From NCBI RefSeq assembly GCF_003841505.1, contig NZ_REGA01000004.1, positions 62,001 to 126,000 of the forward strand: a DNA stretch of 64,000 nt, given 5' to 3'. The notes under the pieces were generated by a model, which did not search any database, was not told the DNA's origin, and was given only the letters and a program-made list of their open reading frames with translations. Positions 1 to 64,000 of the stretch are shown here, in pieces; the first letter of the stretch is position 1, and each line of letters starts with the position of its first letter. A program made the position numbers and the translations under genes. This DNA is from Natrarchaeobius chitinivorans (lineage in GTDB: Archaea; Halobacteriota; Halobacteria; Halobacteriales; Natrialbaceae).

Positions 1-31
1 CTCGCGAGCGCGAGCGGCGGTGTGATCACGG

Positions 32-1027
32 TCATTCGCCGACGCGTTCGATCGCCTCGTCGATTGCGTCGACGACGCGTCTGGCGTCCTCGCTCGAGTC
101 GATGGTGATGTCCGTTCTGAACGTCGGCCTGTCGAACTCGGTTCCGTCGGTTTCGTCGATGACGAAGGCGTCGGCGAACGGGTAGGCGTCGGCCAGTCCC
201 CGCGTGCTCGGCTCGGCGTTGACCGCTTCCATCAACGGCCCTGCGGGGCCGGAGAATGCGTCGTCGCCGAGAAACGGCGAGACGGCGACGACGGTCGTCT
301 GTGCGAGCGCGTCGGCGAAGCCGGGTAACGAGAGCATCGGCCCGATGCTCGTCACCGGATTCGACGGGCCGATGACTACGGGCTCTTCGAGCGCCTCGAG
401 GACGCCCGGTGCGGGCTCTGCGGTCGACGAGCCCCGGAACTCGACGGTTTCGACGTCGGGTTCGCCACGGCGGGCGACCCAGTACTCCTGGAAGTGCATC
501 ATCCCCTCGTCGGTGTGGATGAGACTCGCCACTGGGTCGTCGCTCATCGGGAGGAGATCGACCCCGAGGCCGAACGCGCCGGCGAGTCGCTGGGTCGCCT
601 CGCTGAGCGTTTTGCCCTGGTCGAGCAGACTCGTCCGCGTGATGTGTATCGCGCGGTCCCGGTCGCCGATCGTCATGAACTCGTCGATGCCCGAAAAGCG
701 CCGCCAGTTCGCGAGCTCTCGGCCGTCGGTCTGTTTCTCCTCCGAGAGATACTGCGGACCGGACGGAAGGTCGGCGGCCGACGCGAGGTCCGAAAGCGCC
801 GCGTTCGTCCGGTGGGTGTCTCCGTCGATACCCCACCACGTTTCTCGGTCGAGGACACCACCGCCCTGAAACAACAGCGTGTCGACGTCCGGCGAGACGA
901 ACAGCCCACCGAGTTCGATGTCATCACCCGTGTTTGCAACGATGGTGGTCTCCTCCGGCGAAAACACGGCACCAGCACCGTCCAGAAGTTTCGGCGTTCC
1001 GGTGCCCCCGGAGAGGAAGGTAACCAT
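32..1027 (-). CDS. cofD: 2-phospho-L-lactate transferase CofD
   Basis: CofD joins the phospholactate unit to the deazaflavin Fo in coenzyme F420 biosynthesis; it acts in the cytoplasm. The 331-residue product has the family's N-terminal Rossmann motif [10 protein letters not shown] (residues 6-15), the NTGDD block at 32-36 and a C-terminal [14 protein letters not shown] segment. The frame can be extended three codons to a GTG at 1036. The ATG at 1027 is preferred because a TATA-like TTAAGTAT at 1050-1057 lies about 27 nt upstream, the usual leaderless spacing. It is divergent from dpsA. Function is confident from family motifs; no other F420 gene is seen in the window. Confidence 0.95.
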
Positions 1028-1228
1028 ACGAGACACTTCTCGAGCGAGGATACTTAACCGCTTGCGCCGACGGGTTCGTATTCGGAACGATCAACCGTCC
1101 GGACGGTTCGACGACTGTCGTCGAACCTGACAGGAGGTCCGGAAGAGGCAAAAACTCTTTTTGAATGGGAAATATTGTTTTGTCATGGGGGAAGATTTAA
1201 GTGGTTCGCGGGCGTACCTTCTGATACG

Positions 1229-1774
1229 ATGAGCACCCAAAAGACCGTCCGACAGTCGGCCGACGCCGTCGAGGAGAACGAACTCAGACTCGACCAGGAG
1301 AAGGCCGAACAGATCGTCGACGCGTTGAACACGGAGCTGGCGAACTCGTACGTGCTGTATCACCAGCTCAAAAAGCACCACTGGGTCGTCGAGGGTGCCG
1401 AGTTCCTCCCGCTTCACGAGTTCTTAGAGGAGGCGTACGAACACGTCGAAGAGGGAGCGGACGTTATCGCCGAGCGTGCCCAGGCCCTCGGCGGCGTCCC
1501 GGTGTCGGGGCCGACGAACCAGGAACGACGCGCGACCGTCGAGTTCGAGGGCGAGGACGTCTACGACGTCCGAACGATGTTCCAGAACGATCTCGAGATG
1601 TACGGCGACATCATCGAGTCGATGCGCGACAGCATCGAACTCGCGGACAACCTCGGCGATTACGCCACCGCCGAAATCCTGCGGGAAATCCTCGTCACGC
1701 TCGAAGAAGACGGCCACCACTTCGAACACTACCTCGAGGACGACACGCTCGTGCTCGAGGAAGCGACGAAGTAA
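1229..1774 (+). CDS. dpsA: Dps-type ferritin DpsA
   Basis: The 181-residue protein is a Dps/ferritin-like iron store and DNA-protecting protein, expected to oxidise Fe(II) and form a dodecamer. It shows the Dps ferroxidase pattern: H51, then H63, E67, D78 and E82 within HEFLEEAYEHVEEGADVIAE. The frame is open upstream to 1175, but the ATG at 1229 matches known haloarchaeal DpsA length, and an AT-rich TATA-like AGATTTAAG near 1191-1199 sits about 30 nt upstream. A family A palindrome follows the gene. Identity is very likely. Confidence 0.95.
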   Translation: MSTQKTVRQSADAVEENELRLDQEKAEQIVDALNTELANSYVLYHQLKKHHWVVEGAEFLPLHEFLEEAYEHVEEGADVIAERAQALGGVPVSGPTNQERRATVEFEGEDVYDVRTMFQNDLEMYGDIIESMRDSIELADNLGDYATAEILREILVTLEEDGHHFEHYLEDDTLVLEEATK

Positions 1775-1794
1775 CGCGGCTGGGACGGCCCGAT

Positions 1795-1880
1795 TGATAC
1801 GGTTTCCTGTCCGTCACTGCCGGCGAACCCGTCGCCCGGGTCGCGAGTGCGCCGGTACACAGGGGCAGTAATCCGTCTGA
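1795..1880. repeat. Dispersed palindrome family A, copy 1 (degenerate)
   Basis: It starts with TGATACGG and ends with a diverged CAGTAATCCGTCTGA, flanking a GC-rich inverted core centred on GTCGCCCGGGTCGCGA. It resembles copies at 7319, 8864, 22084, 27535, 42404 and 46394. It lies between dpsA and the convergent membrane-protein gene, so it may be read as a hairpin at the ends of both transcripts. Confidence 0.7.
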
Positions 1881-1960
1881 CACCGACTTTTGACGCGCCT
1901 GCCGTTCGATTCTCGAGTATAGAAAGAACGTCGAGAGTCCAGAGACTCGGTTGGAGACGG

Positions 1961-2359
1961 CTACGAGGAGTGGCGATCGTAGATCACGCCGGCGAACAGG
2001 GAAACGGCGACGAGACCCAGCAGTGGTCGAAGCGGATCGACGTACGTCGCGAGCCACGTCGCGCCGAACAGCGAGACCAGTATTGCGTTGCAGTGTGGGC
2101 AGGCGACGGCGAAAAATCCGGCGACGCCGCCGCCGTACGCACAGCGATCCCCCGAACACTCCGAAAGCGACGCACGCTGGACGACGTAGACGCCCGCGAG
2201 CACCGACGTAAGCGAGAGAACGGCGTAGTCGAGGGGAGACCGCGACACCATCCGTTCGAACAACGGCGTCGGGAGCAGGCCGGTCACGACGCCGGTGGCG
2301 AGAAAGAACCCCGCCGCCACGAGACTGCCGTTCGCCAGCGCGAGTCGCGTTCGGTTCAC
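1961..2359 (-). CDS. Small four-helix membrane protein with CPHC motif, function unknown
   Basis: The 132-residue hydrophobic protein has about four predicted membrane segments (roughly residues 8-30, 45-63, 75-97 and 103-124). Two cysteines flank a short loop (CSGDRC near 68-73), and a CPHC motif follows at about 87-90 at the start of a helix. Paired cysteines inside membrane helices can indicate thiol-redox or metal chemistry, but I do not recognise a characterised family and assign no function. The start is a GTG at 2359. It is convergent with dpsA, with a family A palindrome in between. Confidence 0.75.
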   Translation of the reverse strand: MNRTRLALANGSLVAAGFFLATGVVTGLLPTPLFERMVSRSPLDYAVLSLTSVLAGVYVVQRASLSECSGDRCAYGGGVAGFFAVACPHCNAILVSLFGATWLATYVDPLRPLLGLVAVSLFAGVIYDRHSS

Positions 2360-2522
2360 GCTCGAACCGTCTACTCGAGCGTCGAAAACGGTTCGGAATC
2401 GCAGTCGAGAGATCGATCAGCGAGAGCGTTGCGATCAGCGGACTCGTCCGGTCCGGTAGAACGACGAACTGGTGCGACCGCGACCGGCCGGCGGTCCCAC
2501 GAGACCCGACGACCCTGCCGTA

Positions 2523-2690
2523 TCAGGGCTCGAGGTCGACTGCGACGTCGGTCGCGATCCAGCCGTCGGTGTTGTCGCGTTCGGTGAACACGAGCTTTCC
2601 GGGGCTCGTCTCGTGGCTGGTCACGATCGCTGCCGGCTCCGCGGGCTCCTCGTCGGTGTCCGATTCCTGCCTGCGAACGGGTGCGTCCAT
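2523..2690 (-). CDS. Small haloarchaeal protein (DUF7331-like)
   Basis: This is a 55-residue acidic ORF. Its C-terminal half, KLVFTERDNTDGWIATDVAV, matches the pattern I remember for the haloarchaeal DUF7331 family (a lone NTDGWIATD-type motif). No function is known to me. The ATG at 2690 lies about 27 nt downstream of the AT-rich box TTTTTAGATTTA (minus strand, 2712-2724), so the mRNA is probably leaderless. The promoter is bracketed by two DtxR/SirR-like inverted repeats, suggesting metal-dependent control. Confidence 0.75.
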   Translation of the reverse strand: MDAPVRRQESDTDEEPAEPAAIVTSHETSPGKLVFTERDNTDGWIATDVAVDLEP

Positions 2691-2699
2691 TACCAGGTG

Positions 2700-2739
2700 T
2701 TAGGCGACCCTAAATCTAAAAAGGTTTTGGTGAGCCTAA
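2700..2739 (-). promoter_or_regulatory. Promoter with two DtxR/SirR-like operator boxes
   Basis: Two 14-bp inverted repeats of the form TTAGG-N4-CCTAA are present: TTAGGCGACCCTAA at 2700-2713 (exact arms) and TTTGGTGAGCCTAA at 2726-2739 (one mismatch). Their centres are 26 bp apart and the presumed TATA box lies between them. TTAGGCTAGCCTAA-like sites are the known target type of DtxR/SirR metal-responsive regulators. Occupancy here would block TBP/TFB or polymerase. The assignment to that regulator is inference. Confidence 0.5.
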
Positions 2740-2828
2740 GTTTCTACGAACCGGAAGGTCCGCGGTGAGATCAACGCCGCGAGACGGCGGGGTCCAGTTA
2801 CAAACCGCTGGGTCTCTTAGCGGAGCCT

Positions 2829-3368
2829 ATGGAGTTCGACGTCGTCCAGGGCGACATCGCCGCACAGTCAGCCGACGCGCTCGTCAACGCCGCCGGAACG
2901 AGCCTGCGGATGGGGTCGGGCGTCGCCGGCGCGCTCCGACGAACCGCCGGCGATGAGATCAACGAGGACGCGATGGAACGGGGGCCGGTCGAACTGGGGA
3001 CGGTTGCGGTGACGGACGCCTACGATCTGGGCGCCGAATACGTAATCCACGCCGCCGCAATGGCCCACTACGGCGACGAAAACGCCACGGCCGAGAGCAT
3101 CCGAGACGCGACCCGAAACGCCCTCGAGAAGGCCGACGACCTCGAGTGTCGCTCGATCGTGCTTCCGGCGCTCGGGTGCGGCGTCGCCGGGTTCGACCTC
3201 ACGGAGGGAGCCGAACTCATCGGCGAGGAAATCGAGGCGTACGAACCCGAGACGCTCGAGGAGGTTCGACTGATCGCCTACAGCGACGAGGAGTACGACG
3301 TGATCCGCGCGGCGACCGGCAAGGCGGACGAGTCCGAGACGACGGAGGAAAGTGAATCGAATCGGTGA
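2829..3368 (+). CDS. Macro-domain (ADP-ribose-binding) protein
   Basis: The 179-residue protein is a single macro domain. It has the N-terminal GDIAAQSADALVNAA block (residues 8-22) carrying the ligand-contacting Asp and Asn, the glycine-rich MGSGVAGAL (28-36), and the central LPALGCGVAGFD segment (about 115-126). Such domains bind ADP-ribose or hydrolyse its derivatives; which activity applies here cannot be told from sequence. The last 20 or so residues are an acidic tail (ESETTEESESNR). It stands alone, convergent with purM. Confidence 0.9.
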   Translation: MEFDVVQGDIAAQSADALVNAAGTSLRMGSGVAGALRRTAGDEINEDAMERGPVELGTVAVTDAYDLGAEYVIHAAAMAHYGDENATAESIRDATRNALEKADDLECRSIVLPALGCGVAGFDLTEGAELIGEEIEAYEPETLEEVRLIAYSDEEYDVIRAATGKADESETTEESESNR

Positions 3369-3486
3369 ACCCAATCAGTCCGGAACCTGGCTTGCTCTCG
3401 AGGGAGCACGGCGAGGGAGAGGCCGCTCGTGGGCCGCGGTTCGGGCTAGACGAATTCCGCGACGAGTATCGACACGACGAGAACGA

Positions 3487-4488
3487 TCAGGACAGCGAGA
3501 GTCCGCGGATCTCGACGGAGTTGCCGTCCTCGACGCGGCCGATGACCTGTCCGTCGGTCTCGGCGGCGAGGTCGGCCGCCCGATCCTCGGGAAGTGCGAC
3601 GACGAAGCCGGTTCCCACGTTGAACGTTCGGTGCATCTCCTCGTCGGTGACGTTGCCCTCCGCCTGGACGAACGCGAAGATCGGCTGGGCCGGCAGCGGG
3701 TCGTCCACGACGTACCGGCGTTCGCCCATCCGGAGCAGGTTCGTCCACCCGCCGCCCGTGACGTGGGCCGCCGCTCGGACGCCGTGGTCGCGCATCGGCT
3801 CGAGCAGGTCGGCGTAGATCCGGGTCGGCCGGAGGAGTTCCTCGCCGATCGTCCGGGCCTCGTCGTGCGGGAACGGATCGTCGTACTCGTGCTCGCGCGT
3901 GACGGCCTCGCGAGCGAGCGTGAGCCCGTTCGAGTGGATGCCGTTCGAGGGAAACCCGACGAGTGCGTCCCCGACCTCGGCTTCGCCCGGAAAGATCTCG
4001 TCTTTCCCGGCGAGTCCGACGCAGGTGCCCGCCAGATCGAACCCGGAGACGACCTCGGGCATCACGGCCGTCTCGCCGCCGAGCATCGTCAGATCCGCCT
4101 GCTCGAGTCCCACCGCGAGCCCTTCGCCGATCTGGTTCGTCAGCGCCTCGTCCGGTTCGTCGATCGCGAGGTAGTCGACGAACCCGACGGGTTCGACGCC
4201 CGCGGCGACGAGGTCGTTCGCGTTCATCGCGATGCAGTCGATGCCGATCGTCGAGAAGTCCTCGATCGCCTCGGCGACGAGCAGTTTCGTTCCGACGCCG
4301 TCGGTCGCGAGCGCGAGATACCGATCGCCGACGTCGAGCAGCCCCGCGTACTCCGTTCGGAGGTCGCTGCCGAACGCCTCGAGGAGCGCGGCGGTCGCGT
4401 CTTCGCTGGCCTCGATGTCGACGCCGCTGTCGGCGTAGGTGAGCCGGTCGGCCTCGTCTTCGGTCCCGTCGTCCGCTGAGTCGCTCAT
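3487..4488 (-). CDS. purM: Phosphoribosylformylglycinamidine cyclo-ligase PurM
   Basis: PurM (AIR synthetase) closes the imidazole ring in de novo purine synthesis, using ATP. The 333-residue protein carries the family's TYADSGVDIEA start, the ATP-site ALATDGVGTKLLVAE block, a long MNANDLVAAGVEPVGFVDY stretch, and the C-terminal HVTGGGWTNLLRM and FNVGTGF motifs. The chosen start MSDSADDG at 4488 gives a normal length; nine more in-frame residues upstream (from 4515) look non-native. The N-terminal 18 residues are an acidic extension common in halophiles. Confidence 0.97.
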   Translation of the reverse strand: MSDSADDGTEDEADRLTYADSGVDIEASEDATAALLEAFGSDLRTEYAGLLDVGDRYLALATDGVGTKLLVAEAIEDFSTIGIDCIAMNANDLVAAGVEPVGFVDYLAIDEPDEALTNQIGEGLAVGLEQADLTMLGGETAVMPEVVSGFDLAGTCVGLAGKDEIFPGEAEVGDALVGFPSNGIHSNGLTLAREAVTREHEYDDPFPHDEARTIGEELLRPTRIYADLLEPMRDHGVRAAAHVTGGGWTNLLRMGERRYVVDDPLPAQPIFAFVQAEGNVTDEEMHRTFNVGTGFVVALPEDRAADLAAETDGQVIGRVEDGNSVEIRGLSLS

Positions 4489-4595
4489 GTACGAACGACT
4501 GCGTGGGGCGAGCAAAAGGTCACCGGTCCGACGGAGACGAAAGCGAATCTAACTTGAGGCGAACCTTCATACTGGAGGCGACACATTGGTTACCC

Positions 4596-5114
4596 ATGAA
4601 CTGCAGGGTTGTCGTCGAGGCTGCCGTGCCGGTGTTCGACGTCGAGACGGAAGACGAGGCGATCCGGATCGCCATCTCGAAGACGGGCGAGATGTTGAAC
4701 CCTGATTTGAACTACGTCGAGATCAACATGGGAGAGCGAACCTCTCCATCGGGCGAAGAGCTCCCGCCGGCGTTCATCGCGGCCGACGAGGCGCTGGTCG
4801 CACTCGAACTCGAGATGACGGTCTTCAACGTCGAACGGGAAGAACACGCCTCGCGTATCGCGCGCAAGGAGATCGGACAGCGCCTCGAAAACATTCCGCT
4901 CGAGGTCAACACGATCGAAGTGCTCGACCCGGAGGACATCGACGACGAATCCGAAGACGACGAGACGGCGGAGTCAGAAGACGACGAGATGGACGGGTCC
5001 GACGACGACGAGTCGGCGAACTCGGACGGCGACGCATCCGGAAACTCGTCCTCGGACGAGACGGACGACTCGTCCGACGAAATCCTCCCCGAATTCGAGG
5101 ACCTCGTCGAGTAA
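4596..5114 (+). CDS. DUF555 (UPF0212) family protein with acidic tail
   Basis: The 172-residue protein has a conserved N-terminal domain of about 115 residues resembling the archaeal DUF555/UPF0212 family: MNCRVVVEAAVPVFDVETED, then SKTGEMLNPDLNYVEI and EEHASRIARKEIGQRL. Beyond it lies a disordered tail of about 55 residues made almost only of D, E, S and N. The function of the family is unknown. The start at 4596 is chosen because homology begins there; the frame is open upstream to 4503 without family features. It is divergent from purM. Confidence 0.88.
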   Translation: MNCRVVVEAAVPVFDVETEDEAIRIAISKTGEMLNPDLNYVEINMGERTSPSGEELPPAFIAADEALVALELEMTVFNVEREEHASRIARKEIGQRLENIPLEVNTIEVLDPEDIDDESEDDETAESEDDEMDGSDDDESANSDGDASGNSSSDETDDSSDEILPEFEDLVE

Positions 5115-5183
5115 CACCTCGTTTTCAGTTTCGCTTACGCGGCGCGTCCGTCGGGCAAGCGCCGGCAGCGGGTGGTAGTCATG

Positions 5184-5238
5184 TCAGATAAGCACCGGTA
5201 ATTGGGGCGTGGTGTCTCAGACAAGTACCGGTAATGGG
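5184..5238. repeat. Two imperfect direct repeats containing ACCGGTA
   Basis: TCAGATAAGCACCGGTAATT at 5184-5203 recurs as TCAGACAAGTACCGGTAATG at 5217-5236, a 33-bp period, in the gap between the convergent DUF555 and UPF0058 genes. Each carries the palindrome ACCGGT. It may be a small tandem duplication; no function is assigned. Confidence 0.5.
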
Positions 5239-5353
5239 TGGCAGTGTCGTCGGTAACTGCGATCGTTTCGAACGGGTTCGACCGATTCCATGGAGCTCGT
5301 TCACCGGTCTCGCCAGTTGGGAGTCAATCTACTCGAGGATACGACGCGAGGTT

Positions 5354-5596
5354 TCAGTCAGCAGTTGCGGCGACGACTTCCTGTTCTTCTTCGCGCATAT
5401 TCATGGTGATTCCCCCTGCGAGCGCGAAGACGGCAGCTTTGTGGTCTGTTTTCGATTTGTGAATCGATGTCGGTCGAATACCGCGCGATTCGTACTCCTC
5501 GAGGTCGATCTGGCAGTTATCCCACTCCGAACACTGGTTCGATACCTCCGCAAGAAGGCCGTGCAGGTGAATGAGCTCCTGTTTCTTCATAACCAT
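5354..5596 (-). CDS. UPF0058 family protein
   Basis: This 78-80 residue protein contains the family signature KKQELIHLHGLLAEV near the N-terminus, followed by YESRGIRPTSIHKSKTDHKAAVFALAGGI. UPF0058 proteins are small archaeal proteins of unknown function. Two in-frame ATGs (5596 and 5590) are possible. The AT-rich TATA-like box near 5618-5630 would place the transcript start at about 5597, favouring 5596 as a leaderless start. A palindrome overlaps that start. Confidence 0.87.
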   Translation of the reverse strand: MVMKKQELIHLHGLLAEVSNQCSEWDNCQIDLEEYESRGIRPTSIHKSKTDHKAAVFALAGGITMNMREEEQEVVAATAD

Positions 5597-5630
5597 GCAG
5601 TCCTACCCACTGCAGGGTTATATTATTATC
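5596..5630 (-). promoter_or_regulatory. Promoter of the UPF0058 gene with start-site palindrome
   Basis: TGCAGT-N7-ACTGCA is a perfect 6+6 inverted repeat at 5596-5614, right at the predicted leaderless start. The AT-rich TATATTATTATC (5619-5630) acts as TATA candidate. A dimeric regulator bound here would cover the transcription start; the regulator is unknown. Confidence 0.4.
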
Positions 5631-5861
5631 TTGAGTCTCGTTACCACACAACCCGTATCTGTCACGTATAACCATCCTGAATAGAGGACTGTTTGAAACC
5701 CGTGACTATCCGAATTAATCCGTCTACAGGATGTGGTTTCTTTCGTCGTCCGAACGCACAACCCGTGGTTTCTGGTGACGTGTTCGTGGGGGTTCTGTTA
5801 CTCCCAGCCTGTGGCGGTTTCGTTCTCGAGGAAGGGATTCTGTTCTCGCGGTAGGGGCCGA

Positions 5862-6041
5862 TTATCCGAGTTGCTTCAGCGTCTGGAGGTCCCGGTCGGT
5901 TCGCATGAACTCGGACGTTCGACGCGATGCGTGGCAGTTCGGACAATGAAACATTTCCGTCGACGTCGGAAGCTCGCCCGGAGCAGTCTGCCAATCTTTC
6001 GTACATTCAGGGCACAACAGTCGGACGGTCGTTTCGTCCAT
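5862..6041 (-). CDS. Small zinc-ribbon protein (DUF7836-like)
   Basis: This 59-residue protein has two CxxC pairs, CPEC (10-13) and CPNC (33-36), spaced as in a zinc ribbon, followed by HASRRTSEFMRTDRDLQTLKQ. The pattern (MDE..VRLLCPEC...CPNCHASRR..EFMRTDRDL) matches a family I recall as widespread in haloarchaea (DUF7836). It may bind nucleic acid or protein, but the role is unknown. Confidence 0.82.
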   Translation of the reverse strand: MDETTVRLLCPECTKDWQTAPGELPTSTEMFHCPNCHASRRTSEFMRTDRDLQTLKQLG

Positions 6042-6353
6042 GTCACACCGTTACACACCCGGGGTGAAAAGCTTTGTTGGGCCTGTATGACACGAATACT
6101 CGAGAATCGCGTCGGCCGTGCGCTCGCACGTCTCCCGGTGGGATGTGAATCCGCTCGAGATTGGACCCGAACGATATCCGGGTGGACTAACGGCGTTCGA
6201 CGTGGTTCTGACCGTTGTACGTCTGGACGACGCGTGGATCTCGGACGCGTCTTAGTGATACGTCACGGTCACAACGCTCACTGACCGCGTACGTACTGCC
6301 TCATGAAGTGACGAGTAGAGAGGAGTGCTGCGACCGAAGTATTCATCGTCTGC
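6042..6353. other. Intergenic stretch with nothing recognised
   Basis: About 310 nt between the zinc-ribbon gene and the SnoaL-like gene. I found no convincing ORF, palindrome or repeat on either strand. Confidence 0.5.
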
Positions 6354-6803
6354 TCAGTATATGTCGTCAGGCACTGTGCCTATCTGCTGAGATAGGGTGA
6401 ACAAATCGATATTGTCCCACTTTTCGATGATTTTTCCATCCTCCCAGATGATGAACCAGGGCCACTCGAAGTCCACTTTATTACCGGTCGCTTCGATGCC
6501 AAAGAACGAACCAGTGTGCGTGGCGGTACACCGATCACGGACTGCTGATTTTTCGCCCTGGTGGACAACGGAAACCCCGTCGGCAATGGGGACTTCGAAA
6601 TCGTCGAAAGCTGCACGGAACTCACTCGCGAATTGCCGGTACTGTTCCCGGTTCAGTGGGCCCTCCACTTCCATGAACATCTCGGGACCATAAATTTGGA
6701 AATCAGGATGTATTACTTCATCCAAACGGTCCCATTTTTGGTCTATGTACGCTTCCGCATAAATTTCGAGTGTTTCGCTACGTTCACTATATTCGTCTGA
6801 CAT
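6354..6803 (-). CDS. SnoaL-like / ester cyclase family protein
   Basis: The 149-residue protein has the NTF2-like fold signature of SnoaL-type cyclases: an N-terminal helix with YAEAYIDQKWDRLDEVIHPDF, central REQYRQFASEFRAAFDDFEV, and a strand-rich C-terminal half with TATHTGSFFGIEATGNKVDF and EDGKIIEKWDNIDLF. Family members include polyketide cyclases, but many environmental members have no known substrate; none can be assigned here. A clear TATA box TTTATAAA (minus strand, near 6827-6836) sits about 28 nt before the ATG, so it is probably leaderless. Its lower GC than the flanking core genes hints at an accessory origin. Confidence 0.85.
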   Translation of the reverse strand: MSDEYSERSETLEIYAEAYIDQKWDRLDEVIHPDFQIYGPEMFMEVEGPLNREQYRQFASEFRAAFDDFEVPIADGVSVVHQGEKSAVRDRCTATHTGSFFGIEATGNKVDFEWPWFIIWEDGKIIEKWDNIDLFTLSQQIGTVPDDIY

Positions 6804-6877
6804 TCACTCACATCCTGGACCCTATTGTTTATAAATATTGTTGTGAATTACCCAGAACTGTTCAGATACGTACCGAT

Positions 6878-6977
6878 CTATTACCTAGTACCCTCCCAAG
6901 CGTCGACTGCTGAGCGAAATCGGATCACACCGCGTGATTTCGCTCATCAGTTCAGGCTTGGGACGCCACTATAATAG
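6878..6977. repeat. 100-bp nested palindrome, MITE-like
   Basis: The ends CTATTACCTAGTACCCTCCC and its partner GGGACGCCACTATAATAG form imperfect inverted termini. Inside them CCAAGC pairs with GCTTGG, and GAGCGAAATC pairs with GATTTCGCTC (10 bp perfect). The layout resembles a non-autonomous transposable element or an IS end. It overlaps the C-terminus of the truncated transposase reading frame beside it. A related terminus (GTTGGGAGGGTATTATAG) occurs near 34076-34093. Confidence 0.6.
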
Positions 6978-7165
6978 CGGTGATCGGAACGAGCGACAGT
7001 TCCCGGTCGGGCCGGGAGCGGGTCGCGTTCGTGTCCTCGGAGTGCCTTCAGAAGGATACGTGCGCGTGTGTTGTCTTGGGCCCTCCGTTCACCGGTGGAC
7101 GTGAACCATTCGAGCGTCTTGCGATCTTCGTCGCTGAGCTCAACAACGTACTTCTTCGCTCCCAT
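6947..7165 (-). pseudogene. Truncated IS630-type transposase N-terminus
   Basis: The 72-residue frame starts MGAKKYVVELSDEDRKTLEW and continues to DNTRARILLKALRGHER. This resembles the first 45-50 residues of haloarchaeal IS630-family transposases, where a helix-turn-helix begins. After GHER the similarity stops and the frame reads through unrelated sequence and the 100-bp palindrome. The whole DDE catalytic part is missing, so it cannot be an active transposase. It is interpreted as a relic of an insertion. Confidence 0.62.
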
Positions 7166-7318
7166 TCGGTAAGAGACGTGCTCAGAGAAAATACGTTAGA
7201 CGTTCACTGTTAAAGCTACACTTAGATATCCCTACGCGTCGCGCTGTTGGCCTGGCGGTGTTCGTGAAATGTGTGATTTAGTAAACAAGAACGGCGACAA
7301 TTCACCACTGGAGACGAC

Positions 7319-7403
7319 TGATACGGATTACTGTCCCTGTGTACCGACGCACCCGCCGCCCGGGTCGCGGGTGCGCCGGCAAGAACTACAGTAAACCGTA
7401 TGA
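7319..7403. repeat. Dispersed palindrome family A, copy 2
   Basis: TGATACGGATTACTGT at the left pairs with ACAGTAAACCGTATGA at the right; the core CGCACCCGCC-GCCCGGGTCGC-GGGTGCG is a GC-rich hairpin. The ends are nearly complementary over about 16 bp. It stands in a gene-free stretch between the transposase relic and the small ORF at 7611; apart from it, 7166-7610 holds nothing I recognise. Confidence 0.85.
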
Positions 7404-7610
7404 GAGATCGGGTCACGACTCGAGTATCCGCTACTAGACCCCGCCACCCCATTTCACAACATACGAACTTTGTAATACCAATCAAAAATATTCCTTTCAT
7501 ATTCTACAGAGCGCCTCCCCCAGCATCGAAAACAGAATATTCCCCATACTGGGGGACGGTTCGTTCGATATAAACGAACTCCACAAAGTAACCAATCGTT
7601 ATTATTTAAT

Positions 7611-7778
7611 ATGCCCGACAAGTATATGGCGGTGGACTTCTATTGGGTAACTGGCGGGGTTGGGCGTACAGTCGTTGCCACAACGCAGGATACGTCCGGA
7701 CGTGACATCCAGATTCCCCGCCAACTTTCCGGCGATCCGATCACTTCGATGGGGGGTGGGGGCCTCCCCGATATTTGA
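7611..7778 (+). CDS. Possible 55-residue orphan ORF
   Basis: The ORF begins MPDKYMAVDFYWVTGGVGRT and ends GGGGLPDI; no family is recognised. An AT-rich stretch TTATTATTTAAT lies immediately upstream, but too close to be an ideally placed TATA box. Downstream, 7795-7860 is a low-complexity run with CCGCCCCACCGC and CACCTCGAGTC repeated. It could be a remnant of a larger decayed gene or not a gene at all. Confidence 0.22.
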   Translation: MPDKYMAVDFYWVTGGVGRTVVATTQDTSGRDIQIPRQLSGDPITSMGGGGLPDI

Positions 7779-7925
7779 CGCACGACGAGCGACGGCACTT
7801 TCTCCGCCCCACCGCTTCCTCCGCCCCACCGCCTCGAGTCTCACCACCTCGAGTCCCACCAGAGGGTATCCGAAACCGCCTCCGGGCCTCGAGTCAGCGA
7901 CCTATTTCCCGGAAGTAACCAGTAG

Positions 7926-7934
7926 TTATAAATA
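7926..7934 (+). promoter_or_regulatory. TATA box TTATAAATA preceding the RNA-like structure
   Basis: TTATAAATA is centred 27 nt before G7957, the first base of the outer stem of the predicted three-way junction, which is the canonical archaeal TATA-to-start distance. On the opposite strand TTTATATC (8061-8068) would give a transcript from about 8038 that also crosses the structure. Confidence 0.35.
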
Positions 7935-7956
7935 ACTCCACGGCGACAATTAACCT

Positions 7957-8020
7957 GGAAGCCATGCTCCCAGGGGGCACGAAATGCCCCGGGTGCTGTA
8001 ACACCCGAGACGTGGCTTCC
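7957..8020. ncRNA. Candidate structured RNA: 64-nt three-way junction
   Basis: An outer 8-bp stem GGAAGCCA (7957-7964) / TGGCTTCC (8013-8020) encloses two hairpins. The first is GGGGCA-CGAAA-TGCCCC at 7974-7990. The second is GGGTG-CTGTAA-CACCC at 7991-8006. All three helices are perfect, which is unlikely for a random 64-mer. Both strands have a TATA box at a fitting distance. On the minus strand a leaderless 48-codon ORF (7894-8040) also runs through it, so a coding explanation is not excluded. It could be an independent small RNA or a relic of a transposon-associated RNA; no homologous family is claimed. Confidence 0.4.
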
Positions 8021-8437
8021 AAGCGGCAACTCGGAGCCATGTTTGCATACCTACTCGCGGGATATAAACGTCTCGCACGGCAGACGAACCGTTCGCCACG
8101 GCCAGCGGCGGCTGTGGACCGACGACAGCGCGATCGAACCCGGCGTTCGCCACGGCGGATGCGCCGCGAACACCGGCGGAGACACTACCGCGAACACGGC
8201 CACCTCCGGCAGGCAACGCCGTGACCTCGCGATGATCGGCCACCGGGGTCCGATCGGACACACCGCGATCTCCCGTTTCGCCGCGTAGCCTCGAGACGCT
8301 GCGCTCGAGTCGCGGCGGCCAGCCGGCGGCCCGACCGACTCGCCGCGTCCACCGACTGATCGAACCCACCCAGGTCGGCCGGGGCGTCGGCCCGCAAACG
8401 GGACTCGAGTCGGTGGTTTTTGAATCGCATTCAGACC
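8021..8437. other. GC-rich stretch without a recognisable gene
   Basis: Several frames are open on both strands (for example minus 8185-8430), but their products are rich in Arg, Ser and Pro without domain features, typical of non-coding high-GC DNA. It may be a decayed gene. The minus strand carries TTTATATC at 8061-8068. Confidence 0.45.
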
Positions 8438-8440
8438 ATC

Positions 8441-8641
8441 TCAGAGTCGATCTTGCAGCCGCTCGAGGCCTCCTTTGTAGGCGAGCAGGTACGCGAGTAC
8501 TGCGGCCGCGAGGACTGCGGGAACGAGCCACACCACGAGCGTCAGCGGATCCGGTGGGGTGATCATCGAGACGACGACCAGGGCGAAGCCTGCGAGGATC
8601 AGAAACGCGCCGACGAACTGTCCTGCGGGGGAGGAACTCAT
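8441..8641 (-). CDS. Small two-helix membrane protein
   Basis: The 66-residue protein has two predicted membrane helices (about residues 8-27 and 34-55), a central PPDPL turn and a short basic/acidic tail KGGLERLQDRL. The family is not recognised. Its ATG overlaps the stop codon of the preceding 45-residue gene (ATGA), so the two are almost certainly cotranscribed and translationally coupled. Confidence 0.75.
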   Translation of the reverse strand: MSSSPAGQFVGAFLILAGFALVVVSMITPPDPLTLVVWLVPAVLAAAVLAYLLAYKGGLERLQDRL

Positions 8642-8775
8642 ACGTTGGCGGCCGTCTCCTCAGGCGTGCTCTGCTCGCGTCTCCACTCGCCCCGATCCTG
8701 TACCCGCTCGAGATAGTAGCCGGAGAAGGGATTCGAATTCGCGTACGGACGATCCGACAGCGTCGCCTGACTCAT
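8638..8775 (-). CDS. 45-residue soluble protein coupled to a membrane protein
   Basis: The ORF reads MSQATLSDRPYANSNPFSGY, then YLERVQDRGEWRREQ and a short tail ending AANV. It is not hydrophobic and has no cysteine. I do not recognise it. The stop TGA overlaps the ATG of the downstream two-helix membrane protein, which supports it as a real gene despite its size. The two products may act together, by inference from coupling only. Confidence 0.6.
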   Translation of the reverse strand: MSQATLSDRPYANSNPFSGYYLERVQDRGEWRREQSTPEETAANV

Positions 8776-8863
8776 GATACACCACACCTCGAATTGTCAG
8801 GATAAGAAACCTCTGGTCGTCGGGAATGATCGGGACACCAAGACGAAATCGACGCGACCCGCG

Positions 8864-8949
8864 TGATACGGATTGCTGTACCGATGTCCTGGCGCACCCG
8901 CCGCCCGGGTCGCGGGTGCGTCGGTAATGACTGACAGTAAACCGTATGA
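8864..8949. repeat. Dispersed palindrome family A, copy 3
   Basis: TGATACGGATTGCTGT pairs with ACAGTAAACCGTATGA, and the core GGCGCACCCGCC...GGGTGCGTCGG forms a hairpin around GCCCGGGTCGC. The core is nearly identical to copy 2, so these two are close relatives. It lies between the small-gene pair and the CoA-transferase gene; nothing else is recognised in 8776-9093. Confidence 0.85.
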
Positions 8950-9093
8950 GTGCCACCCCTCCCGACCATTGCGGTCCGCAGACGGCGTTCTCGAGGACGA
9001 GTGTGGTCCCCAGCGGGCGAACTGCCGTCGGTCATCGCGGTGCAACCGCGATCCGTCCCCGGACCGACCGCCACGCTGGGCCAGCAATCGGTC

Positions 9094-10266
9094 TCAGTCG
9101 TCGGCCGCCGTCTCCGCCCGCTCGCCCAGCAGTTCCTCGCGGTGTTCGTCGAGCAGGGGTGCGCGACCGGTCGGCTCGGGCGGCGTCTCGGTCATCTTGA
9201 TCGGATTGCCCGCGATCTCGACGTCCGCGTCGGCTCCCGGCTGTTCGACGGAGACGAGCATCTCTCGAGCGTGGACGTGGGGGTCCGCGAAGATGTCCGC
9301 GGTGGTCTGGACCGGCGCGGCGGGGACTCGCCCCTCGAGGGTCTCGACGAGGTCGTCGGTCGTCCGGTCGCCGGCCCACGCCGCAATCTCGGCCAGAAGC
9401 GGTTCGCGGTCCTCGAGTCGATCCGCGGGGGTGGGGTAGGCCTCGGCGAGGTCCGGACGCGCCATCGCATCACAGAGCGCATTCCAGTGGTTGGTCCCGA
9501 AGGCGGCGATCACGGCGTAGCCGTCCGCGGTCTCGAAGGCGTCGTACGGAAACAGCGTCGGGTGGGCGTTGCCGCGGCGCGTCGGGGCTTGGCCGGTGTA
9601 GGAGTGCTGGTAGATCGCGCGTTCGGTCAGGCTGATCATCGCGTCGTACATGCCGGTGTCGACGTACTTCCCCTTGCCGGTCCGCTCGCGGTGGTTGAGC
9701 GCCGCGAGGATCCCGATGCAGTTCAGCGTCGCGGTAAAGAGATCGCCGATGCCGGGGCCGACTTTTGTCGGCGGGCCGTCGGCCGGTCCGGTGATCTCCA
9801 TCACGCCGCCGAGCGCCTGCGCGACGAGGTCGAACGACGGCTGGCCCTGCCGGTCGGTCTCGCCCGTCCGGGGGTCGCCGAAACCGCGGATCGAGGAGTA
9901 GATCAGCGACGGATTGTGCGCCGCGAGCGTCTCGTACCCGAGGTCGTACTTCTCCATCGTCCCCGCGCGGTAGTTCTCGACGACGACGTCCGCCTCCTCG
10001 ACCAGCGAGAGGAAGTCCTCGCGGTCGCTCTCCTCGCCGAAGTCGAGTTCGACGCTCCGTTTTCCGCGGTTGATGCTCTGGAAGTACCCCCCGTAGGCTT
10101 CCTCGTCGGCGTCCGCGACGAACGGGGGGTTCGACCGGATGAGGTCGCCCCCAGGCCGCTCGACCTTGACGACGTCCGCGCCCATGTCCGCGAGCAACAT
10201 CGTACAGTACGGACCGGCGAGCACCTGAGTCAGGTCCAACACGCGCAGGTTCGATAGCGCACCCAT
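9094..10266 (-). CDS. mct: Family III CoA transferase, probable mesaconyl-CoA C1-C4 CoA transferase
   Basis: The 390-residue protein is a CaiB/BaiF-type (family III) CoA transferase. It starts LRVLDLTQVLAGPYCTMLLADMG and has VVKVERPGGD at 33-41, NYRAGTMEKYDLGY at 98-111 and the catalytic aspartate D175 in PGIGDLFTAT. Being divergent from the methylaspartate-cycle genes, it most likely moves CoA from the C1 to the C4 carboxyl of mesaconate (Mct). That specific role is inferred from context; the family assignment is firm. Confidence 0.9.
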   Translation of the reverse strand: MGALSNLRVLDLTQVLAGPYCTMLLADMGADVVKVERPGGDLIRSNPPFVADADEEAYGGYFQSINRGKRSVELDFGEESDREDFLSLVEEADVVVENYRAGTMEKYDLGYETLAAHNPSLIYSSIRGFGDPRTGETDRQGQPSFDLVAQALGGVMEITGPADGPPTKVGPGIGDLFTATLNCIGILAALNHRERTGKGKYVDTGMYDAMISLTERAIYQHSYTGQAPTRRGNAHPTLFPYDAFETADGYAVIAAFGTNHWNALCDAMARPDLAEAYPTPADRLEDREPLLAEIAAWAGDRTTDDLVETLEGRVPAAPVQTTADIFADPHVHAREMLVSVEQPGADADVEIAGNPIKMTETPPEPTGRAPLLDEHREELLGERAETAADD

Positions 10267-10416
10267 GGCCCGAGGAACCGGACGCGGCTACAAAACCTTT
10301 ACCAATAATCATTATGTTTGTGGCTGTATGTCAGGGGGTGCCCCTAAACACGATTAAAGAATATTATCATGGAAAATCATTAACTTTATACCCCGCTTCC
10401 ACATGGATCGGGATGC
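10267..10416. promoter_or_regulatory. Divergent promoter of the methylaspartate-cycle genes
   Basis: This 150-bp AT-rich gap separates mct from the glutamate mutase operon. TTTATACC near 10386-10393 lies about 27 nt before the ATG at 10417, so that operon is probably leaderless. The octamer AATCATTA occurs twice in the same orientation, at 10307-10314 and 10375-10382, one near each promoter, and could be a shared regulator site. Confidence 0.5.
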
Positions 10417-10857
10417 ATGTCGAACACGGTCGTTCTCGGCGTGATCGGCTCCGACGCGCACGTCGTCGGAATCACGATCCTCGAGCAGGCGTTCAGCACA
10501 GCAGGCTTCGACGTCGTCAACCTCGGCGTCCAGACCTCGAGAGAGGAGTTCGCCGAGGCCGCAGTCACGCACGAGGCCGACGCCGTACTGGTCTCGTCGC
10601 TGTACGGCCACGCCGAACAGGACTGTCGGGGCTTTCACGAGGTGCTGGCGGAGGCCGACGTGGACGCGGTCACCTACATCGGCGGCAACCTCGCCGTCGG
10701 CCAGGACGACTTCGAGCGCACTCGAGAGACGTTCCGGGCGCTGGGATTCGATCGCGTCTTCGACTCCGAGACCGATCCCGAAGAGGCGATCGCCGCGCTC
10801 CGACGGGACCTCGAGATCACGCCGACGGAAGCCGATCGGCTCACCGTCAGTTCGTAG
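10417..10857 (+). CDS. mamA: Glutamate mutase sigma (B12-binding) subunit
   Basis: The 146-residue protein is the small cobalamin-binding subunit (GlmS/MamA) of glutamate mutase, which isomerises L-glutamate to (2S,3S)-3-methylaspartate. The B12 signature is clear: D13-x-H15-x-x-G18 (H15 ligating cobalt), SLYG at 61-64 and the GGN loop at 89-91. Its stop TAG directly abuts the ATG of the epsilon subunit. First gene of a five-gene operon. Confidence 0.96.
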   Translation: MSNTVVLGVIGSDAHVVGITILEQAFSTAGFDVVNLGVQTSREEFAEAAVTHEADAVLVSSLYGHAEQDCRGFHEVLAEADVDAVTYIGGNLAVGQDDFERTRETFRALGFDRVFDSETDPEEAIAALRRDLEITPTEADRLTVSS

Positions 10858-12297
10858 ATGAGACGAGACGAACGCATTCCGTCCGACGAGCTTCGGCGTA
10901 TCGACGAGGAGATCCGGGAGAGCTGGCCGACGGGATCGGCCGTCGACTTCGAGGACGCCGTCGCTTACCACGACTCGCTCCCGGCTCACAAGCGCTTCGC
11001 GGACGTCCTCGAGTCGGCCGACGAACCGCTCTTGCAGCCGCGAGCGGGCGTCCCCCGACTCGACGACCAGATCGAACTCCTCGCGGCCCTCCACGAGGAC
11101 GGGGAGGCCGATCTGTTGCCGACGACGATCGACTCCTACACCCGCGATAACGCCTACGAGAAGGCACAGGAGGGACTCGAGACGGCCCGGGAAACCGGCG
11201 ACGACGCGCTCAACGGCTTTCCCGCCGTCAACCACGGGGTCGAGGGCTGTCGGGAACTGATCGACGCGGTCGACGCCCCGGTGGAAGTGCGCCACGGCAC
11301 GCCGGACGCCCGACTGCTCGCGGCGATCACGTTCGCGGGGGGCTTCCAGAGCTTCGAGGGCGGGCCGATATCCTACAACATCCCCTACACGAACTGCCAC
11401 GGCCTCGCGGAGACGATCGAGAACTGGCAGTTCGTCGACCGACTCGCGGGCGCGTACACCGAACGCGGCGTCCGGATCAACCGCGAGCCGTTCGGTCCGC
11501 TGACCGGCACCCTCGTCCCGCCGTCGATCGCCATCACGATCATGCTGATCGAGGGGCTGCTCGCGGCGACCCAGGGCGTGCGTTCGATCACGCTCGGCTA
11601 CGGCCAGGTCGGCAACGTCGTCCAGGACGTCGCCGCCCTGCGGGCGCTGCGGGAACTCGGCGAGGAGTACCTCCCCGACGCGGTCGTCGTCACGACCGTC
11701 TTTCACGAGTGGATGGGCGGCTTTCCGCCGGACGAAGCCCGTGCGAACGGCGTCATCGGCCTCGGCGGACTGACCGCGGCGATCGCTCGCCCGGATAAGG
11801 TCATCACCAAATCACCACAGGAGTTCCAGGGCGTGCCCACCACGGAAGCCAACGCCGCCGGACTCCGCACGACGAGACAGGTCATCGATATGGCAATCGA
11901 ACAGGAGATCGACATCGACGGAATCGACGAGGAACAGGACCTGATCGAGCGCGAAACGCACAGCCTGATAGAGGCCGTATTCGATCGTGGCGACGGCGAC
12001 CTCGTCCGAGGAACCCTCGAGGCCTTCGACTCGGGCGCACTCGACGTCCCGTTCGCACCGAGCGACAGCGCGAAGGGGGCCGTCCTCCCGGCTCGAGACG
12101 ACGACGGCCGCGTCCGGATCCTCGAGTGGGGCGACCTCGCGGTCGACGACGAGATCAGGGCGATCCACCGGGCACGACTGGCAAAACGCGCCGACACGGA
12201 AGGGCGCGACCAGTCGTTCCGGATGGTCGCCGACGACGTGGACGCGATCAGCGAGGGCAAACTCATCGGCCGACCGGACACGCGGGGTGACGTCTGA
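10858..12297 (+). CDS. mamB: Glutamate mutase epsilon (catalytic) subunit
   Basis: The 479-residue protein is the catalytic GlmE/MamB subunit, a TIM-barrel partner of the B12-binding subunit. Family features include PRAGVPRLDDQIELLAAL near residue 60, PTTIDSYTRDNAYEKAQEG, FPAVNHGVEGCREL, the RHGTPDARLLA active-site block (about 145-155), and the GGFQSFEGGPISYNIPYTN stretch. The first 20 residues are an acidic haloarchaeal leader. Stop and next start overlap as TGATG, indicating translational coupling with mal. Confidence 0.96.
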   Translation: MRRDERIPSDELRRIDEEIRESWPTGSAVDFEDAVAYHDSLPAHKRFADVLESADEPLLQPRAGVPRLDDQIELLAALHEDGEADLLPTTIDSYTRDNAYEKAQEGLETARETGDDALNGFPAVNHGVEGCRELIDAVDAPVEVRHGTPDARLLAAITFAGGFQSFEGGPISYNIPYTNCHGLAETIENWQFVDRLAGAYTERGVRINREPFGPLTGTLVPPSIAITIMLIEGLLAATQGVRSITLGYGQVGNVVQDVAALRALRELGEEYLPDAVVVTTVFHEWMGGFPPDEARANGVIGLGGLTAAIARPDKVITKSPQEFQGVPTTEANAAGLRTTRQVIDMAIEQEIDIDGIDEEQDLIERETHSLIEAVFDRGDGDLVRGTLEAFDSGALDVPFAPSDSAKGAVLPARDDDGRVRILEWGDLAVDDEIRAIHRARLAKRADTEGRDQSFRMVADDVDAISEGKLIGRPDTRGDV

Positions 12298-13583
12298 TGG
12301 AGATTACGGACGTTCACACGACGCCCGGCTACGCCGGCTTCTTCGCCGACGACCAGCGGGCCATCAAACGCGGCGCGGAGTCCGATGGGTTCGCCTACGA
12401 GGGCGATCCCGTCACCGCTGGCTTCGACGAGATTCGCCAGGCGGGCGAGGCGCTCGTCGTCGACCTCGAACTCGAGGACGGCTCCGTCGTGAGAGGCGAT
12501 TGCGCCGCGGTCCAGTACTCGGGTGCCGCCGGCCGCGATCCGCTCTTTCGGGCGAACGAGGCCGCGCCCGTCGTGGCCGGCCCCGTCGCCGACGAACTCC
12601 GCGGGCGGGACGCGGCGGCGTTCCTCGAGAACGCCGAGGCCGTCGAAGACCTGCGACCCGACGGCGATCGGCTCCACACGGCGATCCGGTACGGCGTCTC
12701 GCAGGCGCTACTCGCCGCGGCCGCTCGAGCACGGCGGACGACCCGGACGGACGTGCTTGCCGACGCGCTCGGAACCGACCCCGCGACGGACACGGTCCCC
12801 GTCTTCGGCCAGTCGGGAGACGACCGCTACGCGAACGCCGAGAAGATGATGCTCAAGGGCGTCCCGGTGCTTCCCCACGGGCTGATCAACAGCGCCGAGA
12901 AGCTCGGACCGGACGGCGACGGCTTGCTCGAGTACGTCGCGTGGCTTGCGAGGCGCGCCAGGGAACTCGGACCCGGTGGCTACGAGCCACGATTTCACGT
13001 CGACGTCTACGGCACCATCGGCGACCGGTTCGGCCCGCCGTACGACCGGTCGGCGGTGATCGACTACTGCTACGCCCTCGAGGAGGCGGCCGTTCCGTTC
13101 GGACTCCAGATCGAGGGACCGATGGACGCCGGCGGTCGTGCCGAACAGATCGACGCGATGGGCGAACTCCGAGACGGGCTTCGAGATGCTGGCGTCGACG
13201 TCGATATCGTCGCCGACGAGTGGTGTAACACCGCGGCGGACGTCCGGGCGTTCGTCGACGCGGAGGCGGCCGATCTCGTGCAGGTCAAGACGCCCGACCT
13301 CGGCGGCATCCACCGGAGCGGACGGGCAGTCCGGTACTGTAAGGGAACCGAGACGCAAGCGTATCTCGGCGGTACCTGCAACGAGACCGAAACGTCCGCT
13401 CGCGCCTGCGCTCACCTCGCGCTCGCGACCGACGCCGCCCAGGTGCTCGCGAAACCCGGGATGGGCTTCGACGAGGGCTACATGATCGTCGAAAACGAGA
13501 TGCGGCGGACGGTCGCCCGGAGAGCGCGTCGCCAGCGACCGACCGACGTTGACGACACCCAGGAGATGACTGCGGATGACTGA
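12297..13583 (+). CDS. mal: Methylaspartate ammonia-lyase
   Basis: The 428-residue enolase-superfamily enzyme eliminates ammonia from 3-methylaspartate to give mesaconate. The catalytic pair known for clostridial MAL falls at the same numbering: H194 (LPHGLI) and K331 (VQVKTPDLGG). Metal ligands E273 (LQIEGP) and D307 (IVADEW) are present, with a further Asp in FHVDVYG. It overlaps glmE by one base and mch by eight. The C-terminus is a short basic/acidic tail. Confidence 0.97.
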   Translation: MEITDVHTTPGYAGFFADDQRAIKRGAESDGFAYEGDPVTAGFDEIRQAGEALVVDLELEDGSVVRGDCAAVQYSGAAGRDPLFRANEAAPVVAGPVADELRGRDAAAFLENAEAVEDLRPDGDRLHTAIRYGVSQALLAAAARARRTTRTDVLADALGTDPATDTVPVFGQSGDDRYANAEKMMLKGVPVLPHGLINSAEKLGPDGDGLLEYVAWLARRARELGPGGYEPRFHVDVYGTIGDRFGPPYDRSAVIDYCYALEEAAVPFGLQIEGPMDAGGRAEQIDAMGELRDGLRDAGVDVDIVADEWCNTAADVRAFVDAEAADLVQVKTPDLGGIHRSGRAVRYCKGTETQAYLGGTCNETETSARACAHLALATDAAQVLAKPGMGFDEGYMIVENEMRRTVARRARRQRPTDVDDTQEMTADD

Positions 13584-14652
13584 GTGGACCGACCCGGACG
13601 CGTTCGCCCGAGCGCTCGAGCGAGCCGACACGAAATCGAAGGGCAACTGTTTCGAGGATTTCACGGAGGGGGACCGCCTCGAGCACGATCCCGGTCTCAG
13701 GCTCGCCCGCTGGGCGAACGATGCCTGGATGGGCCAGACGCTCAACCACGACCCTGCGTACTGGCGGAGGGACGCCGCCGATGATCGGGGATTCGACGAG
13801 CCGCCGATCCACCCCGACTACCTCCTCGCCGCGACCCTCGGAGCCACCGTCGAGGACCTGAGCGAGAGAGGCGGCTACTTCCTCGGACGAACGGACGTCC
13901 GATTTCCCGACGGCCCCGTCCCCCCGGGGACCGAACTCCGCGTCGAGAGCGACGTCGTCACGACGGCGGCCTCGAGTTCCCGGCCGGAGTACGGCATCGT
14001 CACCTGGCGAACCCGCGGAAGGGACGCCCGGACGGACGACGTGGTGTGTTCGTACGAACGGACCAACATGATTCCCCGCCGCGAACCGATCGCGACCGAC
14101 GGCGGGGCCACGGCCGACGACGACGCGACCGACGAACCCGACCTCCCGTCGACGTTTCTCACCCCCGACGGCGGCTTCTTCGAGGACTTCGTCGACGCCC
14201 TCGAGCGGGCCGACGACCGCGACGCCGCCGTCGCCTACCGCCACGAACGCGGTCGCACGCAGGACTCGGTCACCGTCGCCGCGCTCCCGCTCGCGACGCT
14301 CAACACGGCGAAACAACACCACAACGCCGAGGCGATGGCGGATGCCCCCTCCGGCGATGTCGTCGCCTACGGGGACGTCACTCGCTCGACGGCTCTCGCC
14401 CACGCTCGCTCGGACGAGCGGACGTGGCGGGAGGTCGGATTCGACGACGAATCGTTTCACGATTTCGTCACCCCGGGCGACACAGTCTACGCGTTCACGC
14501 GGGTACTCGAGGCGGACGACGACGCCTCCGACGACCGGGCGGGAACCGTTCGCTTCGAACACGTCGCGTTCACCCAGCGCGAGAAGCCGGTCTACTCGGG
14601 TATTAGAACCGCCGAAATACGAAAACGCCAGCCGACCGACGATAATCGATGA
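13576..14652 (+). CDS. mch: Mesaconyl-CoA hydratase (MaoC-like)
   Basis: The 358-residue protein has a double hot-dog MaoC-like architecture: NCFEDFTEGDRLEHDPG at 24-40, PPIHPDYLLAATLG at 76-89, then a second module starting GGFFEDFVDALER and ending FEHVAFTQREKPVYSG. It most likely hydrates mesaconyl-C1-CoA to beta-methylmalyl-CoA. It starts 8 nt before the stop of mal and overlaps the lyase gene by 4 nt (ATGA), which fits a tightly coupled operon. Confidence 0.92.
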   Translation: MTEWTDPDAFARALERADTKSKGNCFEDFTEGDRLEHDPGLRLARWANDAWMGQTLNHDPAYWRRDAADDRGFDEPPIHPDYLLAATLGATVEDLSERGGYFLGRTDVRFPDGPVPPGTELRVESDVVTTAASSSRPEYGIVTWRTRGRDARTDDVVCSYERTNMIPRREPIATDGGATADDDATDEPDLPSTFLTPDGGFFEDFVDALERADDRDAAVAYRHERGRTQDSVTVAALPLATLNTAKQHHNAEAMADAPSGDVVAYGDVTRSTALAHARSDERTWREVGFDDESFHDFVTPGDTVYAFTRVLEADDDASDDRAGTVRFEHVAFTQREKPVYSGIRTAEIRKRQPTDDNR

Positions 14653-15722
14653 CCACCACGACCGACATCCGACTCTGTCGAACGTTCCAGACCGCACCGG
14701 CCGCCGTTCCGACCGCGAATACGGCGAAGTACCTCGTCTCCGGCCTCGACGCCGACGGCTTCGAAGCCCCGGACTGGCTCGTCCCGGACCTCGAAGACGG
14801 GACCGCGCCTGACATGAAAGCCGAGGGACTCGAAAACGTCCTCGAGCGGGTTCCGAAACATGAGTTCCCCGGCGAAATCTGGCCCCGCGTCGAGTGGAGC
14901 TACGTCGACGAGACCGCCCGCGAACGAGGCCGACACCAGATCGACCGACTCGTCTCGGAACTCGGCGACGAGATCGACGGCGTCGTCGTCCCCAAAGTCG
15001 GCCGGCTCGAGGACGTCGAACGGGCGGCTGCGGTCGTCGCGGAGGCCGAAGGGACCCACGGCTACGACGACGGGGCGATCGGCCTCTCGGTCATCGTGGA
15101 GTCCGCCCGCGCCCGGTCGGACCTCCGCGAGATCGCGAGATTCGGCGAGAACTCGCGGCTCGCGGCGCTCGTGTTCGGCCCCGTCGACTACACCGCTGAA
15201 CTCGGCGGCCGCGATATGGGCGACGGCCGACCGCGCTGGGACGGCCTGCTCGAGGCGCTCTCGAACGAGGCGAGCGCCGCCGGACTGCTCGCGATCGGCG
15301 GGCCGTTCGACGACCTGTTTACGGAACGTGCCGGAGTGACCTCCTACAACGCAACGGAGTACGCCGATCAGGTCGAACGCGAGACACGACTCGGGCTCGA
15401 CGGCTCCTGGTCGCTCCACCCAAAACAAACGATACAGGCCAACACGATCCACATGCCGACGCCGACGGAACTCGAGCGCGACGTCGAGCGGATCGAGCGG
15501 TTCGCCGAGGCCAGACGCGAGGGGACCGGCGCGGTGGCTATCGACGGACAGATGGTCGACGAAGCGACGGCCAAAGGGTTTCGGAACACAGTCCGGACGG
15601 TTCGAACGATTCACCGAACCCGTCCCGATCAGACCGACGCGCACTACGACGAGCGCCTGTTGAACCGGGCGCTCGACCTCGAGTTACGGTCGGACGGTCG
15701 CGCCGGCGAGAAAACGGTCTAA
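14649..15722 (+). CDS. mcl: Beta-methylmalyl-CoA (malyl-CoA) lyase, CitE-like
   Basis: The 357-residue CitE-like (HpcH/HpaI-type barrel) protein would split beta-methylmalyl-CoA into glyoxylate and propionyl-CoA, the exit step of this pathway. Diagnostic parts are PDWLVPDLEDGTAPD near residues 40-54 (acidic metal site), GVVVPKVGRLEDVERA, LSVIVESARARSDLREIA, the GPVDYTAELGG block and DGSWSLHPKQ near 255. It is the last gene of the operon and ends 19 nt before the stop of the convergent TFB gene. Confidence 0.92.
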   Translation: MTTTTDIRLCRTFQTAPAAVPTANTAKYLVSGLDADGFEAPDWLVPDLEDGTAPDMKAEGLENVLERVPKHEFPGEIWPRVEWSYVDETARERGRHQIDRLVSELGDEIDGVVVPKVGRLEDVERAAAVVAEAEGTHGYDDGAIGLSVIVESARARSDLREIARFGENSRLAALVFGPVDYTAELGGRDMGDGRPRWDGLLEALSNEASAAGLLAIGGPFDDLFTERAGVTSYNATEYADQVERETRLGLDGSWSLHPKQTIQANTIHMPTPTELERDVERIERFAEARREGTGAVAIDGQMVDEATAKGFRNTVRTVRTIHRTRPDQTDAHYDERLLNRALDLELRSDGRAGEKTV

Positions 15723-15741
15723 AAGTCTAAAAACGAGTCGA

Positions 15742-16719
15742 TCACGCCGGTGCGGCCGTCTCGGACGCCTCGAGCAGCTCCTTGTAGCGGTTGCGGATGG
15801 TAACCTCGGAGATGCTGGCGACCTCGCTGACCTCGTTCTGGGTGACCTTCTCGTTGGTCAGCAGTGCCGCAGCGTAGACGCCGGCCGCGGCGAGGCCGAC
15901 CGGCGACTTGCCGCTGTGGACGCCCTCCTTGCGGGCCGAGTCGAGCAGTTCGCGGGCCATCCGTTCGGTCTCGTCCGAAAGGTCGAGGTCGCTGACGAAC
16001 CGCGGGACGTAGCTTTCGGGGTCGGCCGGCTGGACCTCGAGGCCGAGTTCCCGGATGACGTACCGGTAGGTTCGGGTCAGTTCCATCTTGTCGACGCGGC
16101 TGACGGCCGAGATCTCGTCGAGGCTGCGCGGGGTGCCGGCCTGACGAGCGGACGCGTACAGCGAGGACGTCGCGACGCCTTCGATCGACCGGCCCGGCAG
16201 CAGGTCCTCCTCGAGGGCGCGCCGATAGATGACGCTGGCGGTCTCGCGGACGTTCTCGGGGAGGCCGAGCGCGCTGGCCATGCGGTCGATCTCGCCCAGT
16301 GCCTGTTTCAGGTTGCGCTCTTTGGAGTCGCGGGTGCGGAATCGCTCGTTCCAGGTGCGAAGCCGTTGCATCTTCTGGCGCTGGCGACTCGAGAGGGACT
16401 TGCCGTAGGCGTCTTTGTCCTGCCAGCCGATGTTGGTCGACAGCCCCTGGTCGTGCATCATGTTCGTCGTCGGGGCACCGACGCGGCTCTTCTCGTCCTT
16501 TTCGGCGGCGTCGAACGCGCGCCACTCGGGACCGCGGTCGATCTCGCCCTCTTCGACGACGAGTCCACACTCGCTGCAGACGGTCTCGGCGTGTTCGGCG
16601 TCGCTGATCAGTCGGCCGCCACACTCCGGGCACTGTTCTTGCTCCGCCGATCGTTCGGTGGTTTCTTCGCTCTCCTCCTCTCGTTCGTTCGAGTACGTTC
16701 GAATGCTTGTATCGGTCAT
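15742..16719 (-). CDS. tfb: Transcription initiation factor TFB (copy 1)
   Basis: The 325-residue general factor bridges TBP, the BRE and RNA polymerase. Features: N-terminal zinc ribbon CPECGG/CSECG (about 30-52), B-reader GPEWRAFDAAEKDEKSRVG (64-82), then two cyclin-like repeats beginning near [16 protein letters not shown] and GKSPVGLAAAGVYAA, with a C-terminal [18 protein letters not shown]. It shares a long identical core with the copy at 59625 but differs at the N-terminus and in the second cyclin repeat. The upstream region has several TATA-like boxes and a leader of roughly 65-110 nt, unlike the leaderless neighbours. Confidence 0.96.
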   Translation of the reverse strand: MTDTSIRTYSNEREEESEETTERSAEQEQCPECGGRLISDAEHAETVCSECGLVVEEGEIDRGPEWRAFDAAEKDEKSRVGAPTTNMMHDQGLSTNIGWQDKDAYGKSLSSRQRQKMQRLRTWNERFRTRDSKERNLKQALGEIDRMASALGLPENVRETASVIYRRALEEDLLPGRSIEGVATSSLYASARQAGTPRSLDEISAVSRVDKMELTRTYRYVIRELGLEVQPADPESYVPRFVSDLDLSDETERMARELLDSARKEGVHSGKSPVGLAAAGVYAAALLTNEKVTQNEVSEVASISEVTIRNRYKELLEASETAAPA

Positions 16720-16808
16720 GGTGAATCGGGTGAGTTACTCGGGGCTCCCGGGTGGGGTAACCAGAAGAAACCCGGTCGCCTCGGCTAACATAGAGTAAGG
16801 CCGTAAAC

Positions 16809-16862
16809 CATATAAGTGTTACGCCTGCTTTATAAGCAACTCGCCTATGCAGATATATAACT
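16809..16862 (-). promoter_or_regulatory. Three stacked TATA-like boxes upstream of tfb copy 1
   Basis: On the minus strand TTATATGG (about 16810-16817), CTTATAAAG (about 16829-16838) and GTTATATATC (about 16853-16862) are spaced by roughly 20 bp. They would start transcripts 65-110 nt before the ATG at 16719. Alternative start sites would let different TBP/TFB pairs drive this gene; which are used is unknown. Confidence 0.4.
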
Positions 16863-16985
16863 TCCGGTACACACTTAATAATCGTGTAGGTTAGCGCGAC
16901 GCGGCGACCACCACCGATCGGGTTCCGAATCCGAGCGGCGAGACGAGTCGAACCCTTTTCGTCGCTCTCGATCCAATCGGCGGGT

Positions 16986-17711
16986 ATGACGGTTCGCTTC
17001 GGCGCGATCACGCTCGACTGGCTCGGATTCGCGGCGACTCGCCTCGAGGGGCAGACCGGCGCGGTCATCTACGTCGATCCGGGTCCGGAGAAGTACGGCG
17101 TTCTCGAGGGGTACGACGCCAGAGACGGTGATCTGATCCTCGTCTCGCACGGCCACCACTACGATCCCGACTCGATCCGCCGAGTTGCACACGAGGACGC
17201 CATCGTCGCCGTCCACGAGTCGATCGACGTCACCGAACTCGACCGCATCGACGAACGCCCGGAGGATCTTCCGTTCGTCGTCGAACGGGTTCGTGCCGAC
17301 GAGTCGTTCGTTCTGGGCCCGCTCGATCTGTTCACAACACCGGCGTACAACGATCCGGCGGGTCCACACACCGACGAACGCGGAGCACCGCACCACCCGG
17401 AAGGTGAGGGATGCGGGTTCGGGGTCACCGTCGACGGCGTCTGTGCGTTCTGGCCGGGTGCCACCGACGCGCTTTCGCTTCACGAGGAACTCGACGTCGA
17501 CGTCTTCGTACCGCCGATCGGTGGGACCGACACCATGGACCGACGCGAGGCTGCAGAACTGGCAGCGGCGATGGCTCCCGACCTCGTCCTGCCGGTCGGC
17601 TACGATACGCTCGAGGGGGGCGAAACGGACGCCGACGCGTTCGTCGTCGACGTCGCCAACCGCAGTGTTCCGGTCGTCCTCGATCGTCCCTCGACACCTC
17701 CTCCTCGGTGA
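16986..17711 (+). CDS. Metallo-beta-lactamase-fold hydrolase
   Basis: The 241-residue protein resembles UlaG-like metal-dependent hydrolases. It has the strand VIYVDPGP, the SHGHHYDPDS metal motif near residues 54-63 (an HxHxxD variant), GFGVTVDGVCAFWPGATDAL and a late VPPIGGTDTMDRREAAELA segment. The substrate cannot be predicted. The last residues PSTPPPR and the stop codon fall at the edge of the 63-bp tandem repeats, so the repeats may have replaced the original 3' end. Confidence 0.85.
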   Translation: MTVRFGAITLDWLGFAATRLEGQTGAVIYVDPGPEKYGVLEGYDARDGDLILVSHGHHYDPDSIRRVAHEDAIVAVHESIDVTELDRIDERPEDLPFVVERVRADESFVLGPLDLFTTPAYNDPAGPHTDERGAPHHPEGEGCGFGVTVDGVCAFWPGATDALSLHEELDVDVFVPPIGGTDTMDRREAAELAAAMAPDLVLPVGYDTLEGGETDADAFVVDVANRSVPVVLDRPSTPPPR

Positions 17712-17907
17712 GCCGTTCGGACCATCTCCCCGAACCCCACCTCGATGATCGTTAGATCACGCCCATCTCGGTGAGCCGTTCGGACCATCTCCCCGAACCG
17801 CACCTCGATGGCCGCTAGATCACGCCCATCTCGGTGAGCCGTTCGGACCATCTCCCCGAACCGCGCCTCGATGGCCGCTAGATCACGCCCATCTCGGTGA
17901 GCCGTTC
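17709..17907. repeat. 63-bp tandem repeat derived from the 3' end of the topoisomerase VI A gene
   Basis: TGAGCCGTTCGGACCATC recurs at 17709, 17772 and 17835, exactly 63 bp apart; the fourth start at 17898 leaves the repeat and enters the topoisomerase coding end ([10 protein letters not shown]). Each unit carries TTCGG-N9-CCGAA. The first unit supplies the stop codon of the metallo-hydrolase. It looks like slippage amplification of the gene's 3' end into the gap between convergent genes. Confidence 0.9.
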
Positions 17908-18969
17908 GGGGAGATACGTATCCGTCACGAAATCCAACCCGTGAGACGCGAGCGACTGCTGTTCGGACTTCTTCTCGATCTCGAGTTGCAACTCGATCTG
18001 TTCTTCCCAGTAGTCGGTCTGGAAGCGCGGATCCTCGAGTTCGCTCTCGAGGGCGTTGATATCGGAATCCGAGAGCGGGTCGGTCGGAAGATCGTACTCG
18101 ACGATGTCGGCCGGCTGGATACCGACGTACTTCGCCTCGGGCGTCGCGAGGTACTCGGAGAGGTGGGCGGACTTGATCGAGCCGTAGGCGACGGAGCCGT
18201 AAATTCGGTACGACCACGGGTCACCGTCGGCGAAGACCGTCACGGGAAGGTCGAGTTCGTCGTGGAGCCGCTTCGTGATCCGTCGAGTCGCCCGGGCGGG
18301 CTGGCCCTTGAGGTGGACGATCAACGCGTTGTACTCCTCGTCGAAGCCGTTCTCGACGAGTCGATCCCGCATACCACCGGTCTCCACTGCGAGGATGAAG
18401 TCGGCGTCGGTGTCCAGAAACTCGATGGTGTCCGGGTTGTTCGGGATCTGGTACCCGCCTTCGCCGACGTCTTCCTGACAGTGGATCTCACGTTCCCCGC
18501 GTCGAGTCTGCTCGCGAAGGTGGAGCGGCCCCATGATCGTCGCACCGGACTCCTCCGGTCGCATGTGAAAGTCCTCTCGAGTGACGCCGGAGACGATCTC
18601 CAGGTCCTCGATCAGGCCGTTCGACTCGTCCTGGTCGTTGAACTGGGCCTCCTCGTTGTCCCAGCTTTCTGATAGGTAGTACAGTTCACGCAGGGTCGAC
18701 GATCGATCCTGCTCGAGTTGATCGGCGAGAAACTCGATCGTGTAGACGGCCTTCAGCAGCTTTCGAGCCCCGCGGACGGAGTTCGCCGAGCGAGTCGACT
18801 CGCGGTCGCCGTACACCCAGACGTCGCTGTCCTCGTCGTACTCGATGTTGTTTTTCGTCCGCGTCGGCACGGACATGTGGGGAATCTCGCCGAGTTCGAA
18901 CTGGTCGTAAAACTGCGCGGCGAGGTCGATCAACTGCTCTCGTGCCTGCTGGTCGTTTTGCGTGCTCAT
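17878..18969 (-). CDS. top6A: DNA topoisomerase VI subunit A
   Basis: The 363-residue subunit is the Spo11-like DNA-cleaving half of topoisomerase VI. The active tyrosine lies in RELYYLSES (Y97/Y98, CAP-type winged helix), and the Toprim metal site in [24 protein letters not shown] and [11 protein letters not shown] are also typical. It overlaps the B subunit gene by 4 nt and follows it in the operon. The 3' end is the source of a 63-bp tandem array. Confidence 0.97.
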
Positions 18970-21455
18970 TGCGTAGCCTCCGTGAGGGTCAGTTTCTCCG
19001 ATTCGACGCCTTTGACGTCGAGGTCGAACGCCGCCTCCGCCGATACCTCGTACTCGAGGGCGGCTTCGTCACCGCTTGGGACCTCCGTCTCCCACTTGAC
19101 GAACCACTCGCCGTCCATCTCGACGACGGTCGCGCCGTCGGAGAGGTTTCGCGGTTCGGCCGAGACGATGTCGGTGACTTCGAGCGATTCGTTCGTACTC
19201 GAGTTGTTCTCGACGACGACCGACACCGCCTGCCCGTCGCCGTTTTCCTCGATCTGGCGCTCGACGAGGACGTTGTTCATGATCCGCGCGATCGCGTCGT
19301 CGATCTCCGGTTCCTCGCGGCCGGTGACCTCGGCGACCTTCGTGGCCATCTCGGGGAGGATCTTGCCGAGGACGTTCTGTTTCTTCCGGCGCTGTTGCAT
19401 CGAGCGGCGCTTGTTGAGGTAGCTTTTGAGTTCGCGTGCGGCCTCGCGGATCGCCAGTTCGATCTCGTCTTCGATCTCGGGGACGTTCGCGACGGCGTCT
19501 TTCGACTCGCTCGTAAAGGGAACGTTCGTCGACGCGACGTGGACCATGATCACCGCCGGTCCGTTCGGCACCCCCGAGCCGCCGGGCTGATCGAGGCCGT
19601 AGTTACGCCACCCGATCGACCTGACGACGTCCGTCGTCGCACACGCCCCGCGCTGGTAGACGAGCGGGACGCGGTTCGCAAACCGCAACACGTCGACGCC
19701 GCCCTCCGCCTCGAGATCGCCGCCGTAGGCGATGCCGGCCTCGACGATGAACGGATCGCCGCCGTGGACCTCCGCGTCCCGCGTCGAGGACGCGTAGAAG
19801 TCGGCGTCGAACTCCTTCTCGAGACCCGCCTCGATGAGATCGGCGGAGATGGGCGAGAGACACCGCGTCGGCGGTGCCATGATGTCCGTCTCGCGCATCC
19901 CGTCGACGAGATCGCTGCTGGCGTCCCGGTCGCTCTCGAGTTCTCGCACGAGCGGCGGATCGTCGGGAACGGTTGCCATCACGCCCCAGACCGCGTCGAC
20001 GACGTTCTCCCTGGCGGTGTCGCCGAACGCGACGTCGTCGTACTCTTCGGTCAGTTCGGCGGCCCGGTCCACGTGATCGGAAAGCGCCCGGTGGGTGAGC
20101 CGGTGGCGGACGTCCTCGCTTCCTTCGTCTTCGAACCTGGCGGCCAGCCGTTCGGCGAAGGCGTGGACGACCTCGTCGTCCTTTCGCGTACTCGTCGCCT
20201 CGTCGACCAGGTCGTAGAGGTCGGAGACGAGTCTCGACTCGTCGGTCTCCCCGCTCGCTTCGTCGTCGCCGACCGCTGGCTCTCCGTCCTCGCCGGCCGC
20301 ACCGATCAGTTCGAGCCAGACGGCTTCGACAGCGTTCTCCCGGACCGTCTCGCCGAACGTCGTTCCGTGGTCGGCTTCGGTGGCCTCGGCGGCCGCCTCC
20401 ACGTCGGCGCGTAGTTCGTGGTGGGCGATCCGATCGCGTTCGTCGACCGACTCGGCGATGGCACCGGCGAAGGCGGCGGTCGCGTCGGCACCTTTGTTGG
20501 CCGTGGCCTCGGTGACGACGGACTCGAGGTCGATGCCCTCGTGCGTTGCCGGGGATCGCCAGCGCATCTCGCGGCCGTAGTGGCGGTCCCGGAAGGCGTC
20601 GATGACCGAGTCGGCGGTCTTCTTCCCGACTCGAGTGAACTCCTCCTGTAAGAACCCGGAGATCGAGTGCGAGTCCGTCGCGGTGAGCATCTTCATCACG
20701 GTACCGAGTTCGACGCCGTGGGGATGGGGGCGGATCTCTTCTGTCTCCTCCGGCAACTGATCCGTCGCCCGTTCGAACTTGAACGCCGCCTTCGGCTCGC
20801 GCAACTCGAGGCGGGCGTGTGGGTTGACGACTGCCGTGTGCTTGATGTAGTCGTGGAGTTGCTGGCGAGCCCGCATGTTCGCCTCCATCTCGAGTTCGAT
20901 TCGGGTGCCGTGCGGGCGATCCCACGTGGTCGTCTCCTCGACGCTGATCTCGGGTTCGTTGTCGTCGGTGTCGACGATCAGTTCGAAGTACTGCGCCTCG
21001 CTTTCCCCCTGGGTCCGGCTGGTGATCTTCGCCGGTTTGCCGCTCGTAAGCTGGGAGTAGAGGACGGCGGCCGAAATTCCGATCCCCTGTTGTCCGCGGT
21101 TTTGCTCGCGCACGTGAAACCGCGACCCGTACAGCAGTTTACCGAACACCTTGGGAAGCGATTCCTTCGTCAGTCCCGGTCCGTTGTCCTCGACGATCAA
21201 CCGGTAGTAGTCGCCGTCTTCCTGTATCTCGACGTAGATGTCGGGTAGAATTCCGGCTTCCTCCGCGGCGTCTAATGCGTTGTCGACGGCCTCTTTGACG
21301 GCCGTGACGAGGCCTCGAGCGCCGCTGTCGAAGCCGAGCATGTGCTTGTTCTTCTCGAAGAACTCGGCGATCGAGATCGCCTGCTGGTTCTCGGCCAGCT
21401 CCTCGGCGATCCCCGGCTCGTCACCGAGTGTCGACTGGAACGACGTCATTGTCAC
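18966..21455 (-). CDS. top6B: DNA topoisomerase VI subunit B
   Basis: The 829-residue ATPase subunit belongs to the GHKL fold: [11 protein letters not shown] near residue 56, [23 protein letters not shown] near 90, and [17 protein letters not shown] (about 118-134). The transducer domain with conserved [16 protein letters not shown] lies in the C-terminal half. About 150 acidic residues around 340-510 (for example [19 protein letters not shown]) form an insertion typical of haloarchaeal members. Predicted leaderless from CCTTTTAGCC (about 21471-21480). Confidence 0.97.
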
Positions 21456-21593
21456 CCCATACTAACGGCGGGGCTAAAAGGTGTGCGTTACCGGAGTGAA
21501 AGTGAAGGGGTGGAGGAGACGTCCGGATCGGTTCGATCCGGGGCCCTCGAGAGTGCACGTCCCACCGGCGGTCGACGGTCGACCGGGGAGAGA

Positions 21594-21872
21594 TCAGTAT
21601 CGGACGTCGAATCCGTCCACGCCCAGCACCTCTCCGTACTCGACCTCGACGTCCTCGACGGCGGCGTTGGGACTGCCCTCGTGACACCACTCGACCATCG
21701 ACTCGACAGCCTCCTCCGATCCCTCGAAAACCGCCTCGACGCGACCGTCCTCGAGGTTTTTCACCCAGCCGTCGACGCCCCGTTCTCTCGCGGTATCGCG
21801 GGTCGTCGCGCGGTAGAACACGCCCTGGACGGTTCCTGAAACGAACACGTGGGCTCGGATTCGATCCGTCAT
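21594..21872 (-). CDS. acyP: Acylphosphatase
   Basis: The 92-residue protein has the complete acylphosphatase pattern: AHVFVSGTVQGVFYRATTRDTA with the catalytic Arg in FYR, then GVDGWVKNLEDGRVEAVFEG with the catalytic Asn in VKNLEDG. It hydrolyses acyl phosphates such as carbamoyl phosphate. The frame is open upstream to 22115, but homology begins at the ATG at 21872. Confidence 0.93.
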   Translation of the reverse strand: MTDRIRAHVFVSGTVQGVFYRATTRDTARERGVDGWVKNLEDGRVEAVFEGSEEAVESMVEWCHEGSPNAAVEDVEVEYGEVLGVDGFDVRY

Positions 21873-22083
21873 ATCCGGCGGATCGACCGCGACCGTCAAA
21901 AATCCCCTGCGTTGGCCGCCTCGACTCGGCCGGGGTCGACCAGCGATCCGCCCAGATCCGACGCCCGAACCCGCCTGCGTCTGACGTCTGGCGTACGAGT
22001 GGCTGACGAGCGGCGTGCGACAGTTACACACGCGACGTACCCCCCAGGGGTTGGGCCCTACCGGAACCAGTTCTCGTAACAAC

Positions 22084-22168
22084 TGATACGGATTGCTGTA
22101 CCGATGTACCGCCACACCCGTCGCCCGGGTCGCGACTGGGCCGGAACTGACGGACAGTAAACCGTACG
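22084..22168. repeat. Dispersed palindrome family A, copy 4
   Basis: TGATACGGATTGCTGTACCG at the left mirrors CGGACAGTAAACCGTACGA at the right, with CGTCGCCCGGGTCGCGAC in the centre. It is joined end to end with a family B palindrome that begins at 22168, so together they form a composite of about 155 bp. Confidence 0.82.
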
Positions 22169-22239
22169 AAACGATTTACACACCGATCGCCGATCCGTCC
22201 CGCGATCGGGTGTGCAGCGACGTTCAGTGGCTACGATAG
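22168..22239. repeat. Dispersed palindrome family B, copy 1
   Basis: GAAACGATTTACACACCGATCGC and its opposite GCGATCGGGTGTGCA form the inner stem; the right end is ACGTTCAGTGGCTACGATAG. The left end CTATAGT... expected for the family is missing, replaced by the end of family A copy 4. Other copies lie at 33633 and 34086. Confidence 0.8.
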
Positions 22240-22279
22240 GCCGACAGGACGAGGATGCTCGAGCACGTAGACTCCCGTC

Positions 22280-22528
22280 ATGGGTGTGCTCGACCGCCTC
22301 GAGGAGGAGTACCTCGCCGTCTCGGGTCACCGCCGGACGATCCGGGAACTGCTCGAACTCGTCGTCGGCTCGGTCCTGTTCGTGCTCGTCTCGAGCGGGC
22401 TCACGTACTATCTACTGGGTCGGGCCACCGCGATCGGAGTCGCCGTACTCCTGGGAATCGTTTTCGGCGTCACGATCGTCTCGCAGGCGTACTGGGCGAT
22501 TGCGGGTCGGGACGACTACGATACATAA
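22280..22528 (+). CDS. Small two-helix membrane protein
   Basis: This 82-residue protein begins MGVLDRLEEEYLAVSGHRRT and has two predicted membrane helices (about 26-45 and 49-71), ending in an acidic GRDDYDT. The family is not recognised; similar small membrane proteins are common in haloarchaea. Its own promoter is probably in the stretch after the composite palindrome. Confidence 0.7.
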   Translation: MGVLDRLEEEYLAVSGHRRTIRELLELVVGSVLFVLVSSGLTYYLLGRATAIGVAVLLGIVFGVTIVSQAYWAIAGRDDYDT

Positions 22529-22853
22529 CGGACCTCAGCCTCATCGAACCCGTCGAACGTGATGGGTGCCTTTGATAGCGTAGCCCCTGCACGTCACTGC
22601 ACATTTGGTCGCTCGACGACGAGAAAAACGCGTCGTCGTCGTGGAGTCGGTAGAGGACCGCGATATCGGCGACCGAACGCTCTCGGTTCCGAAAATGTCG
22701 GGTGTGGTAAAAGTGTAGGAACCCGAAAATTCCCACCAACCAGTTAAAGACTTGACCACTCTCCGGCGAATTCATCGAATAAGATGACAATATTCCTTCC
22801 AGTACATTCCAATTACCGATACTATTTTACGCTTGTGACCTGATCCTCGAGTA
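22529..22853. other. Intergenic stretch with nothing recognised except a promoter at its end
   Basis: About 325 nt with no convincing gene. TACTATTTTACGC (about 22817-22829) is placed about 30 nt before the ATG at 22854 and may be the TATA box of the pilin-like gene. Confidence 0.5.
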
Positions 22854-24179
22854 ATGGCCACTGGCGGGATTTCCGAAGAAGAGCGAAACTATACCGGTCC
22901 GGACGACCGGTCACAGTCGGAAATCATCGGATTCGTTCTCATCCTTGGTTTTACAATGATTGCTGCAACTGCGATGCTTTTCGTCGGTCTCAACGTGGTC
23001 GATGGACACGAACAAACCGTCGAAATCGGCGCGGCGGAGAATGAACTCGCACTGTTTGGCTCGAAGGTTTCGGAAGTAGCACTGGGTGATTCCTCGGTAC
23101 AGTCCGTTTCCACGGAAAGCAAGGGAGGGAGCTACGAAGTAACGGAGTCCACGGGAACGATGGAAATCAAACACATCAATAGAACAGGTGCCGGGACCGA
23201 AGAGACGATCCACGAATTCGAAATGGGCGAAGTCACCTACGAAGACGGGGGGACGAAAATCGCGTATCAGGGCGGTGGAGTCTGGAGACACGAGGACGGG
23301 CACACGACGATGGTTTCACCACCGGAATTCCACTACCGGTACGGGACGTTGACGCTTCCGGTAGTGAATGTAACGCGTGATAACCACGTCTCCGGACAAG
23401 TACGTTCTATTACTGCCCGCCAGACCGGCGAAACGAACCGGATATATCCCAACTCGTCACGAACGTACGAAAACGACGATACGAAGTACGAAAACCCGAT
23501 CGAGAACGGAACAGTCGAAATAACGGTAGAGAGCGAATATTATCAGGGATGGAAAGCGTACTTCGAAGAACGAACCGGCGGGAACGTTTCCTACGATGAC
23601 GAGGCTGGGACTGCTACCGTCGAACTCCTCACGCTTGGAGATCACGGACACACCGAGATCGAGGACGGGGAACCGATCATAATTCGCGCGGCGGAAGAAG
23701 AAGAGCCGATGAACGATTTCAATCTCACGCTGTACAGTGACGACCCATCAGGGCTCAACAATCTCGACTGGGCACTCGAGATAGACGGGAGAGAAGCCGT
23801 TCATCTGCATGCACAGGGGAGTGGTGATGTCGATGTTACGATAACCGATCCCGACGACGAGGACTGGGAGTGGGAAGCGATCGACGTTTTCGAAGTCGAA
23901 GATACCGGAGACAGTCATACGCTGCACGCGAACCTTTCGACTCTCGATGGCGACAAAAATGCAACGCACGTCGAGAGCGGAGAAGAAAAAGAGCTCGGCA
24001 TTGTGTTCGACGAACTCATCGAAAGACAGAGACCGAACGTCGATTTGACGGTCGAAGATAAAGATGGGGCCCAACGGGTCAACCACGACGAGTCGTCTCT
24101 GTACATCGACTACGAGGGTGTTGGGTTCGTAACGTATCTGCAGATCACCGAGAACGAAGTGAAAGTGAGGCTCAACTGA
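22854..24179 (+). CDS. Pilin-like membrane-anchored surface protein (DUF7289-like)
   Basis: The 441-residue protein has an N-terminal type III signal-like segment, DDRSQSEIIGFVLILGFTMI (residues 18-37), in which Q-S-E precedes a hydrophobic helix, as in archaeal pilins. The rest is a large extracellular, acidic, strand-rich domain. It resembles the DUF7289 group. It is convergent and overlaps by 8 nt with the related pilin-like gene on the other strand, so it may have joined the cluster separately. Confidence 0.75.
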   Translation: MATGGISEEERNYTGPDDRSQSEIIGFVLILGFTMIAATAMLFVGLNVVDGHEQTVEIGAAENELALFGSKVSEVALGDSSVQSVSTESKGGSYEVTESTGTMEIKHINRTGAGTEETIHEFEMGEVTYEDGGTKIAYQGGGVWRHEDGHTTMVSPPEFHYRYGTLTLPVVNVTRDNHVSGQVRSITARQTGETNRIYPNSSRTYENDDTKYENPIENGTVEITVESEYYQGWKAYFEERTGGNVSYDDEAGTATVELLTLGDHGHTEIEDGEPIIIRAAEEEEPMNDFNLTLYSDDPSGLNNLDWALEIDGREAVHLHAQGSGDVDVTITDPDDEDWEWEAIDVFEVEDTGDSHTLHANLSTLDGDKNATHVESGEEKELGIVFDELIERQRPNVDLTVEDKDGAQRVNHDESSLYIDYEGVGFVTYLQITENEVKVRLN

Positions 24180-24924
24180 ACTCGCCACTGAGTCTCGTCA
24201 CCGGAACGTAGATCTCATCAGTTTCGAGGTCGCACGTGAGCGTTGTGCTGTCCTCGTTCAGTTCGGACGTACAATCCTGATCAGCGTCTATCTCGTCGAA
24301 CGAGTCCAGATACCGCTCCCATTCGTCGGCGCGAGCGGGTTTGGTGACGATCTCGATTTCGACGTCGAGATCTCCGCTCGAGTGCTGGTACAACCGCGGC
24401 GTTCGTTGCTCGGTCCGTAAATGGACGGTCTCCGACCCGCCGATAGAGAGGCGGGTATCAGAACCCCTCATCTCGGTCTGTGGGAGCATCGTTCGGTTCT
24501 CGTCGATTCGAAAATGGGGCTCTCTAATCATCCGGCTCTCGCGTTCGGTTTCTCGAAACAGCGCGCCGTTCGAGTGAACTACCTGCGATCCCTGCTCCGT
24601 CTCGTAGATGATCGGATCGTTTACGACCACGATTTCGTCGTTACTACTTTGGACGGATATGTTGAACTCCTCGCGAGTACCGAAAGACAGGGACGCATCT
24701 GTGACTCTGATTTCCGTAGCCCGGCCCTCTACCCGGTCGTACGCGTGGTCGTCGATATTGTTCGCGAGAATTTCGAACGCGACTTCGGCGTTGTTGATCT
24801 GCTCTCCGTCTTGATAATCGGTCAACGCTCCGGTCCCCATGACGGTAACCATGCTAATACTCACGATCATCAATCCGAGAATGAGTGTATAACCCAGCAC
24901 ATCGCTGACTGCTCTATTACTCAC
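24172..24924 (-). CDS. Pilin-like protein (DUF7289 family)
   Basis: The 250-residue protein starts MSNRAVSDVLGYTLILGLMI with a single N-terminal hydrophobic helix after a short charged leader, typical of prepilins. GTGALTDYQDGEQINNAEVAF follows, the pattern of the DUF7289 family. The rest is a globular extracellular domain with one cysteine pair near the C-terminus (about residues 218 and 230). The start is GTG. It is the last gene of a five-gene operon with overlapping ends. Confidence 0.83.
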   Translation of the reverse strand: MSNRAVSDVLGYTLILGLMIVSISMVTVMGTGALTDYQDGEQINNAEVAFEILANNIDDHAYDRVEGRATEIRVTDASLSFGTREEFNISVQSSNDEIVVVNDPIIYETEQGSQVVHSNGALFRETERESRMIREPHFRIDENRTMLPQTEMRGSDTRLSIGGSETVHLRTEQRTPRLYQHSSGDLDVEIEIVTKPARADEWERYLDSFDEIDADQDCTSELNEDSTTLTCDLETDEIYVPVTRLSGEFS

Positions 24925-25363
24925 GTGTGATCACCAGCCGGTCGTCCCCTGTATCGTAGCTGATCTCGAGTGTCCCTCCGGTAAGGCGAGTTTCGTCGAC
25001 AGGTGTGGTCGTGTTGATGGTTTTCTCTTTCGTAACGTCTGCGTCACTGCTCTCGAGACGGATAATCGTATCCGATCCGTCGGTTTCAGTGGTGATCGTA
25101 TACTGGCCACCGCTGACGAACTGTGGGGAGTCAGAAACCACACGGATCGTCTCCGCTTCGCCCTCGGTTTGGGTGAGTCGATCGGCCGTCGAAATATCGG
25201 CTGCGATACGTTCCCCGATGACGTCCAGTTCTGCATCGACAGTTTGTTCGTGTTGACCTTCCAGAAGGGCCGATCCAGCCATCGAAAGGCCACCGACCAG
25301 TATGACTGCGACTCCCAGGAGGAGGACGTAATTCACCATATACGACAGCGCGCGATCAGTCAT
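24917..25363 (-). CDS. Pilin-like protein (DUF7266 family)
   Basis: The 148-residue protein starts MTDRALSYMVNYVLLLGVAV with one N-terminal hydrophobic helix (about 10-32) followed by GQHEQTVDAELDVIGERIAA, the pattern I associate with DUF7266. The remainder is a small beta-rich extracellular domain. The gene overlaps both neighbours by 8 nt, consistent with translational coupling. Probably a minor pilin of a type IV pilus-like apparatus. Confidence 0.82.
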   Translation of the reverse strand: MTDRALSYMVNYVLLLGVAVILVGGLSMAGSALLEGQHEQTVDAELDVIGERIAADISTADRLTQTEGEAETIRVVSDSPQFVSGGQYTITTETDGSDTIIRLESSDADVTKEKTINTTTPVDETRLTGGTLEISYDTGDDRLVITRE

Positions 25364-26276
25364 AGGGTTCCTCAGGTGCGATCCAGGTCGTCGATTTGTA
25401 ATCGATTCGGTGATTTTCGTACTCGAGAGTGACGTTAGATGAGTAAATCCCTGGGTGCGTCTCGAAATCGTTCGACCCCGCTAAACTGGTATCGTCGACG
25501 ATAAAGCGGTATCCCCCCTCGATTTCGCTCCCGTTTTCGTAGGAGATACTGTCGTACGGCGCTTCCAGGTCGCCACCAAAGATCACAGCCTCACAGAACT
25601 CCCCGTCGACGGTTGCAGTGGCGAAGTCGATAGCTTCTGGGTTCGTCGTTTCACAGTCTTCGATTTCGACACCGTTCTGTTGGGCCTGAACGCCACTATC
25701 GTACACAGCCATTTCCCACACGTCGGTGCCGTCCGAGACGACGAGTCGAAACGCGTCGTCTGGATCGCTTTCCGCGATAGTATCGATTTCCATCTCGAAG
25801 CTCCGAACGCGGACGTCGTTCTGAGCGAGCTCCCAATCGCCATCCCCATCGTCGTTTTCGAAGCTGCCTCCACTTTGTTCAATCTGAGTTCCCGTCTCGA
25901 TGGTATCGACTGAAACTGTGCTATAGTCCCCATCTCGAAGCCCGTGTTGTCTCGCCTGCCCATCCCACTCGTCGATCACTGCCTCGAACTCGTCCGTAAG
26001 GTCACTATGGGGGTCACTCGGATCGGCGTCTCGATTGAGACGACGTATCGTTTCCTCGCTGGCGTCGTGTAGCGATGTTTCGAATTCGATGACGTCACCA
26101 CCACCGACACTTGCACCTCTGGAGCCAAGGTTCTCGGCGTAGATGACGCTGTTCAACAGGACAGCTAACAGCACGAACGTGACTGCGAGTAACAATCCGG
26201 CGACGAGGAGTAACTGCCCGCGCCTGGAGGAATCTGGCTTTCGCTGGCTCTCTGTGAGTATCGTTACATCCGCCAT
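25356..26276 (-). CDS. Pilin-like protein (DUF7261 family)
   Basis: The 306-residue protein has SSRRGQLLLVAGLLLAVTFV near residue 17, a single hydrophobic helix followed by LNSVIYAENLGSRGA, the DUF7261 pattern. A long extracellular acidic domain with two cysteines (about 220 and 240) follows. The RGQ before the helix resembles the processing site of class III signal peptides. It overlaps the upstream DUF7288 gene by 13 nt. Confidence 0.82.
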   Translation of the reverse strand: MADVTILTESQRKPDSSRRGQLLLVAGLLLAVTFVLLAVLLNSVIYAENLGSRGASVGGGDVIEFETSLHDASEETIRRLNRDADPSDPHSDLTDEFEAVIDEWDGQARQHGLRDGDYSTVSVDTIETGTQIEQSGGSFENDDGDGDWELAQNDVRVRSFEMEIDTIAESDPDDAFRLVVSDGTDVWEMAVYDSGVQAQQNGVEIEDCETTNPEAIDFATATVDGEFCEAVIFGGDLEAPYDSISYENGSEIEGGYRFIVDDTSLAGSNDFETHPGIYSSNVTLEYENHRIDYKSTTWIAPEEPYD

Positions 26277-26872
26277 ATGATCAACTCGATTTCGACGACG
26301 TTGTACAGTTTTCCATCACTCTCGTTTGGTACGTCGAACTCGTCTTCTTTCTCGACCAGTTTCGTCCCGGAGTTTCGAATCTCTCCGCCGTCGTACTCGG
26401 TGAACTCGTCGTTTTCATAGAGGGTAAGCGTCTGTGTCGAAACGACCGAGTGATCGCTTGGTTTCCCTTGTTTGATGAGTTCAAAACTGTACACCTCCCC
26501 GTCGTCGATGTAGTTGACGTTTAAATTAAACGCAATCCCGCGGTCGGTCAGCGCCCGCTCTAATTCGGTTGCCAACTGCAATTCTTCGGGGAAATTGTGG
26601 TTGTACACCCCATCCGCGTTCGTACCGGGGTAGGCGTTCTCGGTATAATCCCAATACAAGACTGCGGATTTCAGTGATCCGTTCTCGGCAGTCGCTTTGA
26701 GCAGATCGTCGCCAACGGCTTGTTGCTGATTCTGAATGTGCTGGCTCGAGGTGCTTTCGGTCATCGGAGTCACAGCGGACGCCTGGAGTGCAAAGAGGAG
26801 ACTCAGCACGAGGAAAATTGCAGCTAAAATCCCCTCCAGAGTATGGATCTGTCCTCGGTCTCCGGTTACCAT
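26264..26872 (-). CDS. Pilin-like protein (DUF7288 family)
   Basis: The 202-residue protein begins MVTGDRGQIHTLEGILAAIF and continues with a helix to about residue 30, then ASAVTPMTESTSSQHIQNQQ, a string typical of DUF7288. The remainder is a mixed extracellular domain. Probably cotranscribed with its neighbours (7-nt overlap upstream and 13 nt downstream). Confidence 0.83.
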   Translation of the reverse strand: MVTGDRGQIHTLEGILAAIFLVLSLLFALQASAVTPMTESTSSQHIQNQQQAVGDDLLKATAENGSLKSAVLYWDYTENAYPGTNADGVYNHNFPEELQLATELERALTDRGIAFNLNVNYIDDGEVYSFELIKQGKPSDHSVVSTQTLTLYENDEFTEYDGGEIRNSGTKLVEKEDEFDVPNESDGKLYNVVEIELIIWRM

Positions 26873-27300
26873 ACGCGCACCTCCAACCAGTGTGTTTCAC
26901 CGTCGATCGACACTATCCGGTGAGTGACCGTGACCTGGCCCCTCTCTTCGGGGTAGGCTTCTCCTGCCGAGTATACGAGGTCTGTCGACTGCGTCTCCTT
27001 GACGGAGATATTGATCCTGTCCAGGTCGGACTGCCCAATCGCGGTAGCAATCTCGTCGTCAGGCTGTTCGAAGAATTCGGTATCGAGCTCGGCAGACGAT
27101 GGGGAGACGACGGCTTTCGAACCGGATAAGTCGTCGGCAATTCGATCAGCGGTGATCGGGTTGGCCGCTTGCCCTGTACTGAACGGACTAATCAATCCAG
27201 GTGCCATCGCGAAAACGAACATCACTGCCATGATGAGAATTGAAAATCCCAGGACGAAATCGAGTTGCGTCTGGCCCCTGTCGTTTTGTTCACCCATCAT
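26866..27300 (-). CDS. Pilin-like protein (DUF7287 family)
   Basis: The 144-residue protein begins MMGEQNDRGQTQLDFVLGFS, with RGQTQLDF before a helix, then APGLISPFSTGQAANPITADR, matching DUF7287. It is the first gene of the operon; a TATA box ATTTATAC (minus strand, 27346-27353) gives a leader of about 23 nt. The frame is open to a TTG at 27312. In related genomes these families follow a pilus ATPase and a TadC-like gene, which are not found here. Confidence 0.83.
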   Translation of the reverse strand: MMGEQNDRGQTQLDFVLGFSILIMAVMFVFAMAPGLISPFSTGQAANPITADRIADDLSGSKAVVSPSSAELDTEFFEQPDDEIATAIGQSDLDRINISVKETQSTDLVYSAGEAYPEERGQVTVTHRIVSIDGETHWLEVRVW

Positions 27301-27345
27301 GTTCACCAGCAATTACCGTCGTCTTCCCCATACATTATTTTCCGA

Positions 27346-27421
27346 GTATAAATCGTTTTCACATAAATGTCAGAAGATTCTACACTTTTGGCCGCATTTC
27401 TTACACTTTTCTAATCAGAAG
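27346..27421 (-). promoter_or_regulatory. Pilin operon promoter with paired 9-mer repeats
   Basis: The TATA box ATTTATAC (minus strand) lies at 27346-27353. Farther upstream TACACTTTT occurs twice (27381-27389 and 27402-27410), 21 bp apart, which is two helix turns, and the pair is flanked by CAGAAG at 27371 and 27416. The layout suggests a dimeric activator site; the factor is unknown. Confidence 0.4.
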
Positions 27422-27534
27422 GGAGTAAACATATGGTGTTTTTTGTAGATCACCAATCGAGTTCGTCTACCGCAGTGGCGATCCAAACCTGAACGGATGG
27501 CTAAATCCTCGTGTGCGGGTCGGTTTGCCCCATC

Positions 27535-27618
27535 ATGCGGATTACTGTGACGATTTTCCGGCGCAACCGCCGCCCGGGTCGCGGTTGCGCCGGAAATGAC
27601 TTACAGTAAACCGTATCA
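27535..27618. repeat. Dispersed palindrome family A, copy 5
   Basis: The inner arms TTTCCGGCGCAACCG and CGGTTGCGCCGGAAA are perfectly complementary over 15 bp around CCGCCCGGGTCG; the outer ends are ATGCGGATTACTGT and TTACAGTAAACCGTATCA. It is the most regular hairpin of the family in this window. Apart from it and the pilin promoter, the gap 27301-27727 shows no gene. Confidence 0.9.
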
Positions 27619-27727
27619 GTCGACGTCCGGAACGGGAGTGATGTAATCGGGTTCGAAATCGGGGAGATGTCGTACGAAGAACCGAACCGGCACTTGGGAG
27701 ACCTCTGATAGTAGTCGCTGTCCGTTG

Positions 27728-28618
27728 CTATCGGCCTTTTCCGCCCGTCCGAAGGAAATGAAAGATGTACGTTTGGGCGTAGCCCGCGTGCTCCTCGCCC
27801 AGCCGCTCCCTGATCGCCCGCGAGGTGGCGGCGTACGATCCGCAGTCGCAATCGGGGTAGTACTCCTCGATCGCGGATTTGATCCACGTATCGAGGGGAA
27901 CCGCCTCGTCGAATCCCAGCGAGAACAACAACACGCAGTCGGCGACTTTCTCGCCGACGCCGACGAACTGCATCAAGTGCTCTCGAGCCGCCTCGTACTC
28001 GAGGTCCCGGGCCGCCTCGGGGTGTGCCTCGCCGTCGGCGACCATCCGTGCCGTCCGGACGACGTAAGGAGCGCGATAGCCGAGGCCGAGTTCTCGCAAC
28101 TCGGCTTCCGTCGCCGTCGCGAGCTGGTCCGGCGTCGGAAACGCGTGGTAGGTTCGACCGTCGAACGCGATCTCGTCGCCGTACTCGCGGGCGAGCGTCG
28201 AGACCATCCCGTGAATCCGATCGACGCGCATCTGGGCCGAACAGATGAAGGCGATCAGCGTTCCGAACGGCGGGTCGTCGACCAGCCGCAGGCCTCGGTG
28301 TGTCTCGTACGCCTCACCGAGCAGCGGATCGTTCGGTGCGGCCGCGACGATCGCCTCGAGGTCGTCCTCGAGCCGAAGGAGTCGCCGAACCGTCGCCTCC
28401 GCGTCGACGCTCGACTCCCACTCGAGAATCCCGTCCCGAGAGCGGACCCTGATCACTTCGCCGTCGACGACGGTGACGTACCACGCAGCCGGCGCTCGGT
28501 CGCCGCCGTACATCTCGCCGTCCTCGCGCCGCCAGAGGTAGCTCTGGCCGCTCTCGAGGGTTAGATACAGGTCGAACCCGCCCGACAGATCACCGACAGG
28601 GATCGTCCCCGACTCCAT
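27728..28618 (-). CDS. ogg: 8-oxoguanine DNA glycosylase (OGG-like)
   Basis: The 296-residue HhH-GPD enzyme removes oxidised guanine and can nick the abasic site. The HhH hairpin FVGVGEKVADCVLLFSLG holds the catalytic lysine K224, and D243 in AVPLDTWIK is the conserved aspartate. The N-terminal LTLESGQSYLWRRED block and the FICSAQMRVDRI segment are OGG1-type. Length and layout match archaeal OGG1 homologues. It is separated from the pilin operon by a family A palindrome. Confidence 0.92.
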   Translation of the reverse strand: MESGTIPVGDLSGGFDLYLTLESGQSYLWRREDGEMYGGDRAPAAWYVTVVDGEVIRVRSRDGILEWESSVDAEATVRRLLRLEDDLEAIVAAAPNDPLLGEAYETHRGLRLVDDPPFGTLIAFICSAQMRVDRIHGMVSTLAREYGDEIAFDGRTYHAFPTPDQLATATEAELRELGLGYRAPYVVRTARMVADGEAHPEAARDLEYEAAREHLMQFVGVGEKVADCVLLFSLGFDEAVPLDTWIKSAIEEYYPDCDCGSYAATSRAIRERLGEEHAGYAQTYIFHFLRTGGKGR

Positions 28619-28691
28619 TGGTGGGCCCTACGTGGCGGACGGCTTGGGGCTTTCGAATTCGCCGAAATCGACCGTCCGAGCGCCGGCTCGA

Positions 28692-29324
28692 TCACCAGAA
28701 CCCGAAGACGAGGAAGAAGCCGGCGAGTAACACGATACTCAGACCGAATACGACGCCGAAGATGCCCTTGTTCCACTCGAGAACCGTCTTTCCGTCGAGC
28801 GGGCCGAACGGAATCATGTTGAAGGCTGCCAGAAACAGGTTTATCAGGACGCCCATGTGGCCGATGAGACCGAGGTAGCCGCCGAAAAGCATCATCGGAA
28901 AGAACAACACCGCGAGCAGGTGGTTCGTCACCGGGCCCGCGAGCGCGATCATGGCGTTTTCGCGCTTGGTGATCCGGCCCCGGTGGTAGACGGCTCCCGG
29001 CGCGGCAAAGAGGAAGCCGACGAGAGCGCTCATAACCGCGAGAAACAGCATCTGGTAGTCCGCCCGGAACTCGGCGATCTGGCCGTACTCGATCGCGACC
29101 ACTTTGTGTGCTAACTCGTGTAACAGGAACGCGACGCCGACCGTCACGAAGCTCAGCCCGACCATCGTGAGGAAGGCTCCGATCCCGATGTCGAACCGGT
29201 GGATCGGTGCCATCAACAGGGCGAACGCGACGCTCAACACGACCCAGGCGACCGCGAGGTCGAACAGTTCCTTCTCGCTGAAGCTGAGTTCGGGATCGGG
29301 CTGGCGGCCGACCTGAACGCTCAC
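28692..29324 (-). CDS. Site-2-protease-like M50 family membrane protein
   Basis: The 210-residue integral membrane protein has about six helices. The zinc motif HELAH (H69, E70, H73) lies in helix 2, and NMIPFGPLDGKTVL near residue 170 holds the third ligand, an aspartate. It resembles S2P/M50 metalloproteases that cut within membranes; its substrate is unknown. The start overlaps the stop of the TraB-family gene by 4 nt, so the two are cotranscribed. Confidence 0.88.
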   Translation of the reverse strand: MSVQVGRQPDPELSFSEKELFDLAVAWVVLSVAFALLMAPIHRFDIGIGAFLTMVGLSFVTVGVAFLLHELAHKVVAIEYGQIAEFRADYQMLFLAVMSALVGFLFAAPGAVYHRGRITKRENAMIALAGPVTNHLLAVLFFPMMLFGGYLGLIGHMGVLINLFLAAFNMIPFGPLDGKTVLEWNKGIFGVVFGLSIVLLAGFFLVFGFW

Positions 29325-31099
29325 GTGATCACCTCACGGATCAACTCGAGGCTGTTTTCGGCGCCGCTGAACAGCTCGCCCATGAGGGCATCGACGCCGC
29401 CGACCTCCTGACCGAGCCAGGGAACGACGACGATGAAGAACAGAAACGTCGCGATTATGCTGCCGATGTTGGTGAACGCGACGATCATGATGAGCCGGAA
29501 CAGCGGCACGTTAAACATATCCTCGACGGCTTCGCTGACGGGGCGCTGGGTATCGTTGATGATCTCGTTTAGCGTCTGAATGTCGCGAACGTTGACCGGT
29601 CGGTATTTGAGTTCGACGTAGCCGACGAACCAGCCGGGAGCAAGCAGGGGATTGATACTGGTCAACCAGGCGACCGAGCCGCCGACGCCCGCGCTGGTCC
29701 AGCGTGCGCCTGCCAGTCGGGCGAGCGTGAACGCGAAGACGCCGTTGAACAGGAACCAGGCTCCGAAAAGTTGCAACAGGAGGACGTTCTGGACGCCCGC
29801 CATGATCAACAGGAAGAAAAAGCCGAAGAAGCCGAGCATCACGAGGTATCCGAAGATCTTCACGGGCGAGAATCGCCGACTCGAGGCGGTCCCGGTCAGC
29901 GATTCCATCGGCGGAAGCTGATCGGGGTTTCGGAGATACCGTTCGATGCCGGCCTTGTGTCCTGCCCCGACGACTGCCAGTACGTCGTATCCCTGCACAC
30001 GTAACTGGTGGAGGTTGTGCGCGATGTAGGCGTCGCGCTCGTCGATCAGGGCGTTCGCACCGCGGGGGCTGAACTGCCGGAACTCCTCCATCATCGCGGC
30101 GACGACGTCGCCGTCGGTCATCTCTTCGATGTCGATTTCCTCGACGTCCTCGACGTCGCCGCTCAACGCGTCGAGAACGAGGCCGAGCGCCGCGCCGACG
30201 ACGACGCCAACGCCCAGACCGGCGACCACGCCCGTCGTCCCGCGAATCGAGTAGATGCCGGCGTTCTCGAATCGACCCGCCGAGAGCGGACCGACGAACG
30301 TCTCCGTCGCGACGAGAGCGAGACAGCCAACAATCCCGACGGCCACGCCGGCGAGAATCCGCATCGAGAAGCCATTCAACAGGCCACCGGTGTAGTTCTC
30401 CGCCGACTCGAGCGAGGGAAGAAACAGCAATCCGAGAAAGCCACCGAGCAGGATGCCGAGGCCACCGGCACCGACGTACTGGAGCGTCGCCTGTTCGGTG
30501 ATACCGAGCAAGAGAAGATCACCGTAGCCCAGGAGAGGTGCCAAGAAGACGGCGAACGCGATACCGACCAGCGCCCCGGCGACCGCCCCGAAGGCAAGTC
30601 CGACCGTCCGCGGAGCGGTGATACCGAGGGCGAGTCCGCCGACCATCTTCAGCTTCTCGGTGACCGAAAGGCGTCGCCAGAACCGCTGGATCGTTACCTG
30701 GATGTCCCTGTCGACGAGTGCGACGCCGCTTCCGTTTCGTTCGGCTGCCTCGATCGCCGCACGCATGTCGGCACCGGGTTCGATGTCGAACTTCTCGCCG
30801 AGACGCGACTGTACGTACGACAGCATCCAGTAGGCCAGAAACTGAAAGACGGTGTTTCCCGAGAGAATATCTTTCGCCTCGATGTCGTCCGGAGCACCGC
30901 CTTGCATCTGGCGGTACCGACCCTCGTCGAGTTCGACGGCGACCACGTCGGGTTTCTCCCGGTCGACGACCTCGTGTACTTCGTCGACGCTCGCCTGCGA
31001 GACGTGTGCCGTCCCGAGGACCTCGACCGATCCTTCCCCCTCCCCGCTCGCGGCTGGTTCGGGAGGGGACGGCACGTCGGCGTCGCCTGCATCGCTCAT
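29321..31099 (-). CDS. TraB/PrgY-domain membrane protein
   Basis: The 592-residue protein has an N-terminal TraB domain with VEVLGTAHVSQASVDEVHEV (about 27-46), EKPDVVAVELDEGRYRQM, and later DERDAYIAHNLHQLRVQGYDVLAVVGAGHKAGIERYL split by membrane segments. There are about eight helices. PrgY/TraB relatives block peptide pheromones in bacteria; in archaea the role is unknown. The ATG at 31099 is preferred over an earlier in-frame start because it follows the normal acidic N-terminus. Confidence 0.9.
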   Translation of the reverse strand: MSDAGDADVPSPPEPAASGEGEGSVEVLGTAHVSQASVDEVHEVVDREKPDVVAVELDEGRYRQMQGGAPDDIEAKDILSGNTVFQFLAYWMLSYVQSRLGEKFDIEPGADMRAAIEAAERNGSGVALVDRDIQVTIQRFWRRLSVTEKLKMVGGLALGITAPRTVGLAFGAVAGALVGIAFAVFLAPLLGYGDLLLLGITEQATLQYVGAGGLGILLGGFLGLLFLPSLESAENYTGGLLNGFSMRILAGVAVGIVGCLALVATETFVGPLSAGRFENAGIYSIRGTTGVVAGLGVGVVVGAALGLVLDALSGDVEDVEEIDIEEMTDGDVVAAMMEEFRQFSPRGANALIDERDAYIAHNLHQLRVQGYDVLAVVGAGHKAGIERYLRNPDQLPPMESLTGTASSRRFSPVKIFGYLVMLGFFGFFFLLIMAGVQNVLLLQLFGAWFLFNGVFAFTLARLAGARWTSAGVGGSVAWLTSINPLLAPGWFVGYVELKYRPVNVRDIQTLNEIINDTQRPVSEAVEDMFNVPLFRLIMIVAFTNIGSIIATFLFFIVVVPWLGQEVGGVDALMGELFSGAENSLELIREVIT

Positions 31100-31227
31100 T
31101 GGGGGACACACTCGGCCACGACTTTTACCAGTATCGAACTCTCCGGTCGAGCGATGGGCACCGGAGGAACCCCGCATCTGTCCGATCTGACGACAAGACT
31201 CTTCGTCGTCGTGGCGAAACGGAAACC

Positions 31228-31674
31228 ATGACGGACCTCATGGAGACGCTCATCGAGAACCGGGAGATGGTCCAGCCGAACCACGCGAACGTACTCGAGG
31301 TCGCCCACGGCGGACACGTGATGAAGTGGATGGACGAGGTGGGGGCGATGTCGGCGATGCGGTTTGCGGGCGAGACCTGCGTGACCGCCCACGTCAACCG
31401 GATGGACTTCGAACGGCCGATTCCGATCGGCGACACCGCCTACATCACGGCCTACGTCTACGAGGCAGGGACCTCGAGCGTGAAGGTCCGTCTCGTCGCC
31501 GAACGAGAGGACCTCCGGACTCGAGAGCGCGAAAAGACCACCGAATCCTACTTCGTCTACGTCGCGATCGACGAGGACAACACTCCGACTCAGGTACCGG
31601 AACTGACCGTCGACACCGACGAGGAAGAACGGCTTCGACGCATCGCCCTCGAGGGAGAAAACGGTGACCGGTGA
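31228..31674 (+). CDS. Acyl-CoA thioesterase (hot-dog fold, YciA-like)
   Basis: The 148-residue protein is a hot-dog fold thioesterase: ANVLEVAHGGHVMKWMDEVGAMSAMRFAG carries the conserved segment before the active Asp/Glu, followed by THVNRM-like AHVNRMDFERPIPIGDTA. It hydrolyses acyl-CoA esters; chain length preference is unknown. Homology begins at 31228, so a longer open frame upstream is ignored. It is divergent from the TraB gene. Confidence 0.9.
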   Translation: MTDLMETLIENREMVQPNHANVLEVAHGGHVMKWMDEVGAMSAMRFAGETCVTAHVNRMDFERPIPIGDTAYITAYVYEAGTSSVKVRLVAEREDLRTREREKTTESYFVYVAIDEDNTPTQVPELTVDTDEEERLRRIALEGENGDR

Positions 31675-31745
31675 GCACCGCTTCGACCGTCGGCTGATGG
31701 GTCAAATCGACCCGCACACCAGGATTTCGATCGATCGAATCGAAC

Positions 31746-32528
31746 TCACTCGAGCAGCGTCTCGACCTCGGCGAGGGAGTCGAGGACGTGATCGGGTTCG
31801 ACGTCGGACGACTCGATGTCTTCTCTGGCGGTGATTCCCGTCAGGACGACCGCCGTCTCCATCCCCGCGTTCGCCCCGAGTGCGACGTCCGTTCCGAGGC
31901 GGTCACCGACGACCAGCGTCTTCTCCGGGCTCCCCTCGAGACGGTCCATCGCGGCGGTCGCGGCGATCGACGACGGCTTGCCGAGGATTGCGTCCGGGTC
32001 GCGCCCGGCGGCGGCGGTCATGGCCGCGAGGATCGATCCAGTGCCCGGAATCGCTCCGTCGTCGACGGGGATCGTCACGTCGGGATCCGTGCCGTAGAAG
32101 GGCACCCCGTCCGAAAGCGCATCGAGCGACGCCGACAGCGTATCGTAACTGAACTCGTCGTCGAACGATCCGAGGACGACGTCTGCGCGCTCCGGATCGG
32201 TCGTCAGCTCGACGCCCGCAGTCTCGAGGATCGACTCCAGTCGGTCGCCGCCGACGACGAACACCCGGTCGTCCGGGTGGGTGTCGGCGAGATACGCCGC
32301 GGAGACCGTCGCCGAGGTAAGCACTCGCTCGGCGTCGACCTCGATACCGTGTGGCTCGAGTTTTCGGCCGTAGTGGTCGGCCCCGCGCGTCGGGTTGTTC
32401 GAAAACAGCAGTCTGGCACAGCCCGCGTCGTCGAGCGCCGCCAGTCCGTCCGTCGCACCGGGAATCAACGTCTCGCCCCGGACGATCGTCCCGTCGACGT
32501 CGAGAATCGCCGCCTCGTACTCTGTCAT
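31746..32528 (-). CDS. HAD-superfamily NagD-like phosphatase
   Basis: The 260-residue protein has HAD motif I LDVDGTIVRG (residues 9-18), motif II LLFSNNPTRG (40-49) and motif IV VVGDRLGTDVALGANAG (about 213-229), with the C2-type cap of the NagD/phosphoglycolate phosphatase group. The substrate is uncertain. It follows the thioesterase gene on the opposite strand, with a 71-nt gap. Confidence 0.9.
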   Translation of the reverse strand: MTEYEAAILDVDGTIVRGETLIPGATDGLAALDDAGCARLLFSNNPTRGADHYGRKLEPHGIEVDAERVLTSATVSAAYLADTHPDDRVFVVGGDRLESILETAGVELTTDPERADVVLGSFDDEFSYDTLSASLDALSDGVPFYGTDPDVTIPVDDGAIPGTGSILAAMTAAAGRDPDAILGKPSSIAATAAMDRLEGSPEKTLVVGDRLGTDVALGANAGMETAVVLTGITAREDIESSDVEPDHVLDSLAEVETLLE

Positions 32529-32594
32529 CGATCGCTCTAGGGTCGGCGGCCGATTGAGTGTTCGGTTCGCGGTCGCATCCGTGGCCGTACCAAC

Positions 32595-32969
32595 TCAATC
32601 CGACCGCTCGAGTTCGAGCTCCTCGGTCTCCAGGCCCGCGCGTTCGGCCCGTTCGTTGGCGTCGATCAGCCGCTCGAGTTTCGCCTCGAATTCCGCCTCC
32701 GAGAGTTCGCCGGCGGCGTATCGGTCCTGCAGCTTCGTCACCGGACCTCGCGTATCGACCGCATCGGGTGGCGGGTCCGGAGTCGTAGTCGTCCGTTGGG
32801 TGAGATACCAGACGAGGAAGAAACTGGCCACGAACAGCGCGGTGATCGCGATCGCGTACAGCGGGCCGGCCAGCAACAACACGAAGATGATCACCACGTC
32901 CGCCAGCACGAACTTGAGGACGAACAGCTCGACGAGGCTGTAGCCGCCGTCGTCGTCCTCGCTACCCAT
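32595..32969 (-). CDS. SHOCT-domain membrane protein
   Basis: The 124-residue protein has two predicted membrane helices (about 13-37 and 38-57), a flexible TTTTPDPPPDAVD linker and a C-terminal SHOCT-like helical motif LQDRYAAGELSEAEFEAKLE. SHOCT domains are short oligomerisation motifs found at the ends of many small membrane proteins. A longer upstream frame to 33080 is rejected since MGSEDDDGGYS is the natural start. Confidence 0.75.
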   Translation of the reverse strand: MGSEDDDGGYSLVELFVLKFVLADVVIIFVLLLAGPLYAIAITALFVASFFLVWYLTQRTTTTPDPPPDAVDTRGPVTKLQDRYAAGELSEAEFEAKLERLIDANERAERAGLETEELELERSD

Positions 32970-33097
32970 ACCTCGATCGACGACCTCGTGACGAATAACT
33001 GTAGGGACCGGGGCGGTCAGTCTCCGTCGAATCGGTCGGCGACGACTCCGGCCGGCGAGGTGGGAATTCTTATCCGCCAACCGGACGTAGCGCCGGT

Positions 33098-33568
33098 ATG
33101 GGACTCGAGGCCGATCTCCCCGACCCGCCGGAACTGGAGTTCGTCGATCCGAACGAGTACGAGGACGCCACTATCAGCGCCGATGGGGCCGCAGAAATCG
33201 ATTACCGACGCGAGGAACTCCAGGCGTTTCTCGAGGACGGTGCCTGGGACGACGCTCTCGAGGAGTGGCTCGCAGACACGGATCTCGACGAGCGCGAGTA
33301 CGAGATCGCCCGCGATCTCGACCTGTTCGCGGAGTTCGACTTTTTTTGGGACGACTTCGCCGACCGCGTCGGCTATCACGCCCCCGGCATTCCGGAAGAC
33401 TGGCAGACACGGGAGTATCACCCCGAACTCGACACGTGGGGGACCGTCTCGTCGATCAACGCCGAACTGACCGAGTTCGGGCAGATCGTCTCGGTCGTCC
33501 TCAAAGAGGAGTACATCGACTGGGAAGCGGAGTACGAACCGCCCGAGGACCTCCCTGATTTCGAGTGA
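33098..33568 (+). CDS. Acidic haloarchaeal protein of unknown function
   Basis: The 156-residue protein is extremely acidic (for example DPPELEFVDPNEYEDA), with no cysteine, no membrane helix and a central aromatic-rich motif FAEFDFFWDDFADRVGYHAP. I do not recognise the family. It stands alone and ends shortly before a family B palindrome. Confidence 0.7.
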   Translation: MGLEADLPDPPELEFVDPNEYEDATISADGAAEIDYRREELQAFLEDGAWDDALEEWLADTDLDEREYEIARDLDLFAEFDFFWDDFADRVGYHAPGIPEDWQTREYHPELDTWGTVSSINAELTEFGQIVSVVLKEEYIDWEAEYEPPEDLPDFE

Positions 33569-33632
33569 TACACGGCGCGGTCGCGGTTCCATCTCGGCGA
33601 GAAATCGACCGGTCCGAACGCAACCGGTTATC

Positions 33633-33723
33633 GTAACAACTGAAACGATTTGCGCACTGATCGAACGGCTATCGAGCGATCAGGTGTGCATTGACTTCCA
33701 GTGGCTACCATAGTGGCTACTAT
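33633..33723. repeat. Dispersed palindrome family B, copy 2
   Basis: GTAACAACTGAAACGATTTG and the right end TTCCAGTGGCTACCATAG are inverted; the middle ATCGAACGGCTATCGAGCGAT is a diverged stem. The right end is followed by a second GTGGCTACTAT, an internal duplication of the terminus. It lies between the acidic protein gene and the small zinc-finger gene. Confidence 0.75.
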
Positions 33724-33725
33724 CG

Positions 33726-33908
33726 CTACCCAGACCACTCGCCCGCGAGGTCTCCGGCGACGTTCTCTCGCCAGTGTTCGAATCCGCGTTCGCAATCGTC
33801 GCTCTCTCGAATGTGATCGATGAACCCGGCACCTGGCGACTGGAGTTCGTCCCCACAGAAGGGACAGATTACGGGGTCGGACCAGTTCATCGTCGTCGTT
33901 GCTGTCAT
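33726..33908 (-). CDS. Small zinc-finger protein (DUF7501-like)
   Basis: The 60-residue protein contains CPFCGDELQSPGAGFIDHI followed by DDCERGFEHWRENV: one CxxC pair and an HxxxxxxC pair that together could bind one zinc. It matches a haloarchaeal family I recall as DUF7501. A TATA box TTATATGG (minus strand, about 33931-33938) makes the ATG at 33908 the best leaderless start. Function unknown. Confidence 0.75.
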   Translation of the reverse strand: MTATTTMNWSDPVICPFCGDELQSPGAGFIDHIRESDDCERGFEHWRENVAGDLAGEWSG

Positions 33909-34085
33909 ACCAACGAGTGCCACACCATCCCATATAAGATTATTCGATAAACATCTAGGATACTCCCTATGTGGTATAATGCCATTAATATGGACTCCAG
34001 TCAGATTCGTAGACTGACAGCGGCTGTCGGCGGCGTCGAAAGTCTACTGCCAGCGTGCGTGTGACCCTAAGTGGCGTTGGGAGGG
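33909..34085. other. Non-coding stretch with a possible IS end
   Basis: This stretch has no ORF worth listing. It ends with GTTGGGAGGGTATTATAG, which resembles one end of the 100-bp palindrome at 6878, and runs into a family B palindrome, so an older insertion is likely. Nothing further is recognised. Confidence 0.4.
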
Positions 34086-34173
34086 TATTATAGTGACAAC
34101 TGAAACGAGTTACACACCGATCGCCGATCCGTCCCGCGATCGGGTCGGCAGTGACGTTCAGTGGCTACTATAG
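34086..34173. repeat. Dispersed palindrome family B, copy 3
   Basis: The left end TATTATAGTGACAACTGAA is inverted at the right as TTCAGTGGCTACTATAG. The inner stem is CGATCGCCGATCCG-TCCCGCGATCGG. It is the most complete copy of the family here and defines its two ends. Confidence 0.85.
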
Positions 34174-34214
34174 TAGTCGGGGACCACTCGAGTGTAGTCG
34201 GGGACCACTCGAGT
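34173..34214. repeat. 21-bp perfect tandem duplication
   Basis: GTAGTCGGGGACCACTCGAG at 34173 recurs unchanged at 34194, including one further base; both copies lie immediately after the right end of family B copy 3 and before the transducer gene's 3' end. Confidence 0.85.
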
Positions 34215-34270
34215 GAGTTGAAAAGAAGCGCTACGTCTGCCAGGGGATTCCGAACCGAAATCCGACCGGT

Positions 34271-36811
34271 TCAGCTGTCGTCGGAGTTCTCGTCCTCGAA
34301 CTGGAACACGGCCTCGTCGTCGGTCGTGGGTCCGTCATCGCGTTCGTCCGGTCCGGACACGGAATCGTCGCCGACCGAATCGCTCTCGCTCCCGTCGGCT
34401 GAGCCGTCCTCACCAACCGGTGTCGCTCGAGGTCCCTCGACCGCAAGAGGATCCGGGTCGGCGTCTCCACTGCGTTCGTCGGCCCCGCCTTCCCCGGTAC
34501 CGCCGGCGTCACCGTCAGAATCGTCCTCGTCGATCGTGAGAGTGGCGATACCTGCGCCCGTCTCGTCGATCTCGGTGTCGAAGTGATCGAGTGCCTCCGA
34601 GAGCTGCGTCGCCTGCTGGGAGAGCTGTGAGGCCGATCCCGAAACCTCCGTCAGCGCCGTCGTCTGCTCTTCTGCTGCGGCGGCGACGCTTTCGGCTTCG
34701 GCCGTCGTCTCCTCGGTGATCGTCGCCGCCTCGTCGACGATCGCGACGGCTTCCTGGGTGGTCGCTGCCTGTTCTTCGGTCGCCGCGGAGATCTCCTGAA
34801 CGCCGGTGTTCGTCTCTGCGGCGTACTCCGCGATCTCCTCGAGGGCCTCGACGGCCTGTTCGACCTGATCGCTCGCCGACTCGAGTCGCATGCTCGTCTC
34901 CTCGACTTCCTCCGCGGACGCGACCGTCTGCTCGCGGATGCTCTCGAGTCGCGATTCGATCTCGACCGCCGCCGTCTTCGCATCGCCCGACAGCTCTTTG
35001 ATCTCCTGTGCGACGACCCCGAACCCTTCGCTGTCGTCCCCGCTCGCAGACCGGGACGCTTCGATGTTGGCGTTGAGCGCGAGCATGTTGGTCTGTTCTG
35101 CGATCTGCTGGATCTGCTCGATCAGTTCGTCGATCTGACTCACCTCGGACTCGAGCTCCCGAATCTCTTCGACGGCCCGCTGGGCTTCGGTTTCCGTCTC
35201 CGTCATGCTCTCGATCGCGTCCGTCGCGGCCTCCTGGCCCGCCTGGCCCGTGTTCGCCGTTCGAGCGGCGAGGTCCGCGACTTCGTTCGACGACGCCGCG
35301 ATCTCTTCGGTCGTCGTCGAGAGATCCGACATCTCGCCGGTCGCCTGCTGGAGCGACTGGTTCTGTCGTTCCGAGCCGCTGGATATCTCCTGGACGGACT
35401 CGCTGATCTGTTCGCTCGCGGATCGGACTTCCTCGCTCGAGGCGGTGACCTGCTCGCTCGCGATCGCGACCTGCGTTGCAAACTCCTGCAGGTCGGCGAT
35501 GGTGGCCTCGATGTCCTCGAGCATTTCGTTGAAGTCCTCGCCGACGGTCCGCATCGCCTCGTTGTCGGTTTCGACGTCCGCACGAACCGAGAGATCGCCG
35601 GCGGCGGCCGCACCCATCACCGACCGATACTCATCGGCGGCGTCCTCGAGTTGGTCGTTGAGCCGCTGGACTCGTTCGCGCTCCGTCTCGGCTTCCTCGC
35701 GGGCCGACTGGGCCTCGTTGATCTGTTCTCGCAGCGAATCGCGCATCGCACCGAAACTGCGGTACAGCGACCCAATTTCGTCCGCACGCCCGCTCTGAAG
35801 GTCGACGGAGAGGTCCCCTCCTTCCATCGTCTGGGCCCGGTTTCGGAGCCGGTTCAGGTCCCTCGAGACGCTCCGCCCGCCGACGAGTGCCGCCCCGACG
35901 AAGACGAGTCCGGTCAGGGCGATCGTGACGATGAAACTCGTCTGTACTTCGTCTCTGACGGCGAACGCCGACTCCTGTGGCGTCGTCGTCACGACGTACA
36001 GGTCGTCGTTTCCGAGCGACGAGTACGTGTAGATCTGATCGCCGCTCTCGAGTTGTCCGACGCCCTCGACGGTCGGATCGACGACCGACGAATCGACGCC
36101 GGTGGATCCCAACACGGCATCTCCGTTCTCGTTGACGACGACGGTATCGGCACCGTCGATCGCCTGTGGGAGATCCGGACCGGCGCGTTCGGCGTTGATC
36201 TCGCCGACGATGACGTGATCCGGCGACAGCGACAGTCGCTGTCCGATCGCGATCGCCTCCTCGCCGGCGGTCACGTCCGCACCCTCGAAGCTGGTGTGGC
36301 GTTCCGTCGTGACGAACGAGTGCTGGTCGGCCGCCTCCTCGTCGATCCGGTCGAACATGTTCCCGCCGACAGCGTCCTGGTTCGAACTACCGATCACCTC
36401 GCCGGTCTGTCGATCGACGAGGTGTAACTGCGAAAAGCCGCTTCCGTACACCTGCTGTTGGAGGAATATCGTCGCACTGTCTGGATCAGTCGTATCTAAC
36501 CCCGGTGCCTGCTCGATGTCCCGAAGCTCCTGTTTGCGCTCGTCGATCCACTGCTCGAGAACGCTCGTGTGCAGTTGTGTCGTCTGCTCGACCTGGTCGT
36601 CCACCTGGCCCTCGAGTTCGTCGCTAATTTCGAGGAAGAAAAACGCGCTGATACCGGCGGTCAACAGAAGAATCGCGACGATCACGACGAGCGTTTTCGC
36701 GATGAGTCGCCGTCTGATCACACCCGGCACGAGGAACGAACCGATCGACCGTTTTCCCGCCGATTCACTCGATTGCTCTGCCGATTGTGACGGATTTGAC
36801 CTGTCAGTCAT
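34271..36811 (-). CDS. Methyl-accepting transducer (Htr family)
   Basis: The 846-residue membrane receptor has two helices (about 38-60 and 287-310) bounding an extracellular sensor of roughly 225 residues, which resembles a Cache domain. HAMP segments follow (about 310-360 and 400-450). The long coiled-coil signalling domain carries the MCP tip IAEQTNMLALNANIEASR near 585-602. Substrate or signal is unknown. The C-terminal 90 residues are an acidic, low-complexity tail. No other chemotaxis gene is adjacent. Confidence 0.92.
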   Translation of the reverse strand: MTDRSNPSQSAEQSSESAGKRSIGSFLVPGVIRRRLIAKTLVVIVAILLLTAGISAFFFLEISDELEGQVDDQVEQTTQLHTSVLEQWIDERKQELRDIEQAPGLDTTDPDSATIFLQQQVYGSGFSQLHLVDRQTGEVIGSSNQDAVGGNMFDRIDEEAADQHSFVTTERHTSFEGADVTAGEEAIAIGQRLSLSPDHVIVGEINAERAGPDLPQAIDGADTVVVNENGDAVLGSTGVDSSVVDPTVEGVGQLESGDQIYTYSSLGNDDLYVVTTTPQESAFAVRDEVQTSFIVTIALTGLVFVGAALVGGRSVSRDLNRLRNRAQTMEGGDLSVDLQSGRADEIGSLYRSFGAMRDSLREQINEAQSAREEAETERERVQRLNDQLEDAADEYRSVMGAAAAGDLSVRADVETDNEAMRTVGEDFNEMLEDIEATIADLQEFATQVAIASEQVTASSEEVRSASEQISESVQEISSGSERQNQSLQQATGEMSDLSTTTEEIAASSNEVADLAARTANTGQAGQEAATDAIESMTETETEAQRAVEEIRELESEVSQIDELIEQIQQIAEQTNMLALNANIEASRSASGDDSEGFGVVAQEIKELSGDAKTAAVEIESRLESIREQTVASAEEVEETSMRLESASDQVEQAVEALEEIAEYAAETNTGVQEISAATEEQAATTQEAVAIVDEAATITEETTAEAESVAAAAEEQTTALTEVSGSASQLSQQATQLSEALDHFDTEIDETGAGIATLTIDEDDSDGDAGGTGEGGADERSGDADPDPLAVEGPRATPVGEDGSADGSESDSVGDDSVSGPDERDDGPTTDDEAVFQFEDENSDDS

Positions 36812-37029
36812 CGTTTACGACCCGTAGCGTAGCGTCCGTTGTCCCGTCCTGTCACCGTTCGTATATACCGCGAGTAATTACTCATGTCAGATCTGATGTT
36901 TATCTACTTCATTTCCCAATTACCAATAAACCTTACTCTCCCCCGGTCGCCAGTTGTTTCAAACGTCCAACAGCCCGAGGTCGATCCGTCGGCTTCTCTC
37001 GGCCGAAATATAGTACCGACTGCAACGAT

Positions 37030-37482
37030 TCACACGTCGAAGACGACGTACGCCTCCCAGTCGTCGTCAGTTCGCTCGAGTCGCATCTCCGAGTACGTCA
37101 CCGCCTTGATCTCTCGGGCGGAGATCCCGGCGAGTGGAACGCCCCGGGCGCTGGCCTCGAGTTGCCAGACTGCCCCGGAGTCGTCGTTTCGCCCTGTAGA
37201 CGTCTCGTCCGGTTCGTCGATGGCGTCGACGCGATGATCGACGGGGAGTTCCCCACGGACGTCACGTCGGTAGATCAGTTCGTCGAGATAGTCGAACAAC
37301 AGCGCTTCGCGGTTTTCGGCGACGACCGAGACCGAGAACCGTTCGCCGGCCCGGCCGATTTCGTCCTCGTCGCAAGACGCGGCTGCGAGTCCGTTGGCGA
37401 CCGCGGCGAACGTCGACTCGAGGGAGTCTCCGGTGGCCGCGACTGCGATATCGGCCGTGTGATCGCACAGTTCGTACTCCAT
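37030..37482 (-). CDS. Archease
   Basis: The 150-residue protein has the archease start YELCDHTADIAVAATGDSLES, EALLFDYLDELIYRRDV in the centre and EIKAVTYSEMRLER near the end. Archease activates the RNA ligase RtcB in tRNA splicing and RNA repair. An acidic stretch (DEPDETSTGRNDDSG) is inserted around residues 88-103, consistent with halophilic adaptation. No rtcB is in the window. Confidence 0.92.
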   Translation of the reverse strand: MEYELCDHTADIAVAATGDSLESTFAAVANGLAAASCDEDEIGRAGERFSVSVVAENREALLFDYLDELIYRRDVRGELPVDHRVDAIDEPDETSTGRNDDSGAVWQLEASARGVPLAGISAREIKAVTYSEMRLERTDDDWEAYVVFDV

Positions 37483-37665
37483 CCGGTGGGACTACGATCG
37501 ATGGTGCCGTATGTGCGTCGCTTCCCGTTGGCGAGGACGAACCTCACAAACCACAACCCCCACGAACGGTTGCGAACACCTGTCTCGGACATGTCGATTG
37601 CGTCTGACGTTACGGAGCGGCGACCGCCGGTGGAATTATATTGGCGACGATGGTAGGGTGTGGTA

Positions 37666-38142
37666 GTGAGCGTCAACATCGACAGTCGAGTCGTCACCCC
37701 GGGGAGTGACGACTTCGTCGACGAAGCCTGGCAGCTCAAGGAAACGATCAACCGCCAGGAAGGCGTACTCAAACAGCGATACGACTTCTTCACCGACGCG
37801 TATCGTCGCTCGACGGTCCACTGCTACGTCCAGGAGGGGGAACTGATCGGGTTCGCCGCCGTCCGCCGCGACGGGTATATCCTCTTTCTCGCCGTCAGCC
37901 AGGAGTGTCGTGGGGAGGGGATCGGAAAGCGACTGGTCGCTCGCGTCGCCGAAGATCACGAGACGATTACCTGTCACGCCCGCACGAGCAACGACAACGC
38001 CCTCCAGTTTTACGAACACCTCGGGTTCGAGATCAAACGGCGGATCGACGACTATTACGAAGACGGCGGAGACGCCTACTACCTCAAACTCGGTTCCGAC
38101 GTCGGAATTACCGGGCGTATCTCGGAACTGATGCGCAGATAA
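37666..38142 (+). CDS. GNAT-family N-acetyltransferase
   Basis: The 158-residue protein has a GNAT core: LIGFAAVRRDGYILFLAVSQECRGEGIGKRL, with the acetyl-CoA loop QECRGEGIGK, and NALQFYEHLGFEIKRR. A typical role is protein or small-molecule acetylation, but the target is unknown. The GTG at 37666 is preferred because a TATA box AATTATATT (37634-37642) lies about 28 nt upstream. The frame also opens with a GTG at 37660. Confidence 0.85.
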   Translation: MSVNIDSRVVTPGSDDFVDEAWQLKETINRQEGVLKQRYDFFTDAYRRSTVHCYVQEGELIGFAAVRRDGYILFLAVSQECRGEGIGKRLVARVAEDHETITCHARTSNDNALQFYEHLGFEIKRRIDDYYEDGGDAYYLKLGSDVGITGRISELMRR

Positions 38143-38201
38143 GCGCCGCCCTCGAACATTCGGCAGGATTATACGCCCCCACTCACGACTACTCGAGTCG
38201 T

Positions 38202-39377
38202 ATGGAGGAGCGAACGAGGGCCTATCTTCGTGGGCGGTTTCGCGACCATTACCGCCGCGTAGAGATCACCCCACCGCCGGCGGCCAACGAACGCGAGTGG
38301 GGCTTTATTCCCTGGACCGACGGTCCCGGAACGACGATGGTTCGACACCGTTCGCTGCTCGAGTTGGGCGACCTCTCGGAGTTTCTCGTCCGGAAGCGAC
38401 CGCGACACGTCTACTTCTCTGCGGGCCGGTTCCGGGACCCCGGCGCGAGTTCGATGAGCGCGAAAGACTGGCAGTCCGCGGACCTCGTTTTCGACCTCGA
38501 CGCCGACCACCTCCCGAGCGTGACCCTCGGCGAGGACTCCTACGGCGAGATGCTCGCGAAGTGTAAAGACGCGCTCTTGCGGCTGCTCGAGTTTCTCGAG
38601 GACGACTTCGCCTTCGAGGAGCTGGAAGTCGTCTTCTCCGGCGGACGAGGGTATCACGTCCACGTTCGCGACGACGACGTCCGCCACCTCGAGCGCGAAC
38701 ACCGTCGCGAAATCGTCGACTACGTCCGCGGCATCGGACTGGACTTCGAGGAGCTGATCGATACCGAAACCGTCGCCGGACTCGGCCGAAAGACGCCGAC
38801 CGAACGGCGACTGCTCCGAACCGGCGGCGGGTGGGGCGCTCGAACGCACACTCACTTCATGTCGTTCGTCGACGAGTTACTCGAACTCGAGGAAGCGGCC
38901 GCACTCGAGCGACTCCAGGAGTTCGACGGCATCGGCGAGGGGAAGGCACAGGCGACGTTGAACGCCGCCAGAAACAATCGCGACGGGCTCGAGGCGGGCA
39001 ACGTGACGGTACACACGGCGGTCGCACAGCTCGCCGAACGGTTCGCGACGAAGGCGGTCGAGCGGGACGGCGCACCGATCGACGAACCGGTGACGACAGA
39101 TACGAACCGGCTCATCCGGCTTCCGGGGAGCCTCCACGGCGGAAGCGGGCTCGAGACGGTCCGACTCGAACGCGACGAGATCGACGACTTCGATCCGCTG
39201 GTCGACGCAGTCCCGGAGACGTTCCGGGGCCAGGAGATCGCCGTCGACGTAACCGACGGCGGCGAGATCGAACTCGGTGGCGATATCTTTACGGTCCCGG
39301 AGGGCGACCAGTCAGTTCAGGAGTACGTCGGCGTGTTCCTGATGGCACGCGGCAGGGCTGAGAAGGAAAAAGAATGA
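38202..39377 (+). CDS. priS: DNA primase small (catalytic) subunit
   Basis: The 391-residue protein makes RNA primers for replication. The catalytic DxD motif is in LVFDLDADHLP, preceded by PRHVYFSAGRFRDPGA; EELEVVFSGGRGYHVHVRDDDV and TNRLIRLPGSLHGGSGL follow, all PriS-typical. A longer frame to 37905 is rejected because the ATG at 38202 starts the homology and has a TATA box ATTATACG at 38168-38175. It overlaps the GINS gene by 4 nt. Confidence 0.96.
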   Translation: MEERTRAYLRGRFRDHYRRVEITPPPAANEREWGFIPWTDGPGTTMVRHRSLLELGDLSEFLVRKRPRHVYFSAGRFRDPGASSMSAKDWQSADLVFDLDADHLPSVTLGEDSYGEMLAKCKDALLRLLEFLEDDFAFEELEVVFSGGRGYHVHVRDDDVRHLEREHRREIVDYVRGIGLDFEELIDTETVAGLGRKTPTERRLLRTGGGWGARTHTHFMSFVDELLELEEAAALERLQEFDGIGEGKAQATLNAARNNRDGLEAGNVTVHTAVAQLAERFATKAVERDGAPIDEPVTTDTNRLIRLPGSLHGGSGLETVRLERDEIDDFDPLVDAVPETFRGQEIAVDVTDGGEIELGGDIFTVPEGDQSVQEYVGVFLMARGRAEKEKE

Positions 39378-40453
39378 ATCTCGACGAACTACGCTCGGTC
39401 CAGAGCAAGGAGCGCCAGAAAGACAGCCTCCAGAACCTTCGCCCCTCGTTTTACCAGGAAGTCGGCGAGTACATCGCCGACCTCGAGGACGAGCGTGATC
39501 GCGTCGCGGAGCAGGCGGACGATCCCTTCTCGTCGCCCGAAGTCGGACGACTCACCGACGAGATCGAGACCGCGAAGGACGTCGTCGAGGCGGTTTACGA
39601 ACGACGGATGGGGAAACTCGTCAAACAGGCGAGTCTCGCGGCTGCCGGGATGCCGGCCGACGACGAGGGGTTGACGGCCGAGGAGGTCGACCTCTTCGAC
39701 GACCTCGTCGACCGCATCGAGTCGAACAAGACCCGCGTCCTCGACGTCCTCGAGGGGGCCGATCCAGCGGCCGTCGACGCAGAACCGAACGCGACCGAGG
39801 CAGGGGCGGCCGACCGCGAGGGGGAAACCGACCCCGAAGCGAAGACGGGCGCGGATCCCGCAAAGGCGGACTCCGGTGCGGTCGAAACGGAAACCGCCAC
39901 CGGCGTCGAGTCCGAGTCCGGCCACCAGCCACCGTCCGAGACGCCGCGTCCATCTGCAGATGAAACGCCGACGCCACCGCCACAGGAGCCGCCGGACCCC
40001 GAGGCCGAACCCCAGACGACGAGTTCGGACGGGAGCGAGGAGTCGAGTTCGATCACCCCGGCTGACGTCATGGGCGGGAGCCAACCCGCTAGCCCGGACG
40101 ACGATCAGCCCTCGGGCGTGAAATCGGATTTCGAGGCCGATCCACGTCCCGAAAACGATCCCAGCACGGACGGCAGTTCCGGCACCGAACCGGCGGGGAC
40201 GCCGTCTCGAGATTCGAAACCGGAGAGCGGTCGTGCCGGGGGTCCGGATTCCGACGATCGAACGACCGGCGACTCGTCGGCAAACGCGGCCGACGACGTC
40301 GATCGCGTCACCGTCAAGATCACGCGCGACGTCGGTTCGATCCTCGGCGTCGACGACCGCGAGTACACACTCTCCAGCGACGACGTCGTCACGCTTCCGG
40401 AACGGAACGCGACGCCGCTCGTCGAACAGGAGGCGGCCGAACCGCTCGAGTGA
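39374..40453 (+). CDS. DNA replication factor GINS
   Basis: The 359-residue protein has a helical GINS A-domain at about 1-125 (LDELRSVQSKERQKDSLQNL, YERRMGKLVKQASLAAAG) and a C-terminal B-domain-like strand region DRVTVKITRDVGSILGVDDR (about 310-330). A 180-residue linker of acidic residues, Ser, Pro and Thr joins them. GINS supports the replicative helicase; being coupled to priS (4-nt overlap) fits a replisome operon. The linker is much longer than in crenarchaeal homologues and is probably disordered. Confidence 0.92.
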   Translation: MNLDELRSVQSKERQKDSLQNLRPSFYQEVGEYIADLEDERDRVAEQADDPFSSPEVGRLTDEIETAKDVVEAVYERRMGKLVKQASLAAAGMPADDEGLTAEEVDLFDDLVDRIESNKTRVLDVLEGADPAAVDAEPNATEAGAADREGETDPEAKTGADPAKADSGAVETETATGVESESGHQPPSETPRPSADETPTPPPQEPPDPEAEPQTTSSDGSEESSSITPADVMGGSQPASPDDDQPSGVKSDFEADPRPENDPSTDGSSGTEPAGTPSRDSKPESGRAGGPDSDDRTTGDSSANAADDVDRVTVKITRDVGSILGVDDREYTLSSDDVVTLPERNATPLVEQEAAEPLE

Positions 40454-40540
40454 CGCCTGCCGATCGCATCAGTCGGCCGGTTGACCCATCCACAGGGCTG
40501 CTATCGCAACATATACCATCCTCCCCTCTAACACGGGGAT

Positions 40541-41017
40541 ATGCTCGACGTCGGTGACCACGCACCCGAGTTTGCCCTTCCGAATCAGGACGGCGAGATC
40601 GTCCATCGATCCGATTTCGATGGACGACTCGTCGTGTACTTTTATCCGCGCGCGAACACCGAAGGCTGTACGACGGAAGCCTGCGAGTTCGACGACGCGA
40701 AGCCGCAGTTCGACGCCGAAAACGCATCGATCGTCGGTATCAGCGACGACCCCGTCTCTGACCTCGAGTCGTTCGCCGACGAGTACGATCTCTCGTTCGA
40801 CTTGCTTTCGGACGAAAACGGCGAAGTCGCGACGTTGTACGACTCCTACGGGGAAAAACAGATGTTCGGAAACACGTTCGACGGCGTCTTCCGCAACACC
40901 TACGTCGTCGGTCCCGACGGACGGATCGAGGCCGTCTACGAGGGCGTCTCACCCGACGGTCACGCCGCGGAGGTCCTCGAGGCTGTCGAAGACGAATCCT
41001 CGACGGTTACGCCGTAA
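40541..41017 (+). CDS. bcp: Peroxiredoxin (Bcp/PrxQ type)
   Basis: The 158-residue protein is a thioredoxin-fold peroxidase: YFYPRANTEGCTTEACEFDD gives peroxidatic C43 and resolving C48, spaced as in atypical 2-Cys PrxQ enzymes. FALPNQDG and VGISDDPVSDLESFADEY are family features. It detoxifies hydroperoxides. No partner reductase is next to it. Confidence 0.94.
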   Translation: MLDVGDHAPEFALPNQDGEIVHRSDFDGRLVVYFYPRANTEGCTTEACEFDDAKPQFDAENASIVGISDDPVSDLESFADEYDLSFDLLSDENGEVATLYDSYGEKQMFGNTFDGVFRNTYVVGPDGRIEAVYEGVSPDGHAAEVLEAVEDESSTVTP

Positions 41018-41122
41018 CTCCACCCAGCCCCCGTACTCGTAACGCCGTCCGATCGCTCTCGAACTCGTGACGGGACGTGCCGGGACGGGATCGGCTGTAC
41101 GGTCCGGTACCTATCCCGACAG

Positions 41123-42406
41123 ATGACGCTCCCGAAGAACGACCGATCGATCGCGACGTTTACGATGCTCGCACACGGCGTCGTCCACGCCTTCGAACTG
41201 GCGATTCCGATTTTCCTCGTCGTCTGGCTCGACGTCTTCGACGTGTCGGTCGTCGTCGTCGGCATCGTCGTCGCGCTCGGCTACGCCCCGTTCGGTCTCG
41301 GATCGCTCCCGGCGGGGTTGCTCACCGATCGGTACGGACCGAAGCGACTCATCCTGTGGTGTCTCGCCGGGATGAGCGTCTCGTTCGCCTCGCTCGCGCT
41401 CGCGCCGTCGATCCACGCCGTTGCGGCGAGCCTGCTGTGCTGGGGCGTCGTTGCGAGTGTCTATCACCCTGCCGGACTCGCGCTCATCAGCACCGGCGTC
41501 GAAAACCGGGGGACGGTCTTCGCCCGCCACGGTATCGCGGGCAACCTCGGCATCGCGCTCGGCCCGTTCGTAACTGCCAGCCTACTGCTCGTCCTCGAGT
41601 GGCGACTCGTCGCGGTCGCACTCGCGGTTCCGGGAGTCCTCGTGACGATCTACGGCCTGCGCGTGAACTTCGACCCGACCGCCGCGACCGAGGACGACTC
41701 GGCGGCCGACGCAGCCGGATCGCTTTCCGGCGCTGAGTTCGTCTCCAACTCCCGTGGGCTGTTCGCGAGTTCGTTCTTCCTCGTGTTCGCGGTCGTAACG
41801 GCCGTCGGGCTCTACTACCGCGGCGTTCTCACCTATCTACCGGAGATCCTCCACGGACTGCCGGCGATGGCGCGGATCGAGCCGCCGGCCGGACTCGAGG
41901 AGTTCTCCCTCGGCGATTACGTCTACGTCGGACTGCTAGTCGCCGGCATGGCCGGACAGTACGTCGCCGGGAAGCTGACGAGTCGGGTCGCCGTCGCGCG
42001 GGGATTGGCCGTCGTCTTCGTCGTTCTCGCGGGACTGGCGGTCGCGTTCATCCCGGTCTCGTCGATGGGCGTGGTCGCAATCGTGGCCTACTGTGGCGCG
42101 CTCGGGTTTTTCCTGTTCGCCATCGAGCCGTTCTATCAGGAGGCCGTCGCCGTCTACACGCCCGCCGAGACGCGCGGGCTCTCCTACGGCTACACCTACC
42201 TGGGAATGTTCGGCCTCGGCGCGTTGAACATCGCCGTCGGCGGCCTCCTCCTCGATTACGCCTCGCTTACCGCTTTCTTCGCGTCGCTGTCGGCGATCGC
42301 ACTGGTCGGGACGGGTATCGCCGTCGTGCTTCTTTCCAGGCGGTCGCCGGATCGAGCGTCGACCGGGAAAGTCGGCGACGACGAGCCTGCTACTGACGAC
42401 GACTGA
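41123..42406 (+). CDS. Major facilitator superfamily transporter
   Basis: The 427-residue protein has about twelve membrane helices with a central loop near residues 190-205. The MFS loop 2-3 motif reads GLLTDRYGPKRLILW (about 72-86). Substrate cannot be inferred. The stop codon TGA at 42404-42406 is also the first TGA of a family A palindrome. Confidence 0.87.
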   Translation: MTLPKNDRSIATFTMLAHGVVHAFELAIPIFLVVWLDVFDVSVVVVGIVVALGYAPFGLGSLPAGLLTDRYGPKRLILWCLAGMSVSFASLALAPSIHAVAASLLCWGVVASVYHPAGLALISTGVENRGTVFARHGIAGNLGIALGPFVTASLLLVLEWRLVAVALAVPGVLVTIYGLRVNFDPTAATEDDSAADAAGSLSGAEFVSNSRGLFASSFFLVFAVVTAVGLYYRGVLTYLPEILHGLPAMARIEPPAGLEEFSLGDYVYVGLLVAGMAGQYVAGKLTSRVAVARGLAVVFVVLAGLAVAFIPVSSMGVVAIVAYCGALGFFLFAIEPFYQEAVAVYTPAETRGLSYGYTYLGMFGLGALNIAVGGLLLDYASLTAFFASLSAIALVGTGIAVVLLSRRSPDRASTGKVGDDEPATDDD

Positions 42407-42487
42407 TGCGGATTGCTGTAAGTCCTCACCGATCGAGCGCAGAAATGTGGGCGATCGACCGGCAATCAGTCATAGCAAACCGTATGA
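42404..42487. repeat. Dispersed palindrome family A, copy 6 (stop codon inside)
   Basis: TGATGCGGATTGCTGT...CATAGCAAACCGTATGA are the two ends; the inner part ATCGAGCG...GGGCGATCG differs from the other copies. The opening TGA is the stop codon of the MFS gene. It lies between convergent genes (MFS and cdc48), so it would be transcribed from both sides. Confidence 0.85.
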
Positions 42488-42595
42488 GACGGATCGTATC
42501 CTCGAGCCCGGCGAAAACGGTCCGCGAGAAAATCGGTGTCCGCGCCGCGCTCTTAGCGAGGTCCGGTGGCGGTGGTACCGGAGCGTTCGGCCGGG

Positions 42596-44860
42596 TTACT
42601 GGAACGTTCGGCCGAGTTGATCCTCTTCCTGACCCGGTTCGGCCGTATCGAACTCCTCTTCGATCTCCTCGTAGCGCTCTCGCGTTTCGGGAGTGACACT
42701 CGGGTTGACCTCCTCGAGTGCGTGGTCGAAGTGTTCCCTGCCGATCCGGACGTTTTCGATGGTGTCCGGCATCTCCTCGGGGTCGACCGAGTTGATGAAC
42801 TCGCGGCTCGCTTCCATCGACGCTTCGCGACAGACCGCCTCGATGTCCGCACCGACGTACCCCTCGGTCTCGCTCGCGAGTTCCGCGAGGTCGACGGATT
42901 CGGCGAGGGGCTTGTTCCGGGTGTGGACCTCGAAGATCTTCTCCCGAGCGCCCTCGTCGGGGACCGGAACGTGGACGTGACGGTCCAGACGTCCCGGACG
43001 GAGCAGCGCCGAGTCGATCAGGTCCGGCCGGTTCGTCGTCGCGATGACGACGACGTCCTCGAGTTCCTCGAGGCCATCGAGTTCGGTCAGGAGCTGGGAG
43101 ACGACGCGTTCGCCGACGCCGGAGTCACCCTGGCGCTGACCGCGCTTGCCGGCGATCGAGTCGATCTCGTCGAAGAAGATCACGGTCGGTGCGTTCGACC
43201 GGGCCTTCTCGAAGATTTCGCGGACGCCCTTCTCGGATTCGCCGACGTACTTGTTGAGCAGTTCGGGGCCTTTGATCGAGATGAAGTTCGACTCGGCCTC
43301 GTTGGCGACGGCTTTCGCCAGCAGCGTCTTGCCGGTCCCCGGCGGGCCGTACATCATCACGCCCTTGGCCGCTTCGAGGTCCATCGCCTCGAACACCTCG
43401 GGGTAGTCGAGCGGCCACTGGATCGTCTCGCGAAGGCGCTCTTTCGTTCCTTCGAGGCCGCCGACGTCGTTCCAGGTAACGTCGGGCACCTCGACGAAGA
43501 CCTCGCGCATGGCCGACGGCTGGATCCCCTTGATGGCGTCTTTGAAGTCGCGTTCGGTGACCTGCAGCGACTCGAGGACGTCGGCGTCGATCTCCTCGGA
43601 CTCGAGGTCGAGTTCGGGACGGATGCGCCGCAGGGCGTTCATCGCGCTCTCGCGGGCCAGCGACTCGAGGTCGGCACCGACGAAGCCGTGAGTGTTCTCG
43701 GCGTAGCGGTCGAGATCGATCGACTCCGTCAGGGGCATGCCGCGGGTGTGGACCTGCAGGATCTCCTTGCGGCCGTCCTTGTCCGGGACGCCGATCTCGA
43801 TCTCGCGGTCGAAGCGGCCGCCACGGCGAAGCGCGGGGTCGATGTCGTCGACGCGGTTGGTCGCGGCGATGACGGTGACGCGACCCCGTTCCTCGAGGCC
43901 GTCCATCAGCGAGAGGAGCTGTGCGACGACGCGTCGTTCGACGTCACCGCCGGCTTCCTCGCGTTTTGCGGCGATCGAATCGAGTTCGTCGATGAAGATG
44001 ATCGCCGGGGCGTTCTCTTCGGCTTCCTCGAACACCTCACGCAGTTGCTCTTCGGACTCGCCGTAGTACTTCGACATGATCTCCGGACCGGAGATCGTCT
44101 CGAAGTGGGCGTCGATCTCGTTGGCGACCGCTTTCGCCATCAGGGTCTTCCCGGTACCGGGCGGACCGTGCAACAGGACGCCTTTAGGCGGCTCGATGCC
44201 GAGTTGCTGGAACAACTCGGGGTGGCGCATCGGCAGTTCGATCATCTCGCGAACCTGATCGAGTTCGTCGTCCAGGCCGCCGATGTCCTCGTAGGTGACG
44301 TTCGGCACGCCCTCGGCGGAGGGGCCGCCGGCCGTACTGACCTGCTCGGCGGGCGTCTCGGAGATGTCGATACTCGTCGAGTCGGTGATGACGACCGTCC
44401 CGCTCGGCGAGGTACTCGCGATCTTCAGCGGAACGGACTGTCCCGAACTCGCCATCGGGCCGAACGAGAGCGAAAACGGCACTGTCTGGCCCTCGGTGAC
44501 GGCCTGACCGCTCAGTTTGTCACGAACGAGCGGACCGATGTCGCCCCGGATCCGGAGGTTCTGCGGGAGCGCGACCGAAACCGACTTGGCCGGCTTGACG
44601 TCCGCGCGTTCGATCGTCACGCGGTCGTCGATCCCGACGTCGGCCTCCTGGCGCAGGCGGCCGTCGATACGGACGATTCCGTTCCCCTCGTCCTCGGGGT
44701 ATCCCGGCCAGACGCGCGCGACGGCCTGTTCGTCCCCGTTTCCAGTGATGACGATGTAGTCCCCGTTCTCGAGGTCGAGTTCGCGCATCGACACGCGGTC
44801 GATCGCCGCGAGTCCACGACCCGCGTCCTTTTGCTTGAGGGGTTTGACGGTGAGTTTCAT
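42596..44860 (-). CDS. cdc48: AAA+ ATPase Cdc48/VAT
   Basis: The 754-residue unfoldase has an N-terminal double-psi barrel domain (1-185, starting [20 protein letters not shown]), the D1 AAA module with Walker A GPPGTGKT at 232-239 and Walker [10 protein letters not shown] near 292, and D2 with GPPGTGKT near 505 and IFFDEIDS near 565. It extracts and unfolds proteins for the proteasome. It is downstream of a small protein whose stop overlaps its start, suggesting co-regulation. A C-terminal [13 protein letters not shown] tail may contact the proteasome, as inferred in other archaea. Confidence 0.97.
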
Positions 44861-45102
44861 TGGTCGGCCTCCACTTCGACAGTGAGCACGCCGTTTTTGA
44901 TAAACGTGTGCGCGTCACCTGCACCCTGGGGGAGCTCGAGTTCGTACTGGTCGTCGCCGTCGACGACGATGACGGTGCCGTCGACGAGGTCGACGGACGC
45001 GTCGTGTCGCGGGCCGAAGTCGACCGCCAGCATCGAGCTATCGTCGTACTCGTAGCGGCGGACCGGCCCGTCCGTTTCGGTGGTAAATCGATCGAGTTTC
45101 AT
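44857..45102 (-). CDS. Small Hsp20-like protein (DUF7127-like) cotranscribed with cdc48
   Basis: This 81-residue protein starts [20 protein letters not shown] and ends [12 protein letters not shown]; beta-strand-rich segments with [11 protein letters not shown] resemble the core of small heat-shock proteins. It fits a haloarchaeal family I recall as DUF7127. The TATA box TTATATAC (minus strand, 45134-45141) implies a short 5' leader. Its stop overlaps the cdc48 start by 4 nt, so it may be an adaptor or co-chaperone by inference. Confidence 0.8.
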
Positions 45103-45322
45103 GGTATAACTAACCAGAAGTAAGCGTCCAAAGTATATAATTGTTTCCCTGGTCGAGTCGTCGAGGGCGGTACGATCCGGAAAAGACCGTTGTTCGCAGT
45201 TCACGGATCGACCGGATCCGATCGTGTGGGTTAGCCACCGCCCGGGCCGCCACCGAGGGTCAGCCCGGACCTGTCGAAATCGGCGACCAGTCTTTATGCG
45301 GGTACCTCCCGTTCGTGGACGT

Positions 45323-46096
45323 ATGGATGCGGTAACACACCATGGCCGGCAGACGGCCTACGACGTTACGTCCCGCAGCGGGGCTGGACCCCCACTCTGC
45401 TGTATCCACGGCAGTGGCGGATCACGCGATCGGTGGCGGTTCCAGCGGCGATTGGCCGACCACGCACCCGTCGTCTCGCTCGATCTCAGCGGTCACGGTG
45501 AGTCCGACGATATCGACGCGACACCGGGATACTCGACGCTTTCGGCCTACGCGGACGACGTGCTCGCCGTCGTCGACGCGACCGAGTCACGAACCCTTCT
45601 CGGTGGATCGCTCGGGGGTGCCGTGGCTCTGCACGTCCTCTTAGAGCGTGACGTCGACCTCGACGGCGTGATCCTGACCGGAACGGGTGCGCGACTCGGG
45701 GTGCTCGACGACCTGTTGACGTGGCTCCAGACCGACTTCGACCGCGCGGTCGAGTTCCTCCACGAACCGGGTTGTTTCTTCGCCGATCCGGATCCGGAGC
45801 TTCGGGACCGGTCGGTCGAGACGATGTACGAGTGCGGACAGGCAGTGACGCGCCGCGACTTTCTGACCTGTCACACGTTCGACGTCCGCGACCGTCTCGA
45901 GGAGATAGACGTTCCGACTCTCGTCATTTACGGGACGCGCGACAGGCTGACGCCACCGTGGTACCACGAGTACCTCGCCGACGAGATTCCCGACTGTGAC
46001 GCCGTCGAAATCAGTGATGTGGGCCATCTGTCGATGCTCGAGCGGCCGGAGACGTTCAACGACGCCGTCGAGGGGTTTCTGACGTCGCTCGAGTGA
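45323..46096 (+). CDS. Alpha/beta-fold hydrolase
   Basis: The 257-residue enzyme has the oxyanion-hole motif CCIHGSGGSRDRW (about 28-40), the nucleophile elbow LLGGSLGGAVAL with Ser near residue 93, the acid in VIYGTRDRLTP and the catalytic histidine in ISDVGHLSMLERPE. The substrate is unknown. The ATG at 45323 is placed by a TATA-like CTTTATGC (45291-45298). It is divergent from the cdc48 operon. Confidence 0.88.
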   Translation: MDAVTHHGRQTAYDVTSRSGAGPPLCCIHGSGGSRDRWRFQRRLADHAPVVSLDLSGHGESDDIDATPGYSTLSAYADDVLAVVDATESRTLLGGSLGGAVALHVLLERDVDLDGVILTGTGARLGVLDDLLTWLQTDFDRAVEFLHEPGCFFADPDPELRDRSVETMYECGQAVTRRDFLTCHTFDVRDRLEEIDVPTLVIYGTRDRLTPPWYHEYLADEIPDCDAVEISDVGHLSMLERPETFNDAVEGFLTSLE

Positions 46097-46159
46097 GACC
46101 CATCTTCGAGCGCGACTCGTCCCGCGAGGCTTAAGAGGAGCGGGTCGGGAGTATCACCT

Positions 46160-46396
46160 GTGCCAGAACCCGTCGAAACCACCTCTCCGGACGGCGTCGA
46201 TTTCGGCTGGGTGATGCAGGTCACCTTCGTCACGACGATTCTGGTCGGCGCGCCGATCGTCGCCGTCCTCTCGACGTCTGCCGATCTCCCGACGTGGGGC
46301 GCTCGAGCGGAGTTCGCGATCCGCGTAGGCGCACCGATCTGGTTCGTCACGTCGATACTCGTCTTCGTCTACGCGAAACGAACACACGGCGACTGA
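46160..46396 (+). CDS. Small membrane protein (DUF5822-like)
   Basis: The 78-residue protein has two membrane helices (about 19-41 and 53-73), with RVGAPIWFVTSILVFVYAKR near the end, matching the DUF5822 pattern as I remember it. The start is GTG, preceded by TTAAGAGG about 27 nt upstream. The stop TGA lies in the first bases of family A copy 7. Confidence 0.78.
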   Translation: MPEPVETTSPDGVDFGWVMQVTFVTTILVGAPIVAVLSTSADLPTWGARAEFAIRVGAPIWFVTSILVFVYAKRTHGD

Positions 46397-46474
46397 GCCG
46401 AATTGCTGTACCGGTTCACCCGTGACCGCGAGATGGCCCCGGTCTCCGGAAATGACTTCTAGTAAACCGTCTCA
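46394..46474. repeat. Dispersed palindrome family A, copy 7 (both stops inside)
   Basis: TGAGCCGAATTGCTGTACCG at the left and TTCTAGTAAACCGTCTCA at the right are inverted; the inner part is diverged. It lies precisely between two convergent genes: its left TGA is the stop of the DUF5822-like gene and its right TCA (46472-46474) is the stop of the HAD gene on the other strand. A hairpin would end both transcripts. Confidence 0.82.
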
Positions 46475-46996
46475 GTCGCCGACGTACTCGAAGGCCGTTC
46501 CCGCCCGGTCGGCCGTCAGTTCGTCTCGAGGCGAATCGCCGACGAACAGCGTCTCCCCGGGCGACGCGTCGAGTTCCTCGACGGCCCAGAGCAACGGTTC
46601 GGGATCCGGTTTTCTGGTCGCGACCGTATCGCGGCCGACGACGACGTCGACTGCGGTTCTCAGGTCGTGTTCCTCGAGGGCGATCCGACAGGCCGCTTCG
46701 CAGTTGAGCGAACAGACCCCGACTGGAACCGTCCGCTCGAGTAACTCCTCCGCGTGAGCCAGCCGTGGCGACGTCGGCGCACCCTCGCGTTCGTGGGCGG
46801 CGATCGTCGACTCGACCTCGCGGGCGAGGCCGACCTCGCTCGCGTCCTCGAGCATGTCCCACAGATCCCTGCTCTGTGGATCGACGTCCGCGGCGTCGTA
46901 CACCCCGAGGACGTCGGCGGCGACCGCGTCCCAGTCGACGTCGAGGTCGACGAGCGTTCCGTCTAAGTCGTACACGATGGCGTCGTAGTCGGTCAC
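46472..46996 (-). CDS. HAD-superfamily hydrolase (phosphatase)
   Basis: The 174-residue protein has motif I VYDLDGTLVDLDVDW (about 8-22), motif II VGVCSLNCEAA and motif IV FVGDSPRDELTADRAG near 150-165, with a small helical cap. It resembles phosphoglycolate phosphatases. The exact substrate is unknown. It is convergent with the DUF5822-like gene. Confidence 0.88.
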   Translation of the reverse strand: MTDYDAIVYDLDGTLVDLDVDWDAVAADVLGVYDAADVDPQSRDLWDMLEDASEVGLAREVESTIAAHEREGAPTSPRLAHAEELLERTVPVGVCSLNCEAACRIALEEHDLRTAVDVVVGRDTVATRKPDPEPLLWAVEELDASPGETLFVGDSPRDELTADRAGTAFEYVGD

Positions 46997-47098
46997 GGAC
47001 GTCGGTACGCGGTCGGGAAAAATATACTGTCGGCTTCGGATCGGCGGGGCCGTAGGCGATCTCGGAGGCGAGCGTACTCGCCAGGTTTCGGGAGGCTG

Positions 47099-48373
47099 TC
47101 AACCGAGTCGCGCAAGTCGGTTGAGCGCGTACACCGTCCGCAACACGTCCACGCTCTTTCCCTGATCGAAGACGAGTTCGTCAGTCTCGAGGGTGTGCTG
47201 GAGGGTGTCCTGGGAGGCGTGTTCCGGCGCTGCTGCGATCCCGGCGTCGTTTTCTGCGACCCACTTCATCACGCGGAGGTCGCTTTTCGAATCGCCCATC
47301 ACGAGCGCGAACGGATCGTCGACGCCGAGGACGTCGAGCGCGCGTTCGACGCCGGCGACCTTGTTCAACTCGAGGCTGCCTATTTCCGCGGCGTCGGCCT
47401 CGTAGTAGGCGACGTCGATGCGCTCTAAAACGTCGGCGAGAGCGTCGGGAACGGCGTCGGTATCGAGATCCGGGTAGGCTCCCTCGCCCTCGAGTACGCC
47501 CCTGATTTCGGGGTCCTGTGCCGCGTAGAACGCTCGGGTCCAGTCCCGGACCGTCTCGTCGTTCCCACCGATAGTGGCGTCTTCGCCAGCGTCGAACTCG
47601 AGGGTCGTCCCGACCGCGTCGGCCAGCAGGTCGATCAGGTAGACCAGCGCCTCATCGATAACCTCGCGGGCGTTCGAGGACCCCGTCTCGTAGTTCGGTT
47701 TCATCGTGACGTTGAACTCGTTACCCTGCAGGTGACAGCCCCGCCGGAGCGTCTCGGGGGCTTCGGGCAGGACGCGCGATCGCACTTCGTCGAAGACGCT
47801 CCTTATCCCGTCGTCCAAATCCTCGTAGAGCAACTGTTTCGTCTGCGCGCCGTGGCCCGGGGTGAACACGCCCGTCCCCGCCTCGTAGACGATCGAGAGA
47901 TCGCCCGAGTGGACGATCTCGCTACCCAGTCCCTGAATCGCGAATCCCTTGACGTTCTCTAAGGTCTGGCCCGTACAGATGACGATCGGGACGCCGGCGT
48001 CGTGAAACTCCGTCAGCATGTACAGCGTTTCTCGTGGAATCTCGTTGTCGGTCCCTCCCGCCGATCGCAGCGTTTCGTCGACGTCGAGGACGAGCACGTT
48101 CACGGCCCGTCCGTACTTCGCCTCGAGGTCGAGCGCCGTAAACGCCTGATCGCGGTTGGCCCGGGCGGCGACCTCCGCGAACGTCTCTCCGGTCGCGAAA
48201 TTCGATCGGATCTCGTCTTTGCGGTGCTCGAGTTCTTCGGTCGCACCCTGCCAGTGCTCGAGTGCCACCCGGGAGTCGACGGCCGGAAAGACGTCGACGA
48301 ACTCCTGGTACTCCCGCAACGTCTCCGTATCGTACTCGTCGTAGAGGCGGTAGACGAGATCGTATCGCTCCAT
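47099..48373 (-). CDS. HAD-superfamily phosphatase with long N-terminal region
   Basis: The 424-residue protein has motif I LVLDVDETLRSAGG (near 118-131), motif II VPIVICTGQTLENVKGF, and a late motif MGDSKSDLRVMKWVAEN near 375-391, as in the C2-capped HAD (Cof/MPGP) group. The first 110 residues are helical and acidic and not clearly HAD-like. The start at 48373 is chosen over earlier in-frame codons. Substrate unknown. Confidence 0.82.
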   Translation of the reverse strand: MERYDLVYRLYDEYDTETLREYQEFVDVFPAVDSRVALEHWQGATEELEHRKDEIRSNFATGETFAEVAARANRDQAFTALDLEAKYGRAVNVLVLDVDETLRSAGGTDNEIPRETLYMLTEFHDAGVPIVICTGQTLENVKGFAIQGLGSEIVHSGDLSIVYEAGTGVFTPGHGAQTKQLLYEDLDDGIRSVFDEVRSRVLPEAPETLRRGCHLQGNEFNVTMKPNYETGSSNAREVIDEALVYLIDLLADAVGTTLEFDAGEDATIGGNDETVRDWTRAFYAAQDPEIRGVLEGEGAYPDLDTDAVPDALADVLERIDVAYYEADAAEIGSLELNKVAGVERALDVLGVDDPFALVMGDSKSDLRVMKWVAENDAGIAAAPEHASQDTLQHTLETDELVFDQGKSVDVLRTVYALNRLARLG

Positions 48374-48525
48374 CTTATCCCTACCCTCGAACGGCGACCG
48401 TAGAAGGGTTTCGTCTGTCAGGCCGTCGACAGTAGGACCGATCGCTACGCTCGATTCGTCCAATCGGTACACTCGACTCGTCGAACGACGACACGTCTAT
48501 AAAATCAGCGCGCGAACTCGCCGGT

Positions 48526-49176
48526 ATGAAGAACGTCGACGATCTGATCGAGAGTGCCGCAGAGCTCGAAACGCGAGGGCTGTCGAAGGGGGAGATCGCG
48601 GACGAACTGAACGTCTCGAGGGAAACCGCGAGCTGGCTCGTCGAACGAAGCGACGCGGCCTCGGTGGACGAACCGGCTCCGAGCGGGCAGGATCGGTCCG
48701 TCGGCGAACCACAGGACATCCACGTCGACTGGTCCGCGATCGGCCGCGACAGCGGACGGATGTGTCACATCGCCGCCGCGATGGCCGATCTCCTCGCCAA
48801 ACACGGAGAAGACGTCGACCTGACGATCGGCATCGAGAAAGCCGGCGGGCCGATCGCGACGCTCGTCGCGCGGGAACTCGAGACCGACCTGGGGACGTAC
48901 ACGCCGGCGAAACACCAGTGGGAGGAAGGCGACATCGAAGACCTCGGCGGGACGTTCTCCCGGAATTTCGCGACCATCCGGGACCGGGAGTGTTACGTCG
49001 TCGACGACACCATCACGAGCGGAACGACGATGCGCGAAACGATCGAGGCGATTCGCGCCGAGGGTGGAGAGCCCCTCGCCTGCGTCGTTCTGGCGGACAA
49101 GCAAGGCATCGAAACGGTCGACGACGTCCCCGTTTACTCGCTTTTGCAGGTCATCAGCGTCGGCAAGGACGAGTGA
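48526..49176 (+). CDS. gfcR: GfcR-type sugar-metabolism regulator (PRT-fold)
   Basis: The 216-residue protein has an N-terminal HTH (residues 18-40, LSKGEIADELNVSRETASWL) and a phosphoribosyltransferase domain with the PRPP motif ECYVVDDTITSGTTMRETIE (about 155-174). This combination matches GfcR of Haloferax volcanii, a transcription regulator of glycolysis genes once annotated as PyrE2. Role here inferred from that. The TATA box TCTATAAAATC (about 48496-48506) makes it leaderless. Confidence 0.9.
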   Translation: MKNVDDLIESAAELETRGLSKGEIADELNVSRETASWLVERSDAASVDEPAPSGQDRSVGEPQDIHVDWSAIGRDSGRMCHIAAAMADLLAKHGEDVDLTIGIEKAGGPIATLVARELETDLGTYTPAKHQWEEGDIEDLGGTFSRNFATIRDRECYVVDDTITSGTTMRETIEAIRAEGGEPLACVVLADKQGIETVDDVPVYSLLQVISVGKDE

Positions 49177-49500
49177 TCGCCGGTCGCGACCGAAAGACGG
49201 TCACCGCAAGCGCCGTCGGACCGGTGGTTTGACCCCGTCCAGTCTCGTTCACGCTCGAGCACCTCGCTGTCGGGACAGGTTTTTCGGGAACTGTCGCTGT
49301 TACGTACCCGTAAGCGACCGTTGTGTGAGAGACCGGATAGCCGTGACCGCCGCCGTATTTCCAGGAGAGTGTGACCCGTCTGACAGTCGTCGTTCGTCCT
49401 CCTCGCCGTGTTCGTCTCTTCGACGCTCGCTGCGAATATAACACGCGTTGACCGCCGAAACGGAGCCCCGGTATCTTGGCTCCCCGTGGATTCGGGTCCG
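49177..49500. other. Intergenic region before a Tat lipoprotein
   Basis: About 320 nt without a gene on either strand. AATATAACAC near 49434 is a TATA-like box about 60 nt before the lipoprotein start. Nothing else is recognised. Confidence 0.5.
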
Positions 49501-49719
49501 ATGACGATGAAGCGTACGATTACACGTCGCCGAATGATCACGATAGGCACAGCAGTTGGCGTAACCGCACTCGCGGGTTGTGGCGAGGAAGGTCCGGGCG
49601 AAGAAGAGGAGGAAACGCCGGCGAACGACGAACCGGCCGATCCGGACGACGAAGAGGAGCTAAACGACGAACCGGAAAACGGTGACGAAGCCGCCGACGA
49701 AAACGGTGACGATCTGTAG
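49501..49719 (+). CDS. Short Tat-dependent lipoprotein
   Basis: The 72-residue protein has the twin-arginine motif TITRRRMITIG (6-16), a hydrophobic stretch and the lipobox ALAGC ending at C27, the haloarchaeal Tat-lipoprotein layout. After Cys there are only acidic residues with Pro and Asn. It is tiny and its role is unknown; it may be a truncated gene. ATG at 49507 is an alternative start. Confidence 0.7.
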   Translation: MTMKRTITRRRMITIGTAVGVTALAGCGEEGPGEEEEETPANDEPADPDDEEELNDEPENGDEAADENGDDL

Positions 49720-49746
49720 CTCCCGAACACTACATCGATCCAGCCG

Positions 49747-49835
49747 TCGACTCGAGTTGCGTACTGATCCGGTCATCTACCGAGTTGCGTATCGATTCAG
49801 TCGCCGACTCGACTGTCGCACCGATCCGGCGGTTC
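49747..49835. repeat. Degenerate tandem repeat of about 28-30 bp
   Basis: Three imperfect units: CGACTCGAGTTGCGTACTGA, then TACCGAGTTGCGTATCGATT, then CGACTCGACTGTCGCACCGA, each followed by T-C-C/A-G-G/T. They lie between the lipoprotein gene and the 3' end of a convergent TFB gene. Confidence 0.55.
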
Positions 49836-49901
49836 TGAGTACTCGCGTCTGCCGGCGTCGTCTTCGGTGTCAAAAAATGACTGGTGCGTACGGAGACGCG
49901 T

Positions 49902-50864
49902 CTAGCCGTGAATGCCCATCGCTTCGATCTGTTCTTGATACCGATTCCGGATCGTTACTTCGGTGACCTGCGCGACGTCTGCGACCTCGCGCTGGGTCTT
50001 TTTCTCGTTACAGAGCAACGAGGCAGCGTAGATCGCAGCTGCGGCGTATCCGGTCGGTGATTTGCCCGAGAGCAGCCCTTCCTCGGCCGTCTTCTCGATG
50101 ATTTCGTTTGCTTTCGTCTGGACCTCTTCGGACAGTTCGAGTTCAGAACAGAAGCGCGGGACGTATTTCTTCGGATCGACGGGTCGCATCTCGAGGCCGA
50201 GTTCCTGCGAGATGTACCGATACGTCCGACCGATCTCTTTTCGTTCGACGCGTGAGACTTCCGAAATTTCTTCGAGACTTCGTGGAATTCCTTCTTTGCG
50301 ACAGGCGGCGTACAGTGCCGACGTCGCGACGCCCTCGATGGATCGACCGCGGATGAGGTCTTCTTTGAGCGCGCGCCGGTAGATAACCGACGCGACCTCG
50401 CGCACTGACCGTGGCACCCCGAGTGCGGAGGCCATGCGATCGATTTCACTGAGCGCAAACTGAAGGTTTCGTTCGCCGGCGTCTTTCGTTCGGATGCGTT
50501 CTTGCCACTTTCGCAGCCGGTGCATCTGGCTGCGTTTTTTCGAGGAAATAGAGCGACCGTAGGCGTCTTTGTCCTTCCAGTCGATGGTCGTCGTCAGTCC
50601 CTTGTCGTGCATCGTCTGCGTCGTCGGCGCGCCGACGCGGGACTTTTCCTGCCGTTCCTGGTGGTTGAACGCCCGCCACTCCGGACCGGGGTCTATCTTC
50701 TCTTCTTCCACGACGAGCCCACAGTCTTCACAGATGAGCTCACCCCGGTCAGAGTCCTTAACGAGATTATCCGATTCACACTCGGGACACGCACGTACTC
50801 CCTCCTGATCCTCAGTCTCGTCCGTCTCACGCGTTCGCTCCCGCTGGCGGGTGGACCGTGTCAT
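49902..50864 (-). CDS. tfb: Transcription initiation factor TFB (copy 2, divergent)
   Basis: The 320-residue TFB has the zinc ribbon CPECES...CEDCG (26-49), the B-reader [19 protein letters not shown] (61-79), and the two cyclin repeats starting at [16 protein letters not shown] and [16 protein letters not shown], with the C-terminal [18 protein letters not shown]. It is clearly different from the pair at 15742 and 59625 (for example [20 protein letters not shown]). The TATA box TTTATATAC (minus strand, about 50890-50899) is near the start, so the transcript is leaderless or nearly so. Confidence 0.96.
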
Positions 50865-51024
50865 CGCACTTTTATAGTAGTATCACCATAGTATATAAAC
50901 CCTTGGACTCTGTTTTTCTCCGTTAGCGGTTATCCGCGAAATACTGGCAGTAGAGGCGGTCAAAGCTGTAGTTTCCGATTAAAAACCGGAAAGACTTTAT
51001 CCGGAAATCGGCGATGGACAACGG

Positions 51025-51618
51025 ATGCCGGTTATCGAATGTGACGTCGAAGCGGCGCGCGAGCGCCTCGAGGGTGCGGGCGTGAGTGTCGAAGCCGGAA
51101 ACACCGACCACGAGCGCTGGCGAGCGAGCCGAGGGGGCGCAACGGCAGTCGCCTACGACGACAAAGTCGTCGTACAGGGTGACACCCCGCGGGACCTCGA
51201 AGCGGTGCTTCGGGACGGCGGCGGTCGTGCACACGTCTACTTCGACGGCGGCGCGCGCGGCAATCCCGGTCCAGCGGGGATCGGCTGGGTGATCGTCACG
51301 AGCGAGGGGATCGTCGCCGAAGGAAAGGAGACGATCGGTCGCGCGACGAACAACCAGGCCGAGTACGAGGCGCTCATCACGGCACTCGAGGCGGCCCGCG
51401 ACTACGGCTACGACGAGGTCGACGTCCGCGGAGACTCCGAACTGATCGTCAAACAGGTTCGCGGCGAGTACAATACCAACGACCCCGAACTCCGCGAGAA
51501 ACGCGTCACCGTCCACGAACTGCTCGCGAACTTCGACGAGTGGAGCCTCGAGCACGTCCCGCGCGAGGTGAACGACCGCGCGGACCGGCTAGCAAACGAA
51601 GCGCTAGACGAGCGGTGA
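51025..51618 (+). CDS. rnhA: Ribonuclease HI
   Basis: The 197-residue protein has a catalytic C-terminal RNase HI domain: D74 in VYFDGGARGNPG, E113 in NNQAEYEAL, D137 in VRGDSELIVKQV and D184 or D187 in NDRADRLANEA. The N-terminal 65 residues form an extra domain seen in other haloarchaeal RNases HI. It removes RNA from RNA:DNA hybrids. A TATA box GACTTTATCC (50991-51000) gives a leaderless start. Confidence 0.95.
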   Translation: MPVIECDVEAARERLEGAGVSVEAGNTDHERWRASRGGATAVAYDDKVVVQGDTPRDLEAVLRDGGGRAHVYFDGGARGNPGPAGIGWVIVTSEGIVAEGKETIGRATNNQAEYEALITALEAARDYGYDEVDVRGDSELIVKQVRGEYNTNDPELREKRVTVHELLANFDEWSLEHVPREVNDRADRLANEALDER

Positions 51619-51693
51619 TCGGCCGGCGAGACGACGGCTGTCGACGTGGCCCGAATCGGCAAGGGAAAAACGCTCGCGACACAACACCCACTC

Positions 51694-52401
51694 ATGAGTG
51701 ATTTCGACGGGCAAGATCTCGGCCGCGCGGACGATACGACCGAACGCGTCGAGGTCCGCGACGCGGACGACGGTGCCGAGACTGAGGACGAGGGCGAAGC
51801 CAACGGGATTAGCGTCGACAACGACCGAAACGGCGGGGACGACGAACTATCCGATGCCGTCGTCGAGGAGGCCGAACGCCTCACCCGTCTCGAGCGAACG
51901 GCGACCGACGACAACGAGCGGCGTGCCCGCAGGCGACGCCGGGACGCGCTCCTCGAGGAGTACGGATTCACTGCCCGGATCCGCGAGGACGACGGCGACG
52001 CGGTGCTCGTCGTCCATCCCGAGGAGTGGCACGAAGACGGCGTCGTCCACCCGGACCGGATCGATGACCTCTCACGAGCGGTCGAAGTGGCCCTCGAGGG
52101 GACCGGCGATCCCGACGACTGGGACGCAGTCGACGCTCACAACCGCGAACTCGCTGCGCGTGTCAGAGAGCGCTACGGCGAGGTTCACGGCGAAAATGCG
52201 GCCGCGCTCGCGGATTTCGTCGGCAATCACTACGCGAAGCGGATCGACTCGCTGACGGGACCGGAGCTTTCGGAGTTTCTCACCGAGTACTTCGTTCGCA
52301 ACGCCTGGCCGTCACGTGCCCAGCGTGACGCCGTCGAAGAATCGATCGAGTTGGTGTACGAGGAGGTCGACGAACCGGTGCCCGAGTTCCGGGTTCGGTA
52401 G
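51694..52401 (+). CDS. rnhA-operon protein (DUF7108-like)
   Basis: The 235-residue protein is acidic for its first 65 residues; the rest includes EEAERLTRLERTATDDNERR, ALLEEYGFTARIREDDGDA and FVGNHYAKRIDSLTGPEL. It resembles a haloarchaeal protein commonly called rnhA operon protein (DUF7108). Function is unknown. The start MSDFDGQ at 51694 is preferred to a GTG at 51646. Confidence 0.75.
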   Translation: MSDFDGQDLGRADDTTERVEVRDADDGAETEDEGEANGISVDNDRNGGDDELSDAVVEEAERLTRLERTATDDNERRARRRRRDALLEEYGFTARIREDDGDAVLVVHPEEWHEDGVVHPDRIDDLSRAVEVALEGTGDPDDWDAVDAHNRELAARVRERYGEVHGENAAALADFVGNHYAKRIDSLTGPELSEFLTEYFVRNAWPSRAQRDAVEESIELVYEEVDEPVPEFRVR

Positions 52402-52415
52402 ACCACCCGTACGCT

Positions 52416-52775
52416 TCAGTAGCTTTCGTCTACGATGTCGCGGATTTCGTCCGCGCGGTCGTCGCCGGTGACGACCTTCGAGAGCGTCCAGCGGACGCCG
52501 TCGAGGACGGCGTCGTAGCCGTCGTCGGTCAGGGAGTACTGGTTCGTTCGCTTGTCGAGTTCGCTCTTTTCGACCAGTCCGAGTTCGACGAGTTCGTCGA
52601 GGTTCGGGTAGAGGCGACCGTGGTTCACCTCGGTGCCGTAGTACTCCTCGAGTTCGCGTTTGATCGCCAGCCCGTACATCGGTTCCTTCGCGAGGATGGT
52701 GAGGATGTTGGTCTGGAACGCGGTAAGTTCACGTGCAATGCTCTGTTCGCCGGTGATTGATTGTGCCTCTGACAT
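52416..52775 (-). CDS. PadR-family transcription regulator
   Basis: The 119-residue protein is a winged-helix PadR regulator: LTAFQTNILTILAKEPMYGLAIKRELEEYYG, then NHGRLYPNLDELVELGLVEKSELDKRTNQYSLTDDG. PadR proteins usually repress nearby or stress genes. A TATA box TTAAATAG (minus strand, about 52798-52805) and a CCAA-N4-TTGG palindrome at 52811-52822 just upstream may be its own operator. It is divergent from ppa. Confidence 0.93.
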   Translation of the reverse strand: MSEAQSITGEQSIARELTAFQTNILTILAKEPMYGLAIKRELEEYYGTEVNHGRLYPNLDELVELGLVEKSELDKRTNQYSLTDDGYDAVLDGVRWTLSKVVTGDDRADEIRDIVDESY

Positions 52776-52970
52776 ACTTCTGTAAATGTCACCAGACTAT
52801 TTAAGACTTGCCAACTATTTGGTTTCTGAGGCGGCCAGGCGGTGTGTAACCGCTGGTGGCGGCCGAACGGTCCCCGTCCGGTCGCGTCTGTCGGCTGTCT
52901 GGTAGCCGTCAATTACCGTTCGAACGTGATTACGAAAGTACTTTTTGATCCACGACAGATTCTCAGGTAC

Positions 52971-53504
52971 ATGGTCAATCTCTGGGAAGACCTCGAAACC
53001 GGACCGAATCCGCCAGAAGAGATCTATGCCGTCGTCGAGTGTCTCAAGGGCGAGCGCAATAAGTACGAGTACGACAAGGACGTCCCCGGTGTCGTTCTCG
53101 ACCGCGTCTTGCACAGCAACGTCCACTACCCGAGCGATTACGGCTTCATCCCGCAATCGTACTACGACGACGAGGATCCGTTCGACGTACTCGTCCTCGT
53201 CGAGGACCAGACGTTCCCCGGCTGTGTCATCGAGGCTCGCCCCGTCGCACTGATGAAGATGGACGACGACGGCGAACAGGACGACAAAGTCATCGCCGTC
53301 CCCACCGAAGATCCCCGCTTCGATCACATCGAGGATCTCGAGGACATTCCTCGACAGCAGCGTGAGGAGATCGACGAGTTCTTCGCGACCTACAAGAATC
53401 TCGAGGAAGGCAAAGAAGTCGAAACCCTCGGCTGGGAGGACCGACAGGCCGCATACGACGCGATCGAACACGCACAGGATCTCTACGAGCAACACTTCGG
53501 GTAA
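52971..53504 (+). CDS. ppa: Inorganic pyrophosphatase
   Basis: The 177-residue soluble (family I) pyrophosphatase has the metal motif DEDPFDVLVLVED with two of the active aspartates, the N-terminal VIECLKGERNKYEYDKD-like ECLKGERNKYEYDKD, and LHSNVHYPSDYGFIPQ. It hydrolyses PPi from nucleotide reactions. The ATG at 52971 is preferred; the frame is open upstream to 52842 without homology. An AT-rich TACTTTTTGATC lies 20-30 nt upstream. Confidence 0.96.
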   Translation: MVNLWEDLETGPNPPEEIYAVVECLKGERNKYEYDKDVPGVVLDRVLHSNVHYPSDYGFIPQSYYDDEDPFDVLVLVEDQTFPGCVIEARPVALMKMDDDGEQDDKVIAVPTEDPRFDHIEDLEDIPRQQREEIDEFFATYKNLEEGKEVETLGWEDRQAAYDAIEHAQDLYEQHFG

Positions 53505-53616
53505 TTCGACTTCACCTAACTCGACCGCCGATTCACTCGAGTTATTTCACCGCGTTTCCTCATGCATTATGAGCATGGGTAATTTTATCCGGGTCAGTCT
53601 CGTAGATTCACTCGTT

Positions 53617-53751
53617 ATGGCAGCAACCGATCCGTCCGTCCACGACCCGACAGAAACCGGTGACAGGGAGGATCAACGCGTCGGGTTGGCTCACCCGACC
53701 GTCGTTCCAACCAACTTCGATCCGGACGCCCCGAGCGGACGAGACGAGTGA
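53617..53751 (+). CDS. Possible 44-residue acidic protein
   Basis: The ORF begins MAATDPSVHDPTETGDREDQ and ends DAPSGRDE; it has no hydrophobic segment or cysteine and is not recognised. A TATA-like AATTTTATCC at 53581-53590 is about 30 nt upstream, supporting a leaderless gene. The same frame can start at an ATG at 53572 by 15 more residues. Codon choice is normal for this genome. Confidence 0.45.
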   Translation: MAATDPSVHDPTETGDREDQRVGLAHPTVVPTNFDPDAPSGRDE

Positions 53752-53922
53752 TCGGATTTCCGCCGTCTCCCCGCATACGTTCTCTCGTATCGATCTCGCG
53801 GTAAAACCGGGAGCGAGTCGTGACCCCACCGGATGTCGGGAATCGTGCCGTCCGTTCCCGCATTTTCTCAAAACAGTTTCTCGAAACGAACCTTCTTGTA
53901 TGCGGTCGAACTACGACCGCCC

Positions 53923-55266
53923 ATGGGCCTGTTCGACCGATTACGGGGCGAGGAAACTCCCCGGGTCGCGTTTATCGGAGTCGATGGAGTGCCGTACAGT
54001 CTCCTGTCGGAGAACGAGGAACTGTTCCCGAACTTTGCAGCGATCGCAGACGAAGGGACAGCGAGCGAAATTTCGAGTATCGTTCCCCCCGAATCGAGCG
54101 CCTGCTGGCCGTCGTTATCGACCGGGAAAAACCCCGGTGAGACCGGCGTTTACGGCTTTCAGGACCGGGAGATCGGGACCTACGACACCTACGTCCCGAT
54201 GGGCAACGACGTGCAGGCCGACCGGGTCTGGGATCACGTCCAGGAGGCGGACCGACGAGCGACGGTGATGAACGTTCCCGTCACGTTTCCGCCACAGCGA
54301 ACCGTCCAGCGGATGGTCTCCGGGTTCCTCTCGTCGGGTCTCGATAAGGCCGCCTTCCCCGACGACGTCCGCGAGTACCTCGAGTCGATCGATTATCGGA
54401 TCGACGTCGATCCGAAACTCGGCCACGAGGCGGACAAGACTGCGTTCATCGAGGACGCCCACGAAACCATAGACGCGCGGTTCGAGGCGTTCGAACACTA
54501 TTTCGAGCAAGACGACTGGGACCTGTTTTTCGGCGTGTTCATGACGACCGACCGGGTCAATCACTTCCTGTTCGAGGACTACGAGCGCGACGGCGAGTAC
54601 AAAGAGGAGTTCCTCGAGTTCTACCGCAAGGTCGACGACTACATCGGCCGCCTGCGCCAGAGCCTCCCGGACGACGTCACCCTGATCGTCGCCTCCGATC
54701 ACGGATTTACCACCCTCGACTACGAGGTCCACTTCAACGAGTGGCTTCGAGAGGAGGGGTGGCTCTCGTTCAACACCGACGAACCCACCGAACTGGGCGA
54801 CATCGCCGACGAGACGAGAGCCTACTCCTTTATCCCCGGCCGGTTTTACATCAATCTCGAGGGCCGGGAACCTCGCGGCACCGTCCCCGAAGACGAGTAC
54901 GACGACGTCCGCGATCAACTCAGAGCCGACCTCGAGGCGCTCGAGGGGCCGGAGGGACGGAACGTGGTCGAGCGCGTCGTCGAGAAAGAGGAGGCGTTCC
55001 GCGGCGACCACGACGACATCGCACCCGATCTGGTGGCGATTCCGAACCACGGCTTCGACCTGAAATCCGGGTTCAAAGCCGATTCGGACGTGTTCGATAC
55101 GGGACCGCGAAACGGGATGCACAGCTTCGACGACACGGCGCTGTACATCGATCACCCGGACGCGTCCATCGGTGAGGCCGACCTCTTCGACATCACGCCG
55201 ACGATCCTCGACCTGATGGACATCGAGTACCGTCGCGGCGAGTTCGACGGCGCGAGTCTGGTTTAA
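53923..55266 (+). CDS. Type I phosphodiesterase / alkaline phosphatase superfamily enzyme
   Basis: The 447-residue protein begins MGLFDRLRGEETPRVAFIGVDGVPYSLLS, with the superfamily's first metal site IGVDGVP. PPESSACWPSLSTGKNPGETG contains a likely active Ser/Thr, and VASDHGFTTLDYEVHFNEWL holds the DHG metal motif. HSFDDTALYIDHPDASIGEADLFDITPTILDLMDI near the C-terminus is typical of the family. Substrate unknown; candidates are nucleotide or lipid phosphodiesters. Confidence 0.9.
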   Translation: MGLFDRLRGEETPRVAFIGVDGVPYSLLSENEELFPNFAAIADEGTASEISSIVPPESSACWPSLSTGKNPGETGVYGFQDREIGTYDTYVPMGNDVQADRVWDHVQEADRRATVMNVPVTFPPQRTVQRMVSGFLSSGLDKAAFPDDVREYLESIDYRIDVDPKLGHEADKTAFIEDAHETIDARFEAFEHYFEQDDWDLFFGVFMTTDRVNHFLFEDYERDGEYKEEFLEFYRKVDDYIGRLRQSLPDDVTLIVASDHGFTTLDYEVHFNEWLREEGWLSFNTDEPTELGDIADETRAYSFIPGRFYINLEGREPRGTVPEDEYDDVRDQLRADLEALEGPEGRNVVERVVEKEEAFRGDHDDIAPDLVAIPNHGFDLKSGFKADSDVFDTGPRNGMHSFDDTALYIDHPDASIGEADLFDITPTILDLMDIEYRRGEFDGASLV

Positions 55267-55394
55267 CCCTCGAGCGGTCTCGTATTCGACTCTCGAGCCC
55301 CTTTTACTGCCGCTCCGATCGAACGCGATCGAATTCGCGGACACTCGTGGCCGATTTTCGCGGACGTTTTCCGCCCGGCGGTGAACGTCGTCGT

Positions 55395-55817
55395 ATGGAG
55401 GAGATCATCCACGCCCGCGGCCACGAAAACGTCCGGGCCGAACACGCGAGCACGTTCGAGGTGACGACCGACGACTACCTCACCCCCGCGGGTGATTGCA
55501 TCCTCGCGATCGAGGCCGACCGGTCGCCGGCCGACTTCGATCCCGCCTTCGTCGAGGCCTGTCGGGACGCCGATGCGACGATCACCGTCACGCTCGAGGC
55601 CGACGGCCACCGCGACTCGGTCGAAGGACGTGGCGATCCAGCCCTCGAGTTCACAAGCGAACGCAGCGCCGTCGGCCGCACGAGCGAGTACGTCGACGAA
55701 CGGACGATCCTCCTCGGTGCCGAGTTCGCGGCCGACGGGTTCGATCGCACCCTCGTCGAAGCCCTCGCCGACGGTGCTGACGTGACCGTCACGCTCACCG
55801 TCGAGAACTCGCCGTGA
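55395..55817 (+). CDS. DUF371 family protein
   Basis: The 140-residue protein has the DUF371 pattern: EIIHARGHENVRAEHASTFEVTTDDYLTPAGDCIL, with conserved HARGH near residue 6, then IEADRSPADF and RTSEYVDERTILLGAEFAADGFDR. The function is unknown. ATG at 55395 starts the homology. Confidence 0.88.
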   Translation: MEEIIHARGHENVRAEHASTFEVTTDDYLTPAGDCILAIEADRSPADFDPAFVEACRDADATITVTLEADGHRDSVEGRGDPALEFTSERSAVGRTSEYVDERTILLGAEFAADGFDRTLVEALADGADVTVTLTVENSP

Positions 55818-55961
55818 GGACCAGCCGCGACTCATAGCGACGATCAATTCCGACTCCCAGTGACGATCAACTCCGACTCGCCGCGATGATCCGCTGGGAA
55901 GGCGGCGGAGCCGACTACCGACAAAGCGAGAATTAAACCGCTGGGAGCCGTCGATCTACAC

Positions 55962-56747
55962 GTGTGTACCCTTGCACTCGCCTGGCAGGTTTTCGAGGAT
56001 GCCCCGGTCGCAGTCGCCGCCAATCGGGACGAATCGCTCGAGCGCGACTCGTCCCCTCCCGGCGTGTACGACGACGACCCCCTCGTCGTCGCGCCGGCGG
56101 ACGCGGAGGTCGGCGGCACCTGGATCGGGTACAACGGGTTCGGCGTTTTCGCCGGCGTCACCAACGGGTGGACCGACGCCGATCTCGCCGGCGAACGCTC
56201 GCGCGGATTGCTCGTCGCTGACGTCCTCGAGGCGGAGTCGGCGGCCGAAGCGGGGTCGATCGTCGAGGAAGCAACGACCGCCGACGAGTACGACGGCTTT
56301 TTCCTCGTAATCGCCGACGCCGACGACGCCGCTTGCTACCGGTGGGACGGCGAGCTGTCGGTGACGAGGTTCGATCCCGGCGTTCACGTCGTGGTCAACG
56401 TCGCCGTCGACGACGACGTCACCGTCCCCGCCTCTCGAGCCGACGCCGCCAGGGAACAGGCCGCAAACGCCCGGACCGTCCGTCGTGAACTGTCTCCCGA
56501 CACCGCGACGGGATCCGAGCCCGGTGAGTCGGTGACCGAGTGGCTCGAGCGAGCCGGCGACGTGCTGGGCGATCACGAGTACGGCGTCTGTCTCCACGGG
56601 GACGGGTTCGGAACGCGGTCGTCGTCGCTACTCGCAGTCGGCGAGACGACGACCTACCGGTTCGCACCGGGACCGCCCTGCCGGACGACCTACCGTCCGG
56701 TCGAACTCGATCGGTCGGTCGTGACCGACATCGAAGGGCACATTTAA
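55962..56747 (+). CDS. NRDE/TANGO2-like protein
   Basis: The 261-residue protein begins MCTLALAWQVF with the Cys at position 2 characteristic of the N-terminal-nucleophile TANGO2/NRDE family, and contains VAANRDESLERDS near residues 22-34 (the NRDE signature). Function is uncertain; eukaryotic relatives are linked to heme or lipid handling. The start is GTG, with a TATA box GAATTAAACC (55929-55938) for a leaderless mRNA. Confidence 0.9.
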   Translation: MCTLALAWQVFEDAPVAVAANRDESLERDSSPPGVYDDDPLVVAPADAEVGGTWIGYNGFGVFAGVTNGWTDADLAGERSRGLLVADVLEAESAAEAGSIVEEATTADEYDGFFLVIADADDAACYRWDGELSVTRFDPGVHVVVNVAVDDDVTVPASRADAAREQAANARTVRRELSPDTATGSEPGESVTEWLERAGDVLGDHEYGVCLHGDGFGTRSSSLLAVGETTTYRFAPGPPCRTTYRPVELDRSVVTDIEGHI

Positions 56748-56772
56748 GCGGCTCCCTGTCTCTCATACGCAC

Positions 56773-56823
56773 ATGGACGCACTCCCGCCCCTAGCGCTGA
56801 GCACGGAGAGGTGGTCGCCGTGA
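56773..56823 (+). CDS. 16-residue leader mini-ORF
   Basis: The frame MDALPPLALSTERWSP starts with ATG at 56773, exactly where a leaderless transcript from the TATA box ATTTAAG (56742-56748) would begin, and ends with TGA at 56821-56823. That stop overlaps the GTG (56820-56822) of the regulator gene. Termination-reinitiation would couple the two. Whether the peptide itself matters is unknown. Confidence 0.5.
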   Translation: MDALPPLALSTERWSP

Positions 56824-57170
56824 GCGTTGCCGCGATCGAAGCCGAACTCTCCGAGGACGAGCGCGCCGGCCTCGAACTCGTTCGCGAGACCGGTGGCATT
56901 CACCAGAGCGATTTCTGGAAGGAACTCGACGTCTCCTCGCGCAAGGGAAGTCGTATCGTCGAGTCCCTCGTCGAGAAGGAACTCGTCGATCGTGAGGAGA
57001 CTGTCTACGCCGGTCACAACACTTATTACATCACTCCGACGGCCCGAGACCTCGATTTCACGCTGTTGATGGCCGGAGACATGCTCTCGCCGTTTATCGG
57101 CGAGGAAGAGGTCGATCCGAACAGCGACGCGTTCTCCCAGTGGATCATGAACCTCGCGTACGAGGAATAA
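56820..57170 (+). CDS. Winged-helix transcription regulator
   Basis: The protein of about 116 residues has a winged-helix pattern: EAELSEDERAGLELVRETGGIHQSDFWKELDVSSRKGSRIVESLVEKELVDREE, followed by VYAGHNTYYITPTARDLDF. The C-terminal 40 residues (GDMLSPFIGEEEVDPNSDAF) are not a known effector domain. GTG at 56820 follows from the overlap with the mini-ORF stop; a GTG at 56811 adds three residues. It is a probable regulator; target unknown. Confidence 0.8.
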   Translation: MSVAAIEAELSEDERAGLELVRETGGIHQSDFWKELDVSSRKGSRIVESLVEKELVDREETVYAGHNTYYITPTARDLDFTLLMAGDMLSPFIGEEEVDPNSDAFSQWIMNLAYEE

Positions 57171-57382
57171 CACGATCCGTCGAACCGAGCGACCGGAGAC
57201 CGCGACCGGGACCGGTTGTAGACCTCCCGGAACCGTCCCATCTGCAGTTCTAGCGAAACCGACGTGCAACGGCCCATATACACCGTACAACCGGCTTTGA
57301 TCCTAATAGTGGAAACTCTCACAGATATCACGTGGTGCTCGAGGAGACGGTCTCCGGATCACGTCGACGAATTCGGGAACAC

Positions 57383-57796
57383 TCAATCGGAGTCGCCCAA
57401 TCGCTGGATCAGAACGAACGGATCCCGTTCGCGGTTGTAGTAGGAAACGTCGCCGTCGATGACTTCGATGATTCGTCTGTGAACTTCCCGTGCGGCTCGA
57501 CTCTCGTCGGCAGAAAGGTTGTGGCGGTCGCCCATCGCAGACCAGAACCCTGCGTCGTACCAGAACAACGTCTCGTGGGCCGACCGGTAGACGACGTTTC
57601 CCTCTTCGGTGAGTCCGTCGACTGCCAGTTGTCGGCCGGTCAGCTGTGCCCGGGCCAACACTGCGACCAGCTGACGGCGGGACACCGGTGCGTGTAGCGC
57701 GACCTCGTCGATCGTCTGGCCGAAGTAATCGTCGACGAGATCGCACGCTCGAGAGAACTCGTCGAACGCGACCTCTTGATCTCGTGCAATCTTCAT
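57383..57796 (-). CDS. Haloarchaeal protein of unknown function
   Basis: The 137-residue protein has no cysteine or membrane helix; it begins MKIARDQEVAFDEFSRACDL and contains SYYNRERDPFVLIQRLG at the end, with helical character throughout. It is not recognised. It lies between the winged-helix regulator and gatA; no function is assigned. Confidence 0.65.
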   Translation of the reverse strand: MKIARDQEVAFDEFSRACDLVDDYFGQTIDEVALHAPVSRRQLVAVLARAQLTGRQLAVDGLTEEGNVVYRSAHETLFWYDAGFWSAMGDRHNLSADESRAAREVHRRIIEVIDGDVSYYNRERDPFVLIQRLGDSD

Positions 57797-57897
57797 GAAC
57801 GGGACCGACCTGTTACCGTGCTAGTTTCCTAGAGTTCGTCGGCGTACAAAAATCTATCTCCTGACACGACCGGTGGGCGGTAGTAGTACCAACCGTA

Positions 57898-59175
57898 TCA
57901 GTCGAGGGCGCTCGCGGCTTCGATCAACCGGCGCTCGCCAAACGCCGGTCCGACGAATTGCAACCCGACCGGTAGTCCATCGGTCTCGCCTGCAGGGACC
58001 GAAATCGCGGGCAGATCGGCGAGATTGACCGGGACGGTGTTCGCGTCCGCGAGGTACATCTGAAGCGGGTCGTCGAGACTCTCCCCGAGTTCGAAAGGAG
58101 GAACGGGCATCGTCGGCGAAGCCAAAACGTCTACCTCGTCGAGTACCCGGTCGAAGTCCTGTTTGACCCACGCTCGAGCGTCCTGTGCCTTCTTGTAGTA
58201 CTTGTCGTGGTAGCCAGCCGAGAGGGCGTAGGTGCCGAGCAGGATCCGTCGCTTGACCTCGTCGCCGAACCCTTCCCTGCGGGCCGCCGAGAACACCTCG
58301 TTCCAGTTGCCGTCGTAGCCGCCGGAGTTGCCGTACCGGACGCCGTCGAACCGTGCGAGGTTCGAAGACGCTTCCGACATCGCGATCACGTAATAGGCCT
58401 CGACGGCGTGTTCGACCGACGGCAGCGACACCTCGTGATACGCCGCGCCGCAGTCCTCGAGTCCCTCGAGTGCGTCCCAGAACGTCTCGAGGACGCCGTC
58501 GTCGGCTCCCTCGAGCAGTTCCGTGGGAACGCCGATCGAGAGGCCGTCGACGTCGCCCGTCGCCGCCTCCGCGTAGCTCGTTCGCTCGCCGTTCGGTTCG
58601 GGCTCGCGCGTCGTCGCGTCGCGCTCGTCCGGGCCGGCGATCACGTCGAGTAACGCGGCTGCGTCCTCGACGGAGTCGGCGAACGGCCCGATCTGTTCTA
58701 AGCTGTTGGCGTAGGCGACCAGCCCGTATCGCGAGACGAGCCCGTAGGTGGGTTTGATACCGACGACGCCACAGAACGCGGCAGGACACCGGATCGAGCC
58801 GCCGGTGTCCGACCCGAGCGCGAGGTCCGCTTCGCCCGCGGCGACCGCGGCCGCGGAGCCACCCGACGAGCCGCCGGGAACGCGACCGGGCGCGGCGGGG
58901 TTGTCCGTCGACCCGAACGCGGAAGTCTCCGTCGTCGACCCCATGCCGAACTCGTCCATGTTCGCCTTACCGACGATCGTCGCACCCGCCTCTTTCAGAC
59001 GGGAGACCACCGTCGCGTCGTACGGCGGCACGTACTCCTCGAGCATCGCCGAGCCGCAGGTGGTTCGAACGTCCGCCGTCGAGATGTTGTCCTTGATTGC
59101 GACGGTTCGGCCGGCGAGGGGGCCGTCGTCGGCTCCCTCGATCGTCTCCTCGGTAATGAAGATGTTCTCCGCCAT
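57898..59175 (-). CDS. gatA: Glutamyl-tRNA(Gln) amidotransferase subunit A
   Basis: The 425-residue amidase-signature enzyme supplies ammonia from glutamine to convert Glu-tRNA(Gln) (or Asp-tRNA(Asn)) to the amide form. The triad is K28 in VAIKDNIST, S103 in GGSSGGSAAA and S127 in GSDTGGSIRCPAAF. It is 3 nt downstream of gatC. Its stop TGA (57898-57900) sits in a CCGTATCAGTC half-end of family A. gatB is not in the window. Confidence 0.96.
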   Translation of the reverse strand: MAENIFITEETIEGADDGPLAGRTVAIKDNISTADVRTTCGSAMLEEYVPPYDATVVSRLKEAGATIVGKANMDEFGMGSTTETSAFGSTDNPAAPGRVPGGSSGGSAAAVAAGEADLALGSDTGGSIRCPAAFCGVVGIKPTYGLVSRYGLVAYANSLEQIGPFADSVEDAAALLDVIAGPDERDATTREPEPNGERTSYAEAATGDVDGLSIGVPTELLEGADDGVLETFWDALEGLEDCGAAYHEVSLPSVEHAVEAYYVIAMSEASSNLARFDGVRYGNSGGYDGNWNEVFSAARREGFGDEVKRRILLGTYALSAGYHDKYYKKAQDARAWVKQDFDRVLDEVDVLASPTMPVPPFELGESLDDPLQMYLADANTVPVNLADLPAISVPAGETDGLPVGLQFVGPAFGERRLIEAASALD

Positions 59176-59177
59176 GA

Positions 59178-59456
59178 TCAGGAAACGTTCGGCCCCTTGA
59201 AGTAGCCGTCCTCGGTCTCGGCGGCGTTTCGTAGCGCCTCGTCGCTGTCCAGTGAGTCGCGCGCTTCGTCCGGTCGCATCACGTTCGCGAGGTCGGCGTC
59301 GCGGTCGACCTCCGGCACTTCGTCCAGGGTCTCGAAGTACTCGAGGATGTCCGCGAACTGTCGTGTAAACTGGTCGACCTCGCCGTCCGCGAGGTCGACG
59401 CGGGCCAGTTCCGCGACGTGGCGGACCTCCTCGGGACTGACGGCGTCGTTGCTCAT
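59178..59456 (-). CDS. gatC: Glutamyl-tRNA(Gln) amidotransferase subunit C
   Basis: The 92-residue subunit helps GatA and GatB assemble. Family features are VSPEEVRHVAELARVDLADGE, FADILEYFETLDEVPEVD and MRPDEARDSLDSDEALRNA. The gene precedes gatA in the same operon. A short N-terminus and acidic composition are as expected. Confidence 0.94.
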   Translation of the reverse strand: MSNDAVSPEEVRHVAELARVDLADGEVDQFTRQFADILEYFETLDEVPEVDRDADLANVMRPDEARDSLDSDEALRNAAETEDGYFKGPNVS

Positions 59457-59624
59457 ACCTGTTCGGACCGGCCTCCGGAGAGTAAGGGTTTCGATACGGC
59501 GAGCGTCGACGGTTCGTCGACCCCCGTTACTGCCCTTGCAACCGTAGTTTTTAAGTGAGTGACCGGCGTTATATTCTCCTTACGCGAGAACAGTTTTCAC
59601 TGGGTTTCCATCTGTTCCAACACA

Positions 59625-60602
59625 ATGACCGACTCCACGATCAAAACGCACGGCGACGAGCGCCGCCAGACCGAGCGAGAGGAGTCCGCCGAGGAAACGG
59701 GAGAACGAGAGCGATGTCCAGAGTGTGAAGGGCGACTGGTCAGCGACGCCGAACACGCCGAGACCGTCTGCAGCGAGTGTGGACTCGTCGTCGAAGAGGG
59801 CGAGATCGACCGCGGTCCCGAGTGGCGCGCGTTCGACGCCGCCGAAAAGGACGAGAAGAGCCGCGTCGGTGCCCCGACGACGAACATGATGCACGACCAG
59901 GGGCTGTCGACCAACATCGGCTGGCAGGACAAAGACGCCTACGGCAAGTCCCTCTCGAGCCGCCAGCGCCAGAAGATGCAGCGGCTTCGCACCTGGAACG
60001 AGCGATTCCGCACGCGTGATAGCAAGGAACGCAACCTGAAACAGGCACTGGGCGAGATCGACCGCATGGCCAGCGCGCTCGGCCTCCCCGAGAACGTCCG
60101 CGAGACCGCCAGCGTCATCTACCGACGCGCCCTCGAGGAGGACCTGCTGCCCGGCCGGTCGATCGAAGGCGTCGCCACGTCGTCGCTGTACGCGTCCGCT
60201 CGTCAGGCCGGCACCCCGCGCAGCCTCGACGAAATCTCGGCCGTCAGCCGCGTCGAGAAAGACGAAATCGCCAGAACGTACCGCTACGTGGTCCGCGAAC
60301 TCGGCCTCGAGGTCCAGCCGGCCGACCCCGAGAGCTACGTCCCGCGGTTTGCGAGCGATCTCGATCTCTCCGAGGAGACCGAGCGCCGTGCTCGGCGGCT
60401 GCTCAAGACGGCGAAAGACGACGGGATCCACAGCGGCAAGTCGCCCGTCGGTCTCGCCGCAGCGGCCGTCTACGCCGCCGCGTTGCTGACCAACGAGAAG
60501 GTCACCCAGAACGAGGTCAGCGAGGTCGCCAGCATCTCCGAGGTTACCATCCGCAACCGGTATCACGAACTGCTCGAGGCCGAAGGTAGCGCGCCGGCGT
60601 AG
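59625..60602 (+). CDS. tfb: Transcription initiation factor TFB (copy 3)
   Basis: The 325-residue TFB has the same domain order as the copy at 15742: zinc ribbon (CPECEG/CSECG), B-reader, two cyclin repeats and HTH. From 59741 to 59959 its sequence is identical to 16388-16606 of that copy (219 nt); the N-terminal 28 residues and the stretch around VEKDEIARTYRYV and RRLLKTAKDDG differ. TATA-like boxes GTTTTTAAG (59546-59554) and GTTATATTC (59569-59577) lie upstream. Start chosen at ATG 59625; an upstream in-frame GTG at 59559 is not needed. Confidence 0.96.
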   Translation: MTDSTIKTHGDERRQTEREESAEETGERERCPECEGRLVSDAEHAETVCSECGLVVEEGEIDRGPEWRAFDAAEKDEKSRVGAPTTNMMHDQGLSTNIGWQDKDAYGKSLSSRQRQKMQRLRTWNERFRTRDSKERNLKQALGEIDRMASALGLPENVRETASVIYRRALEEDLLPGRSIEGVATSSLYASARQAGTPRSLDEISAVSRVEKDEIARTYRYVVRELGLEVQPADPESYVPRFASDLDLSEETERRARRLLKTAKDDGIHSGKSPVGLAAAAVYAAALLTNEKVTQNEVSEVASISEVTIRNRYHELLEAEGSAPA

Positions 60603-60694
60603 TCGATTCAGCAGGGTCCAGCGAAGCCGATTCAGCAGGGAGTCAGAGAAGTCGATTCAGCAGGGTCCAGCGAAGCCGATTCAGCAGGGACGGT
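60602..60694. repeat. 24/25-bp tandem repeat, four units, after tfb copy 3
   Basis: CGATTCAGCAGGG recurs four times (starts near 60604, 60628, 60653 and 60677), in units of 24, 25 and 24 bp. The larger unit GTCGATTCAGCAGGGTCCAG is repeated at 60602 and 60651, 49 bp apart. The array begins immediately at the tfb stop codon and its first unit starts within the last base of that gene. Confidence 0.85.
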
Positions 60695-60831
60695 CCGTCC
60701 CCTGTGGGGACACGATCGAACTCGTTTCACTTCCTCAATCTGATATTGATCGGAATTAGTACTGTCTTTACCAGCGGACACTCCCGCTAATCGGGGCATA
60801 CTCAAGGGGGTAGCAGGTGCCTTCGATCGAT

Positions 60832-61074
60832 ATGTACGCCGATACCACCGTCGAGGCGGACGACGAACCGCCCGTCGCCACGGCGACGGACCGCGACGAA
60901 CCGACCGCCGATGCGAGGGCAAACCGCGACGAACCGTCCGTCGACGCGACGTGTGACAACTGCGAGTCCGACGCGGCGATCGCGTACACGCTCCGAACGT
61001 ACGTCGACGGGGGCCCCGACGAACCGATCGATCTCCACTTCTGTTCGAACGACTGTCTTCGCGTCTGGACGTGA
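60832..61074 (+). CDS. Small zinc-finger protein (DUF7576-like)
   Basis: The 80-residue protein has an N-terminal acidic part with two imperfect repeats (ATDRDEPTADA, ANRDEPSVDAT) and a C-terminal CDNCESDAAIAYTLRTYV...FCSNDCLRVW domain with two CxxC-like pairs. The C-terminal CxxC...C-x3-C pattern matches a haloarchaeal zinc-finger family I recall as DUF7576. Function unknown. A GTG at 60817 is an alternative start. Confidence 0.72.
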   Translation: MYADTTVEADDEPPVATATDRDEPTADARANRDEPSVDATCDNCESDAAIAYTLRTYVDGGPDEPIDLHFCSNDCLRVWT

Positions 61075-61089
61075 CGTTTGCCGTCTGAC

Positions 61090-62439
61090 TTACGGGAGCA
61101 ACGATTCGACGAGCGACGACGCCTCGGTCGCCGTGTCGGCCATCGTCGCGATCCAGACGTAGGAACCGTTAGCGTCGGCGATCTCTCGAGGATCGGCGTC
61201 GACGCCCGACGCGACCAGTTCGTCGGGATCGCCGAACCGGTCGACGAGCCGTCGGGCCGACCAGCGCTCGAGCGGTGCCCCCGATCCGAGAAGGTCGTCG
61301 ACGGCGTCGATCGCCGCGTTGCGATTTCTTCGGAGCTCGTCGGCGTCTCCAGGGAACAGTTCGTCGCCGTCGTCGACGCGCTCCCCGATTCGCTCGAGGG
61401 TCTCGAGCCCCGCGAGCGCCCAGTGGGTCGTCCGGAGCCTGTGTGCCGGGTGATCGACCGTCATCTCCGGCCAGGCGATAGGTTCGAACCTGATCTCGTC
61501 GAACAGGTCGTACATCTCGGTCGAGAAGAGCCTGACGCCGGGGTGGTCCCGTGGGCGGTCGCTTCCGAGTACGTCGTCGAGCGAGGGTGCCATCCAGGGG
61601 CGCTCGACGTCCTCCTCGCCGTGAAACTCGAGGAAGCGATCACGAACGTGGGGCGCGAATTCCTCGAGGGCGGTCTCGAGGTCCCCCTCGATCGCTCGTG
61701 GTCGCTCGAGGTGCTCGACGTACCGATCCCGGAGGTGTTCGCCGACCTCGATCTCCGCACGGATGCGTTCGACGTCCCCGACCGCTGACCCCTCTCGAAC
61801 CGGGTTCGCCCGGTTCCCGATCGACGACCGGCCGACGAGCGTGCTCCGACGCGCGGTGTCGAGCCAGGACTCGATCGGGCCGTAGACGACGCTTCCCTCG
61901 AGCGGGCTCGCCGCGTCGCCGGGAAGGTCGTCTGCCAGCTGGGACATCTCGGACGAAACCTCGCTCTCGGACAGCGTCACATCCTCGAGAGAGTGGGCCG
62001 TGCTCACGGCCGCCCAGACACCGGCCGCCCTGCCGGCGTGTTCGCGGGCGTCGGCGGCTACCGTCGCGGTATCCAGGGTCGTCGTCGTATCTTCCATCTG
62101 ACCGACGCAACTGCGGGCGGCTTCGCGCTCGCTCGTGATCTCCTCGCGTATCGCCCCGTTCGGCAGCGTATCTACCGTGAGCGGTTCAGGAATCGGTTCG
62201 AGAAGCTCGTCGACTCGACCGCCGATCGCCCGGCGTCGGTCGTCCGCAATGGCGACGGGGATCACCGTCGGTCGATCGGGAACCGTCCGGTCGGTCACCG
62301 ACTCGAGGCCGTCGTCGTCGAACGACGGGGGCGAGTCCCAGTATCGGCTTTCGTTGTTCACACAGCCCGCGAGTGCGAACGTTCCCACAACGGTACCGGC
62401 CGTTGCCAGCACGCGGCGCCTGGTACACCGTCGGCTCAT
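61090..62439 (-). CDS. Tat-dependent lipoprotein of unknown function
   Basis: The 449-residue protein starts MSRRCTRRRVLATAGTVVGT with the twin arginines in TRRRVLA and the lipobox ALAGC ending at C26; the mature protein would be lipid-anchored to the outer face. No catalytic motif is evident; it is helical in the last two thirds. The start overlaps the stop of the upstream frameshifted lipoprotein gene by 3 nt (ATGA), so both belong to one operon downstream of nirK. Confidence 0.82.
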   Translation of the reverse strand: MSRRCTRRRVLATAGTVVGTFALAGCVNNESRYWDSPPSFDDDGLESVTDRTVPDRPTVIPVAIADDRRRAIGGRVDELLEPIPEPLTVDTLPNGAIREEITSEREAARSCVGQMEDTTTTLDTATVAADAREHAGRAAGVWAAVSTAHSLEDVTLSESEVSSEMSQLADDLPGDAASPLEGSVVYGPIESWLDTARRSTLVGRSSIGNRANPVREGSAVGDVERIRAEIEVGEHLRDRYVEHLERPRAIEGDLETALEEFAPHVRDRFLEFHGEEDVERPWMAPSLDDVLGSDRPRDHPGVRLFSTEMYDLFDEIRFEPIAWPEMTVDHPAHRLRTTHWALAGLETLERIGERVDDGDELFPGDADELRRNRNAAIDAVDDLLGSGAPLERWSARRLVDRFGDPDELVASGVDADPREIADANGSYVWIATMADTATEASSLVESLLP

Positions 62440-63091
62440 TCGTCCTCACCCTCCACTCGGCCGTCCGGCTCCTCCGGTTCGATCGTCTCGTACTCCGTAT
62501 CCGTCTCTCGACACGGGGACCGGCCGCTCGAGCCCGCGCCTCTGACGGTCATCTCGAGCGGTTCGGGAATTCGGATACACAGCGCTACCTGTTCGCGGGC
62601 GTCGGCAGTGCAGTCGTCCTCGGGCGGACGCAATTCGCGGCAGTACTCGTACTCGACTCGGTTGGGCTCCCACGTGACCGAGTGGATTCGGTACTGCGAG
62701 CAGGATTCGACGCCGACGTGTGTGACGTAGATCGTTTCCTCGTCGAACGCTGTCTCGTCGAAAAACTCGCGCGTCGATTCGACGTCCGCTTGCGGGACGC
62801 CGTCGGCGAATACGAGATCAGCGGCCTGGGATCGACTCGTTACGAGCCCTCGCCGAATCCCGGTTCCGGACTGGCCGACTCCGTCGGCATCGCCGTCGGA
62901 CTCGACGAGCACCGGGCCGTCCTCGAGGGTCCGTGGTTTGCTGACGTCGGGATCGTACTCGGTGCCGCGGGACCGTCCGTCGGCCGAATCGTCGCCGTTC
63001 GGATCCGTCGTGGTATCGGATTGCGCACAGCCGGCGAGGCCAAAGCGGCGGGAACGGTCGACTGGAGGAGCCGCCGTCGCGTCGGGGACAT
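62436..63091 (-). pseudogene. Tat lipoprotein gene with one-base frameshift in the signal peptide
   Basis: From ATG 63091 the frame reads MSPTRRRLLQSTVPAALA, a good Tat leader. Then it leaves the frame just before the lipobox; in the next frame AGCAQSDTTTDPNGDDSADG follows and stays open to 62436. Inserting one base between 63037 and 63038 restores ALA-x-AGC, an ideal lipobox. The rest (about 200 residues) has a CxxY-rich region (ESCSQYRIHSVTWEPN). It is either a genuine disruption or a sequencing error. Confidence 0.7.
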
Positions 63092-63179
63092 ATCGGTTCG
63101 TCGTATCGATTCGGACAAGTATCTTCTGTCCCGACGCGAACGGGTGGAGAGAAAGAGCGGTGACGGTCGTCGCGCCCGA

Positions 63180-64000
63180 CTACAGGTCGTCGTCGTAGAT
63201 ATCGGGGTTGGGCTCGCCTTCGACGTCGATGACGGCGAGCATCCCTTTGCGAGCGACCCGGGAGAGCGCGTGGTCGACGATCTTGATCGGGCCCGGAACG
63301 GGGAGTTCCATCTCGCCGGCGACGACGGTCCCCGGTGCGATGGGTGCGGTCTCGACGTTTCGCCCGGGGTCCGAGAGCAGGTCGCCGTCGCGGTAGAACC
63401 GCGACCAGACGTTGCCGATCGGGTGGAGCGCGCTGGTGAGGTTCGGGCCACCGTTGGCGAAGTATACCCGGACGGTCTCTCCGACTTCGGCGTGGACGGG
63501 GCCGTGCTGGCCGGCGTCACTGAAGCCGTAGGCTTCGCCGTTCATGAGGACGTACGTCGGGTCCTCGTCCGCGGCGTCGTCGAAGGCGAAGGTGTGGTGT
63601 CCCTCTTCGCCGGTGTCGCCGTCGGTGTAGACCTCGTGCTGGCCGAAGTAGAACTCTCGGTCGACTTCCGGGAGTCCCTCTTTCGGCTCGACGAGGATCG
63701 CGCCGAACATCCCCAGGCTGATGTGCTGGTCCATGTTCGGGACCGCACAGTGGTAGATGTGGATGCCGGGATACGTCGTCTTGAACCGGAGTCGTGCCGG
63801 TTCGTCACCCGGTGCGAGCGTCGTCGCTTCGGCGCCGCCGCCTGGTCCGTACACCGCGTGGAAGTCGACGTTGTGAGCGTCGCGGTTGTGATCGTCGGGC
63901 ACTTCGAAGGTGAGGTCGATCGTGTCACCCTCGCGGACCCGAATCATCGGTCCGGGGATCTGACCCTCGTAGGTCATGAAATCCAGCGTCACACCCGGTT
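63180..64000 (-). CDS. nirK: Copper-containing nitrite reductase NirK (3' part; 5' end outside window)
   Basis: The frame is open to the window end, so only the C-terminal 273 or so residues are visible. They form cupredoxin-type domains: VDFHAVYGPGGGAEAT and IYHCAVPNMDQHISLGMFG carry the type 1 copper Cys, His and Met and a type 2 His, and GPNLTSALHPIGNVWSRFY is also typical. NirK reduces nitrite to nitric oxide in denitrification. Two Tat lipoprotein genes follow on the same strand. Confidence 0.92.
   Translation of the reverse strand, partial: PGVTLDFMTYEGQIPGPMIRVREGDTIDLTFEVPDDHNRDAHNVDFHAVYGPGGGAEATTLAPGDEPARLRFKTTYPGIHIYHCAVPNMDQHISLGMFGAILVEPKEGLPEVDREFYFGQHEVYTDGDTGEEGHHTFAFDDAADEDPTYVLMNGEAYGFSDAGQHGPVHAEVGETVRVYFANGGPNLTSALHPIGNVWSRFYRDGDLLSDPGRNVETAPIAPGTVVAGEMELPVPGPIKIVDHALSRVARKGMLAVIDVEGEPNPDIYDDDL

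Follow-up and report, generated by a model that had tools for sequence, protein, structure and literature searches.

A 2021 paper gives the fluoride switch of Thermococcus kodakarensis as the only natural archaeal riboswitch that has been determined experimentally (PMC8241225). The described systems closest to the locus considered here are the translational riboswitches (the bacterial classes and a synthetic theophylline switch in Haloferax volcanii, PMC8241225), the archaeal ribosomal-protein leaders (PMC7247131), the genes for the C(P)XCG zinc-finger micro-proteins of Hfx. volcanii, which are small Cys-motif proteins mostly without an assigned function (PMC11241148), and gene pairs subject to termination–reinitiation at an ATGA-type stop/start overlap (PMC6728339). 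Here we describe a leader RNA of Halobacteriales that matches no Rfam family and for which we found no earlier description. One copy occupies positions 7957–8041 of the stretch of Natrarchaeobius chitinivorans DNA that we analysed (64,000 nt, hereafter the window), and on the basis of modelled structures we consider it probable that this copy acts as a two-state translational switch. Its structure and strand, the two competing pairings, the association with genes and the ATGA-type overlap were computed here.

Like the translational riboswitches, the leader has a folded 5′-leader domain and a switching strand that is predicted to join either of two mutually exclusive helices, the start codon being masked in one of them. 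Unlike them it is homologous to no Rfam riboswitch, its ligand is hypothetical, it masks the AUG and not a clear SD, it feeds a uORF coupled by an ATGA/GTGA overlap, and it is dispersed, with up to at least 24 copies per genome. The archaeal ribosomal-protein leaders (PMC7247131) are likewise structured cis leaders with a possible protein effector; in contrast, the leader described here has many paralogous copies and the genes behind it encode zinc ribbon, SWIM or PadR proteins instead of ribosomal ones. The leader-linked proteins resemble the C(P)XCG micro-proteins in being small haloarchaeal proteins with Cys motifs, but their genes have a common RNA leader and a coupled uORF, and none of the representatives scanned scored above any Pfam or NCBIfam cut-off. 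Finally, the leader loci share the ATGA-type overlap of the termination–reinitiation pairs, whereas the upstream partner is here a short uORF whose start lies within a structured leader.

A preliminary description of the window had proposed a three-helix RNA at 7957–8020 on the plus strand. Folding bears this out: the minimum free energy is −38.4 kcal/mol (z = −6.3, equalled by 0 of 200 shuffles), and the minus strand of the same segment folds less strongly (z = −4.8). The predicted optimum depends on the length folded. The segment 7957–8020 gives the junction and the longer stretch 7930–8050 gives a fold that masks the AUG, which makes the three-way junction one of two competing structures. 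The parts of the window copy are as follows.

7926–7934, plus strand: TATA box of the putative leader promoter (TTATAAATA); the TATA begins 30 nt before 7957.
7957–8020, plus strand: leader RNA in predicted state A, a three-way junction with the AUG free (fold z = −6.3; family covariation, 0/500 shuffles).
7957–7966, plus strand: 5′ arm of the outer stem, pairing with 8011–8020 (G·U/A·C counts of helix 1).
7967–7969/8007–8009, plus strand: short CUC/GAG helix, from folding.
7974–7990 (stem 7974–7979/7985–7990), plus strand: hairpin GGGGCA-CGAAA-UGCCCC, its 3′ half almost invariant (GAAAUGCCCC).
7991–8006 (stem 7991–7995/8002–8006), plus strand: hairpin GGGUG-CUGUAA-CACCC, its loop closed by a conserved pair of the wobble type, either C..A or U..G.
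8011–8020, plus strand: 3′ arm, the putative switching strand, complementary to both 7957–7966 and the pre-AUG segment.
8009–8043, plus strand: leader RNA in predicted state B, a hairpin masking the uORF start codon; predicted optimum for 7930–8050 and for the window leader.
8039–8224, plus strand: uORF of 61 codons (MFAYLLAGYKRLARQTNRS...), whose start codon is kept in nearly all copies.
8058–8075, plus strand: hairpin CGGGAU-AUAAAC-GUCUCG within the uORF, with A-U/G-C exchanges and an excess of G·U on the plus strand.
8221–8224, plus strand: uORF stop overlapping a GTG (GTGA), read from the sequence.
8221–8337, plus strand: position of the coupled zinc-ribbon gene in other copies; the window has no open Cys-motif ORF here.

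The leader is a dispersed family. A blast search gave 17 matches in the window's own genome (G000) and at least one match in 40 of 100 relatives, and a pattern scan of named genomes yielded 66 stretches, all in genera that we take to be Natrialbaceae. With a covariance model trained on 68 sequences we found 20 matches each in G000 and G001, nine in G003 and four in G002, and 17 of those in G000 score at least 99 bits; the model detected the leader in 83 of the 121 Natrialbaceae genomes, several of which carry at least 24 matches each. Three weak matches in G000 (C3:250009, C31:19177 and C16:9955; 35–43 bits), behind which no zinc ORF was detected, may be decayed copies or chance hits. Further families of the Halobacteriales contain weaker matches that are built in the same way; about a dozen of them cluster on contig C7 of genome G229, possibly a plasmid. 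Six of the 148 genomes in a phylum-wide sample matched the model. All six are Halobacteriales and none was found outside that order in this sample, which argues against spurious matching. The viral and phage collections yielded no copies, and the plasmid copies lie in stretches that the collection's gene table leaves unannotated. The flanks of paralogous copies are unrelated to one another. At several loci, orthology between sister species extends over as much as kilobases. As the preliminary description had suspected, the RNA belongs to no named class: searching Rfam 15 with the window and 14 other loci gave 0 matches at the gathering threshold, the sub-threshold hits having E values of 1.5 and 6.3.

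The structure is supported by compensatory changes between homologues, the kind of evidence that the preliminary description had asked for. Among 90 aligned copies, 92.8% of the cells are paired, and double-changed cells number 124 against 49.6 expected by shuffling, a level reached by 0 of 500 shuffles on all five measures, the shuffles being uncorrected for kinship. The leader thus has a folded core with covariation support, as a riboswitch does. In helix 1, the outer stem, the 90 sequences contain 65 G·U cells and 3 A·C cells when read on the plus strand, and in helix 6 (the hairpin at 8058–8075, one pair of which is AU in 50 copies and GC in 29) the counts are 31 and 9. The stem of the GGGUG-N6-CACCC hairpin is invariant in 88 rows and its loop is variable, yet the ends of the six-nucleotide loop are C..A in 55 copies and U..G in 21 and never C..G or U..A (17.2 and 14.3 expected). 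C·A+ and U·G are isosteric wobble pairs, so the loop ends appear to be constrained by a precise RNA fold. Helix 5 is paired in only 71.8% of cells in the model-fitted alignment, with more A·C (61) than G·U (16), a pattern that we attribute to misalignment, this hairpin being variable. An RNA on the minus strand is rejected by the G·U/A·C asymmetry of helices 1 and 6, by the spacing of the TATA box and by the direction of the ORFs. In copies compared by eye, a minus-strand reading frame across the core, as in the ORF 7894–8040, does not seem to persist from one copy to the next, because the indels are not divisible by three. The second TATA box that had been placed on that strand (TTTATATC, the complement of 8061–8068) is there in its letters; since it is the reverse complement of the conserved plus-strand hairpin 8058–8075, there is no reason to call a promoter, and we regard it as a coincidence of sequence.

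On the plus strand the TATA box has the correct spacing: it begins 30 nt ahead of the 5′ arm in the window and in 91 of 111 family copies, and lies between −45 and −22 in 102 of the 111. A TATA-like stretch of its own precedes the downstream zinc ORF in only 1 of 90 cases. We infer from this distribution that the leader is most likely transcribed together with the uORF and the zinc ORF. In nearly every copy the leader, lying 5′ of a co-oriented start codon as a translational riboswitch does, is followed by a GCC-AUG that opens a short basic uORF (e.g. MIAYILPGYKRPAR...) whose stop codon overlaps, in an ATGA/GTGA-type arrangement, the first codon of a small acidic Cys-motif protein. Of the 105 copies that could be analysed, 90 have a Cys-motif ORF beginning no more than 12 nt from the uORF stop, and in 71 of these the overlap is exactly −1 (ATGA-type). 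Two protein types recur, CPxCGxPV..VT..GP......PCGC and CxRC...RVIxLSxEPCxEL..RY..CPDCxAxIGMLEF, and the representatives scanned matched no toxin family. Searching G000 with both protein profiles gave 16 strong ORFs, all 16 with a leader; conversely, 16 of the 17 strong leaders have a zinc ORF behind them. The RNA is in these cases a leader before a conserved start codon and a small zinc-protein gene, and not the free-standing small RNA first suggested.

The gene partner varies beyond the Natrialbaceae. In Haladaptatus the leader lies immediately 5′ of SWIM zinc-finger genes, annotated as such in public plasmids; in G229 it is followed by a uORF of 23–24 codons and a zinc ribbon ORF. Other families have it before further Cys-motif ORFs, some of which continue in frame from an N-terminal part resembling a uORF (..GFKRPDR.., ..GYKHPAR..). 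Behind a few divergent leaders (L188, L192 and L195) the gene has no obvious zinc motif, and the leader at L188 1501–1666 stands directly 5′ of a PadR-family regulator (PF03551, E 6e-16), so the association with zinc proteins does not hold throughout. The downstream proteins thus comprise several unrelated zinc families and once PadR. Two of them (L034 and L050) carry a stretch resembling HalOD1, the Halobacterial output domain, before the CPxCG..PCGC ribbon (E 0.004 in L034, below the cut-off).

The window copy is the sole exception in its genome, a strong leader without a zinc ORF; its GTG frame overlapping the uORF stop closes after four codons. Related copies in G001 (L010) and G003 (L027) likewise lack a zinc ORF, and in all three species the RNA is intact (125 bits) and has its TATA box. 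Homology between the window and L010 is confined to 7920–8337 (74%), with unrelated flanks beyond. Between the window uORF and those of L010 and L027 there are indels of 3 and 15 nt, and past codon 17 the substitutions are spread evenly over the codon positions (13/13/14 and similar), giving no sign of selection on the uORF protein; we therefore rejected the uORF as a conserved protein. A stretch with vague similarity to a zinc ORF (LAMIGHRGPIGHTAISRFAA) is absent from L010 and L027 and has no Cys, and we do not claim it as a remnant. From these sequences we read the window copy as a solo leader that has retained its uORF and whose zinc gene has decayed or been lost.

The surroundings of the window copy contain a palindromic repeat of about 85 bp (ATACGGATT..GCGCACCCGCCGCCCGGGTCGCGGGTGCG..ACAGTAAACCGTAT) on both sides of the leader, at 7322–7406 and about 8866–8950, with at least 40 copies in the genome at 88–100% identity. 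A short minus-strand ORF at 6947–7165 (MGAKKYVVELSDEDRKTLEWF..), which had no Pfam match, resembles the N-terminus of an IS630-type transposase and is probably the IS relic mentioned in the preliminary description. Pfam matches at 9094–13583 identify a methylaspartate-cycle cluster (CoA-transferase family III, B12-binding mutase subunit, MutE and methylaspartate ammonia-lyase).

Two competing pairings of the same strand underlie the proposed switch. The 3′ arm (GUGGCUUCC) has two complements, the 5′ arm (GGAAGCCAC) and the stretch that runs up to and into the AUG (GGAAGCC-AUG). Within Natrialbaceae the match of the 3′ arm to the pre-AUG segment is 6.45 against 6.20 when cross-shuffled (0/300, uncorrected for kinship). 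In a more stringent comparison across 24 representatives of divergent lineages, the match is 6.83 against 5.27 for the 3′ arm with the pre-AUG segment and 8.79 against 6.94 for the 3′ arm with the 5′ arm (0/1000 each, again without correction for kinship). The sequences themselves differ, as in Haladaptatus (GGAAGACC/GGUCUUCC/GAAGACC-AUG) and in one Natrialbaceae group (GGAAACC/GGUUUC/GAAACC-AUG), and both pairings are retained between lineages despite these differences. Constrained folding of 111 copies, with standard 37 °C parameters and not those of molar KCl, gave mean energies of −47.03 kcal/mol for the junction and −46.90 kcal/mol for the AUG-masked state, a difference of 0.13; the median difference is 0.2 and the standard deviation 4.6 kcal/mol, with the two states within 3 kcal/mol of each other in only 49% of copies. 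State B pairs at least one base of the AUG in 85% of the 111 copies. The masking hairpin itself shows no strand preference (58 versus 50 copies), and it was rejected as a terminator as no U-tract follows it. As computed, then, the leader has the mutually exclusive helices of a riboswitch, one of them masking the initiation region.

In the mechanism that we infer, transcription would start at or just 5′ of the outer stem, as the TATA spacing suggests. In state A the 3′ and 5′ arms would pair, the three-way junction would form and the AUG of the uORF would be free; in state B the 3′ arm would instead pair with the segment just 5′ of the AUG and mask it, turning off both the uORF and the zinc ORF. 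A factor that recognises the junction core, be it a ligand, a metal or a protein, would favour state A and turn translation on, the direction being a guess. In most copies, ribosomes finishing the uORF may re-initiate at the overlapping start codon of the zinc protein, and the switch would thereby control that protein. Two findings in Hfx. volcanii make each of these steps plausible: coupling of the ATGA type proved strict in 13 of the 14 pairs tested there and in E. coli (PMC6728339), and a synthetic switch masking the SD and the AUG is functional (PMC8241225).

The factor could be a protein throughout. A host RNA-binding protein or the zinc protein itself would then bind the junction and block or allow initiation, with no small-molecule ligand, a scheme that amounts to the switch with a protein effector and whose probability overlaps with that of the preferred explanation; we hold it to be possible rather than probable. 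The genes encode small, possibly nucleic-acid-binding zinc proteins, and the archaeal ribosomal-protein leaders offer a precedent (PMC7247131). Against this, a common RNA core stands before proteins of unrelated zinc families and once before PadR, which makes autoregulation by each product unlikely; binding of the leader by a common trans-acting protein is possible. We think it improbable that the leader is static or a uORF-type attenuator, its structure merely insulating or stabilising the mRNA, with the second occurrence of the arm, ahead of the AUG, being incidental. The conserved uORF start, the stable hairpins and the wide scatter of energies among copies would agree with this, but in divergent lineages the arm repeated ahead of the AUG changes in step with the 3′ arm (0/1000).

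Slightly less likely again is a free-standing, trans-acting small RNA processed from the leader, with the window copy, its zinc gene gone, acting in this way only. The solo copies, with RNA and TATA box intact in three species and, for the window and L010, unrelated flanks beyond 7920–8337, lend themselves to this reading, yet nearly all copies lie in cis before a start codon. A transposon-derived element, whether a MITE or the omega/reRNA of an IS200/IS605 element (the guide-type RNA of the preliminary description), would suit the dispersed copies, the IS relic nearby and the occurrence of the window-type unit at unrelated sites, but is very improbable given that the repeated unit is leader plus gene, that several loci are orthologous over up to kilobases, that no copies were found in the viral or phage collections, and that the adjacent partner is a zinc ORF in 16 of 17 cases in G000, while the four plasmid copies checked have no annotated transposase within about 2.5 kb.

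Returning to the two-state switch, we tentatively suggest that the family is a natural riboswitch class of Halobacteriales that masks start codons, reaches 24 or more copies in some genomes, and might sense a metal or another signal to set a regulon of small zinc proteins through the coupled uORF. The leader family runs to hundreds of copies and shows strong covariation, its predicted platform of two states is readable, and its gene partner is constant. Whether haloarchaea have natural RNA switches can thereby be tested directly with reporter systems that already exist. The plasmid records that we checked list the small zinc proteins as hypothetical, and the leader groups many of them into what may be one regulon.
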